The position numbers and the translations under genes are program-made. From Bradyrhizobium sp. 1(2017) (GTDB taxonomy: Bacteria; Pseudomonadota; Alphaproteobacteria; Rhizobiales; Xanthobacteraceae): 64,000 bases of DNA. Below the pieces are notes generated by a model that was not told the DNA's origin, did no database searches, and saw only the letters and a program-made list of their open reading frames with translations. The DNA lies in contig NZ_CP050022.2 in the NCBI RefSeq assembly GCF_011602485.2, positions 6,282,001 to 6,346,000 on the forward strand, given 5' to 3'. Shown piece after piece: positions 1 to 64,000 of the stretch; the first letter of the stretch is position 1; each line of letters starts with the position of its first letter.

Positions 1-587
1 CGGGCGAGGACGTGCGAGGCGTCGACCCGGTCGCACTGCGGCGGCGGATCGGCTACGTGTTCCAGGCTGGCGGCCTGTTTCCGCATCTGAGCGTTGCCGA
101 GAACATCGGGATCACGCCAAGACTGCTGGGCGCGCCGGCAGCGGACATCGCGATGCGTGTCGATGAGCTGCTGGACCTCGTGCAGCTCGACCGGCTTGCG
201 CATCGCGACCGGCTTCCGGAAGCGTTGTCAGGCGGCCAGCGCCAGCGCGTCGGCGTGGCGCGGGCGCTCGCGGCAAAGCCCCGCATCGTGCTGATGGACG
301 AGCCCTTCGGCGCGCTCGACCCTCTCACCCGCGATGCGCTCGGCGAGGATTTTCGCGATTTGCATCGCAAGCTCGGCCTGACCACCGTCATGATCACGCA
401 CGACATGATGGAGGCGATCCTGCTCGCCGACCGCATCGCCGTGATGCGTGACGGAAGGCTGCTGGCACAGGGGACGCCCGCGGAGCTCTCGAACAGCAGC
501 GAGCCCTACGTGCTGGAACTGTTGCGCACGCCCCGGCGCCAGGTCGAACGGTTGAATGCGTTGCTGCCGACGAGCGGTACGGCATGA
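1..587 (+). CDS. Osmoprotectant (OpuC-type) ABC transporter ATPase, 5'-truncated
   Basis: This is the nucleotide-binding subunit of an importer of the glycine-betaine/choline class and would hydrolyse ATP at the inner membrane. The gene runs in from outside the window, so the Walker A region is missing. What remains has the Q-loop (VFQAGGLFPH), the signature LSGGQRQRVGVARAL, the Walker B and D-loop run (VLMDEPFGALDP) and the switch histidine (MITHDMMEA). The stop codon overlaps the next gene's start as ATGA, so the two are translationally coupled. The osmoprotectant assignment rests mainly on that partner, which carries an OpuAC-type binding domain. The exact substrate cannot be read from the sequence. 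Confidence 0.85.
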   Translation, partial: GEDVRGVDPVALRRRIGYVFQAGGLFPHLSVAENIGITPRLLGAPAADIAMRVDELLDLVQLDRLAHRDRLPEALSGGQRQRVGVARALAAKPRIVLMDEPFGALDPLTRDALGEDFRDLHRKLGLTTVMITHDMMEAILLADRIAVMRDGRLLAQGTPAELSNSSEPYVLELLRTPRRQVERLNALLPTSGTA

Positions 588-2143
588 GCATCTTCGCCGA
601 TCCGCGCTGGGGCGAGGCACTGTCGCATTTGCCCGATTATCTCGGCAACCACGTGCGGGTGAGCCTTGCGGCGCTCGCGCTTGGTCTTGTCGTCAGCCTT
701 CCGCTGGCCATCCTTACGCGCAACCGCCCGGCGCCGCGCGGCATCCTGCTTGCGCTTGCCAGCATCGTGCAGACGGTGCCCGGACTTGCGCTGCTTGCGC
801 TGTTCTATCCGCTGCTGTTGCTGGCGGCTTCGTTGACGCTCGCCTGGTTCGGCTTCTCCTTCTCCGCCTTCGGCTTCCTGCCGGCGGTGCTGGCGCTGGC
901 GCTCTATTCGATGCTGCCGGTGCTGCGCAACGGCATCACCGGCCTCAATGGCATCGATGCCGCGCTGCTCGAAGCCGCCAAAGGCGTCGGCATGACCGCG
1001 CGGCAGTCCCTGGTCATGGTCGAGCTGCCGCTGGCGCTGCCGGTGATGATGGCGGGCATCCGCACCGCCGCCGTGTGGGTGATCGGCACGGCGACGCTGT
1101 CGACGCCGATCGGGCAGACCAGCCTCGGCAATTACATCTTCGCCGGGCTCCAGACCCAGAACTGGGTGCTCGTGCTGTTCGGCTGCATTGCCTCCGCCCT
1201 GCTCGCCCTTGCCGTGGACCAATTGCTCGGCCTGATCGAGAACGGCCTGCGCCAGCGCAGCCGTCTGCGCACAGCGCTCGGCGGCGTCGGGATCGCCACC
1301 CTCGTTGCTGCGGCGCTGGTTCCGACGATGGGACGCTCGTCTCAAGGCTATATCGTCGGCGCCAAGACCTTCGCCGAGCAATATGTGCTGTCGGCCCTGC
1401 TCAGGGATCGGCTGCAGGCGGCCGGCCTTTCCGCCAGTGCACGATCCGGCCTCGGCTCCAGCGTGATCTTCGCGGCGCTGAAGGCCGGCGACATCGATCT
1501 CTATGTCGATTATTCCGGCACGCTCTGGGCCAACCAGCTGCATCGCAGCGATATCAAGCCGCGGGCGGAATTGCTCGCGGAGCTGAAGACGGCGCTGGCC
1601 AGGGACAACATCACCCTGCTCGGCGAGCTCGGCTTCGAGAATGCCTATGCGCTGGTGATGCCGCGCAAGCGCGCCGAGGCGCTTGGCATCCGCACCATCG
1701 CCGATCTCGCCGCGCATGCATCGACGATGTCGATCGCCGGCGACTATGAATTCTTCTCGCGCCCGGAATGGGCCGCGCTGCAAAGGGCCTACGGCCTATC
1801 CTTCCGCGCGCAGCGCCAGATGCAGCCGGACTTCATGTATGCGGCGGTCGCCGGCGGCGAGGTCGACGTCATCGCCGGTTACACCAGCGACGGCCTGATC
1901 GCGAAATACGATCTCGTTGCGCTCGATGATCCCCGGCACGCGATCCCGCCCTACGATGCCATTGTGTTGCTCGCGCCCAAGCGCGCCGGCGACGAGCGGC
2001 TGCAGATGGCGCTCAAGCCGCTGCTCGGCAAGATCGACATCGCCACCATGCGCGAAGCAAATTTGCGCGCCAGCGGCAATGATGCGAACTCATCGCCCGA
2101 TGCGGTGGCGAGGTGGCTGTGGGAAAAGGTGGGCAAGCGGTAG
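584..2143 (+). CDS. Osmoprotectant ABC transporter, permease fused to substrate-binding domain
   Basis: One 519-residue chain combines two parts that are often separate. Residues 1 to about 230 are a hydrophobic permease with the EAA-type loop (EAAKGVGMTARQSL). From about residue 255, after one more hydrophobic segment, comes an OpuAC-type periplasmic binding domain beginning near IVGAKTFAEQYVLSALL. It contains YVDYSGTLW, a run typical of betaine/choline-binding proteins. The fused domain would deliver quaternary amines directly to its own channel. The gene overlaps the ATPase by four bases. Glycine betaine, choline or a related osmolyte is the likely cargo by family; this is inference. Confidence 0.85.
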   Translation: MSIFADPRWGEALSHLPDYLGNHVRVSLAALALGLVVSLPLAILTRNRPAPRGILLALASIVQTVPGLALLALFYPLLLLAASLTLAWFGFSFSAFGFLPAVLALALYSMLPVLRNGITGLNGIDAALLEAAKGVGMTARQSLVMVELPLALPVMMAGIRTAAVWVIGTATLSTPIGQTSLGNYIFAGLQTQNWVLVLFGCIASALLALAVDQLLGLIENGLRQRSRLRTALGGVGIATLVAAALVPTMGRSSQGYIVGAKTFAEQYVLSALLRDRLQAAGLSASARSGLGSSVIFAALKAGDIDLYVDYSGTLWANQLHRSDIKPRAELLAELKTALARDNITLLGELGFENAYALVMPRKRAEALGIRTIADLAAHASTMSIAGDYEFFSRPEWAALQRAYGLSFRAQRQMQPDFMYAAVAGGEVDVIAGYTSDGLIAKYDLVALDDPRHAIPPYDAIVLLAPKRAGDERLQMALKPLLGKIDIATMREANLRASGNDANSSPDAVARWLWEKVGKR

Positions 2144-2162
2144 GACCCACCATTTACTCGAT

Positions 2163-2188
2163 GTCGTCCTGGCTTTCGCCAGGACGAC
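2163..2188. repeat. Perfect hairpin repeat between convergent genes
   Basis: Two 11-base arms, GTCGTCCTGGC and GCCAGGACGAC, flank the loop TTTC. The hairpin lies just after the ABC transporter stop and before the end of the convergent sulfatase-like gene. No T-run follows, so it may be an interspersed palindromic repeat as much as a terminator. Similar GTCGTCC-TGGC palindromes are, from memory, common between genes in Bradyrhizobium. Confidence 0.6.
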
Positions 2189-2240
2189 GCTGAGGAGACA
2201 TGCGCGCTCCCAGGGACGCAGCTGAAATGCGGGCGAAGCA

Positions 2241-3953
2241 CTACAGCCCCCGGATCATGCCCGCGTTGATCAGCAGCCGGTTCAGCCGCCGCGCCTCGGC
2301 ACCGTCCTTGCAGCCGTAGAAGATGCCCTTGCAGCGGAGCATGATCTCCTTTTGCTCGGCGAAGGACGGATCGAGCGGGATACCGGCGGCCTCCTGGATC
2401 ACCAGCGGCAGATAGGGGCCGTCGACCGTGTCCATCACGGCTTCACTCTTCACCGGCTCGAAGTTGATGGCATCGATCGCATAGTACGTCGCATAGAGAC
2501 GCGGATCGTAAGCGTCGAGCTTCTTTCCGAGAGCGCCCTCGTCGAGCCCGGGCTCGAGCAGGCTCGGTGCAAACTCCGGCTGGTGATCGCCGTAGCGCAC
2601 GATCAGGAAAGGCTCGCCCGGAAAATTCTTCTTCAGGCCGGCGACGAACGCCTTGTACTGCTCGGCGCTCATGGTCTGCCGGCGCAGATATTCGTCGATG
2701 GACGGCGCGTTGCCCGGCGCCCGCCAGTTCGGCAGCAGGTCTGGACGGAAGCGCGTCTCCCAGGGGAAATGATTGGCGCCGAGATAGATGAAGGTGAACA
2801 GCGGCTTGTTCGGCGGCTGCTGGCCCATCAATTGAAGCGCCTTGTCGTAGAAGAAGGAGTCGGGCTCCACGTCCTTGGCGCCGAGATCTTTCGAATCGAG
2901 GAAGCGTTCGATGCCGGTCGTCATCTGGAAGGTGCGCGCACCCATGAAACCGCCATAGGCGGGATAGAGCGACATCGTGTCGTAGCCGCAGCGGCGCAGC
3001 GCCAGCGGCAGGCCGCGCTCGACGCGGTTCGAGGCGATGCGCGTCACGAAATAGGCGAAGCGGCCGAACGAACGCGAGGAGAGCCCCGCGAGCACGTTGT
3101 ATTCGGTGAACCAGCTCGGCCCGCCATTGCTCTCGGCCAGGAACGTGCGCTGCCTGCCGTCCCAGGACTTGAAGTGATCGCCATAGCGCGGCGGCACCTT
3201 GATGCCCTGGGCGGCGCGGATGTCGAAGCTCGATTCATCATGGATCATGATGATGTTGGGCCGGCGGCCCGCGGGATGGCAGGCATCGACCAGCGGCACG
3301 TTGAGCTGCTCGTTGGTCGAGGCAGCCGATTCCATGAAGCCGGATTGCACGAAGTCGGAGACCGCGGTGACGCCGGAGCGGAAGAATTTCGAGAGATAGC
3401 CGTCGTCGTAATAGCCGCGCCAGGCCTCGTCCGGATGGTAGAGCGAATAGCCCGCCAGCGCGGCAAGGCAGGCGAGCTTGCAGGCCAGCGCCGGCAGCCG
3501 GCGGATGCGGAACGGATCGAGCCACCACAGCGCATACATCAGCGGCAGGGTGACGAGGCCGGCCAGGATCACCGACCAGCGCAGGTTCGGGAAGATCGTG
3601 AACAGGAACGCGACGCTGTCGCGGTCGATCATCATCAGGTCGATGAAGTTGACCGTCATCTGCACCACGTCGTGCTTGAGCCGCGACAGCAGCACCAGCA
3701 CCACGACCATGGTCAGCGACAGCGCGCCCGACAGGGCCGGCCGGCGCAGCAGCGTGATCCAGAAGAAATTGAGGAAGCCCCAGGCCAGCGCGAAGGAGAG
3801 ACGTGAGCCGAAATCGGTCTCGGTCTCGTACATCAGGGCAAGCGCTGCGAAATGGGGCGCTGTGACCGCGAGCAGCCGCCAGATGCCGAGCGCGGCAACG
3901 CTCGCCAGCACGGCGGTTGTGGCAGAGGGACCTGGATTCGGCGCGGACGCCAT
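2241..3953 (-). CDS. Membrane-anchored sulfatase/phosphoethanolamine-transferase-like protein
   Basis: The 570-residue protein has about five N-terminal membrane segments (to about residue 170), then a periplasmic alkaline-phosphatase-superfamily domain. That domain opens with PNIIMIHDESSFD, where the metal-binding Asp and the Ser nucleophile region are expected. It also has GANHFPWE in the middle and the metal motif RYGDHQPEF near residue 460. The architecture matches LtaS/OpgE/EptA-like enzymes, which move phospho-head-groups onto envelope polymers or lipid A. Which substrate this one uses is not visible. It stands alone, convergent with the ABC operon. A PHO-box-like repeat lies upstream but points away from the gene. 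Confidence 0.75.
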   Translation of the reverse strand: MASAPNPGPSATTAVLASVAALGIWRLLAVTAPHFAALALMYETETDFGSRLSFALAWGFLNFFWITLLRRPALSGALSLTMVVVLVLLSRLKHDVVQMTVNFIDLMMIDRDSVAFLFTIFPNLRWSVILAGLVTLPLMYALWWLDPFRIRRLPALACKLACLAALAGYSLYHPDEAWRGYYDDGYLSKFFRSGVTAVSDFVQSGFMESAASTNEQLNVPLVDACHPAGRRPNIIMIHDESSFDIRAAQGIKVPPRYGDHFKSWDGRQRTFLAESNGGPSWFTEYNVLAGLSSRSFGRFAYFVTRIASNRVERGLPLALRRCGYDTMSLYPAYGGFMGARTFQMTTGIERFLDSKDLGAKDVEPDSFFYDKALQLMGQQPPNKPLFTFIYLGANHFPWETRFRPDLLPNWRAPGNAPSIDEYLRRQTMSAEQYKAFVAGLKKNFPGEPFLIVRYGDHQPEFAPSLLEPGLDEGALGKKLDAYDPRLYATYYAIDAINFEPVKSEAVMDTVDGPYLPLVIQEAAGIPLDPSFAEQKEIMLRCKGIFYGCKDGAEARRLNRLLINAGMIRGL

Positions 3954-4311
3954 CTACGGCACGCAACTTCTGGTCCGGTGCGGTGATGCCAAGCCGCCTG
4001 GCCGGCCCTCGAGACGACTAGCGGCGCCCGGCGCATCCGGAAGCCTGCACCGTGTCATAAAACTGTAACGGAACCGTCAAGGACAGGCAACGCGCCCGGC
4101 AATTCGACCTTCGCTTATTGTTAGCGGGAGACGATGGGCCGCAGGTCGGAGAGGCGGGACCCGCCTGCAACGTGGGACCGTGTGTCGCCACCACGCTCCT
4201 GCCAGCGCCCGGTTGCAGCGCACCAACACACGGGGTTCGCCGGGGTATGGTCGGGCGAGGAGCCGGGCGCGCAGCTCCGCGGGACGGACGCCCGGACGAA
4301 CTGAACGCCGG
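3954..4311. other. 358-bp intergenic region with PHO-box-like repeats
   Basis: No convincing gene lies here. The stretch holds a three-unit PHO-box-like repeat (4052-4080). It also holds a weak 56-codon plus-strand reading frame starting at 4134, preceded by GGGAG, for which I see no family signature. Confidence 0.5.
4052..4080 (+). promoter_or_regulatory. PHO-box-like direct repeat
   Basis: Three heptamers repeat every 11 bases: GTGTCAT at 4052, CTGTAAC at 4063 and CCGTCAA at 4074, with AAAA and GGAA between them. The first two match the PhoB consensus CTGTCAT-N4-CTGTCAY at all but two positions. The direction is plus, yet both flanking genes are on the minus strand, so the target is unclear. 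Confidence 0.45.
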
Positions 4312-5163
4312 TCATCCCTGCGGCAACAGCCCTAGCCGCTTGGCGATGATGCGGTCGACCGTCCGTTTCGGCAGCACGGCCCCGATCAGATGGCGCACCG
4401 GGTCCGGCGTGATCTGGTAGCGCACCTTCGGGCTCGCCGCCGTCAACGCCTCGAACACGATCTCGGCAATGCGCTCGGCGGGCAGGCCCTTGGCGCCGAG
4501 ATTCATCATGAACGCCATCACCTTGTTCAGCGCCGGCAGATAGGGCGAGTTCTGGTAGACCGAGAGATCGATCTCTTCGGCCTTGCTCCAGATCGGCGTC
4601 TTCACGGCCCCCGGGGCGACGATGATGACGTCGATGCCGAACAGCATCAGTTCGCGGCGCAGGCTCTCCGACAATCCTTCGATGGCGTGCTTGGAAGTGC
4701 AGTAGGGCGCCGACAGCGGGTTGCCGTTCTTGCCCGCGACCGAGCTGATCATCACGATCCGGCCCTTCGGTCCCTTCAGCGAGGGGTCGGCGCCGAGCAG
4801 CGGACCGAACGCCTGGGTCGCGATGACAGGACCGATGACGTTGACGTCCATCTGGCGGCGGAAATCGTCGGCCGACAATTCGAGCACGGGGCCGGCGACC
4901 GCGATACCCGCGTTGTTGACGAGACCGGCCAGCGTCTCGCCGCCCAGTGCCTCGCGCACTTGGCGTGCGGCGGCCAGCACGGCGGCCTCGTCGGTGACGT
5001 CGAACAGCAGCGGCGTGAAGTGGGCGCCGAACTCACCCGCCAGCCGGTCGGCGTCGGCCTGCTTGCGGACGCTGCCGAACACACGATAGCCGTGCTTGAT
5101 CAGGAATTTCACAACGGCCCAGCCAATGCCGGTGGACGCGCCGGTGACGACGACAGAACGCAT
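4312..5163 (-). CDS. SDR-family oxidoreductase
   Basis: This is a short-chain dehydrogenase/reductase of 283 residues. The Rossmann motif TGASTGIG is near residues 7-14, followed by NNAG, the catalytic Ser region (MISSVAG) and the YCTSK active site (YxxxK). The cofactor is NAD(P)H. The start at 5163 is chosen because GAGGGGAGGG precedes that ATG by the right distance; a longer frame from 5193 lacks such a site. The substrate is unknown. It looks monocistronic. Confidence 0.85.
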   Translation of the reverse strand: MRSVVVTGASTGIGWAVVKFLIKHGYRVFGSVRKQADADRLAGEFGAHFTPLLFDVTDEAAVLAAARQVREALGGETLAGLVNNAGIAVAGPVLELSADDFRRQMDVNVIGPVIATQAFGPLLGADPSLKGPKGRIVMISSVAGKNGNPLSAPYCTSKHAIEGLSESLRRELMLFGIDVIIVAPGAVKTPIWSKAEEIDLSVYQNSPYLPALNKVMAFMMNLGAKGLPAERIAEIVFEALTAASPKVRYQITPDPVRHLIGAVLPKRTVDRIIAKRLGLLPQG

Positions 5164-5649
5164 GATCCCTCCCCTCAAGGTTCCCGCGATCATGTAGGTG
5201 GAAGGCGCCTGTGCGCAATGGATCGCGGCGCTGAGGCCGCGGCAAGGTGCTCACCAAATGTCGATTCTTAGAATCGCAAGAAACGTGAACGCCGCGGAGC
5301 GGGATCGCACGATGAGAGTGCGGATGAAGAGTGGATTCCTAGACTCTGAAGACGCTGGTGTTTTGGCGTTCAGATACTGGCGGGAAAATCCCAGAAACGA
5401 CCCAAGGTCAAGAATGTGGTTTAAGCGTCAGTTCTTCGCCCTGAGAGCGCACATCAGCTCGCGAAGAATTTGAATGAAGCGGCAATGTTTCGCGCGAGTT
5501 GAAAAGAGCGAGACCGCTGATTGCGATCTCGCTCGAGCCTAATGGCCTAGGTTTAAGATTTGGTTTGGCGAGCGAAGCCTGTGTTTCGCTCCAGTGTCCG
5601 GACGCGGTGCAGCGCCGAAGCGACGCGCCGCATCCGGCAAACGCAAAAC
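5164..5649. other. Gene-poor region downstream of ilvC
   Basis: This 486-bp stretch contains the ilvC terminator hairpin (5506-5534). A 72-codon Arg-rich frame on the plus strand ends at 5473, but it has no ribosome site or family match and I do not call it a gene. I see nothing else supportable. Confidence 0.5.
5506..5534 (-). terminator. ilvC rho-independent terminator
   Basis: On the minus strand the arms GAGCGAGA and TCTCGCTC form an 8-bp stem followed by TTTT. It sits about 115 bases after the ilvC stop. Confidence 0.65.
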
Positions 5650-6717
<1,068 letters not shown>

Positions 6718-6801
6718 TTAGGCGAATTGACGGATTTCGGGGGCTGTCTAGAGCATTTTAGGGCCCCTGGGAAACCCGTTTCTGCATGGAAATCTGCGGC
6801 A

Positions 6802-7404
6802 TCATGCATCCATGAAGACGGGGTAGAGGGAGGCGAGCAGCAGGACCGCCATCAGGATGTTGAAGGCGCGGACCAGCCGCTCGGAGGTGAGGACAGGGCG
6901 CAACGCGGTGCCGAACAGGGCCCAGACCACGGTCGAGATCGTGCCGACGAGCAGGCTGATCACGGTCTGGATCGCGATATTGAGCGGAAACTGGGCGATC
7001 GCCGCATAGGCCGTGATGGTGCCGATCACGATCACCCACCCTTTGGCGTTGATCCACTGAAACATGGCCGCGCCCCAGAACGTCATCGGGCCGCGGCCAC
7101 TCCCCTCACCCGGCCTGGTCGGGCCGGACATGGCGATCGCAGCGGCAAGATAGATCAGGTAGACCGCACCGCCATATTTCAAGATGGTCTGGAGGATCGG
7201 ATAGGTCAGGAACACGGTGCCGAGCCCGAGGCCGACGGCGGCGACCATGAAGGCAAAGCCGATCACGATGCCGGCGATGTGCGGGATGGTGCGGCGGAAG
7301 CCGTAGGTCAGCCCCGAGGACAGCAGCATGATGTTGTTTGGCCCGGGCGTGAAATACATCACGACCATGAAAGCCAGAAAAGCATAGAACATCGATTGCG
7401 ACAT
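6802..7404 (-). CDS. LysE/RhtB-family amino-acid exporter
   Basis: The 200-residue protein has about six membrane segments and the family N-terminal motif (MYFTPGPNNIMLLSSGLTYG). LysE/RhtB proteins export amino acids such as lysine, threonine or homoserine by proton exchange. It starts 7 bases after the DMT transporter gene ends, and both lie between ilvN and ilvC. A role in relieving branched-chain amino acid or threonine excess is plausible but inferred from position. Confidence 0.85.
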   Translation of the reverse strand: MSQSMFYAFLAFMVVMYFTPGPNNIMLLSSGLTYGFRRTIPHIAGIVIGFAFMVAAVGLGLGTVFLTYPILQTILKYGGAVYLIYLAAAIAMSGPTRPGEGSGRGPMTFWGAAMFQWINAKGWVIVIGTITAYAAIAQFPLNIAIQTVISLLVGTISTVVWALFGTALRPVLTSERLVRAFNILMAVLLLASLYPVFMDA

Positions 7405-7411
7405 GCCCGCC

Positions 7412-8287
7412 TCACGCCGCCTTGGGCAGCGCCTGAGGGCGCCGCGCCAGCACCATCACGGCAATCCCGCCGATCACGGTGAGCATGCCGGCGAGGCGCA
7501 AGGGTCCGAACCGCTCGCCGAACACGATGCTGGAGGCGGCCGATCCCACGAACGGCACCAGCAGCGCGAACGGCACCACCTGGGCAGCCGGATAGTCGCG
7601 GAGCAGACGTCCCCACAGCCAATAGGCGATGCTGGTGGAGATGGCGCCGATGACCAGCAGGCAGATCAGGCCGGTGAGCGACATGTGGATCAACGACTGA
7701 ATGGTCGGCATCGGCCCGTCGACGACCAGCGTCAGCGCAAACAGCGGCACCGCCGCGGTGAGGCATAGCCAGGCGAACAGGTCGAACATCGGCGCACCGC
7801 GGGCGCCCCGCAGCAGCAGATTGCCGACGGCGAAGCAGATCGGCGCGATCATCAGCACCGCGAAGGCGCCGACGCTGAAATCATAGCCGACGGTGCCGCA
7901 GATCATCAAAAGCCCGGCTGCGGCGATCACGATGCCCAGCGTCTGCTTCGCCGTCGGCCGCTCGCCGAAGGCAACCGCGGCAAAGCCGATCGTGAACAAC
8001 GCCTGGCTCTGCACGACCACGCTGGTCAGCCCCACCGGCACGCCATGGGCAATGCCGTAGGCCTGGCTCAGGAACTGTCCGAGAAACAACGTGAAGCTGA
8101 TGGCAATCAGCAGCGACCAGGCGACCTTCGGCTTGGGAATGAACAGGCACGGCAGCGCGGCAATGGCGAAGCGCATCGCCGTCATCAGCTCCGGCGAAAA
8201 CTCGTCGAGCGCGATCCGGCTCGCCACGAAGGCAAGCCCCCAGATGATCGCCACCAGAACGGCGATGAGGATGTCGGCCGGCTTCAT
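7412..8287 (-). CDS. EamA/DMT-family transporter
   Basis: The 291-residue protein has ten predicted membrane segments in two EamA repeats. The first opens with IWGLAFVASRIALDEFSPEL and the second with FSVGAFAVLMIAPICFAVGN. This superfamily includes amino-acid and metabolite exporters (RhtA/YdcZ-like). It is followed within 7 bases by the LysE gene, so two exporters are paired inside the ilv cluster. Substrate unknown. Confidence 0.8.
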   Translation of the reverse strand: MKPADILIAVLVAIIWGLAFVASRIALDEFSPELMTAMRFAIAALPCLFIPKPKVAWSLLIAISFTLFLGQFLSQAYGIAHGVPVGLTSVVVQSQALFTIGFAAVAFGERPTAKQTLGIVIAAAGLLMICGTVGYDFSVGAFAVLMIAPICFAVGNLLLRGARGAPMFDLFAWLCLTAAVPLFALTLVVDGPMPTIQSLIHMSLTGLICLLVIGAISTSIAYWLWGRLLRDYPAAQVVPFALLVPFVGSAASSIVFGERFGPLRLAGMLTVIGGIAVMVLARRPQALPKAA

Positions 8288-8336
8288 TGTTGTTCCCGGT
8301 TCTGCACTGCCGTGCAGCCCTGCTGTTTCTTTCTGT

Positions 8337-9032
8337 CTAGCCTTGCTCGCCGGCTTTCGGTTTCCGCAACAGGTAAGTGCCGTGCATGGGGGCGTGGTAA
8401 TCGGCCGAGACCAGCATGAAGCCGACGTCGGTCAGCATCCGTTCCATGACCCAGCCGAAGGTGGAATATTCGTCGCGCATGTGCGTGACGACGCCATCGC
8501 GCGAAAAGTCGTGGTTCTTGATCTGGAAATCGGCCCATTGCTCGACGTCGCGCTCGACGGCATCGGGCATCGACGCATAGACGATGTCGCGCAAGTAGAA
8601 GCTTCCGCCCGGCTTGAGCGCGCGGTAGATCCGCGACATCGCAACCGCCTTCCAGAAGTCCGGCAGATGATGCAGCGTGAACTCGCTGACGATCAGATCG
8701 TAGGACTCCGCCTCGTAGGAAAAGCTGAGCAGGCCGGCCGATTGGGTGCGCACCGGCGCCTTGCGGTCACGCGCGTAGATCTCGGCGAGCGCCAGCATCG
8801 CCGGCGAGATGTCGATGGCGTCGACCTCGGCGCCCATCAGGGCGGCTTCGGTGGCGAGCACGCCGTTGCCGCAGCCGATGTCGGCGATGCGCCAGCCGCG
8901 CTGGACCCCGAGCGTTTTCAGCGCGGCGCGCGCCCGCAAATCGGCATCCTCGTGGCTGTCGTAGATCGAGGCCACCGCGGGCTCGATGCCCATCCGGTTC
9001 CGCTCGTTATAATACCAGTCGCGCGCCAGCAT
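8337..9032 (-). CDS. Class I SAM-dependent methyltransferase
   Basis: This 231-residue protein has the SAM-binding motif I (IADIGCGNGVLATEAALMG, near residue 53), an acidic motif II (VDAIDISPAM) and the motif IV/post-I region (YDLIVSEFTLHHLPD). It resembles UbiE/Methyltransf_11 or 25 enzymes acting on small molecules. Its start lies 3 bases after the ilvN stop, so it is cotranscribed with ilvN. No link to branched-chain synthesis is known to me. Confidence 0.8.
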   Translation of the reverse strand: MLARDWYYNERNRMGIEPAVASIYDSHEDADLRARAALKTLGVQRGWRIADIGCGNGVLATEAALMGAEVDAIDISPAMLALAEIYARDRKAPVRTQSAGLLSFSYEAESYDLIVSEFTLHHLPDFWKAVAMSRIYRALKPGGSFYLRDIVYASMPDAVERDVEQWADFQIKNHDFSRDGVVTHMRDEYSTFGWVMERMLTDVGFMLVSADYHAPMHGTYLLRKPKAGEQG

Positions 9033-9035
9033 GGC

Positions 9036-9578
9036 TCACATCCCTTCGGGCCCGCGACCGATCGCGGCAACACCGGTGCGCGACACCTCGACGAGGCCGA
9101 GCGGGCGCATCAGGTCGATATACTGATTGATCTTGTCCGTATTGCCTGTGATCTCGAACACAAAGCTCTCGGTGGTGGCGTCGATCACGCGGGCGCGGAA
9201 CGCATCCGCCAGCCTGAGCGCCTCGACCCGGTGCTCGCCCTGCCCGCGCACCTTCACCATGGCGAGCTCCCGCTCGATCGATCGCTTGGTCAGGGTCATG
9301 TCGACGACGCGGTAGACCGGGATCATGCGGTCGAGCTGGTGCTTGATCTGTTCGATCACCATCGGCGTGCCCGTGGTGACGATGGTGATGCGCGACAGGT
9401 GCTTCTGCGCTTCCGTCTCCGAGACCGTGAGGCTTTCGATGTTGTAGCCACGGCCCGAGAACAGGCCGATGACGCGTGCGAGCACGCCCGGCTCGTTCTG
9501 CACCAGCACCGCCAGCGTGTGCGTCTCGTTGGGATCGTGGCGGTCTTCGATGAAATAGGCGGATGCGGGCTGGTTCAT
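9036..9578 (-). CDS. ilvN: Acetolactate synthase small (regulatory) subunit
   Basis: This 180-residue regulatory subunit (also called IlvH) stimulates the catalytic subunit and gives it valine feedback inhibition. The N-terminal ACT domain begins HTLAVLVQNEPGVLARVIGLFSGRG, and a C-terminal ALS_ss_C domain follows (VFEITGNTDKINQYIDLMRPLG). The start at 9578 is preferred because GAGGGG lies upstream; the longer frame from 9635 does not have a comparable site. It is separated from ilvB by the dehydratase gene. Confidence 0.95.
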   Translation of the reverse strand: MNQPASAYFIEDRHDPNETHTLAVLVQNEPGVLARVIGLFSGRGYNIESLTVSETEAQKHLSRITIVTTGTPMVIEQIKHQLDRMIPVYRVVDMTLTKRSIERELAMVKVRGQGEHRVEALRLADAFRARVIDATTESFVFEITGNTDKINQYIDLMRPLGLVEVSRTGVAAIGRGPEGM

Positions 9579-9601
9579 TGTCGTCCCCTCTTGTCTTTCC
9601 G

Positions 9602-10573
9602 TCACGCCATCGCCGGCGTGTCCGTCCCGACCCAACGGCGGAACAGATCGAAATCGATATTGCCGCCGGACAGCACGAGACCGACGCGCTTGCCTCGCAG
9701 CTTTGTCTTTTCCTGAAGCGCCGCGGCGAGCGCGGCAGCGCCGGCGCCTTCGGCGAGATTGTGCGTGTCGGTCCAGTAGGCGCGGATCGCCGCGGCCACC
9801 TCGTCGTCAGTCACCTGGACAATCCGCGCGGCGCCCTTGCGGATCAGCGCGAATGCATCGGGATCGGGAATACGCGTCGCCATGCCGTCCGCCCGGGTGT
9901 TGCTGGTCTCCGTCGTCACGATCTTGCCGGCCGCAAACGACAGCGCGTAGGACGGCGCCTCGGTCGACTGCACGCCGACGATCTCGGTCGTCAGGCCGAG
10001 CAGGTCGCGCGCCATGATGCAGCCGCAGATGCCGGACCCCTGCCCGATCGGCACATAGAAAACATCGAGATCCGGCGCGGAGCGGAACAGCTCGAGCGCG
10101 TAGGTGGCGACGCCGAGCACGAGATCCGGATGAAACGACGGCACCATATGCAGACCGGCGAACTGCGCGCGACGCTCGGCCTCCTCGCGCGCAGCCTGAA
10201 AGTCCTCGCCATGCTCGACCAGTTCGGCGCCGAAGGCCTTCATGGCCCGATTCTTCTCGACCGAGTTGCCGCGCGGCACGTAGATCACCGCCGGCACACC
10301 ATGGCGGCCAGCGGCAAAGGCCAGGCTCTGGCCGTGATTGCCGCGCGTCGCCGAGATGATCCCGGGAATGTCCGACCGCTCGCGCTTCAGCCGATCCAGA
10401 TAGACCAGCCCGCCGCGCACCTTGAAGGCACCGATCGGCGTGTGGTTCTCGTGCTTGACCACGACCTCGGTGCCGAGGCGCTCGCTCAGCAGCGGCCAGC
10501 CGCGTGCCGGCGTCGCCGGCACCGCCTGCCCCACGATCGCATGTGCGCGCTCGAGCTCCGTCAGGTCGAACAT
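9602..10573 (-). CDS. PLP-dependent threonine dehydratase-like enzyme
   Basis: This is a fold-type II PLP enzyme of 323 residues. The PLP lysine is in HENHTPIGAFKVRGG (about residue 52), the phosphate-binding loop is GQGSGICG (about residue 176), and SGGNID ends the core. Family members deaminate threonine or serine, and threonine deamination gives 2-oxobutyrate, the start of isoleucine synthesis. There is no C-terminal ACT domain, so it resembles the catabolic/short class rather than feedback-controlled IlvA. It sits 4 bases after ilvB and just before ilvN, which favours a biosynthetic role. Hydroxyectoine-type or hydroxy-amino-acid dehydratases are alternatives. Confidence 0.8.
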   Translation of the reverse strand: MFDLTELERAHAIVGQAVPATPARGWPLLSERLGTEVVVKHENHTPIGAFKVRGGLVYLDRLKRERSDIPGIISATRGNHGQSLAFAAGRHGVPAVIYVPRGNSVEKNRAMKAFGAELVEHGEDFQAAREEAERRAQFAGLHMVPSFHPDLVLGVATYALELFRSAPDLDVFYVPIGQGSGICGCIMARDLLGLTTEIVGVQSTEAPSYALSFAAGKIVTTETSNTRADGMATRIPDPDAFALIRKGAARIVQVTDDEVAAAIRAYWTDTHNLAEGAGAAALAAALQEKTKLRGKRVGLVLSGGNIDFDLFRRWVGTDTPAMA

Positions 10574-10577
10574 GGCT

Positions 10578-12353
10578 TCACACCAGCGCCTTGCCGCCGG
10601 CGAATGCCTTCGCGGTGGCCTCGTCGTTGGCCTGCTCCGGCAACAGCATCTCGTTGTGCGCCTTGCCGGAGGGGATCATCGGGAAGCAGTTTTCGAGCGC
10701 CGCGACGCGGCAGTCGAACAGCACCGGGCGCTTGACCGAGATCATCTCCTTGATGGCGCCCTCGAGATCGGCGGGCTTGTGCACCTGCAGGCCGACGCCG
10801 CCATAGGCTTCAGCGAGCTTGACGAAGTCAGGCAGCGCCTCCGAGTAGGAATGCGACAGGCGGTTGCCGTGCAGAAGCTGCTGCCACTGCCGCACCATGC
10901 CCATGTACTGGTTGTTCAGGATGAAGATCTTGATCGGCAGCTCGTACTGCACCGCCGTCGACATCTCCTGCATCGTCATCTGCACCGAGGCATCGCCCGC
11001 GATGTCGATGACGAGGCTGTCCGGATGGGCCACCTGCACGCCGATCGCCGCCGGCAGGCCGTAGCCCATGGTGCCGAGACCGCCCGACGTCATCCAGCGA
11101 TGCGGCTCCTCGAAGCCGTAGAACTGCGCGGCCCACATCTGGTGCTGGCCGACCTCGGTCGTGATATAGGTGTCCTTGCCGCGCGTCAGCTCGAACAGGC
11201 TCTGGATCGCGTGCTGCGGCAGGATGACGTCGTTGCTCTTCTTGTAATAGAGCGAGTTGCGGGCACGCCATTGCGCGATCTGCTGCCACCACGACTTGAT
11301 GTCGGGCTTCTTCGCCTCCGCCTTGAACACCTGGAGGATGTCGCCGAGGATGTTGCCGCAATCGCCGATGATCGGCACGTCGACGCGGATGTTCTTGTTG
11401 ATCGAGGACGGGTCGATGTCGATGTGGATCTTCTTCGAACCCGGCGAGAACGCATCGACCCGGCCGGTGATGCGGTCGTCGAAGCGCGCACCGACGCACA
11501 GCATGACGTCGCAATCATGCATGGTCATGTTGGCCTCATAGGTGCCGTGCATGCCGAGCATGCCGAGCCAGTTCTTGCCCGATGCCGGATACGCGCCCAG
11601 ACCCATCAGCGTCGAGGTGATCGGAAAACCGGTGACCTCGACCAGTTCGCGCAGGAGCCTGGTCGCCTCGGGGCCGGAATTGATGACGCCGCCGCCGCTG
11701 TAGATGACGGGGCGCTTGGCATTGGCGAGCAGCGACACGGCCTTGCGGATCTGCGTCGCATCGCCCTTCACGCGCGGCGCATAGGAGCGGTGCACGTCGG
11801 ACTTGCGCGGCGGATGATAGGTGCCAGTCGCGAACTGCACGTCCTTGGGGACGTCGACCAGCACCGGACCCGGACGGCCCGAGGTTGCGACATAGAAGGC
11901 CTCATGCAGCACTTTGGCGAGGTCGTTGACGTCCCGCACCAGCCAATTGTGCTTGGTGCAGGGGCGCGTGATGCCGACGGTGTCGCATTCCTGGAACGCG
12001 TCGTTGCCGATCAGATGCGTCGGCACCTGGCCGGAGATGCAGACCAGCGGGATCGAGTCCATCAGCGCGTCGGTGAGCGGCGTCACCATGTTGGTGGCGC
12101 CGGGGCCGGAGGTCACCAGCGCAACGCCCGGCTTGCCGGTCGAGCGCGCATAGCCTTCGGCCGCATGGCCCGCGCCCTGCTCGTGACGGACCAGGATGTG
12201 CTGGACTTCGCTCTGCTGGAAGATCTCGTCGTAGATCGGAAGCACCGCGCCGCCGGGATAGCCGAAAATGTCGGTCACGCCGTGATCGATGAGCGCGCGG
12301 ACGATCATCGCGGCGCCGGTCATCTGGTTCGGATCGTGGCTCTTGTCACTCAT
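10578..12353 (-). CDS. ilvB: Acetolactate synthase large (catalytic) subunit
   Basis: This ThDP- and FAD-dependent enzyme joins two pyruvates, or pyruvate and 2-oxobutyrate, in the first common step of branched-chain amino acid synthesis. It has 591 residues. The catalytic Glu lies in LVRHEQGAGHAAEGYAR near the N terminus, and the ThDP motif runs from GDASVQMTM to NNQYMGMV. The start is supported by CCGGAG upstream. Its mRNA begins with a leader peptide and an attenuator (12410-12527). The gene is sometimes called ilvI. Confidence 0.97.
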   Translation of the reverse strand: MSDKSHDPNQMTGAAMIVRALIDHGVTDIFGYPGGAVLPIYDEIFQQSEVQHILVRHEQGAGHAAEGYARSTGKPGVALVTSGPGATNMVTPLTDALMDSIPLVCISGQVPTHLIGNDAFQECDTVGITRPCTKHNWLVRDVNDLAKVLHEAFYVATSGRPGPVLVDVPKDVQFATGTYHPPRKSDVHRSYAPRVKGDATQIRKAVSLLANAKRPVIYSGGGVINSGPEATRLLRELVEVTGFPITSTLMGLGAYPASGKNWLGMLGMHGTYEANMTMHDCDVMLCVGARFDDRITGRVDAFSPGSKKIHIDIDPSSINKNIRVDVPIIGDCGNILGDILQVFKAEAKKPDIKSWWQQIAQWRARNSLYYKKSNDVILPQHAIQSLFELTRGKDTYITTEVGQHQMWAAQFYGFEEPHRWMTSGGLGTMGYGLPAAIGVQVAHPDSLVIDIAGDASVQMTMQEMSTAVQYELPIKIFILNNQYMGMVRQWQQLLHGNRLSHSYSEALPDFVKLAEAYGGVGLQVHKPADLEGAIKEMISVKRPVLFDCRVAALENCFPMIPSGKAHNEMLLPEQANDEATAKAFAGGKALV

Positions 12354-12409
12354 TGGCTTGCTCCGGATGCGCTGTTGTCAGCGGCTTCGTTCGTTCGGGT
12401 TCGGGAAAT

Positions 12410-12431
12410 AAAAAAGGCCCCGAAGAGGGCC
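12410..12431 (-). terminator. ilvB attenuator terminator
   Basis: On the minus strand GGCCCT, loop CTTC and GGGGCC form a short stem followed at once by six T. It lies between the leader-peptide stop and ilvB. Upstream alternative pairings exist: CACACCGCC inside the leader frame with GGCGGTGTG just before the terminator, and GGATGGC with GCCATCC around the leader stop. This is the layout of translation-controlled attenuation. Confidence 0.8.
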
Positions 12432-12461
12432 CACACACACCGCCTGTCTTGTGGATGGCAG

Positions 12462-12527
12462 CTAGCCATCCCCGGCGGTGTGCCTGGGTACGACGGCGAT
12501 AAGAAGTTTGGTAATAATGTTACGCAT
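12462..12527 (-). CDS. ilvB leader peptide (21 residues)
   Basis: The short frame starts at an ATG at 12527 and encodes MRNIITKLL, then IAVVPRHTAGDG, then stop. Seven of residues 4-13 are Ile, Leu or Val, in adjacent pairs (II, LL, VV). Ribosomes starved of charged branched-chain tRNAs would stall there and favour the antiterminator, letting transcription pass into ilvB. The frame sits 26 bases after the expected start of a sigma-70 promoter and is followed by the attenuator hairpin. Its role is inferred from composition and position; attenuators of this class are known before ilv genes in proteobacteria. Confidence 0.85.
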   Translation of the reverse strand: MRNIITKLLIAVVPRHTAGDG

Positions 12528-12559
12528 GGCAGGTGCCCGGCTTCCCAAAGGTTGCGCGA

Positions 12560-12587
12560 AACATAGCGGCCAAAGCTTGGATGTCAA
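12560..12587 (-). promoter_or_regulatory. ilvB sigma-70 promoter
   Basis: On the minus strand a perfect -35 TTGACA (12587-12582) is followed, after 16 bases, by TATGTT (12565-12560). Transcription should start near 12553, just ahead of the leader peptide. Confidence 0.7.
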
Positions 12588-12681
12588 GGCAATGCGGCCG
12601 TTCCCGCGCGATTTTGGCAGTGTAGCGGTGTTCCCGGGGTTCGGCGAGTGGTAAATTGGGGGAACCAGGCACAAAAGCGCG

Positions 12682-13638
12682 TCAGTCGGGGTCCTCGGTC
12701 GCGCGCACAACCGCCGCGAGCCATCCCCTCGCCTCCTCCAGTCTCACCCATTCGAATTCGGGCAATTGATGCCGGAACCAGGTGAACTGGCGCTTGGCAT
12801 AGTGGCGGGTATCGGCACGGCCGATCGCAGCGGCCTCCTCCAGGCTGAGCTCACCGCGCAGATGCCGGATCAAAGCCGGCACGCCATGGGCCTTCATCGC
12901 CGGCAGCAGGGGATCGAGCCGTCTGGCGGCGAGCCGCTCGGCCTCCCTCAGCGCGCCGGCACCCAGCATGGCATCGAAGCGGGCATCGATGCGGGCATAG
13001 AGATCGTCGCGCTCGGGGGCGAGAAACACCGCGTGAAAACTGTCCTTGGGCAGCAAGGGCGGCTGCCCCTCCCGGTGCCAGTCGAGCAGCGACCGGCCGG
13101 TCGCCTCAATCACTTCGAGCGCACGCGCGATGCGGGTGCGGTCGCGCGGATTCAATCGTTCGGCTGCACGCGGATCGCGGCGCGCAAGTTCCGCGTGCAG
13201 CGCCTCGACGCCGTTCCGCTCCAGCCGCGCGCGCACGTCCTCGCGCACCTCTCCAGGAATTGGCGGCACCACGGAAAGGCCCGCCGTCAGCGCCTTGAAA
13301 TAGAGCCCGGTGCCGCCGATGAAGATCGGCAGGCGGCCCTCGGACGTCGCCTCTTCGAGTGCCTTCGCCGCGTCGCTTACCCAGGCGCCGGCCGAGAAAT
13401 TCACGGCCGCATCGACATGGCCATAGAGACGATGCGGCACGAGCGCCTCATCCGCCCCCGTCGGCCGCGCCGTGATGATGCGCAGATCACGATAGACCTG
13501 CATGGAATCGGCATTGATGACGACGCCGCCGGCAGCGAGCGCGAGCTCCAGCGCCAGCGCCGACTTGCCGCTGGCGGTCGGGCCTGCGATAAGCACGGCC
13601 TTGCCAACAGGACTTCTGCCGACTTGCCTCTCGCTCAC
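12682..13638 (-). CDS. miaA: tRNA dimethylallyltransferase
   Basis: MiaA transfers a dimethylallyl group to A37 of tRNAs that read UNN codons. The 318-residue protein has the P-loop [23 protein letters not shown], the [12 protein letters not shown] segment and the tRNA-contact helix region RQFTWFRHQ. It is divergent from serB with only 11 bases between start codons, so their promoters must lie inside each other's coding region or overlap. It ends about 95 bases before the ilvB promoter. Confidence 0.95.
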
Positions 13639-13649
13639 GAAAACCTCAA

Positions 13650-14555
<906 letters not shown>

Positions 14556-14562
14556 CACACTC

Positions 14563-14665
14563 GTCGTTCCGGGATGGCGCGAAGCACCAGACCTCAGGTG
14601 CGCAATTGCGCACCGGGGAACCTCAAGATTCCGGGTTCGATGCTTCGCATCGCCCCGGAATGACG
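14563..14665. repeat. Interspersed palindromic repeat, about 103 bp
   Basis: The element has outer arms related as GTCGTTCCGGG...CGAAGCA and TGCTTCG...CCCCGGAATGAC. Inside it is the perfect palindrome GGTGCGCAATTGCGCACC. It fills the space between the convergent serB and degP-type genes. From memory, repeats with this exact style are scattered between Bradyrhizobium genes. The RNA could fold into a long hairpin and stop transcription both ways. Confidence 0.75.
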
Positions 14666-14672
14666 GATGAAG

Positions 14673-16178
14673 TTACTGCACGCTCAGCGCCACGAAGCGC
14701 AGCTCGCCGTCGGCATTGGAGACCAGCAGCAGCACCGACTTCTTGCCGTCCTTCTTGAGCTGATCGACCCGCTTCTGGATGTCGGCGCCGCTCGACACCG
14801 CCTCCTGCGCCACCTCGACGATGACATCGCCGGCGGAGAGCCGCTTTTCGGCGGCGTCGGAATTGGCATCGACACTGGTGACGACCACGCCCTTGACGCT
14901 CTCCTTGATCTTGTAGCGCGTGCGCAAATCCTTGCTCAGCGTTGCCAGATCGAGGCCGAGCGCCTTCTGCGTCACCGGCTTCTCGGGCGCAGGCTCATCG
15001 GTCTTCACCGCGGCCTGCACCTTTTCGGGATCCTGCAGGCGGCCGAGGGTGACCTTCTTGGTCTGCTCCTGCCCCTTGCGGATGATGATGACGTCGACCT
15101 CCTTGCCGACCGCCGTGTCGGCGACGACGCGGGACAGGTCCTTCGGATCCTTGACGTCCTTGCCGTCGAACTTGACGACAACGTCGCCGGGCTCGATGCC
15201 GGCCGGCTTTGCCGGGCCCTTGTCGTCGACGCCCGCGACCAGCGCGCCGCGCGCCGGCTTGATGTTGAGGCTCTCGGCGATCTCGTCGGTGACGCTCTGG
15301 ATGCGCACCCCAAGCCAGCCGCGGCGCAGCTCGCCGAACTGCCGAAGCTGGTCGACGACGCCCACAACCGTCTTCGACGGCACGGCGAAGCCGATGCCGA
15401 TGGAGCCGCCGGAGGGAGATATGATCAGCGTGTTGACGCCGATGACGTCGCCGTCGAGGTTGAACAGCGGACCGCCGGAATTGCCGCGATTGATCGAAGC
15501 GTCGGTCTGGATGTAGCTGTCATACGGTCCCGAGGAGATGTCGCGGTTCTTGGCCGAGACGATGCCGGCCGTCACAGTGCCACCGAGGCTGAAGGGATTG
15601 CCGATCGCGACCACCCAGTCGCCGAGGCGCAGCTTGTCGGAGTCGCCGAACTTCACCGCGACCAGTGGCTTCGGCGGCTTGATCTTGAGCACGGCGAGAT
15701 CGGTCTTCTTGTCGACGCCGACCAGCTCGGCCTTGATCTTGGTGCCGTCGTTGAGGATGACGTGTATCTCGTCGGCGTCGGCGATGACGTGATTGTTGGT
15801 CACGACTACGCCCGCGGTGTCGATGATGAAGCCGCTTCCGAGCGAGTTGGTCTTGCGCGGCGGGGTGTTCTCGCCACCCTTGCTGCCGCCGCCGGGACCC
15901 CTGCGGTTCTTGAAGAAGTCGTCGAAGAACTCCTCGAAGGGCGAGCCGGGCGGCAGTTGCGGCATGGTGTTGCTGCCGCCGCCCTTGGCCTCGACGTTCT
16001 GCGAGGTGGAGATGTTGACGACCGCGTCGATCACCTTCTCGGCGACGTCGGCGATGCCGTCCGGTCCACGCGCCTGAGCCGGCGTGCCGAACGCGCCGAA
16101 AGCACCGATGGCGAGCGCGGCCAGCCCGGTTCGCACCCAATGGTGCAAGCGGGACGGGGCAATGGTGGCAGCGGTCAT
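14673..16178 (-). CDS. DegP/HtrA-type periplasmic serine protease (Do family)
   Basis: This is an envelope quality-control protease and chaperone. The 501-residue protein has an N-terminal signal segment ending PAQARG, then a trypsin-like domain. His (VTNNHVI, about 130), Asp (KTDLAVLKI, about 160) and Ser (GNSGGPLF, about 233) form the triad. Two PDZ domains follow, opening GWLGVRIQSV and LGLDLATL. The start at 16178 follows a GGAG site; the upstream in-frame ATG at 16238 has none. It lies downstream of hflK-hflC-DUF2065, the usual alphaproteobacterial order. Confidence 0.95.
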   Translation of the reverse strand: MTAATIAPSRLHHWVRTGLAALAIGAFGAFGTPAQARGPDGIADVAEKVIDAVVNISTSQNVEAKGGGSNTMPQLPPGSPFEEFFDDFFKNRRGPGGGSKGGENTPPRKTNSLGSGFIIDTAGVVVTNNHVIADADEIHVILNDGTKIKAELVGVDKKTDLAVLKIKPPKPLVAVKFGDSDKLRLGDWVVAIGNPFSLGGTVTAGIVSAKNRDISSGPYDSYIQTDASINRGNSGGPLFNLDGDVIGVNTLIISPSGGSIGIGFAVPSKTVVGVVDQLRQFGELRRGWLGVRIQSVTDEIAESLNIKPARGALVAGVDDKGPAKPAGIEPGDVVVKFDGKDVKDPKDLSRVVADTAVGKEVDVIIIRKGQEQTKKVTLGRLQDPEKVQAAVKTDEPAPEKPVTQKALGLDLATLSKDLRTRYKIKESVKGVVVTSVDANSDAAEKRLSAGDVIVEVAQEAVSSGADIQKRVDQLKKDGKKSVLLLVSNADGELRFVALSVQ

Positions 16179-16319
16179 TGTGATCTCCAGAGAATAGGAT
16201 TTGGCGTCAGACTGCGCTCGAACGGGGGGACGGCGCAAGCGCGGAGCTTAACGGGCCTCAAGACCCCGATATTACGGCGAAAACCGGTTGTTCGCCTTCA
16301 CTTTGGCGTTGGCGCGACG

Positions 16320-16526
16320 CTAAACCGGGCGCCGCATCACCCAGATCAGGATCAGGCCGGCCACGGCCGAACCGATCCCGACCGCCCGCAGGATGTTGTC
16401 CGGCGTGGCGATGGCGCTCTTCATCGCCTTGCGCATCCAGTTCGGACTTGCCGCGAACATCAAGCCTTCCAGCACGAACAGGATGCCCAGGCCGATGAGG
16501 AAGTCGGCGAACGCAATGGACCTCAT
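16320..16526 (-). CDS. DUF2065 small membrane protein
   Basis: This 68-residue protein has two membrane segments (FLIGLGILFVLEGLMFAA and ILRAVGIGSAVAGLILIWVM) joined by a short basic loop. It matches DUF2065, a family typically found between hflC and the DegP-type protease gene, as here. The function is unknown; the position suggests a link to the HflKC membrane protease complex. Confidence 0.85.
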   Translation of the reverse strand: MRSIAFADFLIGLGILFVLEGLMFAASPNWMRKAMKSAIATPDNILRAVGIGSAVAGLILIWVMRRPV

Positions 16527-16644
16527 CGAATTGGAACCTCCCGCCGTGCTGTTCTTGTATGGACGAAGGGCGGCAGAACTGCCGCCCTTGTCTAGCCCGC
16601 GACGAGATCAGACAGAATCGTCATCGCGCTTCAGGCTGTTGTTT

Positions 16645-16693
16645 GAGCATGATCTTGTCGGAAAAGTGCTGCAGCCCTTTCCGGATCATGCTC
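16645..16693. repeat. Palindromic repeat GAGCATGATC...GATCATGCTC
   Basis: Outer arms GAGCATGATC and GATCATGCTC, with inner arms CGGAAAAG and CCTTTCCG, enclose a short loop. It sits between the hflC stop and the DUF2065 gene. This is, from memory, a widespread intergenic palindrome in Bradyrhizobium and Rhodopseudomonas. It may trim or stabilise the hflKC message. Confidence 0.7.
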
Positions 16694-16697
16694 GAGC

Positions 16698-17594
16698 TTA
16701 CGGTTTCGCCGTCGTCTCGGCCGCCGTCTTGCCGGACGGGTTACCGAAATACCGGAAGAAGTCCGACTCCGGCCGCAAGAGGAAGCGGGTGTCGCTGGAG
16801 CGCAACCCGTTCTCATAAGCCGTCATCGAGCGGAAGAAGGCGAAGAAGTCGGTATCCTTGCTGTAGGCCTCGGCGAACAGGCGGTTGCGCTCGGCATCGC
16901 CCGCGCCCCGGGTCTGCTCGGCCTGCGAATTGGCTTCCGCGACGATCACGGTCGCCTCGCGATCCGCCCTGGACTTGATCTCCTGGGCCTTCTGGCCGCC
17001 CTGCGCGCGGAACTCGGCAGCTTCCCGCTCGCGCTCGGTCTTCATGCGCAGGTAGACCGCCTGGCTGTTCTGCTCAGGCAGATCGGCGCGGCGGATCCGG
17101 ACGTCGACCACCTCGATGCCATAACCGTCGGCTTCGCGATCGAGCTGATCGCGGATGCGCAGCATCAGCTTCTCGCGGTCGTCGCGCACCACGTTGATGA
17201 ACGTGACCTCACCGAGCACGCGGCGCAGCGCCGCGTTGAGGAGCGTGGTGAGCTGGAGGTTGGCCGCCTGGATCGAGCCGACGCTCTGGTAGAAGCGCAA
17301 CGCGTTCTTGATGCGATAGCGCGCGAAGGCGTCGACCACCAGCCGCTTCTGGTCGGAAGCGATCGCTTCCTGCGACGGGTTCTCCAGATCGAGGATGCGC
17401 TTGTCGATGTTGATCACCGAGTTCCACGGCGCCTTGAAGTGCAGGCCGGGATCGGTGATGACGTCGACCGGCTCACCGAAGCGAAGCACGATGGTCTGCT
17501 CGGTCTGCTGCACCGTGAACAGCGACATGTAGCCCACGATCAGGACCAGGAGCAGTCCGAGCAGTGTGACGAAACCTGTAACCGGGGATCTCAT
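16698..17594 (-). CDS. hflC: HflC, SPFH-domain modulator of FtsH
   Basis: HflC and HflK form a large membrane complex that encloses and restrains the FtsH protease. This 298-residue protein has one N-terminal membrane segment (TLLGLLLVLIVGYMSLFTV), then a band 7/SPFH domain (QTIVLRFGEPV). A charged helical stretch (KTEREREAAEFRAQGGQKAQEI) follows, typical of the family coiled coil. Its ATG overlaps the hflK stop, so translation is coupled. Confidence 0.95.
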   Translation of the reverse strand: MRSPVTGFVTLLGLLLVLIVGYMSLFTVQQTEQTIVLRFGEPVDVITDPGLHFKAPWNSVINIDKRILDLENPSQEAIASDQKRLVVDAFARYRIKNALRFYQSVGSIQAANLQLTTLLNAALRRVLGEVTFINVVRDDREKLMLRIRDQLDREADGYGIEVVDVRIRRADLPEQNSQAVYLRMKTEREREAAEFRAQGGQKAQEIKSRADREATVIVAEANSQAEQTRGAGDAERNRLFAEAYSKDTDFFAFFRSMTAYENGLRSSDTRFLLRPESDFFRYFGNPSGKTAAETTAKP

Positions 17595-18733
17595 CGGCTG
17601 CCTCCGCTCGACTGCGGACCGGCCGTAGGCTGTCGCTTGGGGGCCAGTTCGGGAAGCGGCAGATAGGGCACAACGCCCTGGCCCGAGGGGCCACCGTCAT
17701 AGACGAGCTTGTCGGCGCCGCCGAGCACGCGCTCCATCGTCTCCAGATAGATCCGTTCACGCGTCACGTCGGGTGCCTTCTTGTATTCCTCGTAAATCTT
17801 CAGGAAGCGCGCGCTCTGGCCCTTGGCTTCGGCGATCGCCTGCTCCCTGTAGCCTTCGGCGTCCTGCAGGATCTTGGCCGCGCGTCCGCGCGCCTGCGGC
17901 ACGACCTGGTTGGCGTAGGTCTGCGCTTCGTTCTGCAGCTGCTCCTGATTGGCGCGAGCCGCCTGCACGTCGCGGAAGGCGTCGATCACCTGCGCCGGCG
18001 GATCGACCTTCTGCATCTGCACCTGGGTGATGAGAATGCCCGCGCCATAGCTGTCCAGCGTCCTCTGGATCAGCTCCTGCACGCCCTGCTCGATCGTGTT
18101 GCGGGCGCCGGTCAGGATCGGCTGGATCTGCGAGCGCCCGATCACTTCGCGCATCGCGCTTTCCGCGACCGCCTTCACGGTGCCTTCGGGGTTCTGGATG
18201 TTGAAGAGGAAGGCGCCGACACCGCCGGCGTCCGGCTTGATGCGCCAGAGCACGGTGAAATCGACGTCGACGATGTTCTCGTCACCGGTGAGCATCAGGC
18301 TCTCTTCCGGCACGTCGCGAATGGAACGGCCGCGCCGCGCCGGATCGTCGATCAGCGTCATGCCGATGGAGGTGGTGTTGACGCGCAATGCCTTCGGCAA
18401 CAGCACGGTCTCGATCGGATAGGGCAGGTGATAATTGAGGCCGGGATCGACGGTGCGGACATGCTTGCCGAAGCGCAGCACGACGCCGCGCTCTTCGGAC
18501 TGCACGCGGAAGAAGCCCGACAGCAGCCAGAACGCGATGATGAGCAGGATGATCAGCGTGATGCCGATGCCGGAGAAATAGCCGCCCGGCATGATCTGCT
18601 GCAGGCGGTCCTGGCCGCGCCGCAGAAGGTCTTCCAGATCCGGCGGCCTCGGCCCGACCGGTTGCGGGCCTGAGCCCCATGGTCCTTTTGGACCCGAGCC
18701 CCACGGGCCACCGCCCTGATTCTTCCACGGCAT
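17591..18733 (-). CDS. hflK: HflK, SPFH-domain modulator of FtsH
   Basis: This partner of HflC has 380 residues. It opens with a Gly/Pro/Trp-rich cytoplasmic tail (about residues 1-45). A membrane segment (GIGITLIILLIIAFWLLSGF) and the SPFH domain (EERGVVLRFGKHVRTVDPGL) follow. The C-terminal helical part contains EAQTYANQVVPQARG. It is the first gene of hflK-hflC-DUF2065-degP. A GGAG site lies upstream of its ATG, with 153 bases of intergenic DNA beyond. Confidence 0.95.
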   Translation of the reverse strand: MPWKNQGGGPWGSGPKGPWGSGPQPVGPRPPDLEDLLRRGQDRLQQIMPGGYFSGIGITLIILLIIAFWLLSGFFRVQSEERGVVLRFGKHVRTVDPGLNYHLPYPIETVLLPKALRVNTTSIGMTLIDDPARRGRSIRDVPEESLMLTGDENIVDVDFTVLWRIKPDAGGVGAFLFNIQNPEGTVKAVAESAMREVIGRSQIQPILTGARNTIEQGVQELIQRTLDSYGAGILITQVQMQKVDPPAQVIDAFRDVQAARANQEQLQNEAQTYANQVVPQARGRAAKILQDAEGYREQAIAEAKGQSARFLKIYEEYKKAPDVTRERIYLETMERVLGGADKLVYDGGPSGQGVVPYLPLPELAPKRQPTAGPQSSGGSR

Positions 18734-18887
18734 TCGACGCTCTCCTCGGCAGGGTGAAATTGCCCCCCGCCCGCTTTGTCCGGTCCGGCTTTATAGGGGA
18801 CAGGCAGGTCCCTTACAACGCAGCCTTGGCTGCCTTCCGAGCTAAGCTCGGGGGCAGAAAAGTCAACGTTAACATTGGCGAATGCGG

Positions 18888-19400
18888 TTAATGGCCCGCC
18901 CGCCGACGATATGTCACATAGGAGAAGTCGGCGCTGTCGTCGGGGCCGGCAGGATGACGGATGCGTGCCACCTCATCCCACTCTGCCGTGTCGACGTTGA
19001 AATGCGTGTCGCCGTCGGGCCGCGCATGCACTTCGGTGATTTCGAGGCGATCGGCGCGATCGAGCCATTGCCGAAAGATCTCGGCGCCGCCGATCACCGC
19101 GACCTCAGTGACGGAACGCCGCAGGGCATCGCCGCGCGCGACCGCGTCCGCATCCGCCGCCGATGTCGTGACGATTGCGCCCGCGGCGCGATAATCCACA
19201 TCGCGCGTGATGACGATATTGGTGCGGCCCGGCAGCGGACGGCGAGGCAGGGATTCGAAGGTCTTGCGGCCCATGATCACGGGCTTGCCGATCGTGAGCG
19301 CCTTGAAGCGCGCCATGTCGGATTTCAGGCGCCAAGGGATCGCGTTGCCCGCGCCGATGATGCCGTTCTCGGCGATCGCGACGACGAAGACGATCTCCAT
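18888..19400 (-). CDS. folA: Dihydrofolate reductase
   Basis: FolA reduces dihydrofolate with NADPH, regenerating the folate consumed by thymidylate synthase. The 170-residue protein starts MEIVFVVAIAENGIIG. It has the substrate loop NAIPWRLKSDMARFK and the cofactor motif GRKTFESL...PLPGRTNIVITRD. The start at 19400 overlaps the GNAT stop as ATGA. It closes the thyA-GNAT-folA operon, which pairs the two enzymes of the thymidylate cycle. Confidence 0.95.
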   Translation of the reverse strand: MEIVFVVAIAENGIIGAGNAIPWRLKSDMARFKALTIGKPVIMGRKTFESLPRRPLPGRTNIVITRDVDYRAAGAIVTTSAADADAVARGDALRRSVTEVAVIGGAEIFRQWLDRADRLEITEVHARPDGDTHFNVDTAEWDEVARIRHPAGPDDSADFSYVTYRRRAGH

Positions 19401-19885
19401 CAGACCTCGCTCCCGGCAAGCCGTGTCAGCGCCGGCCCGGTGACGCGGCACAGCGTCCAATCGTCCATCATGACGGCACCGAGCGATTTGTAGAACGCGA
19501 TCGACGGCGCGTTCCAATCGAGCACCGACCATTGCAGGCGTGACCAGCCGTTGTCGACGCATTCCCTGGCGAGATAGACCAGCAGCGCCTTGCCGAGGCC
19601 CCTGCCCCGATGCGACGGCCGCACATAGAGGTCTTCGAGATAGATGCCGTGGCGGCCGCTGAAGGTGGAGAAGTTCGCAAACCACACCGCAAAGCCGACC
19701 GCCTCGCCGTTCCACTCGGCGATCGCGCAATGCAGCTGCGGCCTGTCGCCGAACAGCGCATCCGCAATCATCGCCTCGGTCGCCTCGACCTCGTGCGAGA
19801 GCTTCTCGTATTCGGCGAGTTCGTGAATGAAAGCCAGGACAAGCCCGGCTTCGCCCGGACGCGCGCGGCGGATGTTCGGCGACAT
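19400..19885 (-). CDS. GNAT-family N-acetyltransferase
   Basis: This 161-residue acetyltransferase has the acetyl-CoA motif RPSHRGRGLGKALLVYLA (motif A) and a C-terminal motif B region (WNAPSIAFYKSLGA). Its N terminus (IRRARPGEAGLVLAFIHELAEYE) resembles diamine/polyamine-type GNAT members. It lies 6 bases after thyA and overlaps folA by four bases. Nothing in the sequence identifies its acceptor. Confidence 0.85.
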   Translation of the reverse strand: MSPNIRRARPGEAGLVLAFIHELAEYEKLSHEVEATEAMIADALFGDRPQLHCAIAEWNGEAVGFAVWFANFSTFSGRHGIYLEDLYVRPSHRGRGLGKALLVYLARECVDNGWSRLQWSVLDWNAPSIAFYKSLGAVMMDDWTLCRVTGPALTRLAGSEV

Positions 19886-19891
19886 AGGGTG

Positions 19892-20686
19892 CTAGACCGC
19901 GACTTCCGCCTTGATATGCGGATGCGGGTCGTAACCGACGAGCTCGAAGTCTTCGTAACGGAAGGAGAAGATGTCCTTCACGTCAGGATTGATCCGCATC
20001 ACCGGCAATGCGCGCGGTGCACGGGTGAGCTGGAGCCGGGCCTGCTCCAGATGGTTCGAGTAGAGATGGGTGTCGCCGAGCGAATGCACGAAATCGCCTG
20101 GCTTCAAGCCCGTGACTTGCGCCACCATCATGGTGAGCAGCGCATAGGAGGCGATGTTGAAGGGCACGCCGAGAAAGACGTCGGCCGAGCGCTGATAGAG
20201 CTGGCACGACAGCTTGCCGTTCGCGACATAGAACTGGAACAGCAGGTGACAGGGCGGCAGCGCCATCTTCTCGACATCGGCAGGATTCCAGGCGGTGACG
20301 ATCAGCCGACGGGAATCCGGGGTGCGCTTGATCATGTCGATGACATTGGCGACCTGGTCGATGCTCCGCCCGTCGGCCGTGGGCCAGGAGCGCCATTGAT
20401 GGCCGTAGACCGGGCCGAGATCGCCATTGGCATCCGCCCACTCGTCCCAGATCGTGACGCCGTTGTCTCGCAGATATTTGATGTTGGTGTCGCCCTTCAG
20501 GAACCAGAGCAGCTCATGCACGATCGCCTTCAGCGGCAGCCGCTTGGTGGTCAGCATCGGGAAGCCCGCCGACAGATTGAAGCGCATCTGATGGCCGAAA
20601 ACCGACAGCGTGCCGGTGCCGGTCCGGTCGGTCTTCTCGGCGCCGTCTGAAAGAATCCGCTCGAGCAGGTCCTGATACTGGTGCAT
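19892..20686 (-). CDS. thyA: Thymidylate synthase
   Basis: ThyA methylates dUMP to dTMP using methylene-tetrahydrofolate. The 264-residue length equals that of the E. coli enzyme. The catalytic Cys is in [12 protein letters not shown] and the dUMP contacts lie in [20 protein letters not shown]. The C terminus ends HIKAEVAV, close to the usual AV(A/I)V-type tail. It is the first gene of thyA-GNAT-folA. Confidence 0.97.
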
Positions 20687-20806
20687 GTGTCATGAGCCTT
20701 TGGGGAGGCGGCGAACTTAACGGCGCCCCCCGTGCTGCGACAGCGGCGATTCGCTGTTCGCACCGATTATACCCGGAAAATTGAGTGTTCCCGGGACAAA
20801 CGACAA

Positions 20807-20833
20807 GGGGGCGGAACCCAGCGTCCCGCCCCC
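20807..20833 (-). terminator. Hairpin after the Tct binding-protein gene
   Basis: Arms GGGGGCGG and CCGCCCCC enclose an 11-base loop, 26 bases past the stop of the gene ending at 20859. The run after it on the minus strand is TTGTCGTTTGT, so the T-tract is weak. Confidence 0.5.
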
Positions 20834-20858
20834 TCGCCTATCAGCTTGATCGCGCTGC

Positions 20859-21839
20859 TTAAGTGGCCGGCTTGAGCACCGGGGTCCACTTCGCGATCTC
20901 GTTCTTGACGAGGGCTCCCAGCGCCTCCGGCGTACGGTCCTTCGGGCTCGGGATGACGCTGCCGAGCTCGAGCAGGCGCTTCTTCACGGTCTCGTCGTCG
21001 AGCGCCTTGATGGCGGCCGCGTTCAGGCTCGCAATGATCGCGGGCGAAGTTCCCTTCGGCGCGAAGATCGCGTTCCAGGCCTGGGCCTGGAATGCCGGCA
21101 GGCCGGCTTCCGCCGTGGTCGGCACGTTCGGCAGCGACGGATTACGCTCGGCCGTCGCGATCGCATAGGCCTTGATGGTGCCGGCATTGATCTGCGGCAC
21201 GGCGTTGACGATCTGGTCGCACATGTAGTCGACCTGGCCCGCCACCAGCGCGTTCATCGCAGGGCCGGTGCCGTTGAAGGGCACGCCGACCGGCTTGATG
21301 TCGAGGATGGAATGCAGGAGCTCGCACGAGACGTGCGAGACCGAGCCGACGCCGGCATGCGCGGCGTTCACCTTCTCGGCGTTCGCCTTCACATAGGTGA
21401 CGAACTCCTTGAGGTCCTTCGGCGGGAAGTCCTTGCGCGCCAGGATCAGGATCGGCGTGCCCGCGAGAAGCGCGATCGGCTCGAAATCCTTCTCGGGATG
21501 ATAGGCCAGCTTCGGATAGAGCGGCACGGAGGCGGCATGCGTGCCCATATGCCCGGTGATGAGCGTATAGCCGTCATTGGTCGCACGCGCGGCGCGTGTG
21601 GTGGCGGTGGTGCCGCCGGCGCCGACCACGTTCTCGATGATGATGCTCTGGCCCAGCGTCTGCGCCATGTGCCCGGTGACGATGCGCGAGATCACGTCAG
21701 TCGGTCCGCCGGCCGCGAACGGCACGATCATGGTGATGCTGCGGGTCGGGTAAGTCTGCGCCTCGGCCGGCGCGATGAAGGCGCTCAGCGAGGCGAGCGC
21801 CGCGGCACATGCGCCCGTGAGCGCGTGAATGAAGGTCAT
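20859..21839 (-). CDS. Tripartite tricarboxylate transporter binding protein (TctC/Bug family)
   Basis: This is a periplasmic binding protein of 326 residues with a signal peptide ending near FIAPAEAQTYP. The Bug-family core follows: ITMIVPFAAGGPTDVISRIV, GAGGTTATTRAARATNDGYT and GPAMNALVAGQVDYMCD. The start at 21839 is set by AAGGGG upstream. The family binds carboxylic acids such as citrate or tartrate. It lies after tctB and tctA but is separated from tctA by a perfect hairpin, so it may be transcribed separately. Confidence 0.9.
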   Translation of the reverse strand: MTFIHALTGACAAALASLSAFIAPAEAQTYPTRSITMIVPFAAGGPTDVISRIVTGHMAQTLGQSIIIENVVGAGGTTATTRAARATNDGYTLITGHMGTHAASVPLYPKLAYHPEKDFEPIALLAGTPILILARKDFPPKDLKEFVTYVKANAEKVNAAHAGVGSVSHVSCELLHSILDIKPVGVPFNGTGPAMNALVAGQVDYMCDQIVNAVPQINAGTIKAYAIATAERNPSLPNVPTTAEAGLPAFQAQAWNAIFAPKGTSPAIIASLNAAAIKALDDETVKKRLLELGSVIPSPKDRTPEALGALVKNEIAKWTPVLKPAT

Positions 21840-21860
21840 GTTAATCCCCTTGGAGACACA

Positions 21861-21888
21861 AAAATGCCGGCCCAAAGGCCGGCATTTT
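21861..21888. terminator. Perfect bidirectional hairpin between tctA and tctC
   Basis: Arms AAAATGCCGGCC and GGCCGGCATTTT enclose the loop CAAA. An A-run on one side and a T-run on the other make a good intrinsic terminator in either direction. It follows the tctA-type stop and ends 22 bases before the start codon of the binding-protein gene. Confidence 0.75.
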
Positions 21889-21975
21889 CATTTCATGAAG
21901 CCGTAACACAAGTCGATTCGACTTCCGAATGCGGCGTGCCGACGCAGGCACGGGCCGACGCGATACGCGGCGACC

Positions 21976-23493
21976 TCAGTTCTCGGACTCGGTGAACACC
22001 TCGTCGCGCTTGGCACGCAGCACCGGTAGCACCGTGAGGACGAGTAGCGCCGCCGCGACCGCCAGCAGCACCGCCGACAACGGACGCGTCAGGAACACGC
22101 TCCAGTCGCCGCGCGAGATCAGCAGCGCGCGGCGCAGGTTCTCCTCCATCAGCGGACCCAGCACCATGCCGAGCAGCAACGGCGCCGGCTCGAAATCGTG
22201 CTTGATCAGCCAGTAACCGACCAGACCGAAGATACCGGCCAGGATGACGTCGACCGGCGCGTTGTTCACCGAATAGATGCCGATCGCACAGAAGATCACG
22301 ATCGAGGGGAACATCAGCCGGTACGGCACGCGCAGCAGCCGCACCCAGATGCCGACCAGCGGCAGGTTGATGATGATCAGCATCAAATTGCCGATCCACA
22401 TCGAGGCGATCATGCCCCAGACCAGATCCGGCTGCTTCTGCATCACCTGCGGGCCCGGCACGATGCCGTGGATGGTCATCGCGCCCACCATCAGCGCCAT
22501 CACCGCATTCGGCGGGATGCCGAGCGTGAGCAGCGGGATGAAGGAGGTCTGCGCGGCGGCGTTGTTGGCACTCTCAGGCCCCGCCACGCCCTCGATCGCG
22601 CCGCGACCGAACCGCGACGGGTTCTTGGCAAGCTTCTTCTCGAGCGTATAGGCTCCGAAGGATGCGATCGTCGCACCGCCCCCCGGCAGGATGCCGAGGA
22701 TCGAGCCGAGCACGGTGCCGCGCAGGATCGCCGGCGTCGAATCGACCAGGTCCTTCTTGGTCGGCATCAGGCCGGTGATCTTCTGCTGAACGAGATCGCG
22801 GTTCAGCTCGGCGCCGGCATCGAGATTGCGGATGATCTCGGCAAAGCCGAATACGCCCATCGCCACCGTTGCAAAGCCGAGGCCGTCGGCGAGCTCCGGA
22901 ATGTTGAAGGCCATGCGCGAGGCGCCGGTCTCGATGTCCGAGCCGACCATCGAGAGCAACAGGCCGAGCACGATCATCGCGATCGCCTTCAGCACCGAGC
23001 CCTTGGCCAGCACCACCGCGAAGATCAGGCCGAGCACCATCAGCGAGAAATATTCGGCCGGGCCGAACGCCAATGCGAGCTTGGTGAGCGGCGCACCGAG
23101 CAGGGCAATGAGCACAGTCGCGACGCAGCCGGCGAAGAACGAGCCGATCGCGGCGATCGCCAGCGCCGGGCCGGCACGGCCCTGCTTCGCCATCTGGTGA
23201 CCGTCGATGGCGGTGACGACCGATGTCGCCTCGCCTGGTATGTTGACGAGGATCGACGTGGTCGAGCCGCCATATTGCGCGCCGTAATAGATGCCGGCGA
23301 GCATGATCAACGCGCCGACCGGCGGCAGTCCGAAGGTGATCGGCAGCAGCATCGCGACGGTTGCGATGGTGCCGATCCCCGGGAGCACGCCGACCAGCGT
23401 CCCGACCAGGGCGCCGATCAGACACATCAAGAGGTTGATCGGAGAGAAGGCGACGGCGAAGCCGTGAGCGAGGTTGGCAAAGATATCCATCAC
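21976..23493 (-). CDS. Tripartite tricarboxylate transporter large permease (TctA family)
   Basis: The large membrane subunit has 505 residues and about eleven or twelve membrane helices. The family signature GVLPGIGTIATVAMLLPITFGL lies near the N terminus, followed by YYGAQYGGSTTSILVNIPGEATSVVT. A second pseudo-repeat (GILPGGGATIASFGAYTLEKK) occurs near residue 280. It works with the small TctB-like protein encoded 4 bases upstream and the binding protein downstream. Sodium- or proton-driven carboxylate uptake is the family role. Confidence 0.93.
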   Translation of the reverse strand: MMDIFANLAHGFAVAFSPINLLMCLIGALVGTLVGVLPGIGTIATVAMLLPITFGLPPVGALIMLAGIYYGAQYGGSTTSILVNIPGEATSVVTAIDGHQMAKQGRAGPALAIAAIGSFFAGCVATVLIALLGAPLTKLALAFGPAEYFSLMVLGLIFAVVLAKGSVLKAIAMIVLGLLLSMVGSDIETGASRMAFNIPELADGLGFATVAMGVFGFAEIIRNLDAGAELNRDLVQQKITGLMPTKKDLVDSTPAILRGTVLGSILGILPGGGATIASFGAYTLEKKLAKNPSRFGRGAIEGVAGPESANNAAAQTSFIPLLTLGIPPNAVMALMVGAMTIHGIVPGPQVMQKQPDLVWGMIASMWIGNLMLIIINLPLVGIWVRLLRVPYRLMFPSIVIFCAIGIYSVNNAPVDVILAGIFGLVGYWLIKHDFEPAPLLLGMVLGPLMEENLRRALLISRGDWSVFLTRPLSAVLLAVAAALLVLTVLPVLRAKRDEVFTESEN

Positions 23494-23497
23494 GCCC

Positions 23498-24259
23498 TCA
23501 CTGGATCAGGAATCGCGGAAACATCGGCATCGGCAGCCCGAGCACGTATGGAAAGAGGATTGCGCAACCGAGCGTCAGGCAGGCGCCGACGATTGCCGCT
23601 TCAAGCCAGCGCGTCTCGTGCGAGCCCGTTGCCGAGATCATGAAGCTCGTAAAAGCCGTGACGACGAGGCCGAGGGGCCGGATCGCCAGCGCGAAGAAGA
23701 CGATCGCCGCCACCACGAACAGCGGTCCTCGCCAGGAATAATGGGCCATCGCCGGCCCCTGGGTCAGAAGACCGGTCAAGGCGATGCCGGCGGACAGGGC
23801 GACCAGCAGTCCTCCGAACATGCGCGGTGCGGTCCCTGCCCCGAACGAGAAGCCCCGCATGCCCTGCAAATCACTCGATGCCCACAGCGCGAACAGGCCC
23901 AGCGCCATCAGGACGACGCCGCCGACATAATCCTGCGCCGAGCGGATGTTCATGAACAGCGTGAGGATCGCCACCACAAACAGCGGATAGGAGTAGATCA
24001 GCGCCAGCAGAACCTCGGACGGCAGCTTCTTGCTGCCTCCGCCGAACGATCCGAAGACAGCGCCAGGCGCGCCGAACAGCAGCGCCGTCACGTGGCTGGT
24101 GAGGGCCGTCGCCGGACCCCGGCCGGTCCCCCAGCCGAAGATCGTCCCGGTCGACCAGAACAATTCGAAAATCTGCGGCGCGATCGCCAGCAGACAAAAG
24201 CCGAGCGCCAACCGGGTGTTTCGGGTGGCCGTCCCTGAGTGGCCCATCGTGTCGGCCAT
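23498..24259 (-). CDS. Tripartite tricarboxylate transporter small subunit-like protein (TctB)
   Basis: The 253-residue protein has about five or six membrane segments. Its C-terminal half (about residues 105-250) has TctB character: SAQDYVGGVVLMALGLFALWAS, then SFGAGTAPRMFGGLLVALSAGIAL. The first 100 residues add an extra hydrophobic segment and a Gly/Ser-rich loop (FGSFGGGSKKLPSE), so it is longer than the usual 150-residue TctB. It is the first gene of the transporter cluster. Confidence 0.75.
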   Translation of the reverse strand: MADTMGHSGTATRNTRLALGFCLLAIAPQIFELFWSTGTIFGWGTGRGPATALTSHVTALLFGAPGAVFGSFGGGSKKLPSEVLLALIYSYPLFVVAILTLFMNIRSAQDYVGGVVLMALGLFALWASSDLQGMRGFSFGAGTAPRMFGGLLVALSAGIALTGLLTQGPAMAHYSWRGPLFVVAAIVFFALAIRPLGLVVTAFTSFMISATGSHETRWLEAAIVGACLTLGCAILFPYVLGLPMPMFPRFLIQ

Positions 24260-24356
24260 GCATGTCTCCTCCGCGACCCGTAAGTCACGAGCACTGTTGT
24301 TTTAAATCGGCTGGAACCGGATCCCCCCGCCCCGGATCATTGCCTAGCGATTTTCA

Positions 24357-24887
24357 TCACACAATGCCAGCAAAACCCAACAGGCCGCCGGCGAGGAGGA
24401 GCCAGAGTGGATTGATGCGCGAGATGGACGCGATCAGCGCAACCATCGCGGTCAGAAGCAGTGCAGCAATCGTGCGATCGGTCGACTGGGCCAGGATCAG
24501 GGCGCTCGCCGCCATCAATCCGATCGACAGCGGAACAAGTGCAGCCTGGATCAGGCCGGGCCAGCGCGATTGGCTGGGCCGGTTCAGGAGCCGGCTGACA
24601 TAATAGGCAAGCAGTGCGGTCGGCAGACACATCGCCAGCGTCGCCGCCAGCGCGCCGGGGATGCCGGCGACCGCATAGCCGATCAACGTCACGATGAGCA
24701 CGTTCGGCCCCGGCGAGAGCTGCGCGATCGCATAGGCATCCGTGAACTGCTTGTCGGTCATCCAGTGATGCAGATCGACGGCGATGCGATGCATCTCCGG
24801 CACCGCCGCCGCGGCACCGCCGACCGCGAACAGCGACATCAGGCCGAAGGTGGAGATCAGCAGCCAGATCGGGTTCTCGGCGTTCAT
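24357..24887 (-). CDS. Chromate transporter, C-terminal half-size subunit
   Basis: This 176-residue CHR-domain membrane protein has the motif AQLSPGPNVLIVTLIGY (usual pattern with the conserved PGP). Its ATG overlaps the upstream half-transporter stop by four bases, so two half-size proteins replace one long ChrA. Such pairs act together in exporting chromate or in an unrelated anion role. The partner has its own GP motif. Confidence 0.85.
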   Translation of the reverse strand: MNAENPIWLLISTFGLMSLFAVGGAAAAVPEMHRIAVDLHHWMTDKQFTDAYAIAQLSPGPNVLIVTLIGYAVAGIPGALAATLAMCLPTALLAYYVSRLLNRPSQSRWPGLIQAALVPLSIGLMAASALILAQSTDRTIAALLLTAMVALIASISRINPLWLLLAGGLLGFAGIV

Positions 24888-25477
24888 GCTACTTTCCGCC
24901 GCCGGAAATACGTGGCGCCGACGCTCACGGGGATTGCGACCAGCAGCACCGCCTGGAGCGGCAGGCGGAGCGCGCCGATCGCGACGAACACACCGAGCAT
25001 CAGGGTGAGCGCGACGCCGTCGATCGACTTGAGCAGCGGGGTCATCATGCGGAAGACCACCGCGATCAACAGACCCACCGCCGCGCAGGAGATGCCGGCG
25101 AGGCTGCGGCGCAGCAGCTCCAATTCGCCGAACTGGGCATAGATGATCGCGAGCACCGTCATGATCAGCGTCGGCGGCAACAGCAGCCCGGCGAAGGCGG
25201 CAATTCCGCCCGCAATCCCGCGCAGCCGCGCGCCGAACACCATGGACAGATTGACGATGTTGGGCCCCGGCAGGAAATGGCAGAGCGCGAAGGTCTCATT
25301 GAATTCGTCCGGCGTCATCCAGCGGTGCTGCTCGACGATCGCACGCCGGGCAAACACCAGGACGCCGCCGAAGCCGGCCAGCGACATCCGGGCGAATGCC
25401 AGGAACAGCGCGAGCAGGCCGGGCGGTGCGGCGGCGAGGTCCGGCTCCTGGACGGCCGGTGCTGAATCCGGGGACAT
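24884..25477 (-). CDS. Chromate transporter, N-terminal half-size subunit
   Basis: This 197-residue CHR-domain protein has the conserved family start (ALFLAFARMSLAGFGGVLVFARRAI) and the motif HFLPGPNIVNLSMVFGARL. It has about five membrane segments. It overlaps the next gene by four bases. Together they correspond to the two halves of a full ChrA. No chrB regulator is seen nearby. Confidence 0.85.
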   Translation of the reverse strand: MSPDSAPAVQEPDLAAAPPGLLALFLAFARMSLAGFGGVLVFARRAIVEQHRWMTPDEFNETFALCHFLPGPNIVNLSMVFGARLRGIAGGIAAFAGLLLPPTLIMTVLAIIYAQFGELELLRRSLAGISCAAVGLLIAVVFRMMTPLLKSIDGVALTLMLGVFVAIGALRLPLQAVLLVAIPVSVGATYFRRRKVA

Positions 25478-25588
25478 GTCAGGAGCTTAGAACGAGGGTC
25501 GCGTCGCGGCCAAGACGGTCCGGAACCGTATCCAAAGGAACCACACCGGTCTTGCTCGAAACCTCTGTTTTTCGAAACCTTTGCCCCC

Positions 25589-25594
25589 TATATT
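25589..25594 (+). promoter_or_regulatory. ssrA -10 element
   Basis: TATATT lies about 7 bases before the presumed start of the tmRNA precursor at the hairpin GCCGG-TTCG-CCGGC. I do not see a strong -35 box. Confidence 0.45.
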
Positions 25595-25600
25595 GCGAGT

Positions 25601-25932
25601 GCCGGTTCGCCGGCTATGGAAATAAACGGTCGTCGCAATAAACCATTCGGACCCGGGGGCGGTACCCGGCGCCTCCACCAAAGCCCACTCGGGCGTGCCC
25701 AGGAAGCGGGCTTTGGCGGGGGCGAAATAGGATCGACGAGGGCGTAAAGGGCGTGCTTTTTCCCGGTATTGTTCCGCCGTTATCGGGCTACTGCAATAGT
25801 TGCCAACGACAACTTTGCTCCGGTTGCTCAGGCTGCGTAACGCAGTTTGAAAGACCACTTTAAAGTCCTAGCGGGTTAAGCTCCGCTAGGCGGGGTTCGG
25901 AGGCACCTGGCAACAGAAGCCTCCACTTTGCT
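25601..25932 (+). ncRNA. ssrA: tmRNA, circularly permuted two-piece form
   Basis: The acceptor piece comes first and ends ACCCGGCGCCTCCACCA at 25680. The coding piece begins at 25718 with GGGGGCGAAATAGGATCGAC. The acceptor stem pairs GGGGGCG with CGCCTCC and carries the G3-U70 wobble used by alanyl-tRNA synthetase. The two pieces are joined by a 37-base loop; with adjoining bases, CCAAAGCCC pairs with GGGCTTTGG, and this loop is cut out on maturation. The tag frame (25802-25840) follows TAGTT and reads ANDNFAPVAQAA, then TAA. A terminal stem (GGAGGC and GCCTCC) and TTTTT follow. The outer ends are approximate. Permuted ssrA is established for alphaproteobacteria. Confidence 0.93.
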
Positions 25933-26042
25933 TTTTAATCTTCCCCGGCGGGGGACTCCTGCTGACCCGTCAGGCGCGGTACTATTGCGGCTTGGCGAGT
26001 CGGGCCGGCAGGGCCCAACTCCTGGAATGCAACAGGACCACC

Positions 26043-26561
26043 ATGGCGACCGATCATATCCGATACGATGTGCTGGCCCGCGACGCGCTGCGCGGCGTGC
26101 TGCGCAAGGTGCTGACCGATGCCGCGGCCCACGGCCTGCCGGGCGAGCATCATTTCTTCATCACCTTCGTATCGAAGGCCGAGGGCGTGAAACTGTCGTC
26201 GCGCCTGCTCGCGCAATATCCGGAAGAGATGACGATCATCCTCCAGCACCAGTTCTGGGACCTGACCGTGCTCGAGGACCGTTTCGAGGTCGGCCTGTCC
26301 TTCGGCGGCATTCCGGAGCGGCTGATCGTGCCCTTCAGCGCCATCAAGAGCTTCCTCGATCCGTCCGTGAAGTTCGGCCTCCAGTTCGACACTTCCGATG
26401 TCGCCGAGGTCGCGCCAGAGACCTTGCCGGCGGCCCCCGCGCCGTCGGCCGTCGCAGTGCCCGCGCCGGCGACTGAACCTGCGGAAAGCACGGAGCAGCC
26501 GGCGGCCCCCAACCAGGGCGGTGCCGAGGTCGTGCGGCTCGATCGTTTCCGTAAGAAATGA
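26043..26561 (+). CDS. sspB: SspB-family ClpXP adaptor
   Basis: SspB tethers ssrA-tagged proteins to the ClpXP protease. The 172-residue protein has the SspB fold segment (HHFFITFVSKAEGVKLSSRL; TIILQHQFWDLTV; FEVGLSFGGIPERLIVPF). A Pro/Ala-rich flexible linker follows (about residues 118-158). The basic C-terminal tail VVRLDRFRKK is the expected ClpX-docking module. The start at 26043 is chosen over 25992 because the domain begins there. The gene lies about 110 bases after the tmRNA gene whose tag its product reads, so adaptor and tag are neighbours. Confidence 0.88.
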   Translation: MATDHIRYDVLARDALRGVLRKVLTDAAAHGLPGEHHFFITFVSKAEGVKLSSRLLAQYPEEMTIILQHQFWDLTVLEDRFEVGLSFGGIPERLIVPFSAIKSFLDPSVKFGLQFDTSDVAEVAPETLPAAPAPSAVAVPAPATEPAESTEQPAAPNQGGAEVVRLDRFRKK

Positions 26562-26662
26562 TCTAGGTTGGGCCCGCACCCGTCGCACGCGACCCAACTC
26601 CCTATATAGAAGTGCATCTCAAGAAGCCGCGCGGCGTCTCGCGCGACGAAATGGATGTGCTC

Positions 26663-28084
26663 ATGGCCAAAGCTGCCCGCTCTACGACTGCCCGCTCCTC
26701 GACCCGCACCGAGACCGATAGTTTTGGTCCGATCGAGGTCGCCGCCGATCGCTATTGGGGGGCGCAGACCGAGCGCTCGCGCCAGAATTTCCGTATCGGC
26801 ACCGATCGCATGCCGATCTCGCTCGTGCATGCGCTCGGCATCGTCAAGCTTGCCGCCGCGCAGTCCAACCTCGAGCTCGGCCTGCTCGACAAGCGTCGCG
26901 CCAACGCCATCATCCGCGCCGCGCGCGAGGTGATCGAGGGCAAGCTCGACGATCATTTCCCGCTGGTGGTGTGGCAGACCGGCTCGGGTACGCAGACCAA
27001 CATGAACCTCAACGAGGTGATCGCCAACCGCGCCAACGAGCTGCTGGGCGGCGAGCTGGGTGCCAAGAAGCCGGTGCATCCCAACGACCACGTCAATATG
27101 AGCCAGTCGTCGAACGATTCATTTCCGACCGCGATGCACATCGCGGCGGCAAGCCGCATCAATGGCGATCTCGTCCCGGCCCTCTGCGAGCTGCTCCGTG
27201 CGCTGCGCAAGAAGGAGAAAGAGTTCGCCCGAATCGTCAAGATCGGCCGCACCCACACCCAGGATGCGACGCCCCTGACACTCGGCCAGGAGTTTTCCGG
27301 CTATGCCGCGCAGGTCGAGAGCGGCATCGCCCGGCTCAAGGTCGCGGTGAAGGATCTCTATCCGCTGGCGCAGGGCGGCACCGCCGTCGGCACCGGCCTC
27401 AACTCGAAGCCGCGCTTTGCGAAACTGTTCGCAAAGCACGTCGTCGGGATTACGAAGCTCCCCTTCACCAGCGCCGCCAACAAATTCGAGGCGCTGGCCT
27501 CGAACGATGCCTATGTGCTGGCGCACGGGGCCATCAATTCGGTCGCGACGGGCCTGTTCAAGATCGCCAACGACATCCGCCTGCTCGGCTCCGGTCCGCG
27601 CTCGGGCCTCGGCGAGCTGATCCTGCCGGAGAACGAGCCGGGCTCCTCGATCATGCCGGGCAAGGTCAATCCGACCCAGTGCGAAGCGATGACCATGGTG
27701 TGCTGCCAGGTGTTCGGCAATCACACTGCAATCACGGTCGCCGGCAGCCAGGGCCATTTCGAGCTCAACGTCTACAAGCCCGTGCTCGCCTACAACATGC
27801 TGCACTCGATCCGCCTGATGGCCGACGCCGCACGCTCCTTCACCGAGCATTGCGTCAGCGGCATCCGCGCCGACGAGAAGCGCATCAAGGAGCTGATGCA
27901 GCGCTCGCTGATGCTGGTGACGGCGCTGGCCCCGACGATCGGCTACGACAACGCGGCCAAGGTGGCCAAGACCGCGCACGCCAACGGCACCACGCTGAAG
28001 GAGGAGGCGCTGCGGCTCGGCTTCGTCTCGGCCGACGAGTTCGACCGCCTGGTACGCGCCGAGAAGATGACCAGCCCGGGATAA
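26663..28084 (+). CDS. fumC: Class II fumarase
   Basis: FumC is the iron-free, oxygen-stable fumarase that hydrates fumarate to malate in the TCA cycle. The signature [15 protein letters not shown] is present, as are GSGTQTNMN and the active-site His region [14 protein letters not shown]. With the start at 26663 it has 473 residues. In-frame ATGs at 26612 and 26651 are possible but add a basic stretch absent from typical homologues. None of the three has a clear ribosome site. Confidence 0.93.
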
Positions 28085-28359
28085 AATTCCGAATTCCGAT
28101 AGCCATCCGTAGTGATACGGACGCTCGACCCGCAGAATTATAGGGCTTTAGGGGCGGGATTTGATTACCGTCAATGTTCCGGCGGGGCAGCGTGCTACGC
28201 AGCCCTCTGCCCTCGACGGGGCGAATTCATCGTTTGATGGCCCAAGGGCCGATTGACGAGGACAAGCATATGGCGATCAAGTCTTCTGGGGCGCATTGCG
28301 GCGCCCTGTTTGTGAACGTTTCATCCGGCACAAAGAGGAGCGGGTGATGGAGACGCGGC
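28085..28359. other. Intergenic region with a FixK-type box and a micro-frame
   Basis: This 275-bp gap holds TTGATTACCGTCAA (28161-28174), an imperfect hairpin TCCGTA-GTGA-TACGGA after fumC, and a 25-codon frame at 28270-28347. The frame has GAGGA upstream of its ATG. Whether the frame is translated is unknown. Confidence 0.5.
28161..28174 (+). promoter_or_regulatory. FixK/FNR-type box
   Basis: TTGATTACCGTCAA fits TTGA-N6-TCAA exactly. A start about 41 bases downstream of its centre would be near 28209, ahead of the DUF4169 and RHH genes. Confidence 0.55.
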
Positions 28360-28548
28360 ATGGGGAACGTCATCAACCTGAATCGTTTCAGGAAGCGCGC
28401 CGAGCGGGAAGCCTCGGCGAAGCAGGCGGACGCCAACCGGGCGAAGTTCGGTCGCACGAAGGCGGAGCGGTCGGCGGAGGAGAAACGGGCGGACCAGGCC
28501 AAGGAGCATCTGGACCAGCACCGGATCGATCACGAGGAGCAGCCATGA
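28360..28548 (+). CDS. DUF4169 small basic protein
   Basis: This 62-residue, highly charged, probably helical protein begins MGNVINLNRFRKRAERE and fits DUF4169, a family of unknown function. GGAG precedes the ATG by 7 bases. Its stop overlaps the next gene as ATGA. The first residues NVINLNRFRKR closely resemble the C-terminal tail of the SspB encoded 1.8 kb upstream (EVVRLDRFRKK). That may mean it also docks on ClpX; this is inference. Confidence 0.75.
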   Translation: MGNVINLNRFRKRAEREASAKQADANRAKFGRTKAERSAEEKRADQAKEHLDQHRIDHEEQP

Positions 28549-28796
28549 AGTCGCCCGTCGTGAAGCGGTCGATCGTCGTCGCCGGTCACAAGACGAGCGT
28601 CAGCCTGGAAGAAGCGTTCTGGAACGGCATGAAGGAGATCTCGGGCCTGCGCAACATGACGCTGTCCGAGCTCGTCGGCGAGATCGACAACAACCGGCAG
28701 CAGGGCAATCTGTCGTCGGCGATCCGCCTGTTCGTGCTGGACTACTTCAAGACCCGCGCCATGGCCGTCCAGCCGGAAAAGGTCCCGGCCCAGTAG
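28545..28796 (+). CDS. Ribbon-helix-helix domain protein
   Basis: This 83-residue protein looks like a ribbon-helix-helix DNA-binding protein. The strand VVKRSIVVAGHKTSVSLEEAFW is followed by the helices FWNGMKEISGLRNM and TLSELVGEIDNNRQQGNLSSAIRLFVLDYF. It overlaps the DUF4169 gene by four bases, a pairing I regard as recurrent in alphaproteobacteria. Probable role: transcriptional regulator of unknown targets. Confidence 0.75.
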   Translation: MKSPVVKRSIVVAGHKTSVSLEEAFWNGMKEISGLRNMTLSELVGEIDNNRQQGNLSSAIRLFVLDYFKTRAMAVQPEKVPAQ

Positions 28797-28800
28797 CCGC

Positions 28801-28824
28801 CGGGGCGTTTTCCCGGACGCCCCG
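28801..28824. terminator. Hairpin after the RHH gene
   Basis: Arms CGGGGCGT and ACGCCCCG enclose TTTCCCGG. It starts 5 bases past the RHH stop and precedes the feo regulatory region. Confidence 0.55.
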
Positions 28825-28834
28825 CGATCTGCAC

Positions 28835-28862
28835 TTTAAAATCACTCTAAAATCATTCTAAG
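28835..28862 (+). promoter_or_regulatory. Tandem iron-control-element-like sites before feoA
   Basis: Two overlapping 17-mers, TTTAAAATCACTCTAAA (28835) and TCTAAAATCATTCTAAG (28846), share the TCTAAA core at 11-base spacing. Both resemble the Irr-binding ICE motif of Bradyrhizobium (TTTAGAA...TTCTAAA type). They lie 60-87 bases before feoA, where an iron regulator would control ferrous-iron uptake. Confidence 0.6.
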
Positions 28863-28921
28863 GTGCAGCTTCGGCCAACCGGCGCGCTTGACCTTCATGC
28901 CCTGCATTGAAAATACAGGGC

Positions 28922-29197
28922 ATGACCGACACCAATGACAAGCGCCCGCACATGCCGCTGGGTCTGGCCCAGCGCGGCTATACCGGCGTCATCCAGCATC
29001 TGTCCGCCCGCGAGGCGGGCTCGGCGCTCTCGGATATCGAGCTCGAGAGCCGGCTGATCGAGCTCGGCTTCGTCGAGGGCGCCCGGGTCGAGGTCCTGCA
29101 TGAGGGGCTGGTCGGACGCGACCCGATCGCCGTGCGGGTCGACAGCATCACCATTGCGGTCCGTCGTCGCGAGGCCATGGCCATCATCGTCGCCTGA
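28922..29197 (+). CDS. feoA: FeoA, ferrous iron transport accessory protein
   Basis: This 91-residue protein with an SH3-like FeoA domain contains LESRLIELGFVEGARVEVLHEG and DPIAVRVDSITIAVRRREA. FeoA supports the FeoB channel, probably from the cytoplasm. The start at 28922 is preferred; an in-frame TTG at 28907 is possible. FeoB follows after 24 bases. Confidence 0.92.
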   Translation: MTDTNDKRPHMPLGLAQRGYTGVIQHLSAREAGSALSDIELESRLIELGFVEGARVEVLHEGLVGRDPIAVRVDSITIAVRRREAMAIIVA

Positions 29198-29221
29198 GCC
29201 AGCGACCGGACCCACTCACCC

Positions 29222-31093
29222 ATGGAATCACCCCTGCTGCATCTCGCCCTGGTGGGCACGCCAAACAGCGGCAAGACCTCGCTGTTCAATGCCCTGACCG
29301 GCAGCCGGCAGAAGGTTGCGAACTATCCGGGCGTCACCGTCGAGCGCAAGGAAGGCTTCTTCGTCACCCCGCTCGGCCGCCAGGTCTCCGTGGTCGACCT
29401 GCCCGGCACCTATTCGCTGCGCGGCCGCAGCCCGGACGAGGAGATCACCCGCGACTTCGTGCTCGGCAAGGCCTCCGGCGAGACGGTGCCGGATCTCGTG
29501 CTGTGCGTGGCCGATTCCACCAATCTGCGCCTGACCATCCGCCTGCTGCTCGAACTCAAGCGCACCGGGCGGCCGATGATCCTGGTGCTCAACATGTTCG
29601 ACATCGCCACGCGCCGCGGCATCACGGTCGACGTCGAGCGGCTCGCCAGGGAGCTCGGCGTGCCCGTGGTCACCTCGATCGCGGTGCGCAAGGGCGGCAC
29701 CGCCGACCTGTTGGCGCTGACCGACGAGATCTCGGCCAAGCTCGCCGCCGAGCCGGGAGAGAACAGCTGGCGCGTACTCAGCGTCAGCGAGCTGCGTGCA
29801 ACCCAGCGCGAAGCCGACCGCATCATTGCGGACTGCGTCGGCCTGCCTGCTCGCCCCGACACCTGGACAGCTCGGATCGACGCGATCGTTCTGCATCCCG
29901 TCGGCGGCCTCATCGTGCTGGCGCTGATCCTGTTCGTGATGTTCCAGGCGGTGTTCGCCTGGGCGCAGCCGCTGATGGACCTGCTCAACTCCGGTTTCGA
30001 TGCGCTTGGCGAGTTCGTCCACGCCACCCTGCCCGCGGGCCTGCTGCAAAGTTTCCTTCAGAACGGCGTGATCTCGGGCGTCGGCAGCGTCATCGTGTTC
30101 CTGCCGCAGATCATCATCATCTTCCTGTTCATCCTGCTGCTGGAAGATTTCGGCTACATGGCGCGCGCCGCGTTCCTGATGGACCGCATCATGGGCGGTG
30201 CCGGCCTGCACGGCCGCGCCTTCATTCCGCTGCTGTCGAGCTTCGCCTGCGCCATTCCCGGCATCATGGCGACGCGCGTGATCGACAACAAGCGCGACCG
30301 GCTGACCACGATCCTGATCGCGCCGCTGATGACCTGCTCGGCGCGCATTCCCGTCTACACGCTGATCATCTCCGCCTTCATTCCGGCCAGGGACGTCTGG
30401 GGCTTCATCAACCTCCAGGGCCTCGTGATGTTCGGCCTTTACGCCATCGGCATCGCCAGCGCGCTGCTGGTGTCGTTCCTGATCAAGTTCTTCATGCTGC
30501 GCGACTTTGCGCCGGCGCCGTTCATGCTGGAGCTGCCGGACTACAAGATGCCGCGGCTGAAATCGATCGCGATCGGCGTCTACACCCGCGCCAAGATGTT
30601 CCTGGTGCGCGCCGGCACCACGATCTTCTCGATGATGGTGCTGATCTGGTTCCTGGCCTCGTTCCCGCAGCCGCCCGCAGGCGCGACCGAGCCGGCGATC
30701 GACTTCAGCCTGGCGGCGATGATCGGCAAGGCGCTGGAGCCGCTGCTCGCACCGGTCGGATTCAACTGGCAGATCGCGGTCGCGCTGATCCCCGGCATGG
30801 CGGCGCGCGAGGTCGCGGTCGCGGCCCTCGGCACCGTCTATGCGATCGAGGGCGGCAAGGAGGCGGCCGAGCAGGTCGGACAGGTGCTGGCGACGAAATG
30901 GTCGCTTGCCACCGCGCTGTCGATGCTGGCCTGGTACATCTTCGCCCCGCAATGCGCCTCGACGCTGGCGGTGATCCGGCGCGAGACCGGAAGCTGGGCC
31001 TGGATGGCCGTGACCTTCACCTACATGCTGGTGCTGGCCTATGCGGCGAGCCTCGTGACCTACAACGTCGCGGTCGCCCTGGGCGCGGGATAG
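29222..31093 (+). CDS. feoB: FeoB, ferrous iron transporter GTPase
   Basis: FeoB takes up Fe2+ across the inner membrane. The 623-residue protein opens with a G domain: G1 GTPNSGKTS, switch region YPGVTVE, G3 DLPGTYS and G4 NMFD. After a short linker come two Gate regions with about eight helices, including SSFACAIPGIMATRVI and the Cys-containing MTCSARIPVYTLI. FeoC is not seen. The length is shorter than the E. coli protein (773) but typical for rhizobia. Iron control through the tandem sites upstream of feoA is likely. Confidence 0.96.
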   Translation: MESPLLHLALVGTPNSGKTSLFNALTGSRQKVANYPGVTVERKEGFFVTPLGRQVSVVDLPGTYSLRGRSPDEEITRDFVLGKASGETVPDLVLCVADSTNLRLTIRLLLELKRTGRPMILVLNMFDIATRRGITVDVERLARELGVPVVTSIAVRKGGTADLLALTDEISAKLAAEPGENSWRVLSVSELRATQREADRIIADCVGLPARPDTWTARIDAIVLHPVGGLIVLALILFVMFQAVFAWAQPLMDLLNSGFDALGEFVHATLPAGLLQSFLQNGVISGVGSVIVFLPQIIIIFLFILLLEDFGYMARAAFLMDRIMGGAGLHGRAFIPLLSSFACAIPGIMATRVIDNKRDRLTTILIAPLMTCSARIPVYTLIISAFIPARDVWGFINLQGLVMFGLYAIGIASALLVSFLIKFFMLRDFAPAPFMLELPDYKMPRLKSIAIGVYTRAKMFLVRAGTTIFSMMVLIWFLASFPQPPAGATEPAIDFSLAAMIGKALEPLLAPVGFNWQIAVALIPGMAAREVAVAALGTVYAIEGGKEAAEQVGQVLATKWSLATALSMLAWYIFAPQCASTLAVIRRETGSWAWMAVTFTYMLVLAYAASLVTYNVAVALGAG

Positions 31094-31296
31094 ACCCTCA
31101 CGCAACAAGTTCGCGAAAACAACCCCATGCACAGTAGACGGGCGTTGTGAAATCAATGGCTTAGCGTGTGCTAGAGAATCCGGGCTACGGACGCCGCGCC
31201 GGTTGCACCGTCGGGGCAAAACACTGGCACGATGGCATCGTCGAAGAATTTGCAGGGACGAGGATAGAGATCCCCTGGCACGGATACCAACGACTT
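31094..31296. other. Intergenic region between feoB and the MetA-like gene
   Basis: There is no gene in these 203 bases. The segment 31208-31246 is similar to a second segment at 33361-33398 (about 32 of 39 positions match). I see no terminator. Confidence 0.4.
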
Positions 31297-32220
31297 CTAG
31301 TATCCGTCACCCCATCGGTATTGCCACGCCAATCCGACCAGATTGAACCCGCTGCCGGTGCGGCTGTAGATACCCGTACTGGCATTGAACTTGACTGAAT
31401 TTTGCCGGTTGATGGGCACGGCGACCGTGAAACCTGCCCGCAGGTTCTCTTGCTCATTGTCGCCGGGCAGACCGTTCAAGGTGGTGCGTGCCCCCTTCAG
31501 GTAAAGGCCGTCCAGCGAAAACCATGCGCCTGAATCGAGGTTGCGAATGACAGCTCCCCGAACCAGATAGAGGGGTGCCTGCGCGAGCCGGTTGCCGATG
31601 AAGAAATCCCGATTGTCGGTGAAGAATGTGACACTCGGAGCGACCTCGAAGGTCCATGGGCCCCATGCTTTGGAGATGCCGAGCTCCGGCCTGAACGACC
31701 AGCGGTTGACGCCGAGATTGAGCAGCTTGTTGTCGTCATATTGCCCCAGGGGGGCGGACACCTGGAGGCTAATGCCGACCAGAATGTCCTGCTTGTAGTT
31801 CGCGAACTCCTTCAGCGGCAATGCCGGGGCTCCAAAGAGGTTCATGGTGACGCGGAAGCGCGGGTCGCCAAAGCCATTCATTTCCCGTTCGCGCGGCACG
31901 TCCGCAACGAGGCCGTGCGCGGAAAACGTTGAGTACGGAACGATCACATCGAATTTGGCGGATTGGCCGAACAGATCGAACGACCGCACATAGGCCATTG
32001 CGCCGGTATGGGCTTCGAACTTCGTATCGGCGACCGCGAGTGATGGATCGAACGCCAGCCTGCCCTGCGAATAGAGGTAACCCGAGATCAGGAAATTGAG
32101 CCCGACCGGCGTGTTGCTGTAAAGCCTTGGCTCCGCATCCTGACCGTTTGCCTCCGCCGCGATGATGGTCGCCGCGAGGGCAAGACCCGTGCGAATACGA
32201 TTGCGGATCCTGTCATTCAT
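31297..32220 (-). CDS. Outer-membrane MetA-pathway-of-phenol-degradation-like protein
   Basis: This 307-residue exported protein has a signal peptide (RTGLALAATIIAAEANGQ) and a beta-rich body of the Phenol_MetA_deg/transporter family. It has alternating aromatic strands such as PVGLNFLISGYLYSQG and RFRVTMNLFGAPA, and ends WQYRWGDGY. Family members are thought to be outer-membrane channels, with function largely unproven. The start at 32220 follows AGGAG. It diverges from the exported-protein gene at 32383; a FixK-type box lies between them. Confidence 0.72.
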   Translation of the reverse strand: MNDRIRNRIRTGLALAATIIAAEANGQDAEPRLYSNTPVGLNFLISGYLYSQGRLAFDPSLAVADTKFEAHTGAMAYVRSFDLFGQSAKFDVIVPYSTFSAHGLVADVPREREMNGFGDPRFRVTMNLFGAPALPLKEFANYKQDILVGISLQVSAPLGQYDDNKLLNLGVNRWSFRPELGISKAWGPWTFEVAPSVTFFTDNRDFFIGNRLAQAPLYLVRGAVIRNLDSGAWFSLDGLYLKGARTTLNGLPGDNEQENLRAGFTVAVPINRQNSVKFNASTGIYSRTGSGFNLVGLAWQYRWGDGY

Positions 32221-32274
32221 CTCCTGCCGCCTCGGCAACCCGATGAAGCCTGTTTCCGGCAGTCTACGCATGGC

Positions 32275-32288
32275 TTGATCTATCTCAA
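32275..32288. promoter_or_regulatory. FixK/FNR-type box A
   Basis: TTGATCTATCTCAA fits TTGA-N6-TCAA exactly. It lies 55 bases before the MetA-like gene and 95 before the gene at 32383, so it could serve either direction. Confidence 0.7.
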
Positions 32289-32382
32289 TCCCCAGCACGG
32301 CCGACGACGTGAGTTGGTTCGCCTGGTCGGGCAACAAGGGAGTTGTCGTTGCCCCGCCGGATTCGCTGTGTCGGAGGTGAAA

Positions 32383-32745
32383 ATGAAGCGAGCCGCACTC
32401 GTGACAACCATCCTCGCCCTTGGGACGATTCTTCCTGGGATGATTGCTGGAGCCGGGGCCCAATCCCAGGCCGTGCAATGTTCGTCCTACTACATTTCCG
32501 AGATCACTCTCGTATCGACCGCCGACGGCGAGGCCGGGCATGTTCAGACCTTCGTGGGGTTTGGTCCCTCCAAGGAAGAGGCAGAGAACAAGGCGCTTGG
32601 GTGGTGCTCGCACATCAGGTTCGATCTTGAGACGTGCGTGAACTCGGATCGCGCCACCGCTCGCAATTCGGCTTCGGAGGGCGGCAGTGGTTTGCTGCAT
32701 CTCAAATACAGGAAGGCGGTCGCGCGCATTACCGGGTGTAGCTAA
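32383..32745 (+). CDS. Small exported protein of unknown function
   Basis: The 120-residue product has a signal peptide (KRAALVTTILALGTILPGMIAGAGAQ) and a small mature domain with four Cys (QCSSYY, WCSHIR, ETCVNS, ITGCS), suggesting disulfides. The start at 32383 is chosen for GGAGG upstream. A FixK-type box lies 95 bases before it, placing a class-II promoter start about 60 bases from the ATG. No family recognised. Confidence 0.65.
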   Translation: MKRAALVTTILALGTILPGMIAGAGAQSQAVQCSSYYISEITLVSTADGEAGHVQTFVGFGPSKEEAENKALGWCSHIRFDLETCVNSDRATARNSASEGGSGLLHLKYRKAVARITGCS

Positions 32746-32854
32746 ATCTGGCTGTGCCGTCTTGCGATGCTCATCTCGCGCGTCGCCGCCGCGATCAAGT
32801 CGGCCAAGGTTCGACACAACCTTTTCGGACCGCGGCGTAACGGCCCCCGCAAGG

Positions 32855-32868
32855 TTGATCTACATCAA
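32855..32868 (+). promoter_or_regulatory. FixK/FNR-type box B
   Basis: TTGATCTACATCAA is a perfect TTGAT-N4-ATCAA palindrome. Its centre is 100 bases upstream of the ATG at 32962. Confidence 0.75.
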
Positions 32869-32961
32869 CGTGATCGATCCCTGGAAGAACAGGTTGAGGC
32901 CGGCGCAGAGGAAACGGCTCTCGTCACCTGCATTTCGGAAAAAGCAACCGGGAGGACCATC

Positions 32962-33225
32962 ATGAATCCGAGAAAGCGTTTTTCGATCAAGTCCATGACA
33001 GTTTCAGGCCTGGCTGCCAGCGCCCTCCTGGGTCTCGCAGGCGTGACGCTCAATCCGGCACCGGCCGCCGCGGTCGTGTATTGCCAGTACGTTGACTATC
33101 CGGTTGGTTGCGTCGCGCGGTCGGGCGTCGTGCTGAGGCCCCGGCCCGTCGCGCGTGCTGCGGTCCGTCACAATGTCGGCGGCAACGCAAATGGCGGCGT
33201 CAATCGGGTCGGCGCGCGACGCTAA
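32962..33225 (+). CDS. Small exported basic protein of unknown function
   Basis: This 87-residue protein has a long signal peptide (to about residue 37, NPAPAAA). The short mature part has two Cys (VVYCQYVDYPVGCVA) and an Arg-rich tail ending NGGVNRVGARR. GGGAGG lies upstream of the ATG. FixK-type box B precedes it. No family recognised. Confidence 0.65.
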   Translation: MNPRKRFSIKSMTVSGLAASALLGLAGVTLNPAPAAAVVYCQYVDYPVGCVARSGVVLRPRPVARAAVRHNVGGNANGGVNRVGARR

Positions 33226-33519
33226 GGTCTGACCTGGGGGCCACGACCGGAGCTGGTTGCTGCGGTGTATTCATGCGCGGAAGCCGCGCAGCAGTCTTGG
33301 TTGGGCTGCACGCAGCTTCGAGCTCCGCACTTGTGTGACTCGCCTCCCCTGCCTGATACTCCGTCGGGCAAGACACTGGCCCAACGGCACCATCGAAGCT
33401 GCCCGATCCGAATATCTTTGCGTGCTTGATCTGAATCAAGCTTCGCTCGCGCAACGAATCCGAGAATGGCGCAACGTCGTCGCAAACTGGGCCCATTTGG
33501 GGGGCACGGAGCGACTGGG
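33226..33519. other. Intergenic region with FixK-type box C
   Basis: These 294 bases hold box C (33426-33439) and, at 33361-33398, a segment similar to 31208-31246. No gene is supported. Confidence 0.45.
33426..33439 (+). promoter_or_regulatory. FixK/FNR-type box C
   Basis: TTGATCTGAATCAA is a perfect TTGAT-N4-ATCAA palindrome. A promoter start about 41 bases downstream would be near 33474. Confidence 0.75.
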
Positions 33520-33972
33520 ATGCCGCTTTTGGCGTATTTCTGGAAGGTCGGAGCGGCGCTGCTCGCGCTCCTCTTCGTTGCGGACTTTTGTCTGCCGAAA
33601 GTGCCGATCGCGGAGAAGGCGGTTGAGGACCGGCCGGCGATACACATTCACTCGGATCGCAAATGGCCCGAGCGCGTGGCCCTCGACACCAGCATGCCGG
33701 TCATCGTCGCAGCAGCGCCCGAAATCGCAATCGCGCAGGCCACGGCTCTCCCCGTCCCTCCGGAGCCACCGATCGTCCGGGCGGAGACGCTCGCAGTTGC
33801 CAATGCACTCGCCATGGTACGCACGGGTCCGCCTCCGCGCGAGGCCGTCGATCGGCAGCGGAGGCCCAAGTCCCAACGCATCGCAAAGCGATCGAAGCGA
33901 CATGCGCCGCCGCAAATGGTTCTGGCCGCGCGGCAGGGACAATTCGCCTGGTTCGGGTATAGGTACTGGTAG
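33520..33972 (+). CDS. Single-pass membrane protein of unknown function
   Basis: This 150-residue protein begins with one membrane segment (LLAYFWKVGAALLALLFVADFCL). A Pro/Ala-rich periplasmic part follows, and the basic tail ends QFAWFGYRYW. I choose the start at 33520 over 33466 because box C predicts transcription from about 33474, after the earlier ATG. No family recognised. Confidence 0.55.
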   Translation: MPLLAYFWKVGAALLALLFVADFCLPKVPIAEKAVEDRPAIHIHSDRKWPERVALDTSMPVIVAAAPEIAIAQATALPVPPEPPIVRAETLAVANALAMVRTGPPPREAVDRQRRPKSQRIAKRSKRHAPPQMVLAARQGQFAWFGYRYW

Positions 33973-34061
33973 ACCGCGCGACGTCAGATGCGCTGCGCCT
34001 GACCATGAACCTCAATGCGCCCGGCGCCCGGCGACGACCCGGACGCCGATGCCGATGGCAT

Positions 34062-34301
34062 CTATTGGTACAAGGCGCAAACGCCTCCCTGCCAGCGAAC
34101 ACATCGACGCACCGCCCGGCGCGTCTGGCGGACCGTCGTCCTTGCGACGCATACGCCGTTGATCCGCGTTCGTCCCACGCCGCAAGCAGCCGCAACCGGC
34201 GTGATCATGCTCTCCGGCTGAGGAATCGGAGCAGGCGTCATACCTTGGGCCGAGGTCCCGACCAGCAAGGCGAAAGTCACGATAGCGAGCCACCTCATCA
34301 T
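34062..34301 (-). CDS. Small exported Cys-rich protein of unknown function
   Basis: This 79-residue protein has a signal peptide (RWLAIVTFALLVGTSAQG) and a mature region with four Cys (AACGVG, GVCVAR, RRCVRW, GVCALY), so two disulfides are likely. AAGGAG lies upstream of the paired start codons. No FixK-type box is apparent before it. It sits among similar small exported proteins. Confidence 0.6.
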   Translation of the reverse strand: MMRWLAIVTFALLVGTSAQGMTPAPIPQPESMITPVAAACGVGRTRINGVCVARTTVRQTRRAVRRCVRWQGGVCALYQ

Positions 34302-34412
34302 TGTGAGTCTCCTTTCGTCGAAGGATGAAGGCCTGTCCGACAGTCTCCAGCCGCATTGCCATCCTGCACCGACGGTTCCAGCAATCTCGGCGTCGAAGGC
34401 TGCGGCAGGAAC

Positions 34413-34435
34413 GGAGGCGGCGAGCGGCCGCCTCC
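34413..34435 (-). terminator. Hairpin after the 34.4-kb small gene
   Basis: Arms GGAGGCGG and CCGCCTCC enclose 7 bases. It starts 12 bases past the stop of the gene ending at 34448, on its strand. Confidence 0.5.
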
Positions 34436-34447
34436 TTCTGCAGTTTC

Positions 34448-34774
34448 CTATTGGCAAACATACATGATGCCGTCGCCGCCCTTGACGAGCGTGCCCGGCG
34501 TGCAACCAATGCCATTGCGAGCGGCATAATCCGCCCAACCACTATAGCGGTAGTTCCAGGGGCCACCGGCGTAATAGGCTCGCACCGCGTACCAGGGCAG
34601 GCCCGCCTGGTCCGCGATGTAGCCGCCGCGATAAAGCGGCCCAACATAGATCCTATCTCTTGCTTCGGCGCTGCTGATCGAAAGCGACAGCCGGCCCTGC
34701 TCGGACCAACTCAATGACATCGAGGCTGCGCACGCGAACGCGGCAGCCGCCACTGTCAGTCGTTTTGCATCCAT
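34448..34774 (-). CDS. Small exported protein of unknown function
   Basis: The 108-residue protein has a signal segment (KRLTVAAAAFACAASMSLS). The Tyr/Gly-rich mature part contains RIYVGPLYRGGYIADQ and YYAGGPWNYRYSGW, and ends CTPGTLVKGGDGIMYVCQ with two Cys. The start at 34774 is set by GGAGG at proper spacing. A FixK-type box (D) lies 63 bases upstream. No family recognised. Confidence 0.65.
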   Translation of the reverse strand: MDAKRLTVAAAAFACAASMSLSWSEQGRLSLSISSAEARDRIYVGPLYRGGYIADQAGLPWYAVRAYYAGGPWNYRYSGWADYAARNGIGCTPGTLVKGGDGIMYVCQ

Positions 34775-34837
34775 ATTCGCCTCCATAGGCTGGTGAGATC
34801 CAGCATGCGGAGCGTGAAAAGCGTTCGAGCGTCGATA

Positions 34838-34851
34838 TTGCGCTAGATCAA
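34838..34851. promoter_or_regulatory. FixK/FNR-type box D
   Basis: Read on the minus strand it is TTGATCTAGCGCAA, fitting the relaxed TTG(A/C)-N6-(T/G)CAA FixK pattern. It lies between the gene starting at 34774 and the broken channel gene starting at 34940. Confidence 0.55.
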
Positions 34852-34939
34852 GCTGCGACCCTTTCTCACACAGGCATATGCTCTTCATCGCGCCGCCCGC
34901 CCGCGGATCGACGGCCGACAACGAACGCACGAGGGGAAG

Positions 34940-35627
34940 ATGGCGACAAAGGAGCGGCTGCGACTGAGCCTCAACGGCTGGCTGCACACGCTGTTGACAT
35001 TCCTGCTGATTCTATCGTCTTCGTGCTTGCGCCCTCGCAGGCCACCGGGTTGTTTGCTCTTCACGGAGGGGCGATCACCATCCTGCTGGCGGTCATCGCG
35101 GGCATGGCGATGATCTCGTAGAGCAAGACAGCGCTTCTCATGATGTCGCTCGCGCTGCTCATCAACATCTCCGTCTTCTTCGAGCGCGCTATTACTATGC
35201 GTGGCCTTACAACCTTCACCTTCTGGCGCGGGCCCGGCTGGTGATCGCGGCGACTCTCGGTTTCGTGGTCACGAGAGCGGTGTTTGGCCCAGGCTATGTC
35301 AGCCACCACCGGATCGTCGGCGCCGTACTGGTCTATCTGCTGATTGCTGTTGGATTTGCCTGCATATTCACGTTTCTGGGATTATCGATCGACGGTGCAT
35401 TCAAGGGAATCGAATTCGAGGATGACCGCTCGCTCGCGAGCAAGGTCTTCTATCTCAGCTTCGCCACGCTGATGACGACCGGATATGGCGATATCGTACC
35501 GGTCCATCCCTGGGCGAGAAGTCTCTGCAACATCGAAGCGGTGATCGGGCAACTCTATCCGGCAACGCTCCTGGCAAGACTCGTCACGCTCGAACTCGGC
35601 GAGCAGAAGCGACCCATTGACCGATGA
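34940..35627 (+). pseudogene. Broken two-helix potassium channel
   Basis: The start (MATKERLRLSLNGWLHTLLTFLL) loses frame near 35012, continues as IVFVLAPSQATGLFALHGG, and meets an in-frame TAG at 35119-35121. It changes frame again near 35188 to YYYAWPYNLHLLARARLVIAA. The rest (35241-35627) is intact: a helix, the selectivity filter TTGYGD in ATLMTTGYGDIVPV, and a last helix. The family is an Ion_trans_2-type K+ channel. Two frameshifts and one stop make loss of function likely, unless the intact 3' part (start at 35241, 128 residues) is still used. Confidence 0.75.
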
Positions 35628-35802
35628 TGTGCTGCCGAACGCAGCACTTGCCTGTTACTTGGTACAATGCACGTTAGTACGATAGTCACCGGTTCCCGCT
35701 TCGAACAAGCTTGATTACGGCCAGAACGAGGCGGCGCGACCCCCGAGTCTCACGCGCTGCGACTGACAAACCCGATCGTCATGAGATTGAGGAGTTGGTC
35801 CG

Positions 35803-36486
35803 ATGCTGATGCACTTGACCTCGGCTTCCCTGCCCCGCCCGCATTCTCTCAGTGAACTCGGAATGATCGCGGACTCCAATCCGATGATCAGCCTGAGCGA
35901 GTTCAAATACCGGCGCGGTAGCGAGATCTACGGCGAGAAGGAGCCCGCCGAGTATATCTACCAAGTCAAGTCGGGGACGGTACGAAGCTACAAGCTGCTG
36001 CCCGACGGACGCCGGCAGATCAACGCATTCCATGTCCCCGGCGACATCTTCGGATTGGAGAACGGCGGGGTGCATCGCTTCACGGCAGAAGCCGTGGTGG
36101 ACACGACCGTGCGCCTGATCAGGCGCGAGAGCCTCGACAGTGCCGCCGAAAATGACGGCGCGCTGACCAGGAATCTGCTCCGCATGGCCACGACGAATCT
36201 TCGGCATGCGGAGAACCACATGCTTCTGCTCGGGCGCAAGAGGTCGATGGAGCGGGTTGCCGCCTTCCTGATCGAAATGAACGGACGGCTCACTGCCGCA
36301 GGTATCCTGGCGCTGCCGATGACCCGGCGCGACATCGCGGATTATCTCGGCCTGACGATCGAGACCATCTCGCGGTCGCTGTCGTATTTGCGCGAGCTCG
36401 GCATCCTCCGCTTCATCGACAACAACCAGCGTCACCTCGTCATCCTGGACATGCAGCAACTCGCGGCATTCGACCGGCAGAATTGA
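35803..36486 (+). CDS. Crp/Fnr-family regulator, FixK-like
   Basis: This 227-residue regulator has an N-terminal cyclic-nucleotide-fold domain (EYIYQVKSGTVRSYKLLPDGRRQI; FHVPGDIFGLE). A C-terminal HTH_Crp follows: MTRRDIADYLGLTIETISRSLSYLRELGIL. The recognition helix ETISR matches the E-x-x-S-R set that reads TTGA half-sites in FNR and FixK. There is no Cys cluster, so it does not sense oxygen by an iron-sulfur centre. It lies beside several FixK-type boxes and could be their regulator, or one of several. GAGGAG lies upstream. Confidence 0.88.
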   Translation: MLMHLTSASLPRPHSLSELGMIADSNPMISLSEFKYRRGSEIYGEKEPAEYIYQVKSGTVRSYKLLPDGRRQINAFHVPGDIFGLENGGVHRFTAEAVVDTTVRLIRRESLDSAAENDGALTRNLLRMATTNLRHAENHMLLLGRKRSMERVAAFLIEMNGRLTAAGILALPMTRRDIADYLGLTIETISRSLSYLRELGILRFIDNNQRHLVILDMQQLAAFDRQN

Positions 36487-36534
36487 CGGCGAAGGCGGCT
36501 GAATCCCAGCGATTGATCGGGGGACGCAAAGAGA

Positions 36535-36558
36535 AGGCCCCGGGCGATGCCGGGGCCT
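36535..36558. terminator. Bidirectional terminator
   Basis: Arms AGGCCCCGG and CCGGGGCCT (9 bp) enclose GCGATG between two convergent genes. Confidence 0.65.
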
Positions 36559-36581
36559 AAGTTCACTGGGAAGACTCAAGA

Positions 36582-37340
36582 TCAATAGCGAGCTGCGACC
36601 GGCGCCCCGTAACCGCCGAAGCGGTAGTTCAGCCGAAGCGTAACCATGTCCACATCCTGGCTAACCCCGCTGCCGGTGAGGACGAACCCGCCAGGCGTGA
36701 CGAGGCCTGCGTATCCGAAATTGTCACGCCCCATCCAGAGATGGTCATACTCGATGCCGAACGACCAGTTCGGTGTGAAGCCGTATTCCCAGCCGACACC
36801 CAGGGCACCGCCCCAGCGCGTATGACCTGCCGAAGCGAGGCCAACCCCCGTGACGTTATTGAATACATCGAAGCGGTTGCGCGTCACGGCGGCGCCGCCC
36901 TTCACGTAGAACAGCGAAGCGTTCCATGCCCAACCGATTTGCGCAGTGAGCAGCCCAATGCCGTCGATCTTGCCAGTGGTCGAGATCAACGGATCGATCA
37001 GGCTGACGCGCGTGTTCTTGATGTCGGCCCAGTCGCCCTGCGCCTCGAGGCCGAACACAAATTGATTGGTTTGCCAGCGGTACCCGATCTGTCCACCGAC
37101 GAGGCCTCCAGAGCGATCGGCGCAGCCACCTGCTACCGTCCCGACGGTCGTGACGAAGTCGACGCAACCATGGCTCTGCCCCCAGCCGCCGTTCGCACCA
37201 ATGTAGAATCCACTCCAGCTGTAGACCGCCACCACCGGTGCCGGCGGCGCCGCCTTGACGGCCATGTCAGCTGCCTTGGCAGATGGAGCCGCCAAGCTCA
37301 GCGCCGCGAAACCAATCGCAGCTATCGTCAACTTTTTCAT
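36582..37340 (-). CDS. Omp25/31-like outer-membrane beta-barrel
   Basis: This is a 252-residue outer-membrane protein. The signal peptide ends SAKAAD. The family pattern VYSWSGFYIGANGGWG follows, then paired strands such as GGLVGGQIGYRWQTNQFVFGLEAQGDWAD. The C-terminal strand is MVTLRLNYRF, close to the tail. Such proteins are abundant porin-like or structural barrels in rhizobia. It ends in the convergent terminator. Confidence 0.9.
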   Translation of the reverse strand: MKKLTIAAIGFAALSLAAPSAKAADMAVKAAPPAPVVAVYSWSGFYIGANGGWGQSHGCVDFVTTVGTVAGGCADRSGGLVGGQIGYRWQTNQFVFGLEAQGDWADIKNTRVSLIDPLISTTGKIDGIGLLTAQIGWAWNASLFYVKGGAAVTRNRFDVFNNVTGVGLASAGHTRWGGALGVGWEYGFTPNWSFGIEYDHLWMGRDNFGYAGLVTPGGFVLTGSGVSQDVDMVTLRLNYRFGGYGAPVAARY

Positions 37341-37887
37341 CTAGTCCCCCCTTTGCTTAAATATCTTCCGTCAGAAGCGAGGCCTTTGTGCAGGCTGGCG
37401 TCCACAAATGCTGCGAACAACCTGCAGTTTACGCAGGCGCCGGCTTTCGGCCGTAACAAAATGGCAACACTCAAACGCTCTACTCTATGCACGGAATCGT
37501 GCTTAGCGGCGTTTGAAACTGCAAGCGTTGAGCTGAAGTTGCCATCCCTCATCGGCATCGCGAATGCCGGGAACGGCGCATCGTGTCGGGTTGCTGGAGC
37601 AGGCGAACTACCTGCTCACGGCGAAGACGTCGTGATTGCCGCATCCAGCCGTCAAGGCCGCATTGAGCCAGACAAACCGACGTCGGCCTCCGGGGAATCG
37701 CTCGCGGTCCAGTTTGGACCCGACACCGCTTAAAGAGAATGGTCCGCCGGCATGCGACAATGCCTGTCCCTGGGAACTTGATCTCCGTTCAAGAGTTCCT
37801 CGTATGGACCTCGTTCGGTCCAGCCCCCTGGGCTTGGGCGCCCGCGGCAAGTGCGGGCTTTCGGAAAGACTTTCGCAAGGGGGTTCA
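37341..37887. other. 547-bp region before the KaiC-like gene
   Basis: I find no convincing gene. The stretch must contain the porin promoter on the minus strand and that of the KaiC-like gene. At 37773-37800 it has the imperfect inverted repeat GGAACT...AGTTCC containing TTGA-N7-TCAA, one base too long for a FixK box. Confidence 0.4.
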
Positions 37888-39405
37888 ATGACCGGTCCAT
37901 CCAAGGCTGCTGCAGACAGCGAGCTCAAGGATTTGCCGAGAGTGTCCACGGGCAGCGAGGGCCTGGACGATATCCTCGGCGGCGGTTTCGACGCCAACCG
38001 GATGTACCTCTATGAAGGAAGGCCCGGCACCGGCAAGACCACGATAGCACTTCAGTTTCTGCTCCGAGGCGTGCGCGACGGTGAACGCGTCCTCTATATT
38101 TCCCTCTCCGAGACTAAACGCGAGCTCACCGTGGTCGGACAGCGGCACGGCTGGTCGCTGGAAGGCGTCGACATCTTCGAACTGGTGCCGCCCGAAACGA
38201 CGCTGGATCCCGAGCGAGAGCTCACGGTGTTTCATCCCGCCGAGATGGAGCTGAACGAAACCACCAATCTCGTCTTCAAGGAAGTCGAACGGATCAATCC
38301 GACGCGCGTGGTGCTCGACAGCCTGTCCGAACTCCGGCTGCTTGCCCAGAACCCGCTACGCTACAGGCGCCAGGTGCTGGCCCTGAAGCATTTCTTCACC
38401 ACCCGCAATTGCACGGTCGTCCTGCTCGACGACCTCTCATCGTCCCAGGACGATCTGCAACTGCATTCGATCGCGCATGGCGTGGTCATGCTCGAACAGC
38501 TCGCGCTCGACTACGGCGCGGAGCGGCGGCGGCTTCGCGTGATCAAAATGCGCGGTATCAAATTTCGCGGCGGCTTCCACGACTTCATCATTGATAGAGG
38601 TGGTCTAAAGATCTTCCCCCGTCTGGTGGCGGCCGAACATCACAGATCCTTCCTCGGAGAGTTCACGACGAGCGGCAACGCCGAATTCGATCAGCTTCTC
38701 GGAGGCGGCCTCGAGCGCGGCACCAATGCGCTGCTCATCGGCGCAGCCGGCGTGGGTAAATCCTCGGTCGCCCTGACCTACGCAATCTCGGCGGCCCAGC
38801 GCGGCGAGCATGCCGTCTTTTTTGCCTTCGACGAAGGTCGCGGCACGGTTGAAGCGCGCGCGCGGACACTCGGCCTCGGGCTCGAGCAGCACCTCGAGTC
38901 GGGCCGAATCCGCTTCCAGCAAATCGATCCGGCCGAACTCTCGCCCGGCGAGTTCGCGGCGAATGTGCGCGCGAGCGTCGAACGCGACAATGCCCGCATC
39001 GTCATCATCGACAGCCTGAACGGCTACCTGAACGCGATGCCGGACGAGCGGTTTCTCATCCTGCAAATGCACGAGCTCCTGAGCTACCTCGCGCAGCAAG
39101 GCGTGCTCACGATCTTGATCCTTGCGCAACATGGGCTGGTCGGGCCGACGGATACCAATCTCGACATCAGCTATCTCAGCGATGCCGTTCTCATGCTGCG
39201 CTATTTCGAACTCGGCGGGACCGTGCGCCGCGCTCTCTCGGTGGTCAAGAAGCGCAGCGGACATCACGAGCATACGATCCGCGAGTTCAGACTGACGCAT
39301 TCAGGCATCAAGCTCGGTCCGCCTCTCAAGGATTTCAGCGGCATCTTCACCGGCACTCCGCACTATACCGGACCGGCGATGTCGTCGGAAGGGGCCGCTG
39401 AATGA
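37888..39405 (+). CDS. KaiC-like double RecA ATPase
   Basis: The 505-residue protein has two KaiC/RecA domains. Walker A is EGRPGTGKTT (residues 43-52) in the first and GAAGVGKSS (about 285-293) in the second. Residues at the catalytic Glu pair read SLSETKREL in the first and FAFDEGRG in the second. In KaiC the phosphorylated pair is Ser-Thr; here the aligned positions in DISYLSDAVLMLRYFE are Ser-Tyr. No kaiA or kaiB is near. AAGGGGG lies before the ATG. Its stop overlaps the histidine kinase start, so the two probably form a signalling unit. Confidence 0.88.
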   Translation: MTGPSKAAADSELKDLPRVSTGSEGLDDILGGGFDANRMYLYEGRPGTGKTTIALQFLLRGVRDGERVLYISLSETKRELTVVGQRHGWSLEGVDIFELVPPETTLDPERELTVFHPAEMELNETTNLVFKEVERINPTRVVLDSLSELRLLAQNPLRYRRQVLALKHFFTTRNCTVVLLDDLSSSQDDLQLHSIAHGVVMLEQLALDYGAERRRLRVIKMRGIKFRGGFHDFIIDRGGLKIFPRLVAAEHHRSFLGEFTTSGNAEFDQLLGGGLERGTNALLIGAAGVGKSSVALTYAISAAQRGEHAVFFAFDEGRGTVEARARTLGLGLEQHLESGRIRFQQIDPAELSPGEFAANVRASVERDNARIVIIDSLNGYLNAMPDERFLILQMHELLSYLAQQGVLTILILAQHGLVGPTDTNLDISYLSDAVLMLRYFELGGTVRRALSVVKKRSGHHEHTIREFRLTHSGIKLGPPLKDFSGIFTGTPHYTGPAMSSEGAAE

Positions 39406-41120
39406 GCGTCGAGCGAGATCAAAACGTTCTCGTCTTCGCTCCGATCGGCCGCGACGGACCTGCAACTGTCGAGTTGCTCAGAGGATCGAGCCTGCAGGCC
39501 GTCAACTGCAGAGATCTTCCCGAGCTCGTCAGCGAGATCGCCGCCGGCGCCGGTGCCGTTTTCCTCGCCGAGGAAGCCTTGTTCGGCAAGGACACGGCAT
39601 CGCTGGCACAATGGATCGAGAACCAGCCGCCCTGGTCCGACCTGCCTTTCGTCGTCCTGACCAGCCACCGCGAGCAACCGGCCGTCATGGCCTGGCGGCG
39701 CAACATCGTCGCGCTTCTGCGCAACGTTTCGCTGCTCGAGCGGCCGGTGCAGCCGATGACGCTGACCAGCGCCGTTCAATCGGCGTTGCGCGCACGGCGG
39801 CGCCAGTACGAAATCCGGGCCCTGCTCGCCGCGCGCGAGCAGACGGCGCAGGAGCTCGAGAAGCTGGTGGTGGAGCGGACGCGGGCGCTGGAGGAAGCCA
39901 ACGAGCAGCTTCGCCTCGAAATGAAGGAGCGCGCCCGGGTCGAGGAGACGCTCCGCCAGGCCCAGAAGATCGAGGCCATCGGCCAGCTCACCGGCGGCGT
40001 GGCGCATGACTTCAACAATCTGCTGATGGTGATCTCCGGCGGCCTCGACTTGCTCGACCGCCAGACCGACCCGAGCCGTCGTCGCCGCCTGATGGACGGC
40101 ATGATCCAGGCCGCGCAGCGCGGCGCCAGCCTGACCAAGCAGCTACTGGCGTTCTCGCGCCGGCAGACGCTTCGTCCCGAGCCCGTCGACATCGCCACGC
40201 AGATCGGCGGCATGCGCGAACTGCTCGATCGAAGCCTGCGGGGCGACGTCCATGTCGAGCTCGATTTTCCGGATCAGCTCTGGGCGGTGGAGGTCGACCC
40301 GGGCGAGCTCGAGCTCGTCATTCTCAATCTGGCCGTCAATGCCCGCGATGCGATGCCCAATGGCGGGACCATCACCGTCCGCGGCGAGAACCTGCCCGAC
40401 CTGCGTGATGCGGACATTGCGGGCGACTACGTGCGGCTGTCCGTCATCGATACCGGCGTCGGCATGGGTCCGGAAATCCTGTCGCGGGTCTTCGAACCGT
40501 TCTTCACGACGAAGGACGTCGGCAAGGGATCCGGCCTTGGGCTGGCGCAGGTCCACGGCTTCGCGACCCAATCGCGCGGAACGGTCCGCATCAAATCGCA
40601 AGTCGGCCATGGCACCAGCATCGAGCTGTACCTGCCTCGCTCGCGAAATCTCGCCTCCAAGCAGCGCCACCTGATCGAGCTCAACAGGATGACACGTCCG
40701 AAGAAGGACGGCCAGGGCCAGATCCTGCTGGTCGAAGACGACGACGAGGTCGCCGCCCTCGTCGGCGAGATGCTTGATCAGCTTGGCTACCAGGTCACAC
40801 GGGCCGCCAGCGCTGCAGCTGCACTCGGCGCGTTGGCCGATGGACGTACCGTCGATCTGGTCTTTTCGGACATCATGATGCCGGGCGGCATGAACGGGGT
40901 CGAACTTGCACGAGAGATCAGGAAACGGCGCAGCGACGTCCCAGTCGTGCTGACCAGCGGATATGCGGAAGCGGCGATTCAGGAGGCCGAAGCGGCGGGT
41001 ATCCAGATATTGGCGAAACCGTACCACCTCGACGAGCTGGCCGCGGCCCTCAGCGCGGCAAAGCCGGACGGTCGATCCGAGTCGGGGTCGAAGCGCCTGG
41101 GTTCTCTGCTGGGCTCGTGA
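39402..41120 (+). CDS. Hybrid histidine kinase with C-terminal receiver
   Basis: The domains in order are as follows. An N-terminal receiver-like domain (about 8-128) has the phospho-Asp region reading VFLAEEAL, so it lacks the acceptor. A coiled coil follows (about 140-185). HisKA has GGVAHDFNNLL (His near 201). HATPase_c has the N box NLAVNARDAM, G1 DTGVGM and G2 GSGLGLAQ. The C-terminal receiver has LLVEDDDEV and the acceptor in FSDIMMPG (about residue 490). No membrane segment is seen, so it is cytosolic. It overlaps the KaiC-like gene by four bases, and KaiC or its ATP state may be its input. The 3' end overlaps the opposing gene by 71 bases. Confidence 0.9.
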   Translation: MSVERDQNVLVFAPIGRDGPATVELLRGSSLQAVNCRDLPELVSEIAAGAGAVFLAEEALFGKDTASLAQWIENQPPWSDLPFVVLTSHREQPAVMAWRRNIVALLRNVSLLERPVQPMTLTSAVQSALRARRRQYEIRALLAAREQTAQELEKLVVERTRALEEANEQLRLEMKERARVEETLRQAQKIEAIGQLTGGVAHDFNNLLMVISGGLDLLDRQTDPSRRRRLMDGMIQAAQRGASLTKQLLAFSRRQTLRPEPVDIATQIGGMRELLDRSLRGDVHVELDFPDQLWAVEVDPGELELVILNLAVNARDAMPNGGTITVRGENLPDLRDADIAGDYVRLSVIDTGVGMGPEILSRVFEPFFTTKDVGKGSGLGLAQVHGFATQSRGTVRIKSQVGHGTSIELYLPRSRNLASKQRHLIELNRMTRPKKDGQGQILLVEDDDEVAALVGEMLDQLGYQVTRAASAAAALGALADGRTVDLVFSDIMMPGGMNGVELAREIRKRRSDVPVVLTSGYAEAAIQEAEAAGIQILAKPYHLDELAAALSAAKPDGRSESGSKRLGSLLGS

Positions 41121-41463
41121 ATTCGGCCTTTGTGCCGGTACGATCTCCGCGCCCATCCCCGACGTCGCTCTCCGGCTCGCTCTGCGGCTCTCGGATCAGC
41201 ACTGCCGGTTCGTCATAGCCTTTGCGGCTGCTGTAGAACACCAGCGCCATCAGGCCGACGCCGACGACCAGGGAGAACACGACGCCGAGCGCCAGCGCGG
41301 CATAGCCCGCCTCCGGCACCTTGGTGTCCGTGCTGAACCAGCCGAAATAGCCGAACGCGATGGCGCCGAGGAGCATTGCACACAGCACCGCGATGACCAG
41401 CCATCTGGCGAGCCGGCCCTCGCGCGGGCCGGTCGGGGTGGGTTCTCCGGAGGTGCTGGTCAT
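41050..41463 (-). CDS. Small membrane protein with two helices
   Basis: The 137-residue product has membrane segments LVIAVLCAMLLGAIAFGYFGWF and YAALALGVVFSLVVGVGLMALVFYS. A hydrophilic C-terminal tail follows, whose last part overlaps the kinase gene on the other strand. It lies downstream of the DUF302 gene with 45 bases between. No family recognised. The membrane segments and position in the sulfite dehydrogenase cluster favour a real gene. Confidence 0.55.
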   Translation of the reverse strand: MTSTSGEPTPTGPREGRLARWLVIAVLCAMLLGAIAFGYFGWFSTDTKVPEAGYAALALGVVFSLVVGVGLMALVFYSSRKGYDEPAVLIREPQSEPESDVGDGRGDRTGTKAEFTSPAENPGASTPTRIDRPALPR

Positions 41464-41508
41464 GGAGATCTCCCGAGAGCACGCGCGTTGCGCGGCCGTC
41501 GCATGACG

Positions 41509-41982
41509 CTACGGCGCCGTTGCCTTGGTTGCGATCGCATGCAGGGCGCCGGTCATTGCGGTGATGGCAGCCTTCGCCGGCTCGCCCACACCATGACGTC
41601 CCGCAAGATAGGCCGGGTCGTTGTAAGACAGCCAGGTCGCACCTTGCTCGTCCTGCCAGACCAGCGCCTTGAGCGGCAGGTCGATGCCGATGGTCTGCGC
41701 CTGCTGCATCAAGGGCGTGCCGCCCTTGGCATTGCCGAAGATAATGAGATCGGTCGGCCGCAATGGCAGGCCGACCGCTGCGGCGCCCGCCGCGTGATCG
41801 ACATGCGCGAACACGGTGAGACCCTTGGCCGTCACTTCGGTCTCCAGCCGCTTCATCGTGTCTGCGGGTCCGAAACTGCTCTTGATGGTGATGAGTCCGT
41901 CTGTGGCCATTGCCTGTGTCTCCCATGAACATATCGCTGCGATCAGAGCGAGGATCCCGATCAGTCCCGAAGGCCTCATCAC
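41509..41982 (-). CDS. Exported DUF302 protein
   Basis: This 157-residue protein has a signal peptide (GLIGILALIAAICSWETQA) and the DUF302 core (FGPADTMKRLETEVTAKGLTVFAHVDHAAGAAAVG; FGNAKGGTPLMQQAQTIGIDLPLKALVWQDE). DUF302 is found with cytochromes and stress proteins; its function is uncertain. It starts 4 bases after the cytochrome c stop, so it belongs to the operon. Confidence 0.8.
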   Translation of the reverse strand: MMRPSGLIGILALIAAICSWETQAMATDGLITIKSSFGPADTMKRLETEVTAKGLTVFAHVDHAAGAAAVGLPLRPTDLIIFGNAKGGTPLMQQAQTIGIDLPLKALVWQDEQGATWLSYNDPAYLAGRHGVGEPAKAAITAMTGALHAIATKATAP

Positions 41983-41986
41983 CCGC

Positions 41987-42535
41987 TCACTTCTTCCGGA
42001 ACAGCTTGGCGGGGTCGAATTCAGGCTCAGGAATGAAGCCGTCGCGATTGGGCATCCTGATCTTCGGCAGGCTTTCCTTGTCGACCTTGCCGTCCGCAGG
42101 AACGATGCCGTTGAGGCTCAAGATGTAGGCGGTGACGGCGTAGGTCTCGTCGGTGCTGAGCGAGCCCGGGGTCGGATACGGCATCGCGCGATGGATGTAG
42201 TCGAACAGGATTGTTGCATAGGGCCAGAAGCTGCCGACGGTTTTCACCGGCGTGTTCGAGGCGAGCGTGCCCTGTCCACCGGCGAGACGATCCTTGATCC
42301 CGCCCTGGCCGTTGTCGCCATGACAGGCCGCGCAATTGTCCGCAAAGATCTGCTTGCCCTGTGCTGCCGTGCCGCTGCCGTCAGGCAGGCCCCTGCCGTC
42401 TGGCGCGACGTCGATGTCCCACAGCTTGATTTCGGCGGGCGTCGCTGGACGGCCGAAATCGAATGCCAGCGCGGGTCCCGCGAGCAGAGCGACGGCGAGA
42501 ATGCCGGCAAGAAACAGCCTGTCATGCGAGGACAT
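41987..42535 (-). CDS. Cytochrome c subunit of sulfite dehydrogenase
   Basis: This is a periplasmic monohaem cytochrome c of 182 residues. It has a signal peptide (LFLAGILAVALLAGPALA), the haem site CAACH (residues 68-72) and a likely axial Met in HRAMPYPTP. It would accept electrons from the molybdenum subunit encoded just upstream, as SorB or SoxD-type proteins do. The start at 42535 follows GGGAGGG and overlaps the upstream gene by 14 bases. Confidence 0.88.
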   Translation of the reverse strand: MSSHDRLFLAGILAVALLAGPALAFDFGRPATPAEIKLWDIDVAPDGRGLPDGSGTAAQGKQIFADNCAACHGDNGQGGIKDRLAGGQGTLASNTPVKTVGSFWPYATILFDYIHRAMPYPTPGSLSTDETYAVTAYILSLNGIVPADGKVDKESLPKIRMPNRDGFIPEPEFDPAKLFRKK

Positions 42536-43793
42536 TGCGGACCCTCCCGGCTTCGTCGATGCTCCAGGTCTGCTGAGCGTTGTAGTGAAACAGGGCATTG
42601 GTGCCCATCGCGGCAATGAAGGACTGCCGGTCCGGCTGGACATTGCCCTTCTCGTCAGTCGAGCGGCTCACGATCCTGGTCGGCTTGCCATCCCAGACCC
42701 AATCCATCTGGAATCGGACCTGCGCCTTGGACAACACCGGCTGGCTCAATTGCGCCGCCTTCCATGTCTTGGCGCCGTCGGTCGAGACCTCGACCTTGGC
42801 AATCCTGCCGTGGCCGCTCCAGGCCAGGCCGGAGATGCGGTTATAGCCCGGCTGGATCTGCATCATGCCCGACGGCTGCGTGATGACCGAATTGGTCTCC
42901 ATCCTCAACTGGAACTGCCGTGCCTTGCCGTTCGCAAGCAGCTGCGTGTAGCGCGCGGTCTCCCAGCGCGTCATCCAGGGCTCGTTGCCGAACTTGAGGC
43001 GGCGCAACCATTTGATGTTGAGGTTGCCCTCGAAGCCCGGCATCACCAAACGCATCGGAAAGCCGTGCGCGGGCCGGAGCGGCTCGCCGTTCTGCCCATA
43101 GGCGACAAAAGCCTCGTTCACGATCTCCTCGGTGAGCGGAATGCTGCGGTCGACGCCCGCGCCGTCTCCTCCCTCCGCCAGCATCCAGGTCGAGCCCTTG
43201 TCCTTGGCGACGAGATCGATCAGGAATTTCAACGGCACGCCGGTCCATTCGTTGGTGCTGACGAGGCCATGGGTGTTCTGTACCGTCAGATCCGGATCGG
43301 CCTTTTTCCAGTTTTCCCATCCATTGCCGGTGCATTCGATGAACACCACGCGCGTGACCGACGGCATCCGCTTCAGGTCCTCGACATTGAGGATCAGCGG
43401 CTTTTGCACCTTGCCGTGAATGAGCAGCCGATGCTGGGCGGGGTCGATATCGGGCACGCCGGAATGGCTGCGCTCGTAATGCAGATCGGTTGGCGTGATA
43501 TTGCCGACCAGCTTCTGGTGCGGCGTCTTGGAGTTGATGGCATCGCCCGGGTCGACATTGCGCTTGCCCGGCGCGGCCTCGGGAATCCGATCGAGCTTGG
43601 CGAAGCGGGACCGTTCGCTGTGCGCGCCGAGATCGGCCCCAGGCCCACGATCGGGGACATCAGCCAGCGTCTCTGCCCGGGCCGCCTCGCTCGCCGCCGC
43701 CCCCAAGATGCCCGCAGACAGGCCCCCCACGAAGCCGCGACGAGACACGCGCGCGGGTCGTGGCAACGATTCGCTTTCTGTCTTGGACGTCAT
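42522..43793 (-). CDS. Molybdopterin sulfite dehydrogenase (SoxC/SorA-like)
   Basis: This 423-residue protein has a Tat signal (RVSRRGFVGGLSAGILG) and the sulfite-oxidase fold. The Mo-ligand Cys is in FIECTGNGWENW (about 154). The dimerisation domain begins near NSVITQPSG. It oxidises sulfite to sulfate in the periplasm and passes electrons to the cytochrome c. The start at 43793 is set by GGGAG. Full sox genes are absent, so detoxification or taurine/sulfonate-derived sulfite is a likelier role than lithotrophy (inference). Confidence 0.9.
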   Translation of the reverse strand: MTSKTESESLPRPARVSRRGFVGGLSAGILGAAASEAARAETLADVPDRGPGADLGAHSERSRFAKLDRIPEAAPGKRNVDPGDAINSKTPHQKLVGNITPTDLHYERSHSGVPDIDPAQHRLLIHGKVQKPLILNVEDLKRMPSVTRVVFIECTGNGWENWKKADPDLTVQNTHGLVSTNEWTGVPLKFLIDLVAKDKGSTWMLAEGGDGAGVDRSIPLTEEIVNEAFVAYGQNGEPLRPAHGFPMRLVMPGFEGNLNIKWLRRLKFGNEPWMTRWETARYTQLLANGKARQFQLRMETNSVITQPSGMMQIQPGYNRISGLAWSGHGRIAKVEVSTDGAKTWKAAQLSQPVLSKAQVRFQMDWVWDGKPTRIVSRSTDEKGNVQPDRQSFIAAMGTNALFHYNAQQTWSIDEAGRVRNVLA

Positions 43794-44015
43794 ACGATCT
43801 CCCGTCGATAATCGTGCTTTTTGGAAATGCCGTCCGGATTCATCCGGTGACATCGACCGAACGCCGCCAGACCTACCGATCAGCTTGTTTGGGAGGCCAT
43901 CGGCAGTGCCTCGTCCGCGATGACTCGATGATTTGTTTGTGGTTTAGAGGCACCTGCCACTGCGCGTAATAGCCGGGCGGATCGACGTCATGTCCGCGCG
44001 GATCAGGAGTGCCCA

Positions 44016-44984
44016 ATGCCGGGGACCGAGACGAACGAGCTGTTGAAGGCGATGGTCCCGCTGTTCAGAATCCGTCCGGTGATCGACGATTCCTGTCGAT
44101 TCGGCGGCAGCTGGGAGTCGTTACACGCGCCGAACGGCAGGGGATGGGCACAATTCCACATGGTGACGCGCGGCTCTTGCCTCGTGGAAAGGCCGGGCCT
44201 GAGCTCGCAGCGGCTGGACGCCGGCGACATTCTGCTCTTGCCGCACGGCGACAGTCATCTGGTCCGAAGCCGGGAAAACGGTCTCGCAGGGAGGATCTCG
44301 ACCGAGATCAGGAACGGTGTTCGCGAGCGCACGACGGTCGAGGCCCCTGCCGACACCGAGTTGCTGTGCGGCCGCTTCCTGTTCGAGATGGCGGATGACA
44401 ACCCGCTGATTGCAGCCCTGCCCGATGAAATCGTCGTGCGCACGGCGGGAAAGCCGCACCTCGAACGGTTTCGGCACCTCCTGGTCGACATCCGCTGGGA
44501 ACTCGATGCTGGACAAGTTGGGGCGGAGATCGTCGCGGGCGATCTTGCAAGGGCCCTGTTCGTCATGATGCTCCGCGATCACCTTGCGGATATCGACTCC
44601 GGCAATCATACGGTCTCGCTGTTGCGGGACCGCGCGACCGCACGCGTGGTGCTGGCGATCCTCAATGATCTTGCCCGGGCCTGGACGCTCGAGGAGATGG
44701 CGGCAGTCGCCATCTCCTCGCGGGCGACGCTGGTACGTATCTTTCGAAGGCGTGCAGGGATCGCGCCGATGACGTTCCTGTCCGATCTGAGAATGGCGAT
44801 CGCGCGTCAGCGGCTGGCTGGCACCTCCGATCCGATTGCAAAGATCGCCAGCGACGTCGGGTATGCGTCCGAAAGCGCCTTGAGCAAGGCCATCATGCGC
44901 AGATACGGCATGCGCCCTGGCGCGCTGAGGATGGCAGAACCGGGGCGTGACAACGATCGGGACCAGCGGCTTCGCGCCGGCTGA
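44016..44984 (+). CDS. AraC-family regulator
   Basis: The 322-residue protein has an N-terminal cupin-like domain (AraC_binding/cupin_6 type: GRGWAQFHMVTRGSCLVERPG; LDAGDILLLPHGDSHLV). The C-terminal double HTH (WTLEEMAAVAISSRATLVRIFRR; IAKIASDVGYASESALSKAIMRRYGMRPGALR) is of the AraC type. It diverges from the sulfite dehydrogenase operon across 222 bases, so it may control it, but no operator is obvious. Confidence 0.9.
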   Translation: MPGTETNELLKAMVPLFRIRPVIDDSCRFGGSWESLHAPNGRGWAQFHMVTRGSCLVERPGLSSQRLDAGDILLLPHGDSHLVRSRENGLAGRISTEIRNGVRERTTVEAPADTELLCGRFLFEMADDNPLIAALPDEIVVRTAGKPHLERFRHLLVDIRWELDAGQVGAEIVAGDLARALFVMMLRDHLADIDSGNHTVSLLRDRATARVVLAILNDLARAWTLEEMAAVAISSRATLVRIFRRRAGIAPMTFLSDLRMAIARQRLAGTSDPIAKIASDVGYASESALSKAIMRRYGMRPGALRMAEPGRDNDRDQRLRAG

Positions 44985-45029
44985 ACCTTCGGAGAGACTG
45001 CCAGATGATGGCGGCGTCGCTACGGCTTC

Positions 45030-45269
45030 CTACCTGAAATATCCCAGCACGAGGTCGAGGTCCGCGCTACGCGCCACCGTGCCGTTCAGCTCGGCGTCGA
45101 TGACGCGGCGGCAGGCCTCGATCGCGGCGTGGTCGCCGAGATCGTTGGCGGCTTCCAGCACGAGCCAGGCGGCGTCGACCGACGCCTTGTCCGGCGCACC
45201 GCCACCGAGATCGGCGGCGGCCACCTTGTTGACCTTCTTGCGAACCGCGGTGCCGAATTGAGGCAACAT
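45030..45269 (-). CDS. Small protein of unknown function
   Basis: This 79-residue soluble protein has KASVDAAWLVLEAANDLGDHAAIEACRRVIDAEL, a helix pair. It begins 30 bases after the DUF2336 gene ends, with AGGGGAG upstream of the chosen ATG. No family recognised; likely co-transcribed with DUF2336. Confidence 0.55.
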   Translation of the reverse strand: MLPQFGTAVRKKVNKVAAADLGGGAPDKASVDAAWLVLEAANDLGDHAAIEACRRVIDAELNGTVARSADLDLVLGYFR

Positions 45270-45298
45270 GGCAGACACTCCCCTCTTCAGTGGACCTG

Positions 45299-46417
45299 TC
45301 AATGGACTTGAAGTTCGGGCTGACGGCCCGCATCGGCACCCACGCTGTTCTTGCGCGACTGGTAGAACTTCAGGATGCTGCGCGAGGTCTCGATCTTGAG
45401 CCGGCCATACTCGCGCTCATTGTCCTGGAGCTCGCGCGCCGTGATCAGATGATCCTTGGCGCCGAGGAACAGCAGGGACATCGTCGTATCCCAGGAGAAA
45501 TCGAGCGCCTTGCACAGCACCAGGATCATCTCGCGGTTGCGGTCCATCAGCGCGCGCTCGATCACGTCGACCGGCAGCGCCGACAGCAGCGACAGGCCGA
45601 TCTGCACCTCGTCGAAGCGGTGCTGGCGCGCATAGTTCGAGATCGAGTCCTGGTTGAGATTGCCCTGACGGTACTGTGTCGTCACCACGCGCTTGGCGAC
45701 GAAATAGCTGCGCGAGGACGGGCCGAACTTGGACTGAAGATCGCCGGTGACCTCGGTCACCGAGCTCTGGATCTGCGCCATCATCTCGGGCCGCTCGGTC
45801 TCGAGCCGGCGGCGGACGTCTTCGGAGGCTTTCGAGATCAACTGCTGGAAGATGTGGCGCGGCACGTCCTTGCGCAGGCCAAGCTGCTCGGCGAGAATCG
45901 AATCGCCCTCGGCCCGGCGAACCATGTGCAGCAGGCCCGAGCCGGAGAAGCGCGCGCCCTCGTTCTTCGCAACCGATGTCACGACCTCCTGGTTGCCGCG
46001 CTTGACCAGCACGTCGGTCACGGCCTCGCCGATCGACTGGCGCTGGGCGATCGCGAGCAGATGCGCCTGGCCCTTGGTCATGGCACTCTCGACCAGCATC
46101 TGCTCGTTGATGCGGGTGGAGTCGCGCAGCACGGGACCGGCGACCTCGATCTCGTCGTCGAGGGCAAGCTTTTCGATAACGTTGAGCGGGGCGTGATCGC
46201 ACGCCGACATGACTTCCGAGAGCTGCGCGCGCGCGGCGACCTCGATCTCGTCGGCGAGCCGGCCGATGACGTCGCCGAACATGCTGATCTCGTCGTCGCT
46301 GTAGCGGCCGGTGATCAGGATGTCGGTCGCATGCCACAGCGCCCGCGCCCGGCTTTCGTCGGTGCCGCGCGCGATCGCGTCGTCCAGATCCTGTAGCAGC
46401 GTCTTCGCCCCGTCCAT
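45299..46417 (-). CDS. DUF2336 protein
   Basis: This 372-residue, mostly helical and charged cytosolic protein has the DUF2336 pattern (ESRARALWHATDILI; VAGPVLRDSTRINEQMLVESA; GQAHLLAIAQRQSIGEAVTDVLVKRG), which resembles HEAT-like repeats. Members are common in alphaproteobacteria and their role is unknown. A symmetric palindrome lies about 105 bases upstream. Confidence 0.85.
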   Translation of the reverse strand: MDGAKTLLQDLDDAIARGTDESRARALWHATDILITGRYSDDEISMFGDVIGRLADEIEVAARAQLSEVMSACDHAPLNVIEKLALDDEIEVAGPVLRDSTRINEQMLVESAMTKGQAHLLAIAQRQSIGEAVTDVLVKRGNQEVVTSVAKNEGARFSGSGLLHMVRRAEGDSILAEQLGLRKDVPRHIFQQLISKASEDVRRRLETERPEMMAQIQSSVTEVTGDLQSKFGPSSRSYFVAKRVVTTQYRQGNLNQDSISNYARQHRFDEVQIGLSLLSALPVDVIERALMDRNREMILVLCKALDFSWDTTMSLLFLGAKDHLITARELQDNEREYGRLKIETSRSILKFYQSRKNSVGADAGRQPELQVH

Positions 46418-46508
46418 CTCGATAACCCCAATTCTTGTGGCAGCTGTCCCGCCGCTCGTGGCGAGACATCGGATTCCTCAGGAACCGACATTAGGGATCA
46501 AACGCGAG

Positions 46509-46550
46509 AATTCAGTAAAATCGGCAAATCAGTTTTGCCGACCAGAATTC
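46509..46550. repeat. Symmetric palindrome upstream of DUF2336
   Basis: TCGGCAAA (46521) and TTTGCCGA (46534) form an 8-bp stem, flanked at roughly equal distance by two GAATTC hexamers. It may be an operator or a terminator. Confidence 0.45.
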
Positions 46551-46646
46551 ATTCAAATGCGAGGGAATGAATTTACCGGCAGGTGAAAGCTTGCACTTGC
46601 GGAATGAACCTCGAGACCTTGTCTCCCCGGGCAGACGACCTCGATC

Positions 46647-49600
46647 TCACGGATTCTGCGGCGTCAGTACCAGCGGCGGCCTCGGCTTGGGCTTGGCGGG
46701 CGCTGGACCCGGGGCCGGCTTGACGTCGATCGGCGGCGGCAGCGGGGCAAGCTGCTGACTTGCGAGCGGCGGGCTCGTGGCTGGCGGGCTTGGAGCAGCG
46801 GGAGCGGCTTGCGGCGGTTTCGGCGCCGGCGCGGGTCTCGATTCCACCTTGGGCTTTGCCGGCATGCGGCGCGGATCCTGGCCCGGCAGCGGCACATTGG
46901 CCGGCGCCTGCTCGGGTGCCGCATCGGGCGAGACCAGCGTCGGCAGCGCGGCGGTGGCCGGCGGCGGCTCGCCGCGCTCGATCGCATCGAGCCGGCGCGT
47001 TTCACGGTCGATCGTGCGCACTGCGAGCCAGGAGGACAGCGGCGCAAGATCGACAGTGCGGTTCAGCTTATCGGGAGGACCTGCCGCGAACAGCTGGATC
47101 TCCGGCGGAGCGCCGGAGAGCCCGTTCATGATCGGCGTCAGGCTGGCGCGGATATCGGCCTGGTCGGCGGGGATGTCGTAGCCGCCGGAGACGATGGCGC
47201 GGGCGTTCTTGGCTTCCAGCGGCGTCGCGCCGACACGCAGGCGGCCGTCGCGGATCGTGAACGGGATCTGCGCCGAGGCCACCTTGATCGGGCCGGCCGA
47301 CAGCGCCGGCTCGACCAGCTGCCGCAGCCTGTTGTCGTCGGCAACCTGGCCACCGTCGCTGGCGCGAATGGCGATCTCGAAGGCGCGCGGATTGAGGCCG
47401 GTAATCTCGGCAGCATCGAGCGTCACCGTGCCGTTGCCGGCGAGCGCCCCGGTGAGGGCCGCGACGCTGCGCCCCTGGCTGGTCAGCGCCATCTGCACCG
47501 AGGCGCGTCCCTTCGGCAGCGAAAGATCGCGGAAGCGCAGCGTGGTCGCATCGACATTGCGCAGCTCGATGCGGGTATTCACCGTCAGGCCACCCGCGCC
47601 ATTGCGGGCATCGAGGCTTGCCGACATATCGCCGCCGCCGACATTGCCCTTGAGCGCATCGAGCGCGAGCGACTGGCCGTCGCTCCGGATCGTGCCGCCG
47701 ACGGGGCGCAGCTCGATGCCGCCGGGCAATGTGCCGCGCAGCGCCTGGAAGACGATGCGGCCGCGCCAGCCACTGACGAGCCCCGGGCTCAGAGGCTCGC
47801 CGGACTCACGTCCGGCAGCGCCGATGGCCATCGCGAGCGCGGGCGCAAGATCGAGCGTATCCAGCCCCACCTCGCCCTCGACACTCCTCTCCTGATCGAG
47901 TGTCACGGTGAGATGGCCGCGCAGATGCGAGCCGGCCGCGCTGCTGTCGAGATCGTCGAAGGTCAAGCGATTGCCTGAGAGCCCGACGCGGGCGGACAGG
48001 CTGACGTTCTGCGCGGACTTGTCGGTCGCGCTGGTCCCGAGCAGCGGCGCCAGATTGGCGTTGCGGACGCGCAGGCTGGCGCTGCCCTTGGACGCCGGCC
48101 AGTCGAAGCTGCCTTGCGCATCCGCGTCCAGCCCGCCGCCGCTGAGCTTCGCGTTCACCTGCAGCGGCCGCCGAAAGGCGCCGGTCATCTTGCCTTCGAA
48201 CTGCGAAGCGCCCTCGCCCGCGGCCACCACGCGATCGAGACCGAGCAGCGCCAAGAGCGCGCCGGCCTGCGGCGTCGATGCTTTCGTCTCGAGCGTGAAG
48301 TCGCTGTTGCTCACCTTCTCGATGTCGACGCCACCAATGGCGGCCGACGGCATCTGCGCGGCCAGCGTCGCGCTCGCCTTGAGCTGCGGCGCGTCGAGAT
48401 CGAACACGACGCGGGCGTTGCTGCGATCGGCATGTTCGGCGTTCTTGTCGAGGCTGAGGTCGAGCTTGAGGCGGGTTGCGCCTGGCAGCGCCGGGATGGC
48501 ATCGAACCGTGCACGCACGGCGGGCGAGAACGGCTCGATCAGCGCCGTGAGTTCGCGCAGCGAATTGGCCGACGATTTCAGCGCGAACTTGCCGGTGGCA
48601 TGGGTGCGATCGAAGCTGCCGCTCGCCTCCGTGGTGACGCCGCCGGCCTGGCCAAACCGCAATTGCTCCAGCGACAGCGCCGCCGGACCGTAGCCGAGCT
48701 TTGCCGCGAACGGCCGCAGCTCCTGACCGGCGGAAACGGCGCGGCCGATATCGAGCGACAGCTTGGCCTCTTCCGGCCATTCGCCTTGCGGCCCCGCGAG
48801 CGCGCGCACGAAGCTTGCGGCAGCGTCGAGGTCGAGACGGTCGGCCTTGAGCTCGGCATCGATCCGCGAGCCCTTGCTCGCGCCGCTCTGGACGAAGGCG
48901 ATGCGTCCCTCCACCGCGCCGCCTTCGATCTCGGCCTTCAGCCGGTCGATGGCGAGATGGTTGGCGGCGATGGTCACCTCGCCGGCAAGGCGCAGCGGCC
49001 GCGTGCTGCGGCGGTTGACCTCGCTGCGGCCCTGAAGCCAGGCCACCAGCGTATCGGGGTCGGAGGATTCGACGCTGAGGCGGCCGCTGAAGCTGTCGGC
49101 GCCGGGCGTCGCGCCATTGAGCGAGAGCTGCGTCATGCCGGGCGCGCGCAGTTCGAGCCGCCGGAAGGTCCAGGAGCGTCCGTCGGTCTGAAGCTCGGCG
49201 GTGATGTTCTGGAGCGGACGGCCGCCGAGCATGATCTGGTCGGAGTTGAACTCGATCTGCGCCGGGATCGGCGCCTGCGGGATCGCGGCCAGTCCTGCGC
49301 GCAGCGCCTGCAGCACGCGCTGCGGCTGGGCATCGTCAGTGGCGGTGCCCTTGACTGCATCCTTCGCAGCATCCTTCGCAGCATCCTTGGCAGCCAGCTT
49401 GTCGGCATCGACCTGCCGCGCCGACAGCACCGTGCGCAAGAGCGGCGAGGCGCCGAATTTGAGGTCGCCGACGCCGCCGAGCTTGAGTGCGGCGTCCTCC
49501 GCGCCGAAGCTGGCGTCGATTTGCTCGAATTTGGCGCCGGCCGGATCTGCCTTGAGCCTGGTCGTGAGCTTCCAGGGCATCGGGCCCGCCTCGCCCGCCT

Positions 49601-50354
49601 TCTTCGTCGCGGGCACGGCAAGGGTCAGCGCCCCGTCGAATTTCGGCAGCCGGTTGTCGAAGGCGAGCACGCCGTCGAGATCGGCGAGGATCGCGCGCTC
49701 GCCCGGATCGATGTTGAGGTGAAGGCGGGTCGCGTTGCCGTCGGCGCTCGGGCCGGAGGAAATGCGGAACGGGTAGCGCACCCCGCTGGCGCTGAAACTG
49801 CCCTCGCCGCGGACCGCGCCGGCCAGCGAGCGCACGTCACCGGAGAAGACGATGTCGTTCAGCTCCAGCGTCGAACGGCTGGCGGCATCGTGCAGCGCGA
49901 TGCGGCCGGTCAGATTGAGCCGCTCGATGGCGAGCGAGGCGAGATTGAAGGTGCCGCTCGCGGTCGACGGCAGATCGACCCGCCCGCGCGCATCGAGCCC
50001 GAGATCGACCGCCATGCCGCCCACCGACAGCTCGGTGGCGCGCCATTCGCCGCGCATCAGGGAGCCGAGGCTGAACTCGACGTCGAGCTTGTCGGCGCGT
50101 ACGCGGCCGGGATCGTTGTTGCCGCCGAGGGTGACCGAACGCAGCCGCAAGGTCGGCGCCGGCAGGAGCCGTGCGTCGAGCTCGCCCGCCACCCGCACCG
50201 GCACGCCGATGATCCTGGTCGCCTCCGCCTCGAACTGGGGCCGAAACTGGTTCCAGTCGATGAAGTAAGGCCCGATCAGCGCGGCCAGCAGCGCAATGAT
50301 GAAGGCAATCGCCAATCCGAGCAGCGTCGTCTGCACGGGTCTCCCCTCGGCCAA
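46647..50354 (-). CDS. AsmA-family envelope protein
   Basis: The 1235-residue AsmA-type protein has an N-terminal membrane anchor (LLGLAIAFIIALLAALIGPYFIDW). A long beta-rich periplasmic body with AsmA features follows (WNQFRPQFEAEATRIIGVPVRV near the start; C-terminal DIRASLTPIMNGLSGAPPEIQLF). The tail is Pro/Ala-rich. AsmA-like proteins are bridge-like lipid carriers between inner and outer membranes. It is monocistronic, with a short alanine/lysine repeat (KDAAKDAAKDAAKDAVKG) near residue 320. Confidence 0.92.
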   Translation of the reverse strand: MAEGRPVQTTLLGLAIAFIIALLAALIGPYFIDWNQFRPQFEAEATRIIGVPVRVAGELDARLLPAPTLRLRSVTLGGNNDPGRVRADKLDVEFSLGSLMRGEWRATELSVGGMAVDLGLDARGRVDLPSTASGTFNLASLAIERLNLTGRIALHDAASRSTLELNDIVFSGDVRSLAGAVRGEGSFSASGVRYPFRISSGPSADGNATRLHLNIDPGERAILADLDGVLAFDNRLPKFDGALTLAVPATKKAGEAGPMPWKLTTRLKADPAGAKFEQIDASFGAEDAALKLGGVGDLKFGASPLLRTVLSARQVDADKLAAKDAAKDAAKDAVKGTATDDAQPQRVLQALRAGLAAIPQAPIPAQIEFNSDQIMLGGRPLQNITAELQTDGRSWTFRRLELRAPGMTQLSLNGATPGADSFSGRLSVESSDPDTLVAWLQGRSEVNRRSTRPLRLAGEVTIAANHLAIDRLKAEIEGGAVEGRIAFVQSGASKGSRIDAELKADRLDLDAAASFVRALAGPQGEWPEEAKLSLDIGRAVSAGQELRPFAAKLGYGPAALSLEQLRFGQAGGVTTEASGSFDRTHATGKFALKSSANSLRELTALIEPFSPAVRARFDAIPALPGATRLKLDLSLDKNAEHADRSNARVVFDLDAPQLKASATLAAQMPSAAIGGVDIEKVSNSDFTLETKASTPQAGALLALLGLDRVVAAGEGASQFEGKMTGAFRRPLQVNAKLSGGGLDADAQGSFDWPASKGSASLRVRNANLAPLLGTSATDKSAQNVSLSARVGLSGNRLTFDDLDSSAAGSHLRGHLTVTLDQERSVEGEVGLDTLDLAPALAMAIGAAGRESGEPLSPGLVSGWRGRIVFQALRGTLPGGIELRPVGGTIRSDGQSLALDALKGNVGGGDMSASLDARNGAGGLTVNTRIELRNVDATTLRFRDLSLPKGRASVQMALTSQGRSVAALTGALAGNGTVTLDAAEITGLNPRAFEIAIRASDGGQVADDNRLRQLVEPALSAGPIKVASAQIPFTIRDGRLRVGATPLEAKNARAIVSGGYDIPADQADIRASLTPIMNGLSGAPPEIQLFAAGPPDKLNRTVDLAPLSSWLAVRTIDRETRRLDAIERGEPPPATAALPTLVSPDAAPEQAPANVPLPGQDPRRMPAKPKVESRPAPAPKPPQAAPAAPSPPATSPPLASQQLAPLPPPIDVKPAPGPAPAKPKPRPPLVLTPQNP

Positions 50355-50421
50355 ACCGGCACCCGGGCCAAACCCAGGCCCTGCAAACCTTGGCCTTGAG
50401 GCTTCAGGCGCGCCGGAACAG

Positions 50422-50437
50422 CCCCTTATATAAGGGG
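50422..50437. promoter_or_regulatory. Perfect 16-bp palindrome before the AsmA gene
   Basis: CCCCTTATATAAGGGG lies 68 bases before the start codon and includes TTATAT/TATAA, which could serve as a -10 on either strand. Confidence 0.45.
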
Positions 50438-50491
50438 AAGTGTGGCGAAGTCACAGCGACTGTTGCGCGCGGAGGTTAACTGCTCGCGCCC

Positions 50492-51736
50492 TCACCAGCT
50501 CGCCGGCAGGCGCGTCAGGCCGCGCAGCACGAAGGTCGGCCGCCACTGCGGGTTCTCGACGTCGTCGATGCGCAAATCCGGTAACCGGCGGAGCAGCGTG
50601 GCGATGGCGATCTCGGCCTCGATGCGCGCCAATTGGGCGCCCAGGCAGAAATGGATGCCGCCGCCGAACGACAGCGGCTTCACGTTCTGCCGGGTGACGT
50701 CCAGCCGGTCGGGCCGGTCAGGATAGACCGCCGGATCGCGGTTGGCCGAGCCGAGCAGGCAGAGCACGGTCTCGCCCTTGGGGATCTTCGCGCCGCCGAG
50801 ATCGTCGATGTCCTCCAGCGCGACGCGCCCGGTCATCTGCACCGAGGAATCGTAGCGCAGGAATTCCTCGACCGCGCCCGCCATCAGCTCGGGCCGCGCC
50901 TTCAGGAGCGCGAGCTGGTCCGGATTGCGGTGCAGCGCCAGGAGGCCGTTGCCGATCAAATTGACGGTGGTCTCGTGGCCGGCGCCGAACAACAGGATGA
51001 TGTTGGCGGTCAGTTCCTCGTTGGTGAGCTTGTGGCCGTCCTCCTCGGCCTGCACGAGCTGGGTGATGAGATCGTCGCCGGGATTCCTGCGGCGCAGCTC
51101 GAACAGCTGCTGGAAATACATCTGGGCCATCAGGTTGCCCTCGTTACCCTTCTTGATCTCCTCCGGAGACAAGGGCACGGGGTCGAGCAGCCGCCCGCCG
51201 TCGCGCGAGCTCTTGTAGAAGACCTCGCGGTGCTCCTCGGGAATGCCGAGCATCTCGCAGATGATGGTCACAGGCAGGCGGAAGGCAAAATCCTCGATCA
51301 GGTCCATGTGGCCGCGGTCGATCACGGCATCGATGGTCTGGTCGACGATCTCCTGGATGCGCGGCCGCATGTCTTCGACGCGGCGCGCGGTGAAGGCCTT
51401 CACGACCAGGCCGCGCAGGCGGGTATGGTCGGGCGGATCGGCCTGCAGCATCCAGTGGCTCATGCTGCGGAAAACCGGCTCGTCCATGATCTTTTCGCTG
51501 TAGCGGCGCTTCGAACGCTCGACGAAATCCTTGCCGAAGCGCCTGTCGCGCAGCACGAGGCTGACATCGACGTGGCGGCTGGTGACGAACTGGCCGAACG
51601 GCGTCACATGGATCGGATCGATCGTGCGCAGCCGCTCATAATGCGGATAGGGATCGCGGATGAAATCCGGCGACAGCGGGTTGAACAACGGACCGCCGCT
51701 TGTGCCTTGGTTCGCGGGTTGCGCTTGCTCGTTCAT
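50492..51736 (-). CDS. Cytochrome P450
   Basis: This soluble bacterial P450 of 414 residues has the haem-Cys loop FGGGIHFCLGAQL (Cys 364). The I-helix oxygen-activation motif is LLFGAGHETT, and the K-helix ExxR lies in EEFLRYDSSV. The start at 51736 follows GAGGT. It would need a ferredoxin and reductase from elsewhere, as none are nearby. It diverges from the TetR gene and the operator lies in the shared 131-base gap. Substrate unknown. Confidence 0.93.
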   Translation of the reverse strand: MNEQAQPANQGTSGGPLFNPLSPDFIRDPYPHYERLRTIDPIHVTPFGQFVTSRHVDVSLVLRDRRFGKDFVERSKRRYSEKIMDEPVFRSMSHWMLQADPPDHTRLRGLVVKAFTARRVEDMRPRIQEIVDQTIDAVIDRGHMDLIEDFAFRLPVTIICEMLGIPEEHREVFYKSSRDGGRLLDPVPLSPEEIKKGNEGNLMAQMYFQQLFELRRRNPGDDLITQLVQAEEDGHKLTNEELTANIILLFGAGHETTVNLIGNGLLALHRNPDQLALLKARPELMAGAVEEFLRYDSSVQMTGRVALEDIDDLGGAKIPKGETVLCLLGSANRDPAVYPDRPDRLDVTRQNVKPLSFGGGIHFCLGAQLARIEAEIAIATLLRRLPDLRIDDVENPQWRPTFVLRGLTRLPASW

Positions 51737-51817
51737 GGTGACCTCAGACCGGTTGCCGCATGACACGAATACGCAAGGTCGCCCCAAGAACCCGGCGTAA
51801 CCATCCCTTCGAAAGAT

Positions 51818-51845
51818 CAACTCGATACATTGTTGTATCGAGTTG
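51818..51845. promoter_or_regulatory. TetR-type operator
   Basis: Perfect 12-base arms CAACTCGATACA and TGTATCGAGTTG are separated by TTGT. It sits 22 bases before the TetR start codon and 81 before the P450 start. This is the form and position of a TetR-family operator controlling both genes. Confidence 0.8.
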
Positions 51846-51867
51846 CATTTTGCCCTAAACTGCTCCG

Positions 51868-52479
51868 ATGTCAAGGGTGAGAACCAGGCCGACCAGGGAC
51901 GATACGCGCGACAAATTGTTCGAGGCGGCCGCGCGCGTGTTCGAGGAGGACGGTATCGGCGGCGCCAGCATCGAGGCGATCGCGACGGCCGCGGGTTTTA
52001 CCCGCGGCGCGTTCTACTCCAACTTCAAGAGCAAGGACGAGCTCATCATCGCGATGCTCGAGGACCATGTCGAGCAGTCGATCCGCCGAAACCTCGACAT
52101 CCTCGCACAGCACGACAATCTCGACGATTTCATCGCCGCGTTGAAGACGATGGACCGCAGCAGGCAGGACCCGCTCGGCCGCTCGCCGCTGCTGCACATC
52201 GAGATGATCCTGTTCGTCGCGCGCGCCGAGAAGCGCCGCCCCGAGCTCGCCAAACGCCTGCGCGCGCGGCGCAAGCTGGTTGCCGACATCGTCGAGGCGA
52301 CGTTGAAGGGCAAGGCGAAGGGCGAGGCGCTGAACCCGCCTTGGATCGCCTCCGTGGTGCTGGCGCTGGAAGACGGCTTTCGCCTGCACCGGCTGATCGA
52401 TCCCGAGACGACGCCGGCCGACAGCTTTTTGCGCGCGATCACGGATTTGCGCCGGAGGACCGGGCTGGCGGCGGAGTGA
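51868..52479 (+). CDS. TetR-family repressor
   Basis: The 203-residue protein has an N-terminal HTH (RVFEEDGIGGASIEAIATAAGFTRGAFYSNFKSKDELI) and a C-terminal ligand domain. It probably represses itself and the divergent P450 through the palindrome in between. A ligand related to the P450 substrate is the usual inducer (inference). Confidence 0.92.
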   Translation: MSRVRTRPTRDDTRDKLFEAAARVFEEDGIGGASIEAIATAAGFTRGAFYSNFKSKDELIIAMLEDHVEQSIRRNLDILAQHDNLDDFIAALKTMDRSRQDPLGRSPLLHIEMILFVARAEKRRPELAKRLRARRKLVADIVEATLKGKAKGEALNPPWIASVVLALEDGFRLHRLIDPETTPADSFLRAITDLRRRTGLAAE

Positions 52480-52492
52480 AGTCGCTGGAGGC

Positions 52493-53689
52493 TTAGGCCG
52501 GCACGCTTGCGGCGGCCGGCAGACGACCGCGATGCGAGAGCACCAACAGGGTCATCACCAGAGCTAGATTCAAGAGGCCGGCGGCGGAGCCAATCGCGAA
52601 GGCCGTCATATAGCTTCCGGTCAGGTCGAAGGTCGCGGCGCCCTGATATCCGCCAAAAGCGTGGCCGATCCAGGCAAATGCGAGAATGATTCCCATCAGG
52701 GCACCGCGCTGTGCCGGCGGCGTCAAGGCACGTGCGGAGACCAGCACGCTCGTCATGACGCCGGCGTAAGCGAAGCCGTACACGATCGAAAAGATCAGGA
52801 AGCCGCGAAGCGACGTAAACTGCGTGAAGGCCAGGACGCCGGCGGTCTGGAGCGATGAGGCCACCGCCCACGATGACAGCGGGCCGATCATGTCGCACAG
52901 CTTGCCATAGGCGATCCGACCGGCGATGGCGGCGAGTAGCATGGCGAGCATGACGCCACCAGCATCGGTCGCGGGAATGCAGAGGCCTTGAATGAGAGGC
53001 ATCAAATGCATGAGCGGCACCGCCATGCAGGCGCAGCAAAAGAACACCGCCACGCTGAGGATGGGAACGGCAAGCGTCGATCGGATCGGAGGGGCTTGGG
53101 CCGCGCCACCTCCGGACGACGACGCCGGCGCATCGCGCATGAACGCGGCCAGGGGCAGAAGCATCGCGAGAACGGCCGCTCCCAACGCAATCATCGCGCC
53201 GCGCCAGCCAAAGCGCTCGATGAGAAATGCGGAAAGGAAGGGTACGCCCCCCTGCCCAACAGCCTGCCCCGCGGCGGCAATACCGATCGCGAGACCCGCC
53301 GAAGTCGGGAACCAGTTTCCGACCGTCGCGAAAATCGGAGCGAACAGCGCGCCTCCGCTAAATGCACCGGCGAGAAAGAAGATCACATAGAGCTGCCAGA
53401 CCGCGTCAGCATGGGCCGTCAAAAGCAGACAAGCCCCCATCGCGGTCACAGCGATCAGACAGATCGGCCTGATGCCGAGGCGATCGGAAACGAATCCCAT
53501 GATCACGCTTCCGACCGCGATCCCGACAAGTCCAAAGCTGTTGATCGCAGCAATTTCCGAGCGTCCCCAACCCTCGGCGGCCTCGATCGGGACGAAAAAG
53601 GCCGTGAGGCCGTTGACCAGGGTGCCCATGATCAGCGCAAGCATCAGGGCCGCGGATCCCGTCACGTACCAGGCTCGATATCGCAACAT
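52493..53689 (-). CDS. MFS transporter
   Basis: The 398-residue protein has about twelve membrane helices. The MFS motif A-like loop between helices 2 and 3 is GFVSDRLGIRPICLI. The start at 53689 is chosen for GGAAGG upstream; earlier ATGs at 53707 and 53833 have no clear site. It converges with the TetR gene. Related to oxalate/formate- or monocarboxylate-like MFS proteins; the substrate is unknown. Confidence 0.85.
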   Translation of the reverse strand: MLRYRAWYVTGSAALMLALIMGTLVNGLTAFFVPIEAAEGWGRSEIAAINSFGLVGIAVGSVIMGFVSDRLGIRPICLIAVTAMGACLLLTAHADAVWQLYVIFFLAGAFSGGALFAPIFATVGNWFPTSAGLAIGIAAAGQAVGQGGVPFLSAFLIERFGWRGAMIALGAAVLAMLLPLAAFMRDAPASSSGGGAAQAPPIRSTLAVPILSVAVFFCCACMAVPLMHLMPLIQGLCIPATDAGGVMLAMLLAAIAGRIAYGKLCDMIGPLSSWAVASSLQTAGVLAFTQFTSLRGFLIFSIVYGFAYAGVMTSVLVSARALTPPAQRGALMGIILAFAWIGHAFGGYQGAATFDLTGSYMTAFAIGSAAGLLNLALVMTLLVLSHRGRLPAAASVPA

Positions 53690-53886
53690 CTCACGACCTT
53701 CCTGCATCGATCGGTCCAATTGCGCCCAATCATGACGGGCGCGCAGCAGAAAGCCCTTGAGAAAACCTTGATTTGTGACTGAGGTGCCCCTGATATTCGC
53801 TGTGCCGGCGCGAATCCAGAGGGGCATATCCAAGCCGATACTCGCCCATCAGCACATGGTGGCTGCAGACCTTGTCGTCGGCTAAC

Positions 53887-55200
53887 CTACTCGGCGGTTC
53901 GACCCTGGAGCTTGTGCAGCCGGCCGGCCACGGCCCGTACCTTGCCCGGCGCCGCCTGCCAGATCGAGAGCGCCGACAAGCCGCTCATGATCATGGCGAT
54001 GCCGAAGGCGAGCGTATAGTCGCCGGTGCGATCGTAGAGAAAGCCGGTCACCCAGGGCCCGGCCGCACCGCCCGCCAGCGCGGCCAGCATGATCGTTCCG
54101 AAGATGCTGCCCTGGTGCCTGCCCTGGAAGATCTCGAACACCACCGCGCCCATGATCGAGGTGAGGCCGTAGCCGAGCGGGCCCTGCGTGAACACCATGA
54201 GATAGACCAGCCACAATGACGGCTGGAACTTCAGCGCCATCAGCGCGGCGAAGCAGATCGCAAAGCCGGCGCAGCTGATCGCCCAGACCCATTCCCGTCC
54301 GATCCGGTCGGAGACATGGCCGAGCAGAATCTGGCCGGGAATGCCCAGCAGGCTGACGATGCCGAGCGCCCACACCGCGACGCCGGGACTGAAGCCGATG
54401 TCGAGCAGGAATTTGGTCTGGTGCACCTGCACCGCGTACCAGATGTACAGGCCGCAGAAATAGCCGAACGCGATCCACCAGAACCGCGCGGTCGCGACGG
54501 CGCGTTTCAGCGTCCATTCGGTCTCGACCCAGACGGGATCGACGATGTTGGAGACGGCCTTTGCCGCTCCCGCGGCCGGAGCTGCATCGCCGTCCGGCTG
54601 CAGGCCGATATCCTCGGGGCGCTTGCGCAGCAGCACATTGATCGGCGCCAGCACGATCAGGACGAGCAGCCCCATCGCGGTGCAGGCGGTACGCCAGCCG
54701 GTCTGTTCGATCAAGTGCTGCACCCACGGCAGCAGCGTCACCGAACCGATGCCGACGCCGGCAAAGGCGATGCCGATGGCAAAGCCGCGCTTGCGGATGA
54801 ACCAGTTCGGCAGAAACAGCGACTGGCCGGAATAGCCGAGGCATACCGAACCGGCGCCGACCATGACGCCGATGGTGACATAGAGATGCCAGGGCGCGCT
54901 GGTGAGCGGGGCAAGCAGCAGCCCGCCGCCCATCAGCACGACGCCGAGCTCCATCACCGCGCGCGGGCCAGCGCGATCCATCAGGCGGCCGATCAACGGG
55001 CTGACGATACCCGACACCACGAAGCCGAAGGAGAAGGCGCCCGCAGTGACGCCACGCTCCCAGCCGAATTCGGAGATGATCGGCGGAAAGAACAATGAAA
55101 AGGCCGTGCGCGCGTTGACGCCGATGGCCATGGTGACGAAGGTCACGGCGACCACGACCCAGCCGTAGAAGAACGGAAGCCGCATGTTTGTGTGTTTCAT
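53887..55200 (-). CDS. MFS transporter, OFA/monocarboxylate-like
   Basis: The 437-residue protein has twelve membrane helices. The N-terminal start FFYGWVVVAVTFVTMAIGVNARTAFSLFFPPI and the motif GRLMDRAGPRAVM in loop 2-3 are typical of the monocarboxylate/OFA group. A central loop (about 200-230) is Ala-rich. It is similar in style to the neighbouring MFS protein but clearly distinct. It lies 197 bases after its start-side neighbour (MFS at 53689). Substrate unknown. Confidence 0.85.
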   Translation of the reverse strand: MKHTNMRLPFFYGWVVVAVTFVTMAIGVNARTAFSLFFPPIISEFGWERGVTAGAFSFGFVVSGIVSPLIGRLMDRAGPRAVMELGVVLMGGGLLLAPLTSAPWHLYVTIGVMVGAGSVCLGYSGQSLFLPNWFIRKRGFAIGIAFAGVGIGSVTLLPWVQHLIEQTGWRTACTAMGLLVLIVLAPINVLLRKRPEDIGLQPDGDAAPAAGAAKAVSNIVDPVWVETEWTLKRAVATARFWWIAFGYFCGLYIWYAVQVHQTKFLLDIGFSPGVAVWALGIVSLLGIPGQILLGHVSDRIGREWVWAISCAGFAICFAALMALKFQPSLWLVYLMVFTQGPLGYGLTSIMGAVVFEIFQGRHQGSIFGTIMLAALAGGAAGPWVTGFLYDRTGDYTLAFGIAMIMSGLSALSIWQAAPGKVRAVAGRLHKLQGRTAE

Positions 55201-55354
55201 CCCTGGACGATCCTACCGACCATCCGGGGATGCCGGGGTCAAGCGAATTTCGCGCATGCCTCGTGAGCGGGAGGGCGATCGCGTTTGAGAGCCGCTCTTC
55301 TGCGGCCATCCGTCGAGACGCCCCGGGGCGTCTCGAACCATGAAGGCCGAGCGC

Positions 55355-57784
55355 TCAGGCAGCGTCGAGGCGTGACGATGTGACCGGCGCGTCGAACGCG
55401 ATCCGCTCGATCGGCTGCGGACGGCCGAACAGATAGCCCTGCGCAAAATTGACGCCGAGCGCCTTCAGCCGCTCGAACTCCTCGCGGGTCTCGACGCCTT
55501 CGGCGGTGACCGACATGTCCAGTCCGCGCGCCAGCGTCACGATCGAGGAGATGATGGCCGAGCTGCGCGGCTGCAGCGTGAGATTGCGAATGAACGATTT
55601 GTCGATCTTGATCTTGTCGAACGGAAACGCAGTGAGATAGCTCAGCGAGGAATAGCCGGTGCCGAAATCGTCGAGCGCGAGCTCGATGCCGATGCCCTTC
55701 AGCCGCTCCATGAAGGCGTGGTTCTCGCCGCCGCGTTCGAGCAGCACGGATTCGGTGATCTCGATCTCGAGCCGATGCGGCGACAGGCCGGAATCGGCGA
55801 GCGCCGCGCAGATCACCTCGAACAGGTCGGCCTCCTTGAACTGGATCGGCGACAGGTTCACGGCGACCGCGAGCTCGGAGGGCCAGCCAGCTGCGTCGGT
55901 GCAGGCGCGCCGCAGCACGAACTCGCCGAGCGGCACGATCAGTCCGGTCTCCTCCGCGAGCGCAATGAACTGGTCCGGCGGGATCAGCCCGCGCGTCGGG
56001 TGCCGCCAACGCACCAGCGCCTCGAAACCGCGCCGCTCGCCGCAGATCGCGTCGACGAACGGCTGGTAGTGAACCTCAAGCTGGCAGCGCGCGATGGCGT
56101 CGCGCAGGTCGCCCTCCAGCGTATTGCGCGCCTCGAGCTCGGCCGACATCGCCTCGTCATAGATGGTGAAGCAGTTGCGGCCCGCCGATTTCGAGCGGTA
56201 GAGCGCAAGGTCCGCCTTTTTCAGGAGCTGTTCCTGGTCGCGGCCGTGATCCGGCGCGATCGCAATGCCGATGCTGGTGCCGATCTCCACGCGATGTCCG
56301 GGCAACAGGAACGGCTCGGTGACGAGCTTGGCGATCCGCCCAGCGAGCTCGGTCGAACAGGCACGCTGGTCCTCGCACGCTTCCTGGATGATGGCGAACT
56401 CGTCGCCGCCGAGCCGCGCCAGCACGTCGCCGGCGCGCACGGCGGATTTCAGCCGCTGCGCCACCTGGCGCAGCAGCGCATCGCCGGCGCCATGACCGAG
56501 CGAATCGTTGACGTTCTTGAAGCGGTCGAGGTCGAGCATCAGGATCGAGAAGGTCGGCCCGCCGTCCGCCAGCCGGCCATTGAGCTCGTCGAGCCGGGCG
56601 AGGAAGAAGGCGCGGTTCGGCAGTCCGGTCAGGATGTCGGTCTGGGCGAGCTCGAGCACCCGCCGGTTCGCGAGCGACAGCCGCCGCGAGTTGCGGCTTG
56701 CGAGCATGAGATAGGTCGACAGCGACAGCGTCAGCAGCATGCCGACCACAAGAACTGCGGCGGCGCGGTCGTAGGACGTCTCCAGCGGGCCGCCCGCCGT
56801 CGGCATGGCGCGCACCTGCCAATCGGTATCCCCGATCTTGAGGGTGCCCGACCAATGCAGGGCGCGCGCGACGTCGCGCATCGACTGCGGCGCCGTGGCG
56901 GCCGACGAATAGTCCGGCTGCGTCTGCTGCAGGCTGACGATCTGTCCCGTGAAGGGCGGATAGACGTTCACGCTGACGGCGGGGCTTGCTCCGGTCGTTA
57001 CGCGAATGGACTGCACCAGCAGCGGCAGGTCGAAGACGCCGACGACGAAGCCGGCGAGATTGCGGCGCCGGTCCGCGACCGTCTCGCGCGATGTGCCCTT
57101 GGCGTAGACGGGAATGGCGACGAGGACGTCGGGCAGCCGGCTGCCGTCCCTCGGCTCGTACAAGCGCGTGCGAATGGCGGCCACCCGATCGTTGTCGCGC
57201 GCGCGCTCCAGAACCGCGCGGCGATCCGGCACCGTCGCGTAATCCATGCCGTAGACCGCCGACGTCTTCGGCTGGGTCGAGTAGAACACCGGATAATATT
57301 CGTCGCTCTGCGGCGCGACGGCGAAGCCGTCGCCCTGGAGCGACTTGATGCGATAGCCGGACACGCCGTCGGTGATCGCCGCGGCCTCGTATTCGGCGCG
57401 CTCCTTGCGACTGACGCGCGGCAGCCAGGCGATACGCAGCATGCCGGGATGACGCTCGAACAGCCGGGCGCTGAAGGTCTCGAATTCGCTGCGGGTGATT
57501 TCCTCGTTGGTCGATTCGAACAGCGTGCGCAGCGCGACGAGCCTCGATATGTACTCGTTCATGCCGTTCTGCATGACGATCGCTTCGGTCTCGGCCGCGT
57601 TCTCGAACTCGATCCTGTTGACGCGGCCCTCCCATCGCGCCACGGCGGCCGCGCCCACGGCCGAGAACAGCAAACCGACGCCGACCGCGACGACCGCAGG
57701 ACGATAGAGCCGGAACAGCGGCGCGAAACGCCACCATCCAGTCTCCCCCTTCCGATCCTGATCCTTCTGATCGCGACCGCCCAT
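55355..57784 (-). CDS. CHASE-GGDEF-EAL membrane protein
   Basis: The 809-residue protein has an N-terminal membrane segment (about 30-50), a periplasmic CHASE-like sensor (to about 340) and a second membrane segment. GGDEF has the intact catalytic motif RLGGDEFA and the RxxD inhibitory site (RAGD) five residues before it. EAL has GFEALVRW and DDFGTGYSSL. Both cyclic-di-GMP synthesis and breakdown motifs are intact, so it could switch direction; which dominates is unknown. It diverges from the binding protein at 58076. Confidence 0.92.
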   Translation of the reverse strand: MGGRDQKDQDRKGETGWWRFAPLFRLYRPAVVAVGVGLLFSAVGAAAVARWEGRVNRIEFENAAETEAIVMQNGMNEYISRLVALRTLFESTNEEITRSEFETFSARLFERHPGMLRIAWLPRVSRKERAEYEAAAITDGVSGYRIKSLQGDGFAVAPQSDEYYPVFYSTQPKTSAVYGMDYATVPDRRAVLERARDNDRVAAIRTRLYEPRDGSRLPDVLVAIPVYAKGTSRETVADRRRNLAGFVVGVFDLPLLVQSIRVTTGASPAVSVNVYPPFTGQIVSLQQTQPDYSSAATAPQSMRDVARALHWSGTLKIGDTDWQVRAMPTAGGPLETSYDRAAAVLVVGMLLTLSLSTYLMLASRNSRRLSLANRRVLELAQTDILTGLPNRAFFLARLDELNGRLADGGPTFSILMLDLDRFKNVNDSLGHGAGDALLRQVAQRLKSAVRAGDVLARLGGDEFAIIQEACEDQRACSTELAGRIAKLVTEPFLLPGHRVEIGTSIGIAIAPDHGRDQEQLLKKADLALYRSKSAGRNCFTIYDEAMSAELEARNTLEGDLRDAIARCQLEVHYQPFVDAICGERRGFEALVRWRHPTRGLIPPDQFIALAEETGLIVPLGEFVLRRACTDAAGWPSELAVAVNLSPIQFKEADLFEVICAALADSGLSPHRLEIEITESVLLERGGENHAFMERLKGIGIELALDDFGTGYSSLSYLTAFPFDKIKIDKSFIRNLTLQPRSSAIISSIVTLARGLDMSVTAEGVETREEFERLKALGVNFAQGYLFGRPQPIERIAFDAPVTSSRLDAA

Positions 57785-58075
57785 CTTGATCTTGATCCGT
57801 ATTTCCCCAATGCGCGGCGACCCGAACTTCTGGTTGAGCGGCCGGCAGGACTATCGGACAGGGATTGCGGTTAAGAACTGCACAATTTCGCAACTGCAAC
57901 GTTCCACATCACGCGGCTTAGTTAACGAAGCCATTGAGAGATGCTGCAGAATGACGACAACTTGCCTGTTTCACCCGGAGTCTTACGGCCGGCCGGCGCA
58001 CCACGGGTTAGCGACCTGTTCAGTCCGATCGCGCTATCGTCGCCGCACCGCGTCCAGCATCCGGCCAGCCCTCTC
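57785..58075. other. Divergent intergenic region
   Basis: These 291 bases separate the GGDEF/EAL gene and the binding-protein gene. I see no gene or strong operator, only likely promoters. Confidence 0.4.
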
Positions 58076-59233
58076 ATGACACGATCGCGCTTCGCGACAT
58101 TCATCGCCTTGACCATCGTCTTGCTCGCCGCGCCGTCGAAGGCCGAGGAGGCCGGCGTCAGCGACGATGCGATCCTGTTCGGCCAGGCTGCCGCGCTCGA
58201 GGGCCCCTCCTCCGCGCTCGGACAGCGCATGCGCGAAGGCATCATCGCCGCGTTCACCGAGATCAACGCCAAGGGCGGCGTCCACGGCCGCAAGCTCCAG
58301 CTCATCAGCCGCGACGACGGCTACGATCCCGACCGTTCGGTGGCGCAGACCCTGCGGCTGATCGAGAGCGACAGGGTGTTCGCGCTGATCGGCGCGGTCG
58401 GCACGCCGACCGCGATGGCGACCATTCCGATCACCAGCGCCAGGAACGTGCCCTTCATCGGCCCGTTTAGCGGCGCCGAGTTCCTGCGCGACCTCGAGCT
58501 TCCCAACGTCGTCAACATCCGCGCGAGCTATGGCGCGGAGGCGGAGGCCTGGATCAAGCATCTCACCGAGGATCGCAAGTTCACCCGCATCGGCATCTTC
58601 TACCAGGACGATTCCTTCGGCCGCGACGGCCTTGCCGGCGTGAAGCGCGCGCTCGCCAAGCGCGGCCTCGAGCTCGCCGCCGAAGGCACCTTCGAGCGCA
58701 ACACCCGCGCGGTCGCCCAGGCCTGGCGCATGATCAAGCGTGCCGACCCCGAGGCCATCGTCATGGTCGGGACCTACGGTCCCTGCGCGGAGTTCATCAA
58801 GCTCGCCCATCGCAGCGGCGCTCATCCGACCTTCGTCAACATTTCCTTCGTCGGCGCCAACGCACTCGCCGCGGAGCTCGGCCCCGAGGGCGCAGGTGTC
58901 ATCGTCTCGCAGGTCGTGCCGTCGCCCTGGGACCGCTCGCTCAAGCTCGTCGCCGACTACCAGGCGGCGCAGACGGCGTTCGATCCGACGCTGGCGCCGG
59001 ATTTCGTGTCACTCGAAGGCTATCTCTCCGGCCGCCTCGCGGCCGCCGCGCTGGAAAAGGCCGGACCGAATCCGACGCGCGCGGGCCTGCTGCGCACTAT
59101 CAACGATGTCGGCCGCTTCGATATCAGCGGCACCACCGTCACCGTCGGCATGCGCATGCTCGACACGCCGCCGAAGGTGTTTCTGACGGTGATCCAGAAG
59201 GACGGGACGTTCAAGGCAGTGGACCGGCTGTAG
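58076..59233 (+). CDS. Branched-chain-type ABC binding protein (Peripla_BP_6)
   Basis: This 385-residue periplasmic binding protein has a signal peptide ending PSKAEE. The family core is ILFGQAAALEGPSSALGQRMREGI, then GPFSGAEFLRD and FYQDDSFGRDGLAGVKRAL. No permease or ATPase genes adjoin, so it is an orphan, or it may serve as a sensory ligand partner for the adjacent cyclic-di-GMP protein (inference). The start at 58076 has no strong ribosome site. Confidence 0.85.
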   Translation: MTRSRFATFIALTIVLLAAPSKAEEAGVSDDAILFGQAAALEGPSSALGQRMREGIIAAFTEINAKGGVHGRKLQLISRDDGYDPDRSVAQTLRLIESDRVFALIGAVGTPTAMATIPITSARNVPFIGPFSGAEFLRDLELPNVVNIRASYGAEAEAWIKHLTEDRKFTRIGIFYQDDSFGRDGLAGVKRALAKRGLELAAEGTFERNTRAVAQAWRMIKRADPEAIVMVGTYGPCAEFIKLAHRSGAHPTFVNISFVGANALAAELGPEGAGVIVSQVVPSPWDRSLKLVADYQAAQTAFDPTLAPDFVSLEGYLSGRLAAAALEKAGPNPTRAGLLRTINDVGRFDISGTTVTVGMRMLDTPPKVFLTVIQKDGTFKAVDRL

Positions 59234-59323
59234 CGGCAAGGCGTCGATGGCAGGGACAAGCCCGGCCATGACGATGCGGAAGCCACATGTCATCCGGTGC
59301 CAGCACGAAAGCAACAGCCCTGT

Positions 59324-60301
59324 TCAAGGCCGCCGCGTCCAGCGGTCGGCGTTGACGGCGCCTTGCGGGACCTCGCCTTTGACAATCGCTTCCACCTGAC
59401 GCACCGTTTCCAGCGACTGATATTCGATCGCCTGCGGCGTCAGCCCGCCGACATGAGGCGTCGCGACGACGTTGGGCAGCTTCGCCAGCTCCGGCGTCGG
59501 CATCTGGTCGGGCGCACGGCCGACATCCATGGCCGCGCCGGCGATGCGGCCCTCGCGCAACGCGCGCGCCAGCGCCGCCTCGTCGACGAGATTGCCGCGC
59601 GAGAGGTTGATGAAGACGGCATGCTTCTGCATCCGCGCCAGCGCCGCCTCGCCGATCAGATTCTCGGTCTGCTCGTTGGCGATCGCAAGGCAGACGACGT
59701 AGTCCGATGCGGCGAGCAGCTCGTCGAGACCGACCTGCCGGATCGCGGCGTCGCTGACGGTCGCGAAGGGATCGGAGACCAGCACCTCCATGCGCAGCAC
59801 CTTTGCCACCTCGGCGAGATAGCGCCCGATGCTGCCATAGCCGATGATGCCGATGCGGCTGCCGGCGAGCTGGCGGCCCATCCGCGCCTCCGCTTTCCGG
59901 CCCGCCTGATAGTCGGCCGTGGCGCGTGACACGCCGCGGGAGAGATCGACCATGAAGCCGAGCGCGAGCTCGGCGACCGCCTGCACGAAGCCGGGACCGG
60001 CGCGGGTGACGAGCACGCCGGCTTGCGAGGCGGCCTCGACATTGACGTTGCGGATGTCGACGGCGCAACGGACGAAGGCCCGCAAGCGCGGCAATTGCGC
60101 AAAGATCTCGCCGCGGCCCTCCGTCATGCGGTCCGCCACGATGATGTCAGCGTCGTTCGCCGCGCGCACGAGGCCGGCGGCGTCGAGCGGATCGTTCCCC
60201 TCGTGCAGGATCACCTCGGCGGCCGCGCGCAAGCCGTTCAGGCTGCGATCGCCGTAGTAGTTGCGCCGCATTTGCGGCGTGTGGGCCAGCAGGACTTTCA
60301 C
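59324..60301 (-). CDS. D-2-hydroxyacid dehydrogenase
   Basis: The 325-residue NAD-dependent dehydrogenase has the Rossmann motif IGIIGYGSIGRYLAEVA. The catalytic Arg is in INLSRGNLVDEAAL, and the His is in PHVGGLT. It resembles phosphoglycerate or hydroxypyruvate reductases. It follows the TRAP transporter by 13 bases and so probably oxidises or reduces the imported hydroxy acid. Confidence 0.88.
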   Translation of the reverse strand: MKVLLAHTPQMRRNYYGDRSLNGLRAAAEVILHEGNDPLDAAGLVRAANDADIIVADRMTEGRGEIFAQLPRLRAFVRCAVDIRNVNVEAASQAGVLVTRAGPGFVQAVAELALGFMVDLSRGVSRATADYQAGRKAEARMGRQLAGSRIGIIGYGSIGRYLAEVAKVLRMEVLVSDPFATVSDAAIRQVGLDELLAASDYVVCLAIANEQTENLIGEAALARMQKHAVFINLSRGNLVDEAALARALREGRIAGAAMDVGRAPDQMPTPELAKLPNVVATPHVGGLTPQAIEYQSLETVRQVEAIVKGEVPQGAVNADRWTRRP

Positions 60302-60314
60302 GATACGAGTTCCT

Positions 60315-62189
60315 TCAGTAGCCGAACGCGCGCGGCAGCGCGGTCGAGAGCGATGGCACGAAGGCGATGAGGAGCAGGCAGAGGAACAAGAGGCCGAGAT
60401 AGCCCATGATCGGCTTCACCGTCTGCTCGATCGGCACATTGCCGATCAGGCAGGCGCCGTAAAGCCCGAGCCCGAGCGGCGGCGCAAACAGCCCGATGCC
60501 CATCGCGATGACGAGCACGACGCCGAAATGCAGGGAATCGATGCCGAGCTGCACGGCGACCGGCATCAATAGCGGCCCGAAGATGATCAGTGCCGCCGCA
60601 CCCTCCAGCACCGAACCCATCACGATCAGCACGGCGATCGCGAGCAGGATGAACAGCCAGACACCCGAGGTCTTGGACAGGCCGAGCATGAAGTCACCGA
60701 CCGCATGCGGCACCTGCTGCAGGGTCAGTGTGAACGCCAGCGATTGCGCGGCGGCGACGATGAACAGCACGAGGCCGGCACGCGTCGCCGCCTGCACGAA
60801 GCTGTGCGCGGCCGATTTGAAGCCGAGCTCGCGGAACACCACGCTGCCGACGATGAGCGCATAGGCGACGGCGAACGCCGATATCTCCGTGGCGGTGGCA
60901 AAGCCGCTCTTGAAGCCGAAGAAGATCATGAAGATCAGGCCGAACGAGGCGATGGCGCCGCTCCACAGGCCCGACACCGGCATCTGCGGCTCGACCTCCT
61001 CGACCTGCGCCGGCCGCTTGCCGAAGATGATCGAAACAGCGATCAGCACCAGCGCCATCAGCGCCGACGGCAAAAGGCCGGCGACGAACAGGCCGCCGAT
61101 CGACAAATTCGCCACGAAGCCGAGGATGATCAGGTTGATGCAGGGCGGGATCGTCTCCGCCATCACCGCGGAGGCTGCGAGCAGCGCCACCGCGCCGCCC
61201 GGGTTCTGCTTGGAGCGGCGCGCCGCCGGAATCAGCACCGAGCCGACCGCCGCGACGTCCGCCATCTTCGAGCCGGAGATGCCGGAGAACAGCACCATCG
61301 AGGCCACCATCACGACGTTGAGGCCGCCGCGCATGCGGCCCACCGCTCGCTGCAAGAGCTCGATCAGGCGCACCGACATGCCGTTGGCTTCCATGAGGTA
61401 GCCGACGAGGATGAAGAAGGGGATCGCGAGCAGCACGAAATTGTCGATGCCGCGCGCCATCTGCTGCGCGAAGATGACGCCGGGCAGCGCGCCCTCGACC
61501 CAGATGAAGATCAGCGCGGCCAGCGCCAGCGCGAAGCCGATCGGCAACCCGCCGAACAGGGTGGCGAAGAATCCGACGAACATCAGCGAGCCCGCTGACG
61601 GCACCGAGGACGGCGACAGGTAATCCCAAGCGAGATAGAGGCCGGACACGACGACGATGGCGACGAGGCCCCTGACAATGTCGGGGAGCGGCCGCGCGCA
61701 GAGATGATCGATCGCGAACACCGTCATGAACAGCGCGCCGATGCCCATCGGGTAGAAGGTCAGCTCCAGCGGCAGGCCTGAGCCGGTGGTCTGGCCCGCC
61801 GTCAGCGCGCCCAGCTTGATGGCGTGGTAAGCGACATAACCCGAGATCAGGACGACCAGCAGGGCGCTCGCGGCATCGACCAGCGTGCGCTGCCGCAGGG
61901 GCAAGAGATCGCGAAAGAACGACACGCCGACATTCTCGCCGCGCGCGAGCGCACTCGCCGCCCCGAAGAAGGCCGAGCCGACCATCAGCCCCCGCGCGAC
62001 GTCGTCCGACCATTCGACCGGCGCGTTGAAGAAGAAGCGCAGCAGCACGGAGGCGCAGACCACGACGAGGTCGGCAGCGAGCAGGACGGCCGCGATCGCG
62101 TCGCTGGCGCGCAGCAGCAGCGCGATGCTGCCGTGGCGGCCGGCCGCGACGGGCCCGGCGGCGGTGATTGCCACGTCGGACTTGGTCAT
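60315..62189 (-). CDS. TRAP transporter DctQ-DctM fusion permease
   Basis: The 624-residue membrane protein combines a DctQ-like small part (to about residue 175, four helices) and a DctM large part (about 190-624, GLPIGFALALAALIFIWVEGALPG and later SGSKMADVAAVGSVLIPAARR). It would form the whole membrane portion for TRAP uptake of a carboxylate using the sodium gradient. It lies 1 base after the binding-protein stop. Confidence 0.9.
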   Translation of the reverse strand: MTKSDVAITAAGPVAAGRHGSIALLLRASDAIAAVLLAADLVVVCASVLLRFFFNAPVEWSDDVARGLMVGSAFFGAASALARGENVGVSFFRDLLPLRQRTLVDAASALLVVLISGYVAYHAIKLGALTAGQTTGSGLPLELTFYPMGIGALFMTVFAIDHLCARPLPDIVRGLVAIVVVSGLYLAWDYLSPSSVPSAGSLMFVGFFATLFGGLPIGFALALAALIFIWVEGALPGVIFAQQMARGIDNFVLLAIPFFILVGYLMEANGMSVRLIELLQRAVGRMRGGLNVVMVASMVLFSGISGSKMADVAAVGSVLIPAARRSKQNPGGAVALLAASAVMAETIPPCINLIILGFVANLSIGGLFVAGLLPSALMALVLIAVSIIFGKRPAQVEEVEPQMPVSGLWSGAIASFGLIFMIFFGFKSGFATATEISAFAVAYALIVGSVVFRELGFKSAAHSFVQAATRAGLVLFIVAAAQSLAFTLTLQQVPHAVGDFMLGLSKTSGVWLFILLAIAVLIVMGSVLEGAAALIIFGPLLMPVAVQLGIDSLHFGVVLVIAMGIGLFAPPLGLGLYGACLIGNVPIEQTVKPIMGYLGLLFLCLLLIAFVPSLSTALPRAFGY

Positions 62190-62190
62190 C

Positions 62191-63222
62191 TCAGGCTTGC
62201 GTCGCGCGGACGATGTCGATGACGGACTTCGAGTCAGGCCGCGCCTTGATGAAGTTCTCGGTCTGCGGCGCGACGCGTTTCTTGAATGCCTCGCGGTCGC
62301 ATTCGGCCACCGTCACGCCCTTCTCGGTCAAGGCTGCCAGCGCCTCCTTCTCGACCGCAAGCCCATGGGCACGGGTATCGGCCGCGGCCTTCCTGGCGGC
62401 ATCGAGGAAACCTTCGCGCAGCTTCGGGTCCATGCGGTTGAAGGTCATGTCGCTGAAATAGATCGCGAGCGGCGAGAAATTGTGCTGCGTCAGCGCGTAG
62501 AATTTCGCGGTTTCGAAGAACTTGCTGGCCAGGATCGTCGGCGGATCGTGCTCCAGGCCGTCGAGCACGCCGGCCTGCAAGGCCGTGTAGATCTCGCCGA
62601 ACGCCAGCGGCGTCGCGGCGGCGCCCATGAGCCGCAGGCATTCCGTGATGACGGGATTGGGCAGCGTCCTGATCTTGAGGCCGGCGAGATCCTCCGGCGT
62701 CTTCACCGGCTTCTTCGCCAGCACGCTGCGCGAGCCGAAATTGTAGGCCCAGGCAATGATGCGGATGTTGCCGCCCTTGAGCAGCGCGTCCTCGATCGGC
62801 TTGGCGGCGCCGGCCTCGAAGGCCTTGGTCTGCTGCGGAAAGCTCGAGAACAGAAAGCCGAGATCGAAGGTGCCGACCAGCGGCACCAGATTGGCCGAGA
62901 TCGACGAGCCCGACACCATGAGGTCGATGACGCCGAGCTTCACCGAGTTGATGACATCGATCTCCTGGCCGAGCTGGTTGTCGGGGAAGAACGCGACCTC
63001 GATCTGGTCACCGAGCCCGTTCGCCTTCAGATTCTTGACGAGATTGTCATAGTAGACGCGGCCATTGGCGAATTTGGGATCGTTCGGCAGTGAGGAGGAG
63101 CATTTCAGCTTCAGCGTCGCAGCTTCGGCGCGGCCGATGATGGCGGGGGAGAGCACGAGACCGGCGGTGACCGCCGCGGATGACTTGATGAACGCGCGAC
63201 GGTTCACGGGCACGATGGTCAT
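62191..63222 (-). CDS. TRAP transporter binding protein (DctP family)
   Basis: The 343-residue periplasmic protein has a signal (FIKSSAAVTAGLVLSPAIIGRAEA; it carries an RRAF Tat-like motif). The DctP signature follows: KLGVIDLMVSGSSISANLVPL; DLAGLKIRTLPNPVITECLRLMGAAATPLAFGEIYTALQ. The conserved Arg in KIRTLPN would hold the carboxylate. It is the first gene of the TRAP-dehydrogenase operon. Confidence 0.92.
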   Translation of the reverse strand: MTIVPVNRRAFIKSSAAVTAGLVLSPAIIGRAEAATLKLKCSSSLPNDPKFANGRVYYDNLVKNLKANGLGDQIEVAFFPDNQLGQEIDVINSVKLGVIDLMVSGSSISANLVPLVGTFDLGFLFSSFPQQTKAFEAGAAKPIEDALLKGGNIRIIAWAYNFGSRSVLAKKPVKTPEDLAGLKIRTLPNPVITECLRLMGAAATPLAFGEIYTALQAGVLDGLEHDPPTILASKFFETAKFYALTQHNFSPLAIYFSDMTFNRMDPKLREGFLDAARKAAADTRAHGLAVEKEALAALTEKGVTVAECDREAFKKRVAPQTENFIKARPDSKSVIDIVRATQA

Positions 63223-63646
63223 GGCGCGGTCTCTCCCACATTATCTTTTTTGTTCGCCGCAGTCGTTGCCGCAGCCTGTTGCCTCGACTGTATGGCCAAA
63301 GCGACGGCACAGGCAAGCGTGGCCGCCCGCCATCACTGAGCCGCGCGAAGCGCAGCAGTGATCCGCAAGCGCGACGAAACCACCTGAATTCCCGCAGATT
63401 TGCGATGAGTGTCGACCTGCAGCCTGATCTGCGCAACGCCGCTTTCGCGCAGAGCTGGCATCGATCCAATTGATGCATGGATCGATGCACGATTCACATG
63501 GATCAAGCCGAAACGATGCTCCCGGGGTCCGGCAGACGCCCTGCCCCAATTTGCCGCACGGCGAACGTGATCCAGAGCACAGACGGACTCTTGGCGGCCT
63601 CCTAGAAAAAGTGACATCCTCGCGCATTGCCGATGGAGGTGACGTC
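63223..63646. other. 424-bp intergenic region
   Basis: No gene is seen. It contains two copies of CATGGATC (63476 and 63497) exactly 21 bases apart, i.e. two DNA turns, with ATGCA repeats between. This could be an operator for the TRAP operon. Confidence 0.4.
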
Positions 63647-64000
63647 ATGCGCCGTCCAGCCTTTTCCAGTTTGCTGCTTGCATCGGGCATTCTCGCGCTC
63701 GCACAGGCGTTGACGCCGACCGGCGCCGCCGCCGAAGCGCGGCTCGCGCTGGTGATCGGCCAATCCGCCTATCGCACGGTGCCGGCGCTGCCCAACGCCG
63801 CCAACGATGCCAAGGGCATGACGGAGCTGCTCGGCAATGCCGGCTTCACCGTCACCACGGCTGCGAATTTGGCGCAGACCGAGATGCGCGCGGCGATCTC
63901 GGATTTCGCCGGCAAGGTCAGCGCCAGCGGCGCCGATACCGTCGCCTTGGTGTTCTATGCCGGCCATGGCCTGCAGATCGACGGCGAGAACTATCTCGTT
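63647..64000 (+). CDS. Caspase-like protein, 3'-truncated
   Basis: This exported protein of the peptidase C14/metacaspase family is cut by the window edge after 118 residues. It has a signal peptide (SSLLLASGILALAQALTPTGAAAEA) and the p20 start RLALVIGQSAYRTVPALPNAANDAKGM. The catalytic His is in FYAGHGLQIDGENYL (about 107). The Cys must lie beyond the window. GGAGG precedes the ATG. Confidence 0.88.
   Translation, partial: MRRPAFSSLLLASGILALAQALTPTGAAAEARLALVIGQSAYRTVPALPNAANDAKGMTELLGNAGFTVTTAANLAQTEMRAAISDFAGKVSASGADTVALVFYAGHGLQIDGENYLV

Follow-up and report, generated by a model that had tools for sequence, protein, structure and literature searches.

The closest described system is the FixLJ-FixK2 regulon of Bradyrhizobium diazoefficiens. 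The sections of PMC9104804 and PMC5582078 considered here give the FixK2 consensus as TTG(A/C)-N6-(T/G)CAA, and those of PMC5582078 place the start of nosR at +40.5 relative to the FixK2 box. The hypothetical FixK2 targets in Table 2 of PMC9104804, within the same sections, include bll0818, bll6525 and bsr6066. The parts considered of the literature (including PMC6515984, PMC9104804, PMC5582078 and PMC10454721) held no description of the families A to G presented below, which may nevertheless have been published elsewhere.

In the genome that contains the window (the whole 64-kb stretch of DNA analysed here), FixJ was found above the NCBIfam cut-off, and FixK2, whose gene adjoins fixJ, matched PDB 4i2o over its full length (E 4.9e-139). 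The ccoN/fixN and ccoG/fixG genes were also above cut-off, with boxes 65 and 64 nt 5' of their ATG, respectively. The genome encodes three FixK-like proteins and one protein with Cys 15, 18, 26 and 114, a pattern that we take to be that of an FNR-type protein. In the strain, nifH gave no match above its family cut-off, and a symbiosis or nitrogen-fixation setting was therefore rejected for this locus. A NodA search gave no match, but as its control matched no genome either, this result does not indicate absence.

A motif scan of the window identified exact TTGA-N6-TCAA palindromes at boxes 1 to 3 (Table 1). Box 4, TTGCGCTAGATCAA as given, has one mismatch to TTGA-N6-TCAA, and its minus-strand reading, TTGATCTAGCGCAA, fits the published FixK2 consensus, so that the consensus palindrome of a FixK2-type class II promoter is present in 4/4 boxes. 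A preliminary description of this DNA had reported four exact or relaxed boxes in less than 3 kb, each before a small exported or membrane protein. Indeed, three exact boxes and a relaxed one lie inside 2.58 kb, and their position before such proteins was borne out, box 4 serving the minus-strand gene D. The sequence and spacing of box 4 are identical in 3/3 distinct D upstreams at >=85% identity (own included). It is possible that box 4 acts on a plus-strand channel remnant; against a plus-strand target, the D box is kept in two loci of other genomes (L016 and L021) where tblastn gave no channel homologue. On sequence grounds, the divergent PF13557 gene is a possible further target of box 1.

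The window contains four copies of the exact motif, where 0.31 would be expected, and 0/100 shuffles reached this number. Genome-wide, it was found 138 times, versus 20 for a reversed-pattern control; assuming that the 138 motifs are evenly spread, three boxes within 1152 nt would occur somewhere in the genome with p ~0.028. The clustering of the boxes is thus by itself only mildly unusual, and the strong evidence is their conservation. Matches to TTGATCTANNTCAA in the own genome amounted to 20 forward and 12 reverse, versus 0 and 0 for the controls, and matches were present in 57/60 genus genomes, with control counts of 0 except in G005 (1), G029 (1) and G051 (2). A box at 28161 is kept near feoAB, and an Rfam search of the window returned tmRNA as the sole known RNA element.

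Table 1. Genes, boxes and predicted promoter elements of the locus (positions in the window).
Feature	Position	Strand	Description
Divergent PF13557 gene	31297..32220	-	box 1 in common, 61 nt 5' of the gene (d = 61)
FixK box 1	32275..32288	+	TTGATCTATCTCAA; centre 101 nt 5' of A ATG
Gene A	32383..32745	+	120 aa, predicted exported, 4 Cys after signal
FixK box 2	32855..32868	+	TTGATCTACATCAA; 100 nt 5' of B
-10-like hexamer, B promoter	32890..32895	+	CAGGTT; A and T at fixed positions
Gene B	32962..33225	+	87 aa, predicted exported, cationic, 2 Cys
FixK box 3	33426..33439	+	TTGATCTGAATCAA; 87 nt 5' of C
-10-like hexamer, C promoter	33462..33467	+	GAGAAT; one base farther from box than family norm
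Gene C	33520..33972	+	150 aa, N-terminal membrane anchor, cationic proline-rich tail
Gene G	34062..34298	-	78 aa, predicted exported, cationic, 4 Cys
Gene D	34448..34774	-	108 aa, predicted exported, Tyr/Gly-rich, conserved 2-Cys C-terminal motif
-10-like hexamer, D promoter	34811..34816	-	CACGCT
FixK box 4, relaxed	34838..34851	-	TTGATCTAGCGCAA; centre 70 nt 5' of D ATG
FixK-like CRP/FNR regulator	35803..36486	+	227 aa, no Cys

Export of the small proteins was judged from their N-termini and a hydropathy value. The target families of the window gave no Pfam or NCBIfam match above cut-off, and A had no match in either. Gene A is present in 11/146 genus genomes, B belongs to a large family (1816 clusters at E 0.001), C was found in 72/120 genomes and is confined to the window's genus, and D has matches in 129/146 genomes, many of them covering the C-terminal part only. 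For C, a start at 33466 was rejected: the alignments with homologues begin at 33520, and transcription is predicted to start at ~33473, 3' of 33466. Gene G, located 3' of D, encodes a fifth small exported protein; it has no box of its own here, its homologues elsewhere are box-bearing, and it is perhaps co-transcribed with D. Structure prediction gave a pLDDT of 44.0 for A (single sequence) and of 54.5 for D (36 sequences), values too low for a search by fold.

To count the linkage between box and gene, we considered a box within 150 nt upstream, among distinct upstreams. The counts cover the fetched loci, mostly the best-scoring ones, and include own-genome copies; hits starting past query residue 25, with less than 150 nt upstream, without a start codon or with a duplicate upstream were omitted, and the upstreams of related genomes are partly non-independent. 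B has an exact box in 31/31 upstreams at >=64% identity (35/44 overall), and D an exact or relaxed one in 21/24 at >=50% identity (28/43 overall). For C, boxes were found in 7/11 upstreams at >=50% identity and in 12/42 overall, with neither form in the other 4/11 close homologues and 30/42 overall; for A, six of 14 upstreams carry a box and eight do not. The box is present in 18/31 upstreams of G and, in two further families, E and F, in 7/11 and 12/27; since E, F and G were first noticed next to boxes or within the window, the copies of these three in the own genome are no independent cases. Control gene families gave 0/115 boxes in total (OMP gene 0/26, FixK-type genes 0/85, FeoB 0/4). Inside the genes, no family had an exact box, and the relaxed form was found in D only (4/43). 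In B, the eight fixed box columns hold 1.5-2.4 bits, and the 53 flanking columns have a median of 0.21 bits and a maximum of 1.08 (position 37).

As judged from these upstream sequences, the box is strongly conserved before B and D, partially before C and G, and weakly before A. The pairing is loose for A and C, where the gene is often kept without the box. The question raised in the preliminary description, whether the box-gene pairs persist in related Bradyrhizobium genomes, has a positive answer for B and D, and in part also for C and G.

In 37/89 promoters, an A...T pair resembling a -10 element (positions 37 and 41) is separated from the box by a single fixed distance, the mean per offset being 3.9; C, D and G alone give 18/45 against 2.1, counting boxes 55-125 nt from the start and thinning at 80% identity. 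This spacing puts the box centre at -40.5 with respect to the predicted starts, the position published for nosR. In the window, B and D fit it exactly and C is shifted by one base, no good -10 match is seen at this distance in the promoter of A, and the divergent gene has a -10-like CAGGCT one base beyond the norm. For a box at -40.5, leaders of 61 (A), 60 (B), 47 (C) and 30 nt (D) are predicted; the 46-60 bases proposed earlier for three of the four genes, assuming about -41.5, were right for three of four.

We consider it likely that the locus is a mosaic of separate FixK-regulon promoters of class II, each making a small exported protein at low oxygen. Each box, centred about 40.5 nt before the start, would then be bound by an activator of the FixK type, most likely FixK2 made via FixL-FixJ, which would recruit sigma-70 RNA polymerase by class-II activation. 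Each promoter would then yield one small envelope-exported protein (A, B, C or D), and G could perhaps be expressed by read-through from D. We infer binding, low-oxygen induction and the identity of the activator; other CRP/FNR proteins also read similar sites.

Indeed, CRP/FNR members have closely related sites in common, and the boxes could be read mainly by an iron-sulphur FNR-type protein, such as the four-cysteine protein mentioned above, or by an NO-responsive NnrR, with anoxia or nitric oxide as the cue. This appears unlikely, as the boxes and the -40.5 geometry match the FixK2 targets published in the sections considered, and FixK2 is present in the genome together with box-bearing fixN and fixG.

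A different activator could be the neighbouring regulator. The preliminary description had presented it as FixK-like and without a Cys cluster, and it does carry CRP/FNR domains above cut-off (PF00027, cNMP-binding domain; PF13545, Crp-type HTH) and 0 Cys. With 211.5 bits, it is short of the cut-off of 300 of the NCBIfam FixK equivalog NF050806, and therefore we name it FixK-like and not FixK equivalog; the genome's own FixK2 is likewise below this cut-off (235.3), so the model is narrow. No box was found in its 150-nt upstream.

This Cys-free FixK could be the dedicated regulator of a self-contained microaerobic island. In favour of this, L016 and L021 combine the regulator with C, D and the OMP gene, L019 combines it with C and the OMP gene, and G002 and G022 with C and D (a D fragment in G002). 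Furthermore, FixK-like genes lie <=10 kb from B in 7/23 genomes having both (own included), with 10 pairs versus 0.20 expected. However, among the six loci with a close regulator copy, L017, L018 and L020 keep the regulator and the OMP gene and none of A-D (in L018 and L019, the contig starts 4.1 and 2.0 kb ahead of the regulator). Among 44 same-genus genomes searched, just two others (G002 and G022) have a FixK of >=75% identity, and B with an exact box is present in at least nine genomes without one (G005, G007, G010, G012, G017, G020, G030, G036 and G042); thus, the link between box and gene does not depend on the neighbouring regulator. Box-bearing copies of the families also occur elsewhere in the genome, away from FixK genes. 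A dedicated regulator is, in our opinion, improbable, and the Cys-free FixK probably belongs to the set of activators as an additional one that is insensitive to oxidation, and not as a dedicated requirement.

In other genomes, some of the families cluster with one another. B and C lie within 6 kb of each other in 8/13 genomes and D and G in 12/20; with the own genome excluded, the values are 3/8 for A-G, 2/8 for B-G, 4/11 for C-D and 3/11 for C-G. A point against the proposed mosaic is that A was paired with B in 0/3 and with C in 0/4 other genomes having both. For these counts, hits were chosen by E-value (for C, down to ~67 bits), weaker hits and second fragments were omitted, and B and C were limited to 72 genomes (G000-G071). 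The families are also found singly or in other combinations at other FixK-box sites, and therefore they do not form one unit; the single microaerobic-response unit of the preliminary description is not supported, also in view of the three loci with the regulator and without A-D. In our reading, the promoters of this mosaic are independent of one another and mostly serve one gene each.

That the boxes are chance or neutral palindromes before unrelated small ORFs is very hard to believe. Chance would account for ~20 of the genome's 138 exact motifs, the closeness of three boxes has p ~0.028 and A and C are often boxless in relatives, but the fixed -10 spacing and the conservation across families against 0/115 in the gene controls argue against it, the conservation contradicting this reading for B and D.

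As for the role of the mosaic's products, which are small, mostly cationic and periplasmic or membrane-anchored, we tentatively suggest an adjustment of the envelope in microaerobic respiration. A bolder reading, which we hold to be doubtful, is that at least seven lineage-specific families of small proteins (A-G, mostly exported) make up a reshuffling set that spans the genus and is tied together by its FixK-box promoters and by FixK duplicates that recur; this would be a dedicated microaerobic envelope programme, part of which the Cys-free FixK could keep on when FixK2 is oxidised. In any case, the families A-G provide a short, testable list among the many FixK2-activated genes labelled hypothetical or unknown. 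Since they recur across Bradyrhizobium, including a strain without nifH over cut-off, their role should extend to microaerobic life beyond nodules.

In comparison with the FixLJ-FixK2 regulon of B. diazoefficiens, the locus and its genome have in common the box consensus, its location near -40.5, FixJ and FixK2, and the boxes of fixN and fixG; they differ in that the targets in the window are small exported families, in a strain without nifH over cut-off. FixK2 (PDB 4i2o) is the best PDB match of the neighbouring regulator (E 3.2e-73), and both have the CRP/FNR domains; the regulator, however, has Thr in place of the redox-sensitive Cys183 (LPMTRRDI versus LPMCRRDI) and no Cys at all. With six relatives it forms its own clade (95/99 support), apart from FixK2. 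We thus rejected its identification with FixK2, considering the separate clade, the missing Cys183 and the genome's FixK2 with Cys183 beside fixJ, at 2.434 Mb. A FixK1-type copy at 3.23 Mb, which we infer to be FixK1, resembles the regulator (68% identity, 227 aa, no Cys), and the window regulator differs from FixK1-type proteins by the clade that it forms with its six relatives. With regard to the redox switch of FixK2 at Cys183, the Cys-free FixK offers a natural contrast.

A motif scan recovered three exact FixK boxes (TTGA-N6-TCAA) and a relaxed one (TTG(A/C)-N6-(T/G)CAA) in the window, where the preliminary description had placed them beside small protein genes (A, B, C, D, and G; see table). 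FeoA and FeoB are encoded upstream of this island, and beyond D and G lie, in turn, an ion-channel gene that is broken, the gene of a FixK-like regulator, and an outer-membrane beta-barrel (OMP) gene. The profile search gave no Pfam or NCBIfam match for A, B, C, and D, and weak Pfam matches, all below the cut-off, for G. The open part of the ion-channel gene, used as a tblastn query, found no homologue in the six fetched loci with a close regulator copy (L016-L021).

Features of the island and its surroundings (window positions, except for the first row)
Feature	Position	Strand	Size	Remark
Window	6282001-6346000			7.86-Mb genome
tmRNA	25562-25927			alphaproteobacterial permuted type (Rfam RF01849)
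Further exact box TTGATTACCGTCAA	28161-28174			between fumC and small ORFs 28296-28796 and 28360-28548
A		plus	120 aa	downstream of box
B		plus	87 aa	downstream of box
C		plus	150 aa	downstream of box
D		minus	108 aa	relaxed box 70 nt before ATG
G		minus	78 aa	after D
Ion-channel gene	34941-35627			PF07885 in last part; disrupted by frame changes or stops
FixK-like regulator	35803-36486	plus
KaiC-type ATPase gene, then hybrid histidine kinase and receiver gene	37636-41120			adjoining the island; latter gene named by sequence reading

Box clustering by itself is a weak argument (p ~0.028). Genome-wide, the exact motif occurs 138 times versus 20 for the reversed pattern, and the tighter TTGATCTANNTCAA occurs 20 times forward and 12 times reverse, with 0 for both controls; TTGATCTANNTCAA was found in 57/60 genomes of the genus, many with merely one or two copies.

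We then counted, for each family, the boxes in the 150 nt before the start codon in fetched homologous loci. B carried an exact box in 35/44 distinct upstreams and in all 31 at ≥64% identity; across the whole family the distance to the ATG was 68-127 nt. For D, the box was exact in 15/43 and exact or relaxed in 28/43 (21/24 at ≥50% identity), with the relaxed TTGATCTAGCGCAA 70 nt before the gene in the three upstreams at ≥85% identity, the window's own included. Boxes preceded C in 12/42 upstreams (7/11 at ≥50% identity), A in 6/14, and G in 16/31 (18/31 including relaxed ones); the window's own G, which follows D, has none upstream. No box was found in the control upstreams of OMP (0/26), FixK-type genes (0/85), and FeoB (0/4). 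Inside genes, the exact box was absent from every family and the relaxed form occurred in D alone (4/43). On these counts, B and D withstand the refuting condition set in the preliminary description (genes kept, boxes lost), and C and A withstand it only in part.

The further exact box, perhaps serving the two small ORFs beside it, lies 746 nt before feoA in the window; it is conserved, because an identical box precedes feoA by 738 nt in L016, 743 nt in L017, and 741 nt in L021.

Promoter geometry was analyzed on thinned promoters, numbering the first box base as 1. A at 37 together with T at 41 was present in 37 of 89 promoters, versus a mean of 3.9 over offsets, and in 18/45 of those of C, D, and G alone. 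If the box centre lies at -40.5, these coincide with the two key positions of the sigma-70 -10 element. Among the window promoters, B and D fit this spacing, C is shifted by one base, and A does not fit. For nosR, PMC5582078 places a FixK2-dependent start 40.5 nt from the box; a second start at 67.5 nt is also reported there.

The proposal that the island forms one microaerobic-response unit gave way to a mosaic, as the same families recur at separate boxed sites. In the same genome, boxes accompany B at 4.43 Mb, together with an exported protein rich in Gly/Tyr and an E-like protein of Arg repeats, and at 4.18 Mb, together with two D-like copies; the E gene at the latter site has no box within 150 nt. 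C, B, and F are boxed at 7.80 Mb, where a G copy is not; a boxed G lies at 4.40 Mb, and an A copy with a box 214 nt away at 3.23 Mb (E and F being further families beside boxes). A second cluster (genome positions 978000-997000) has four exact boxes in 6 kb, preceding genes that resemble an arylsulfatase and a DUF1254 protein as well as a family F copy; a remnant of B and a copy of E lie close by (names assigned by sequence reading). In other genomes, pairing within 6 kb was far above chance (expected pairs ≤0.05 per combination) for B-C (8/13), B-D (7/13), D-G (12/20), and A-D (4/9); A was paired with B in 0/3 and with C in 0/4. Of the six loci with a close regulator copy, three hold C, two hold D, one holds B, and one holds a remnant of A; none of A-D was seen at L017, L018, and L020.

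The regulator, which has no Cys, groups in a clade with six relatives (support 95/99), separate from the 3.23-Mb copy (68%) and FixK2 (60%). Cys is absent from three clade members, and the other four contain between one and three, with none at position 183; the genome's FixK2, adjoining fixJ and aligning to PDB 4i2o over its length, retains Cys183. The regulator gene has no box within 150 nt upstream, and just two other genomes among the 44 of the genus carry a copy at ≥75% identity. B with its exact box is kept in at least nine genomes without such a copy. FixK-like genes of any type lie ≤10 kb from B in 7/23 genomes, so B and FixK duplicates are truly associated, though not obligatorily. Two opposite-strand FixK-like genes flank B in three genomes (G016:C2, G034:C81, G040:C55). 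A record labelled Frankia sp. RB7 (L040) carries a FixK grouping inside Bradyrhizobium in the tree, and this assembly is probably mislabelled or contaminated.

After predicted export, B (+6.8), C (+9.2), D (+2.7), and G (+7.5) would be cationic and A slightly negative (-1.0); predicted structures of A and D were uninformative. The genome holds FixJ, FixK2, and ccoN and ccoG, each of the last two with a box; the profile search gave no nifH match over the cut-off. As a guess, A-D and G could adjust the envelope during microaerobic respiration. Overall, the case is well-founded that a set of uncharacterised proteins, predicted to be exported, has conserved promoters of the FixK type: the regulation is of a known kind, with targets little explored so far.
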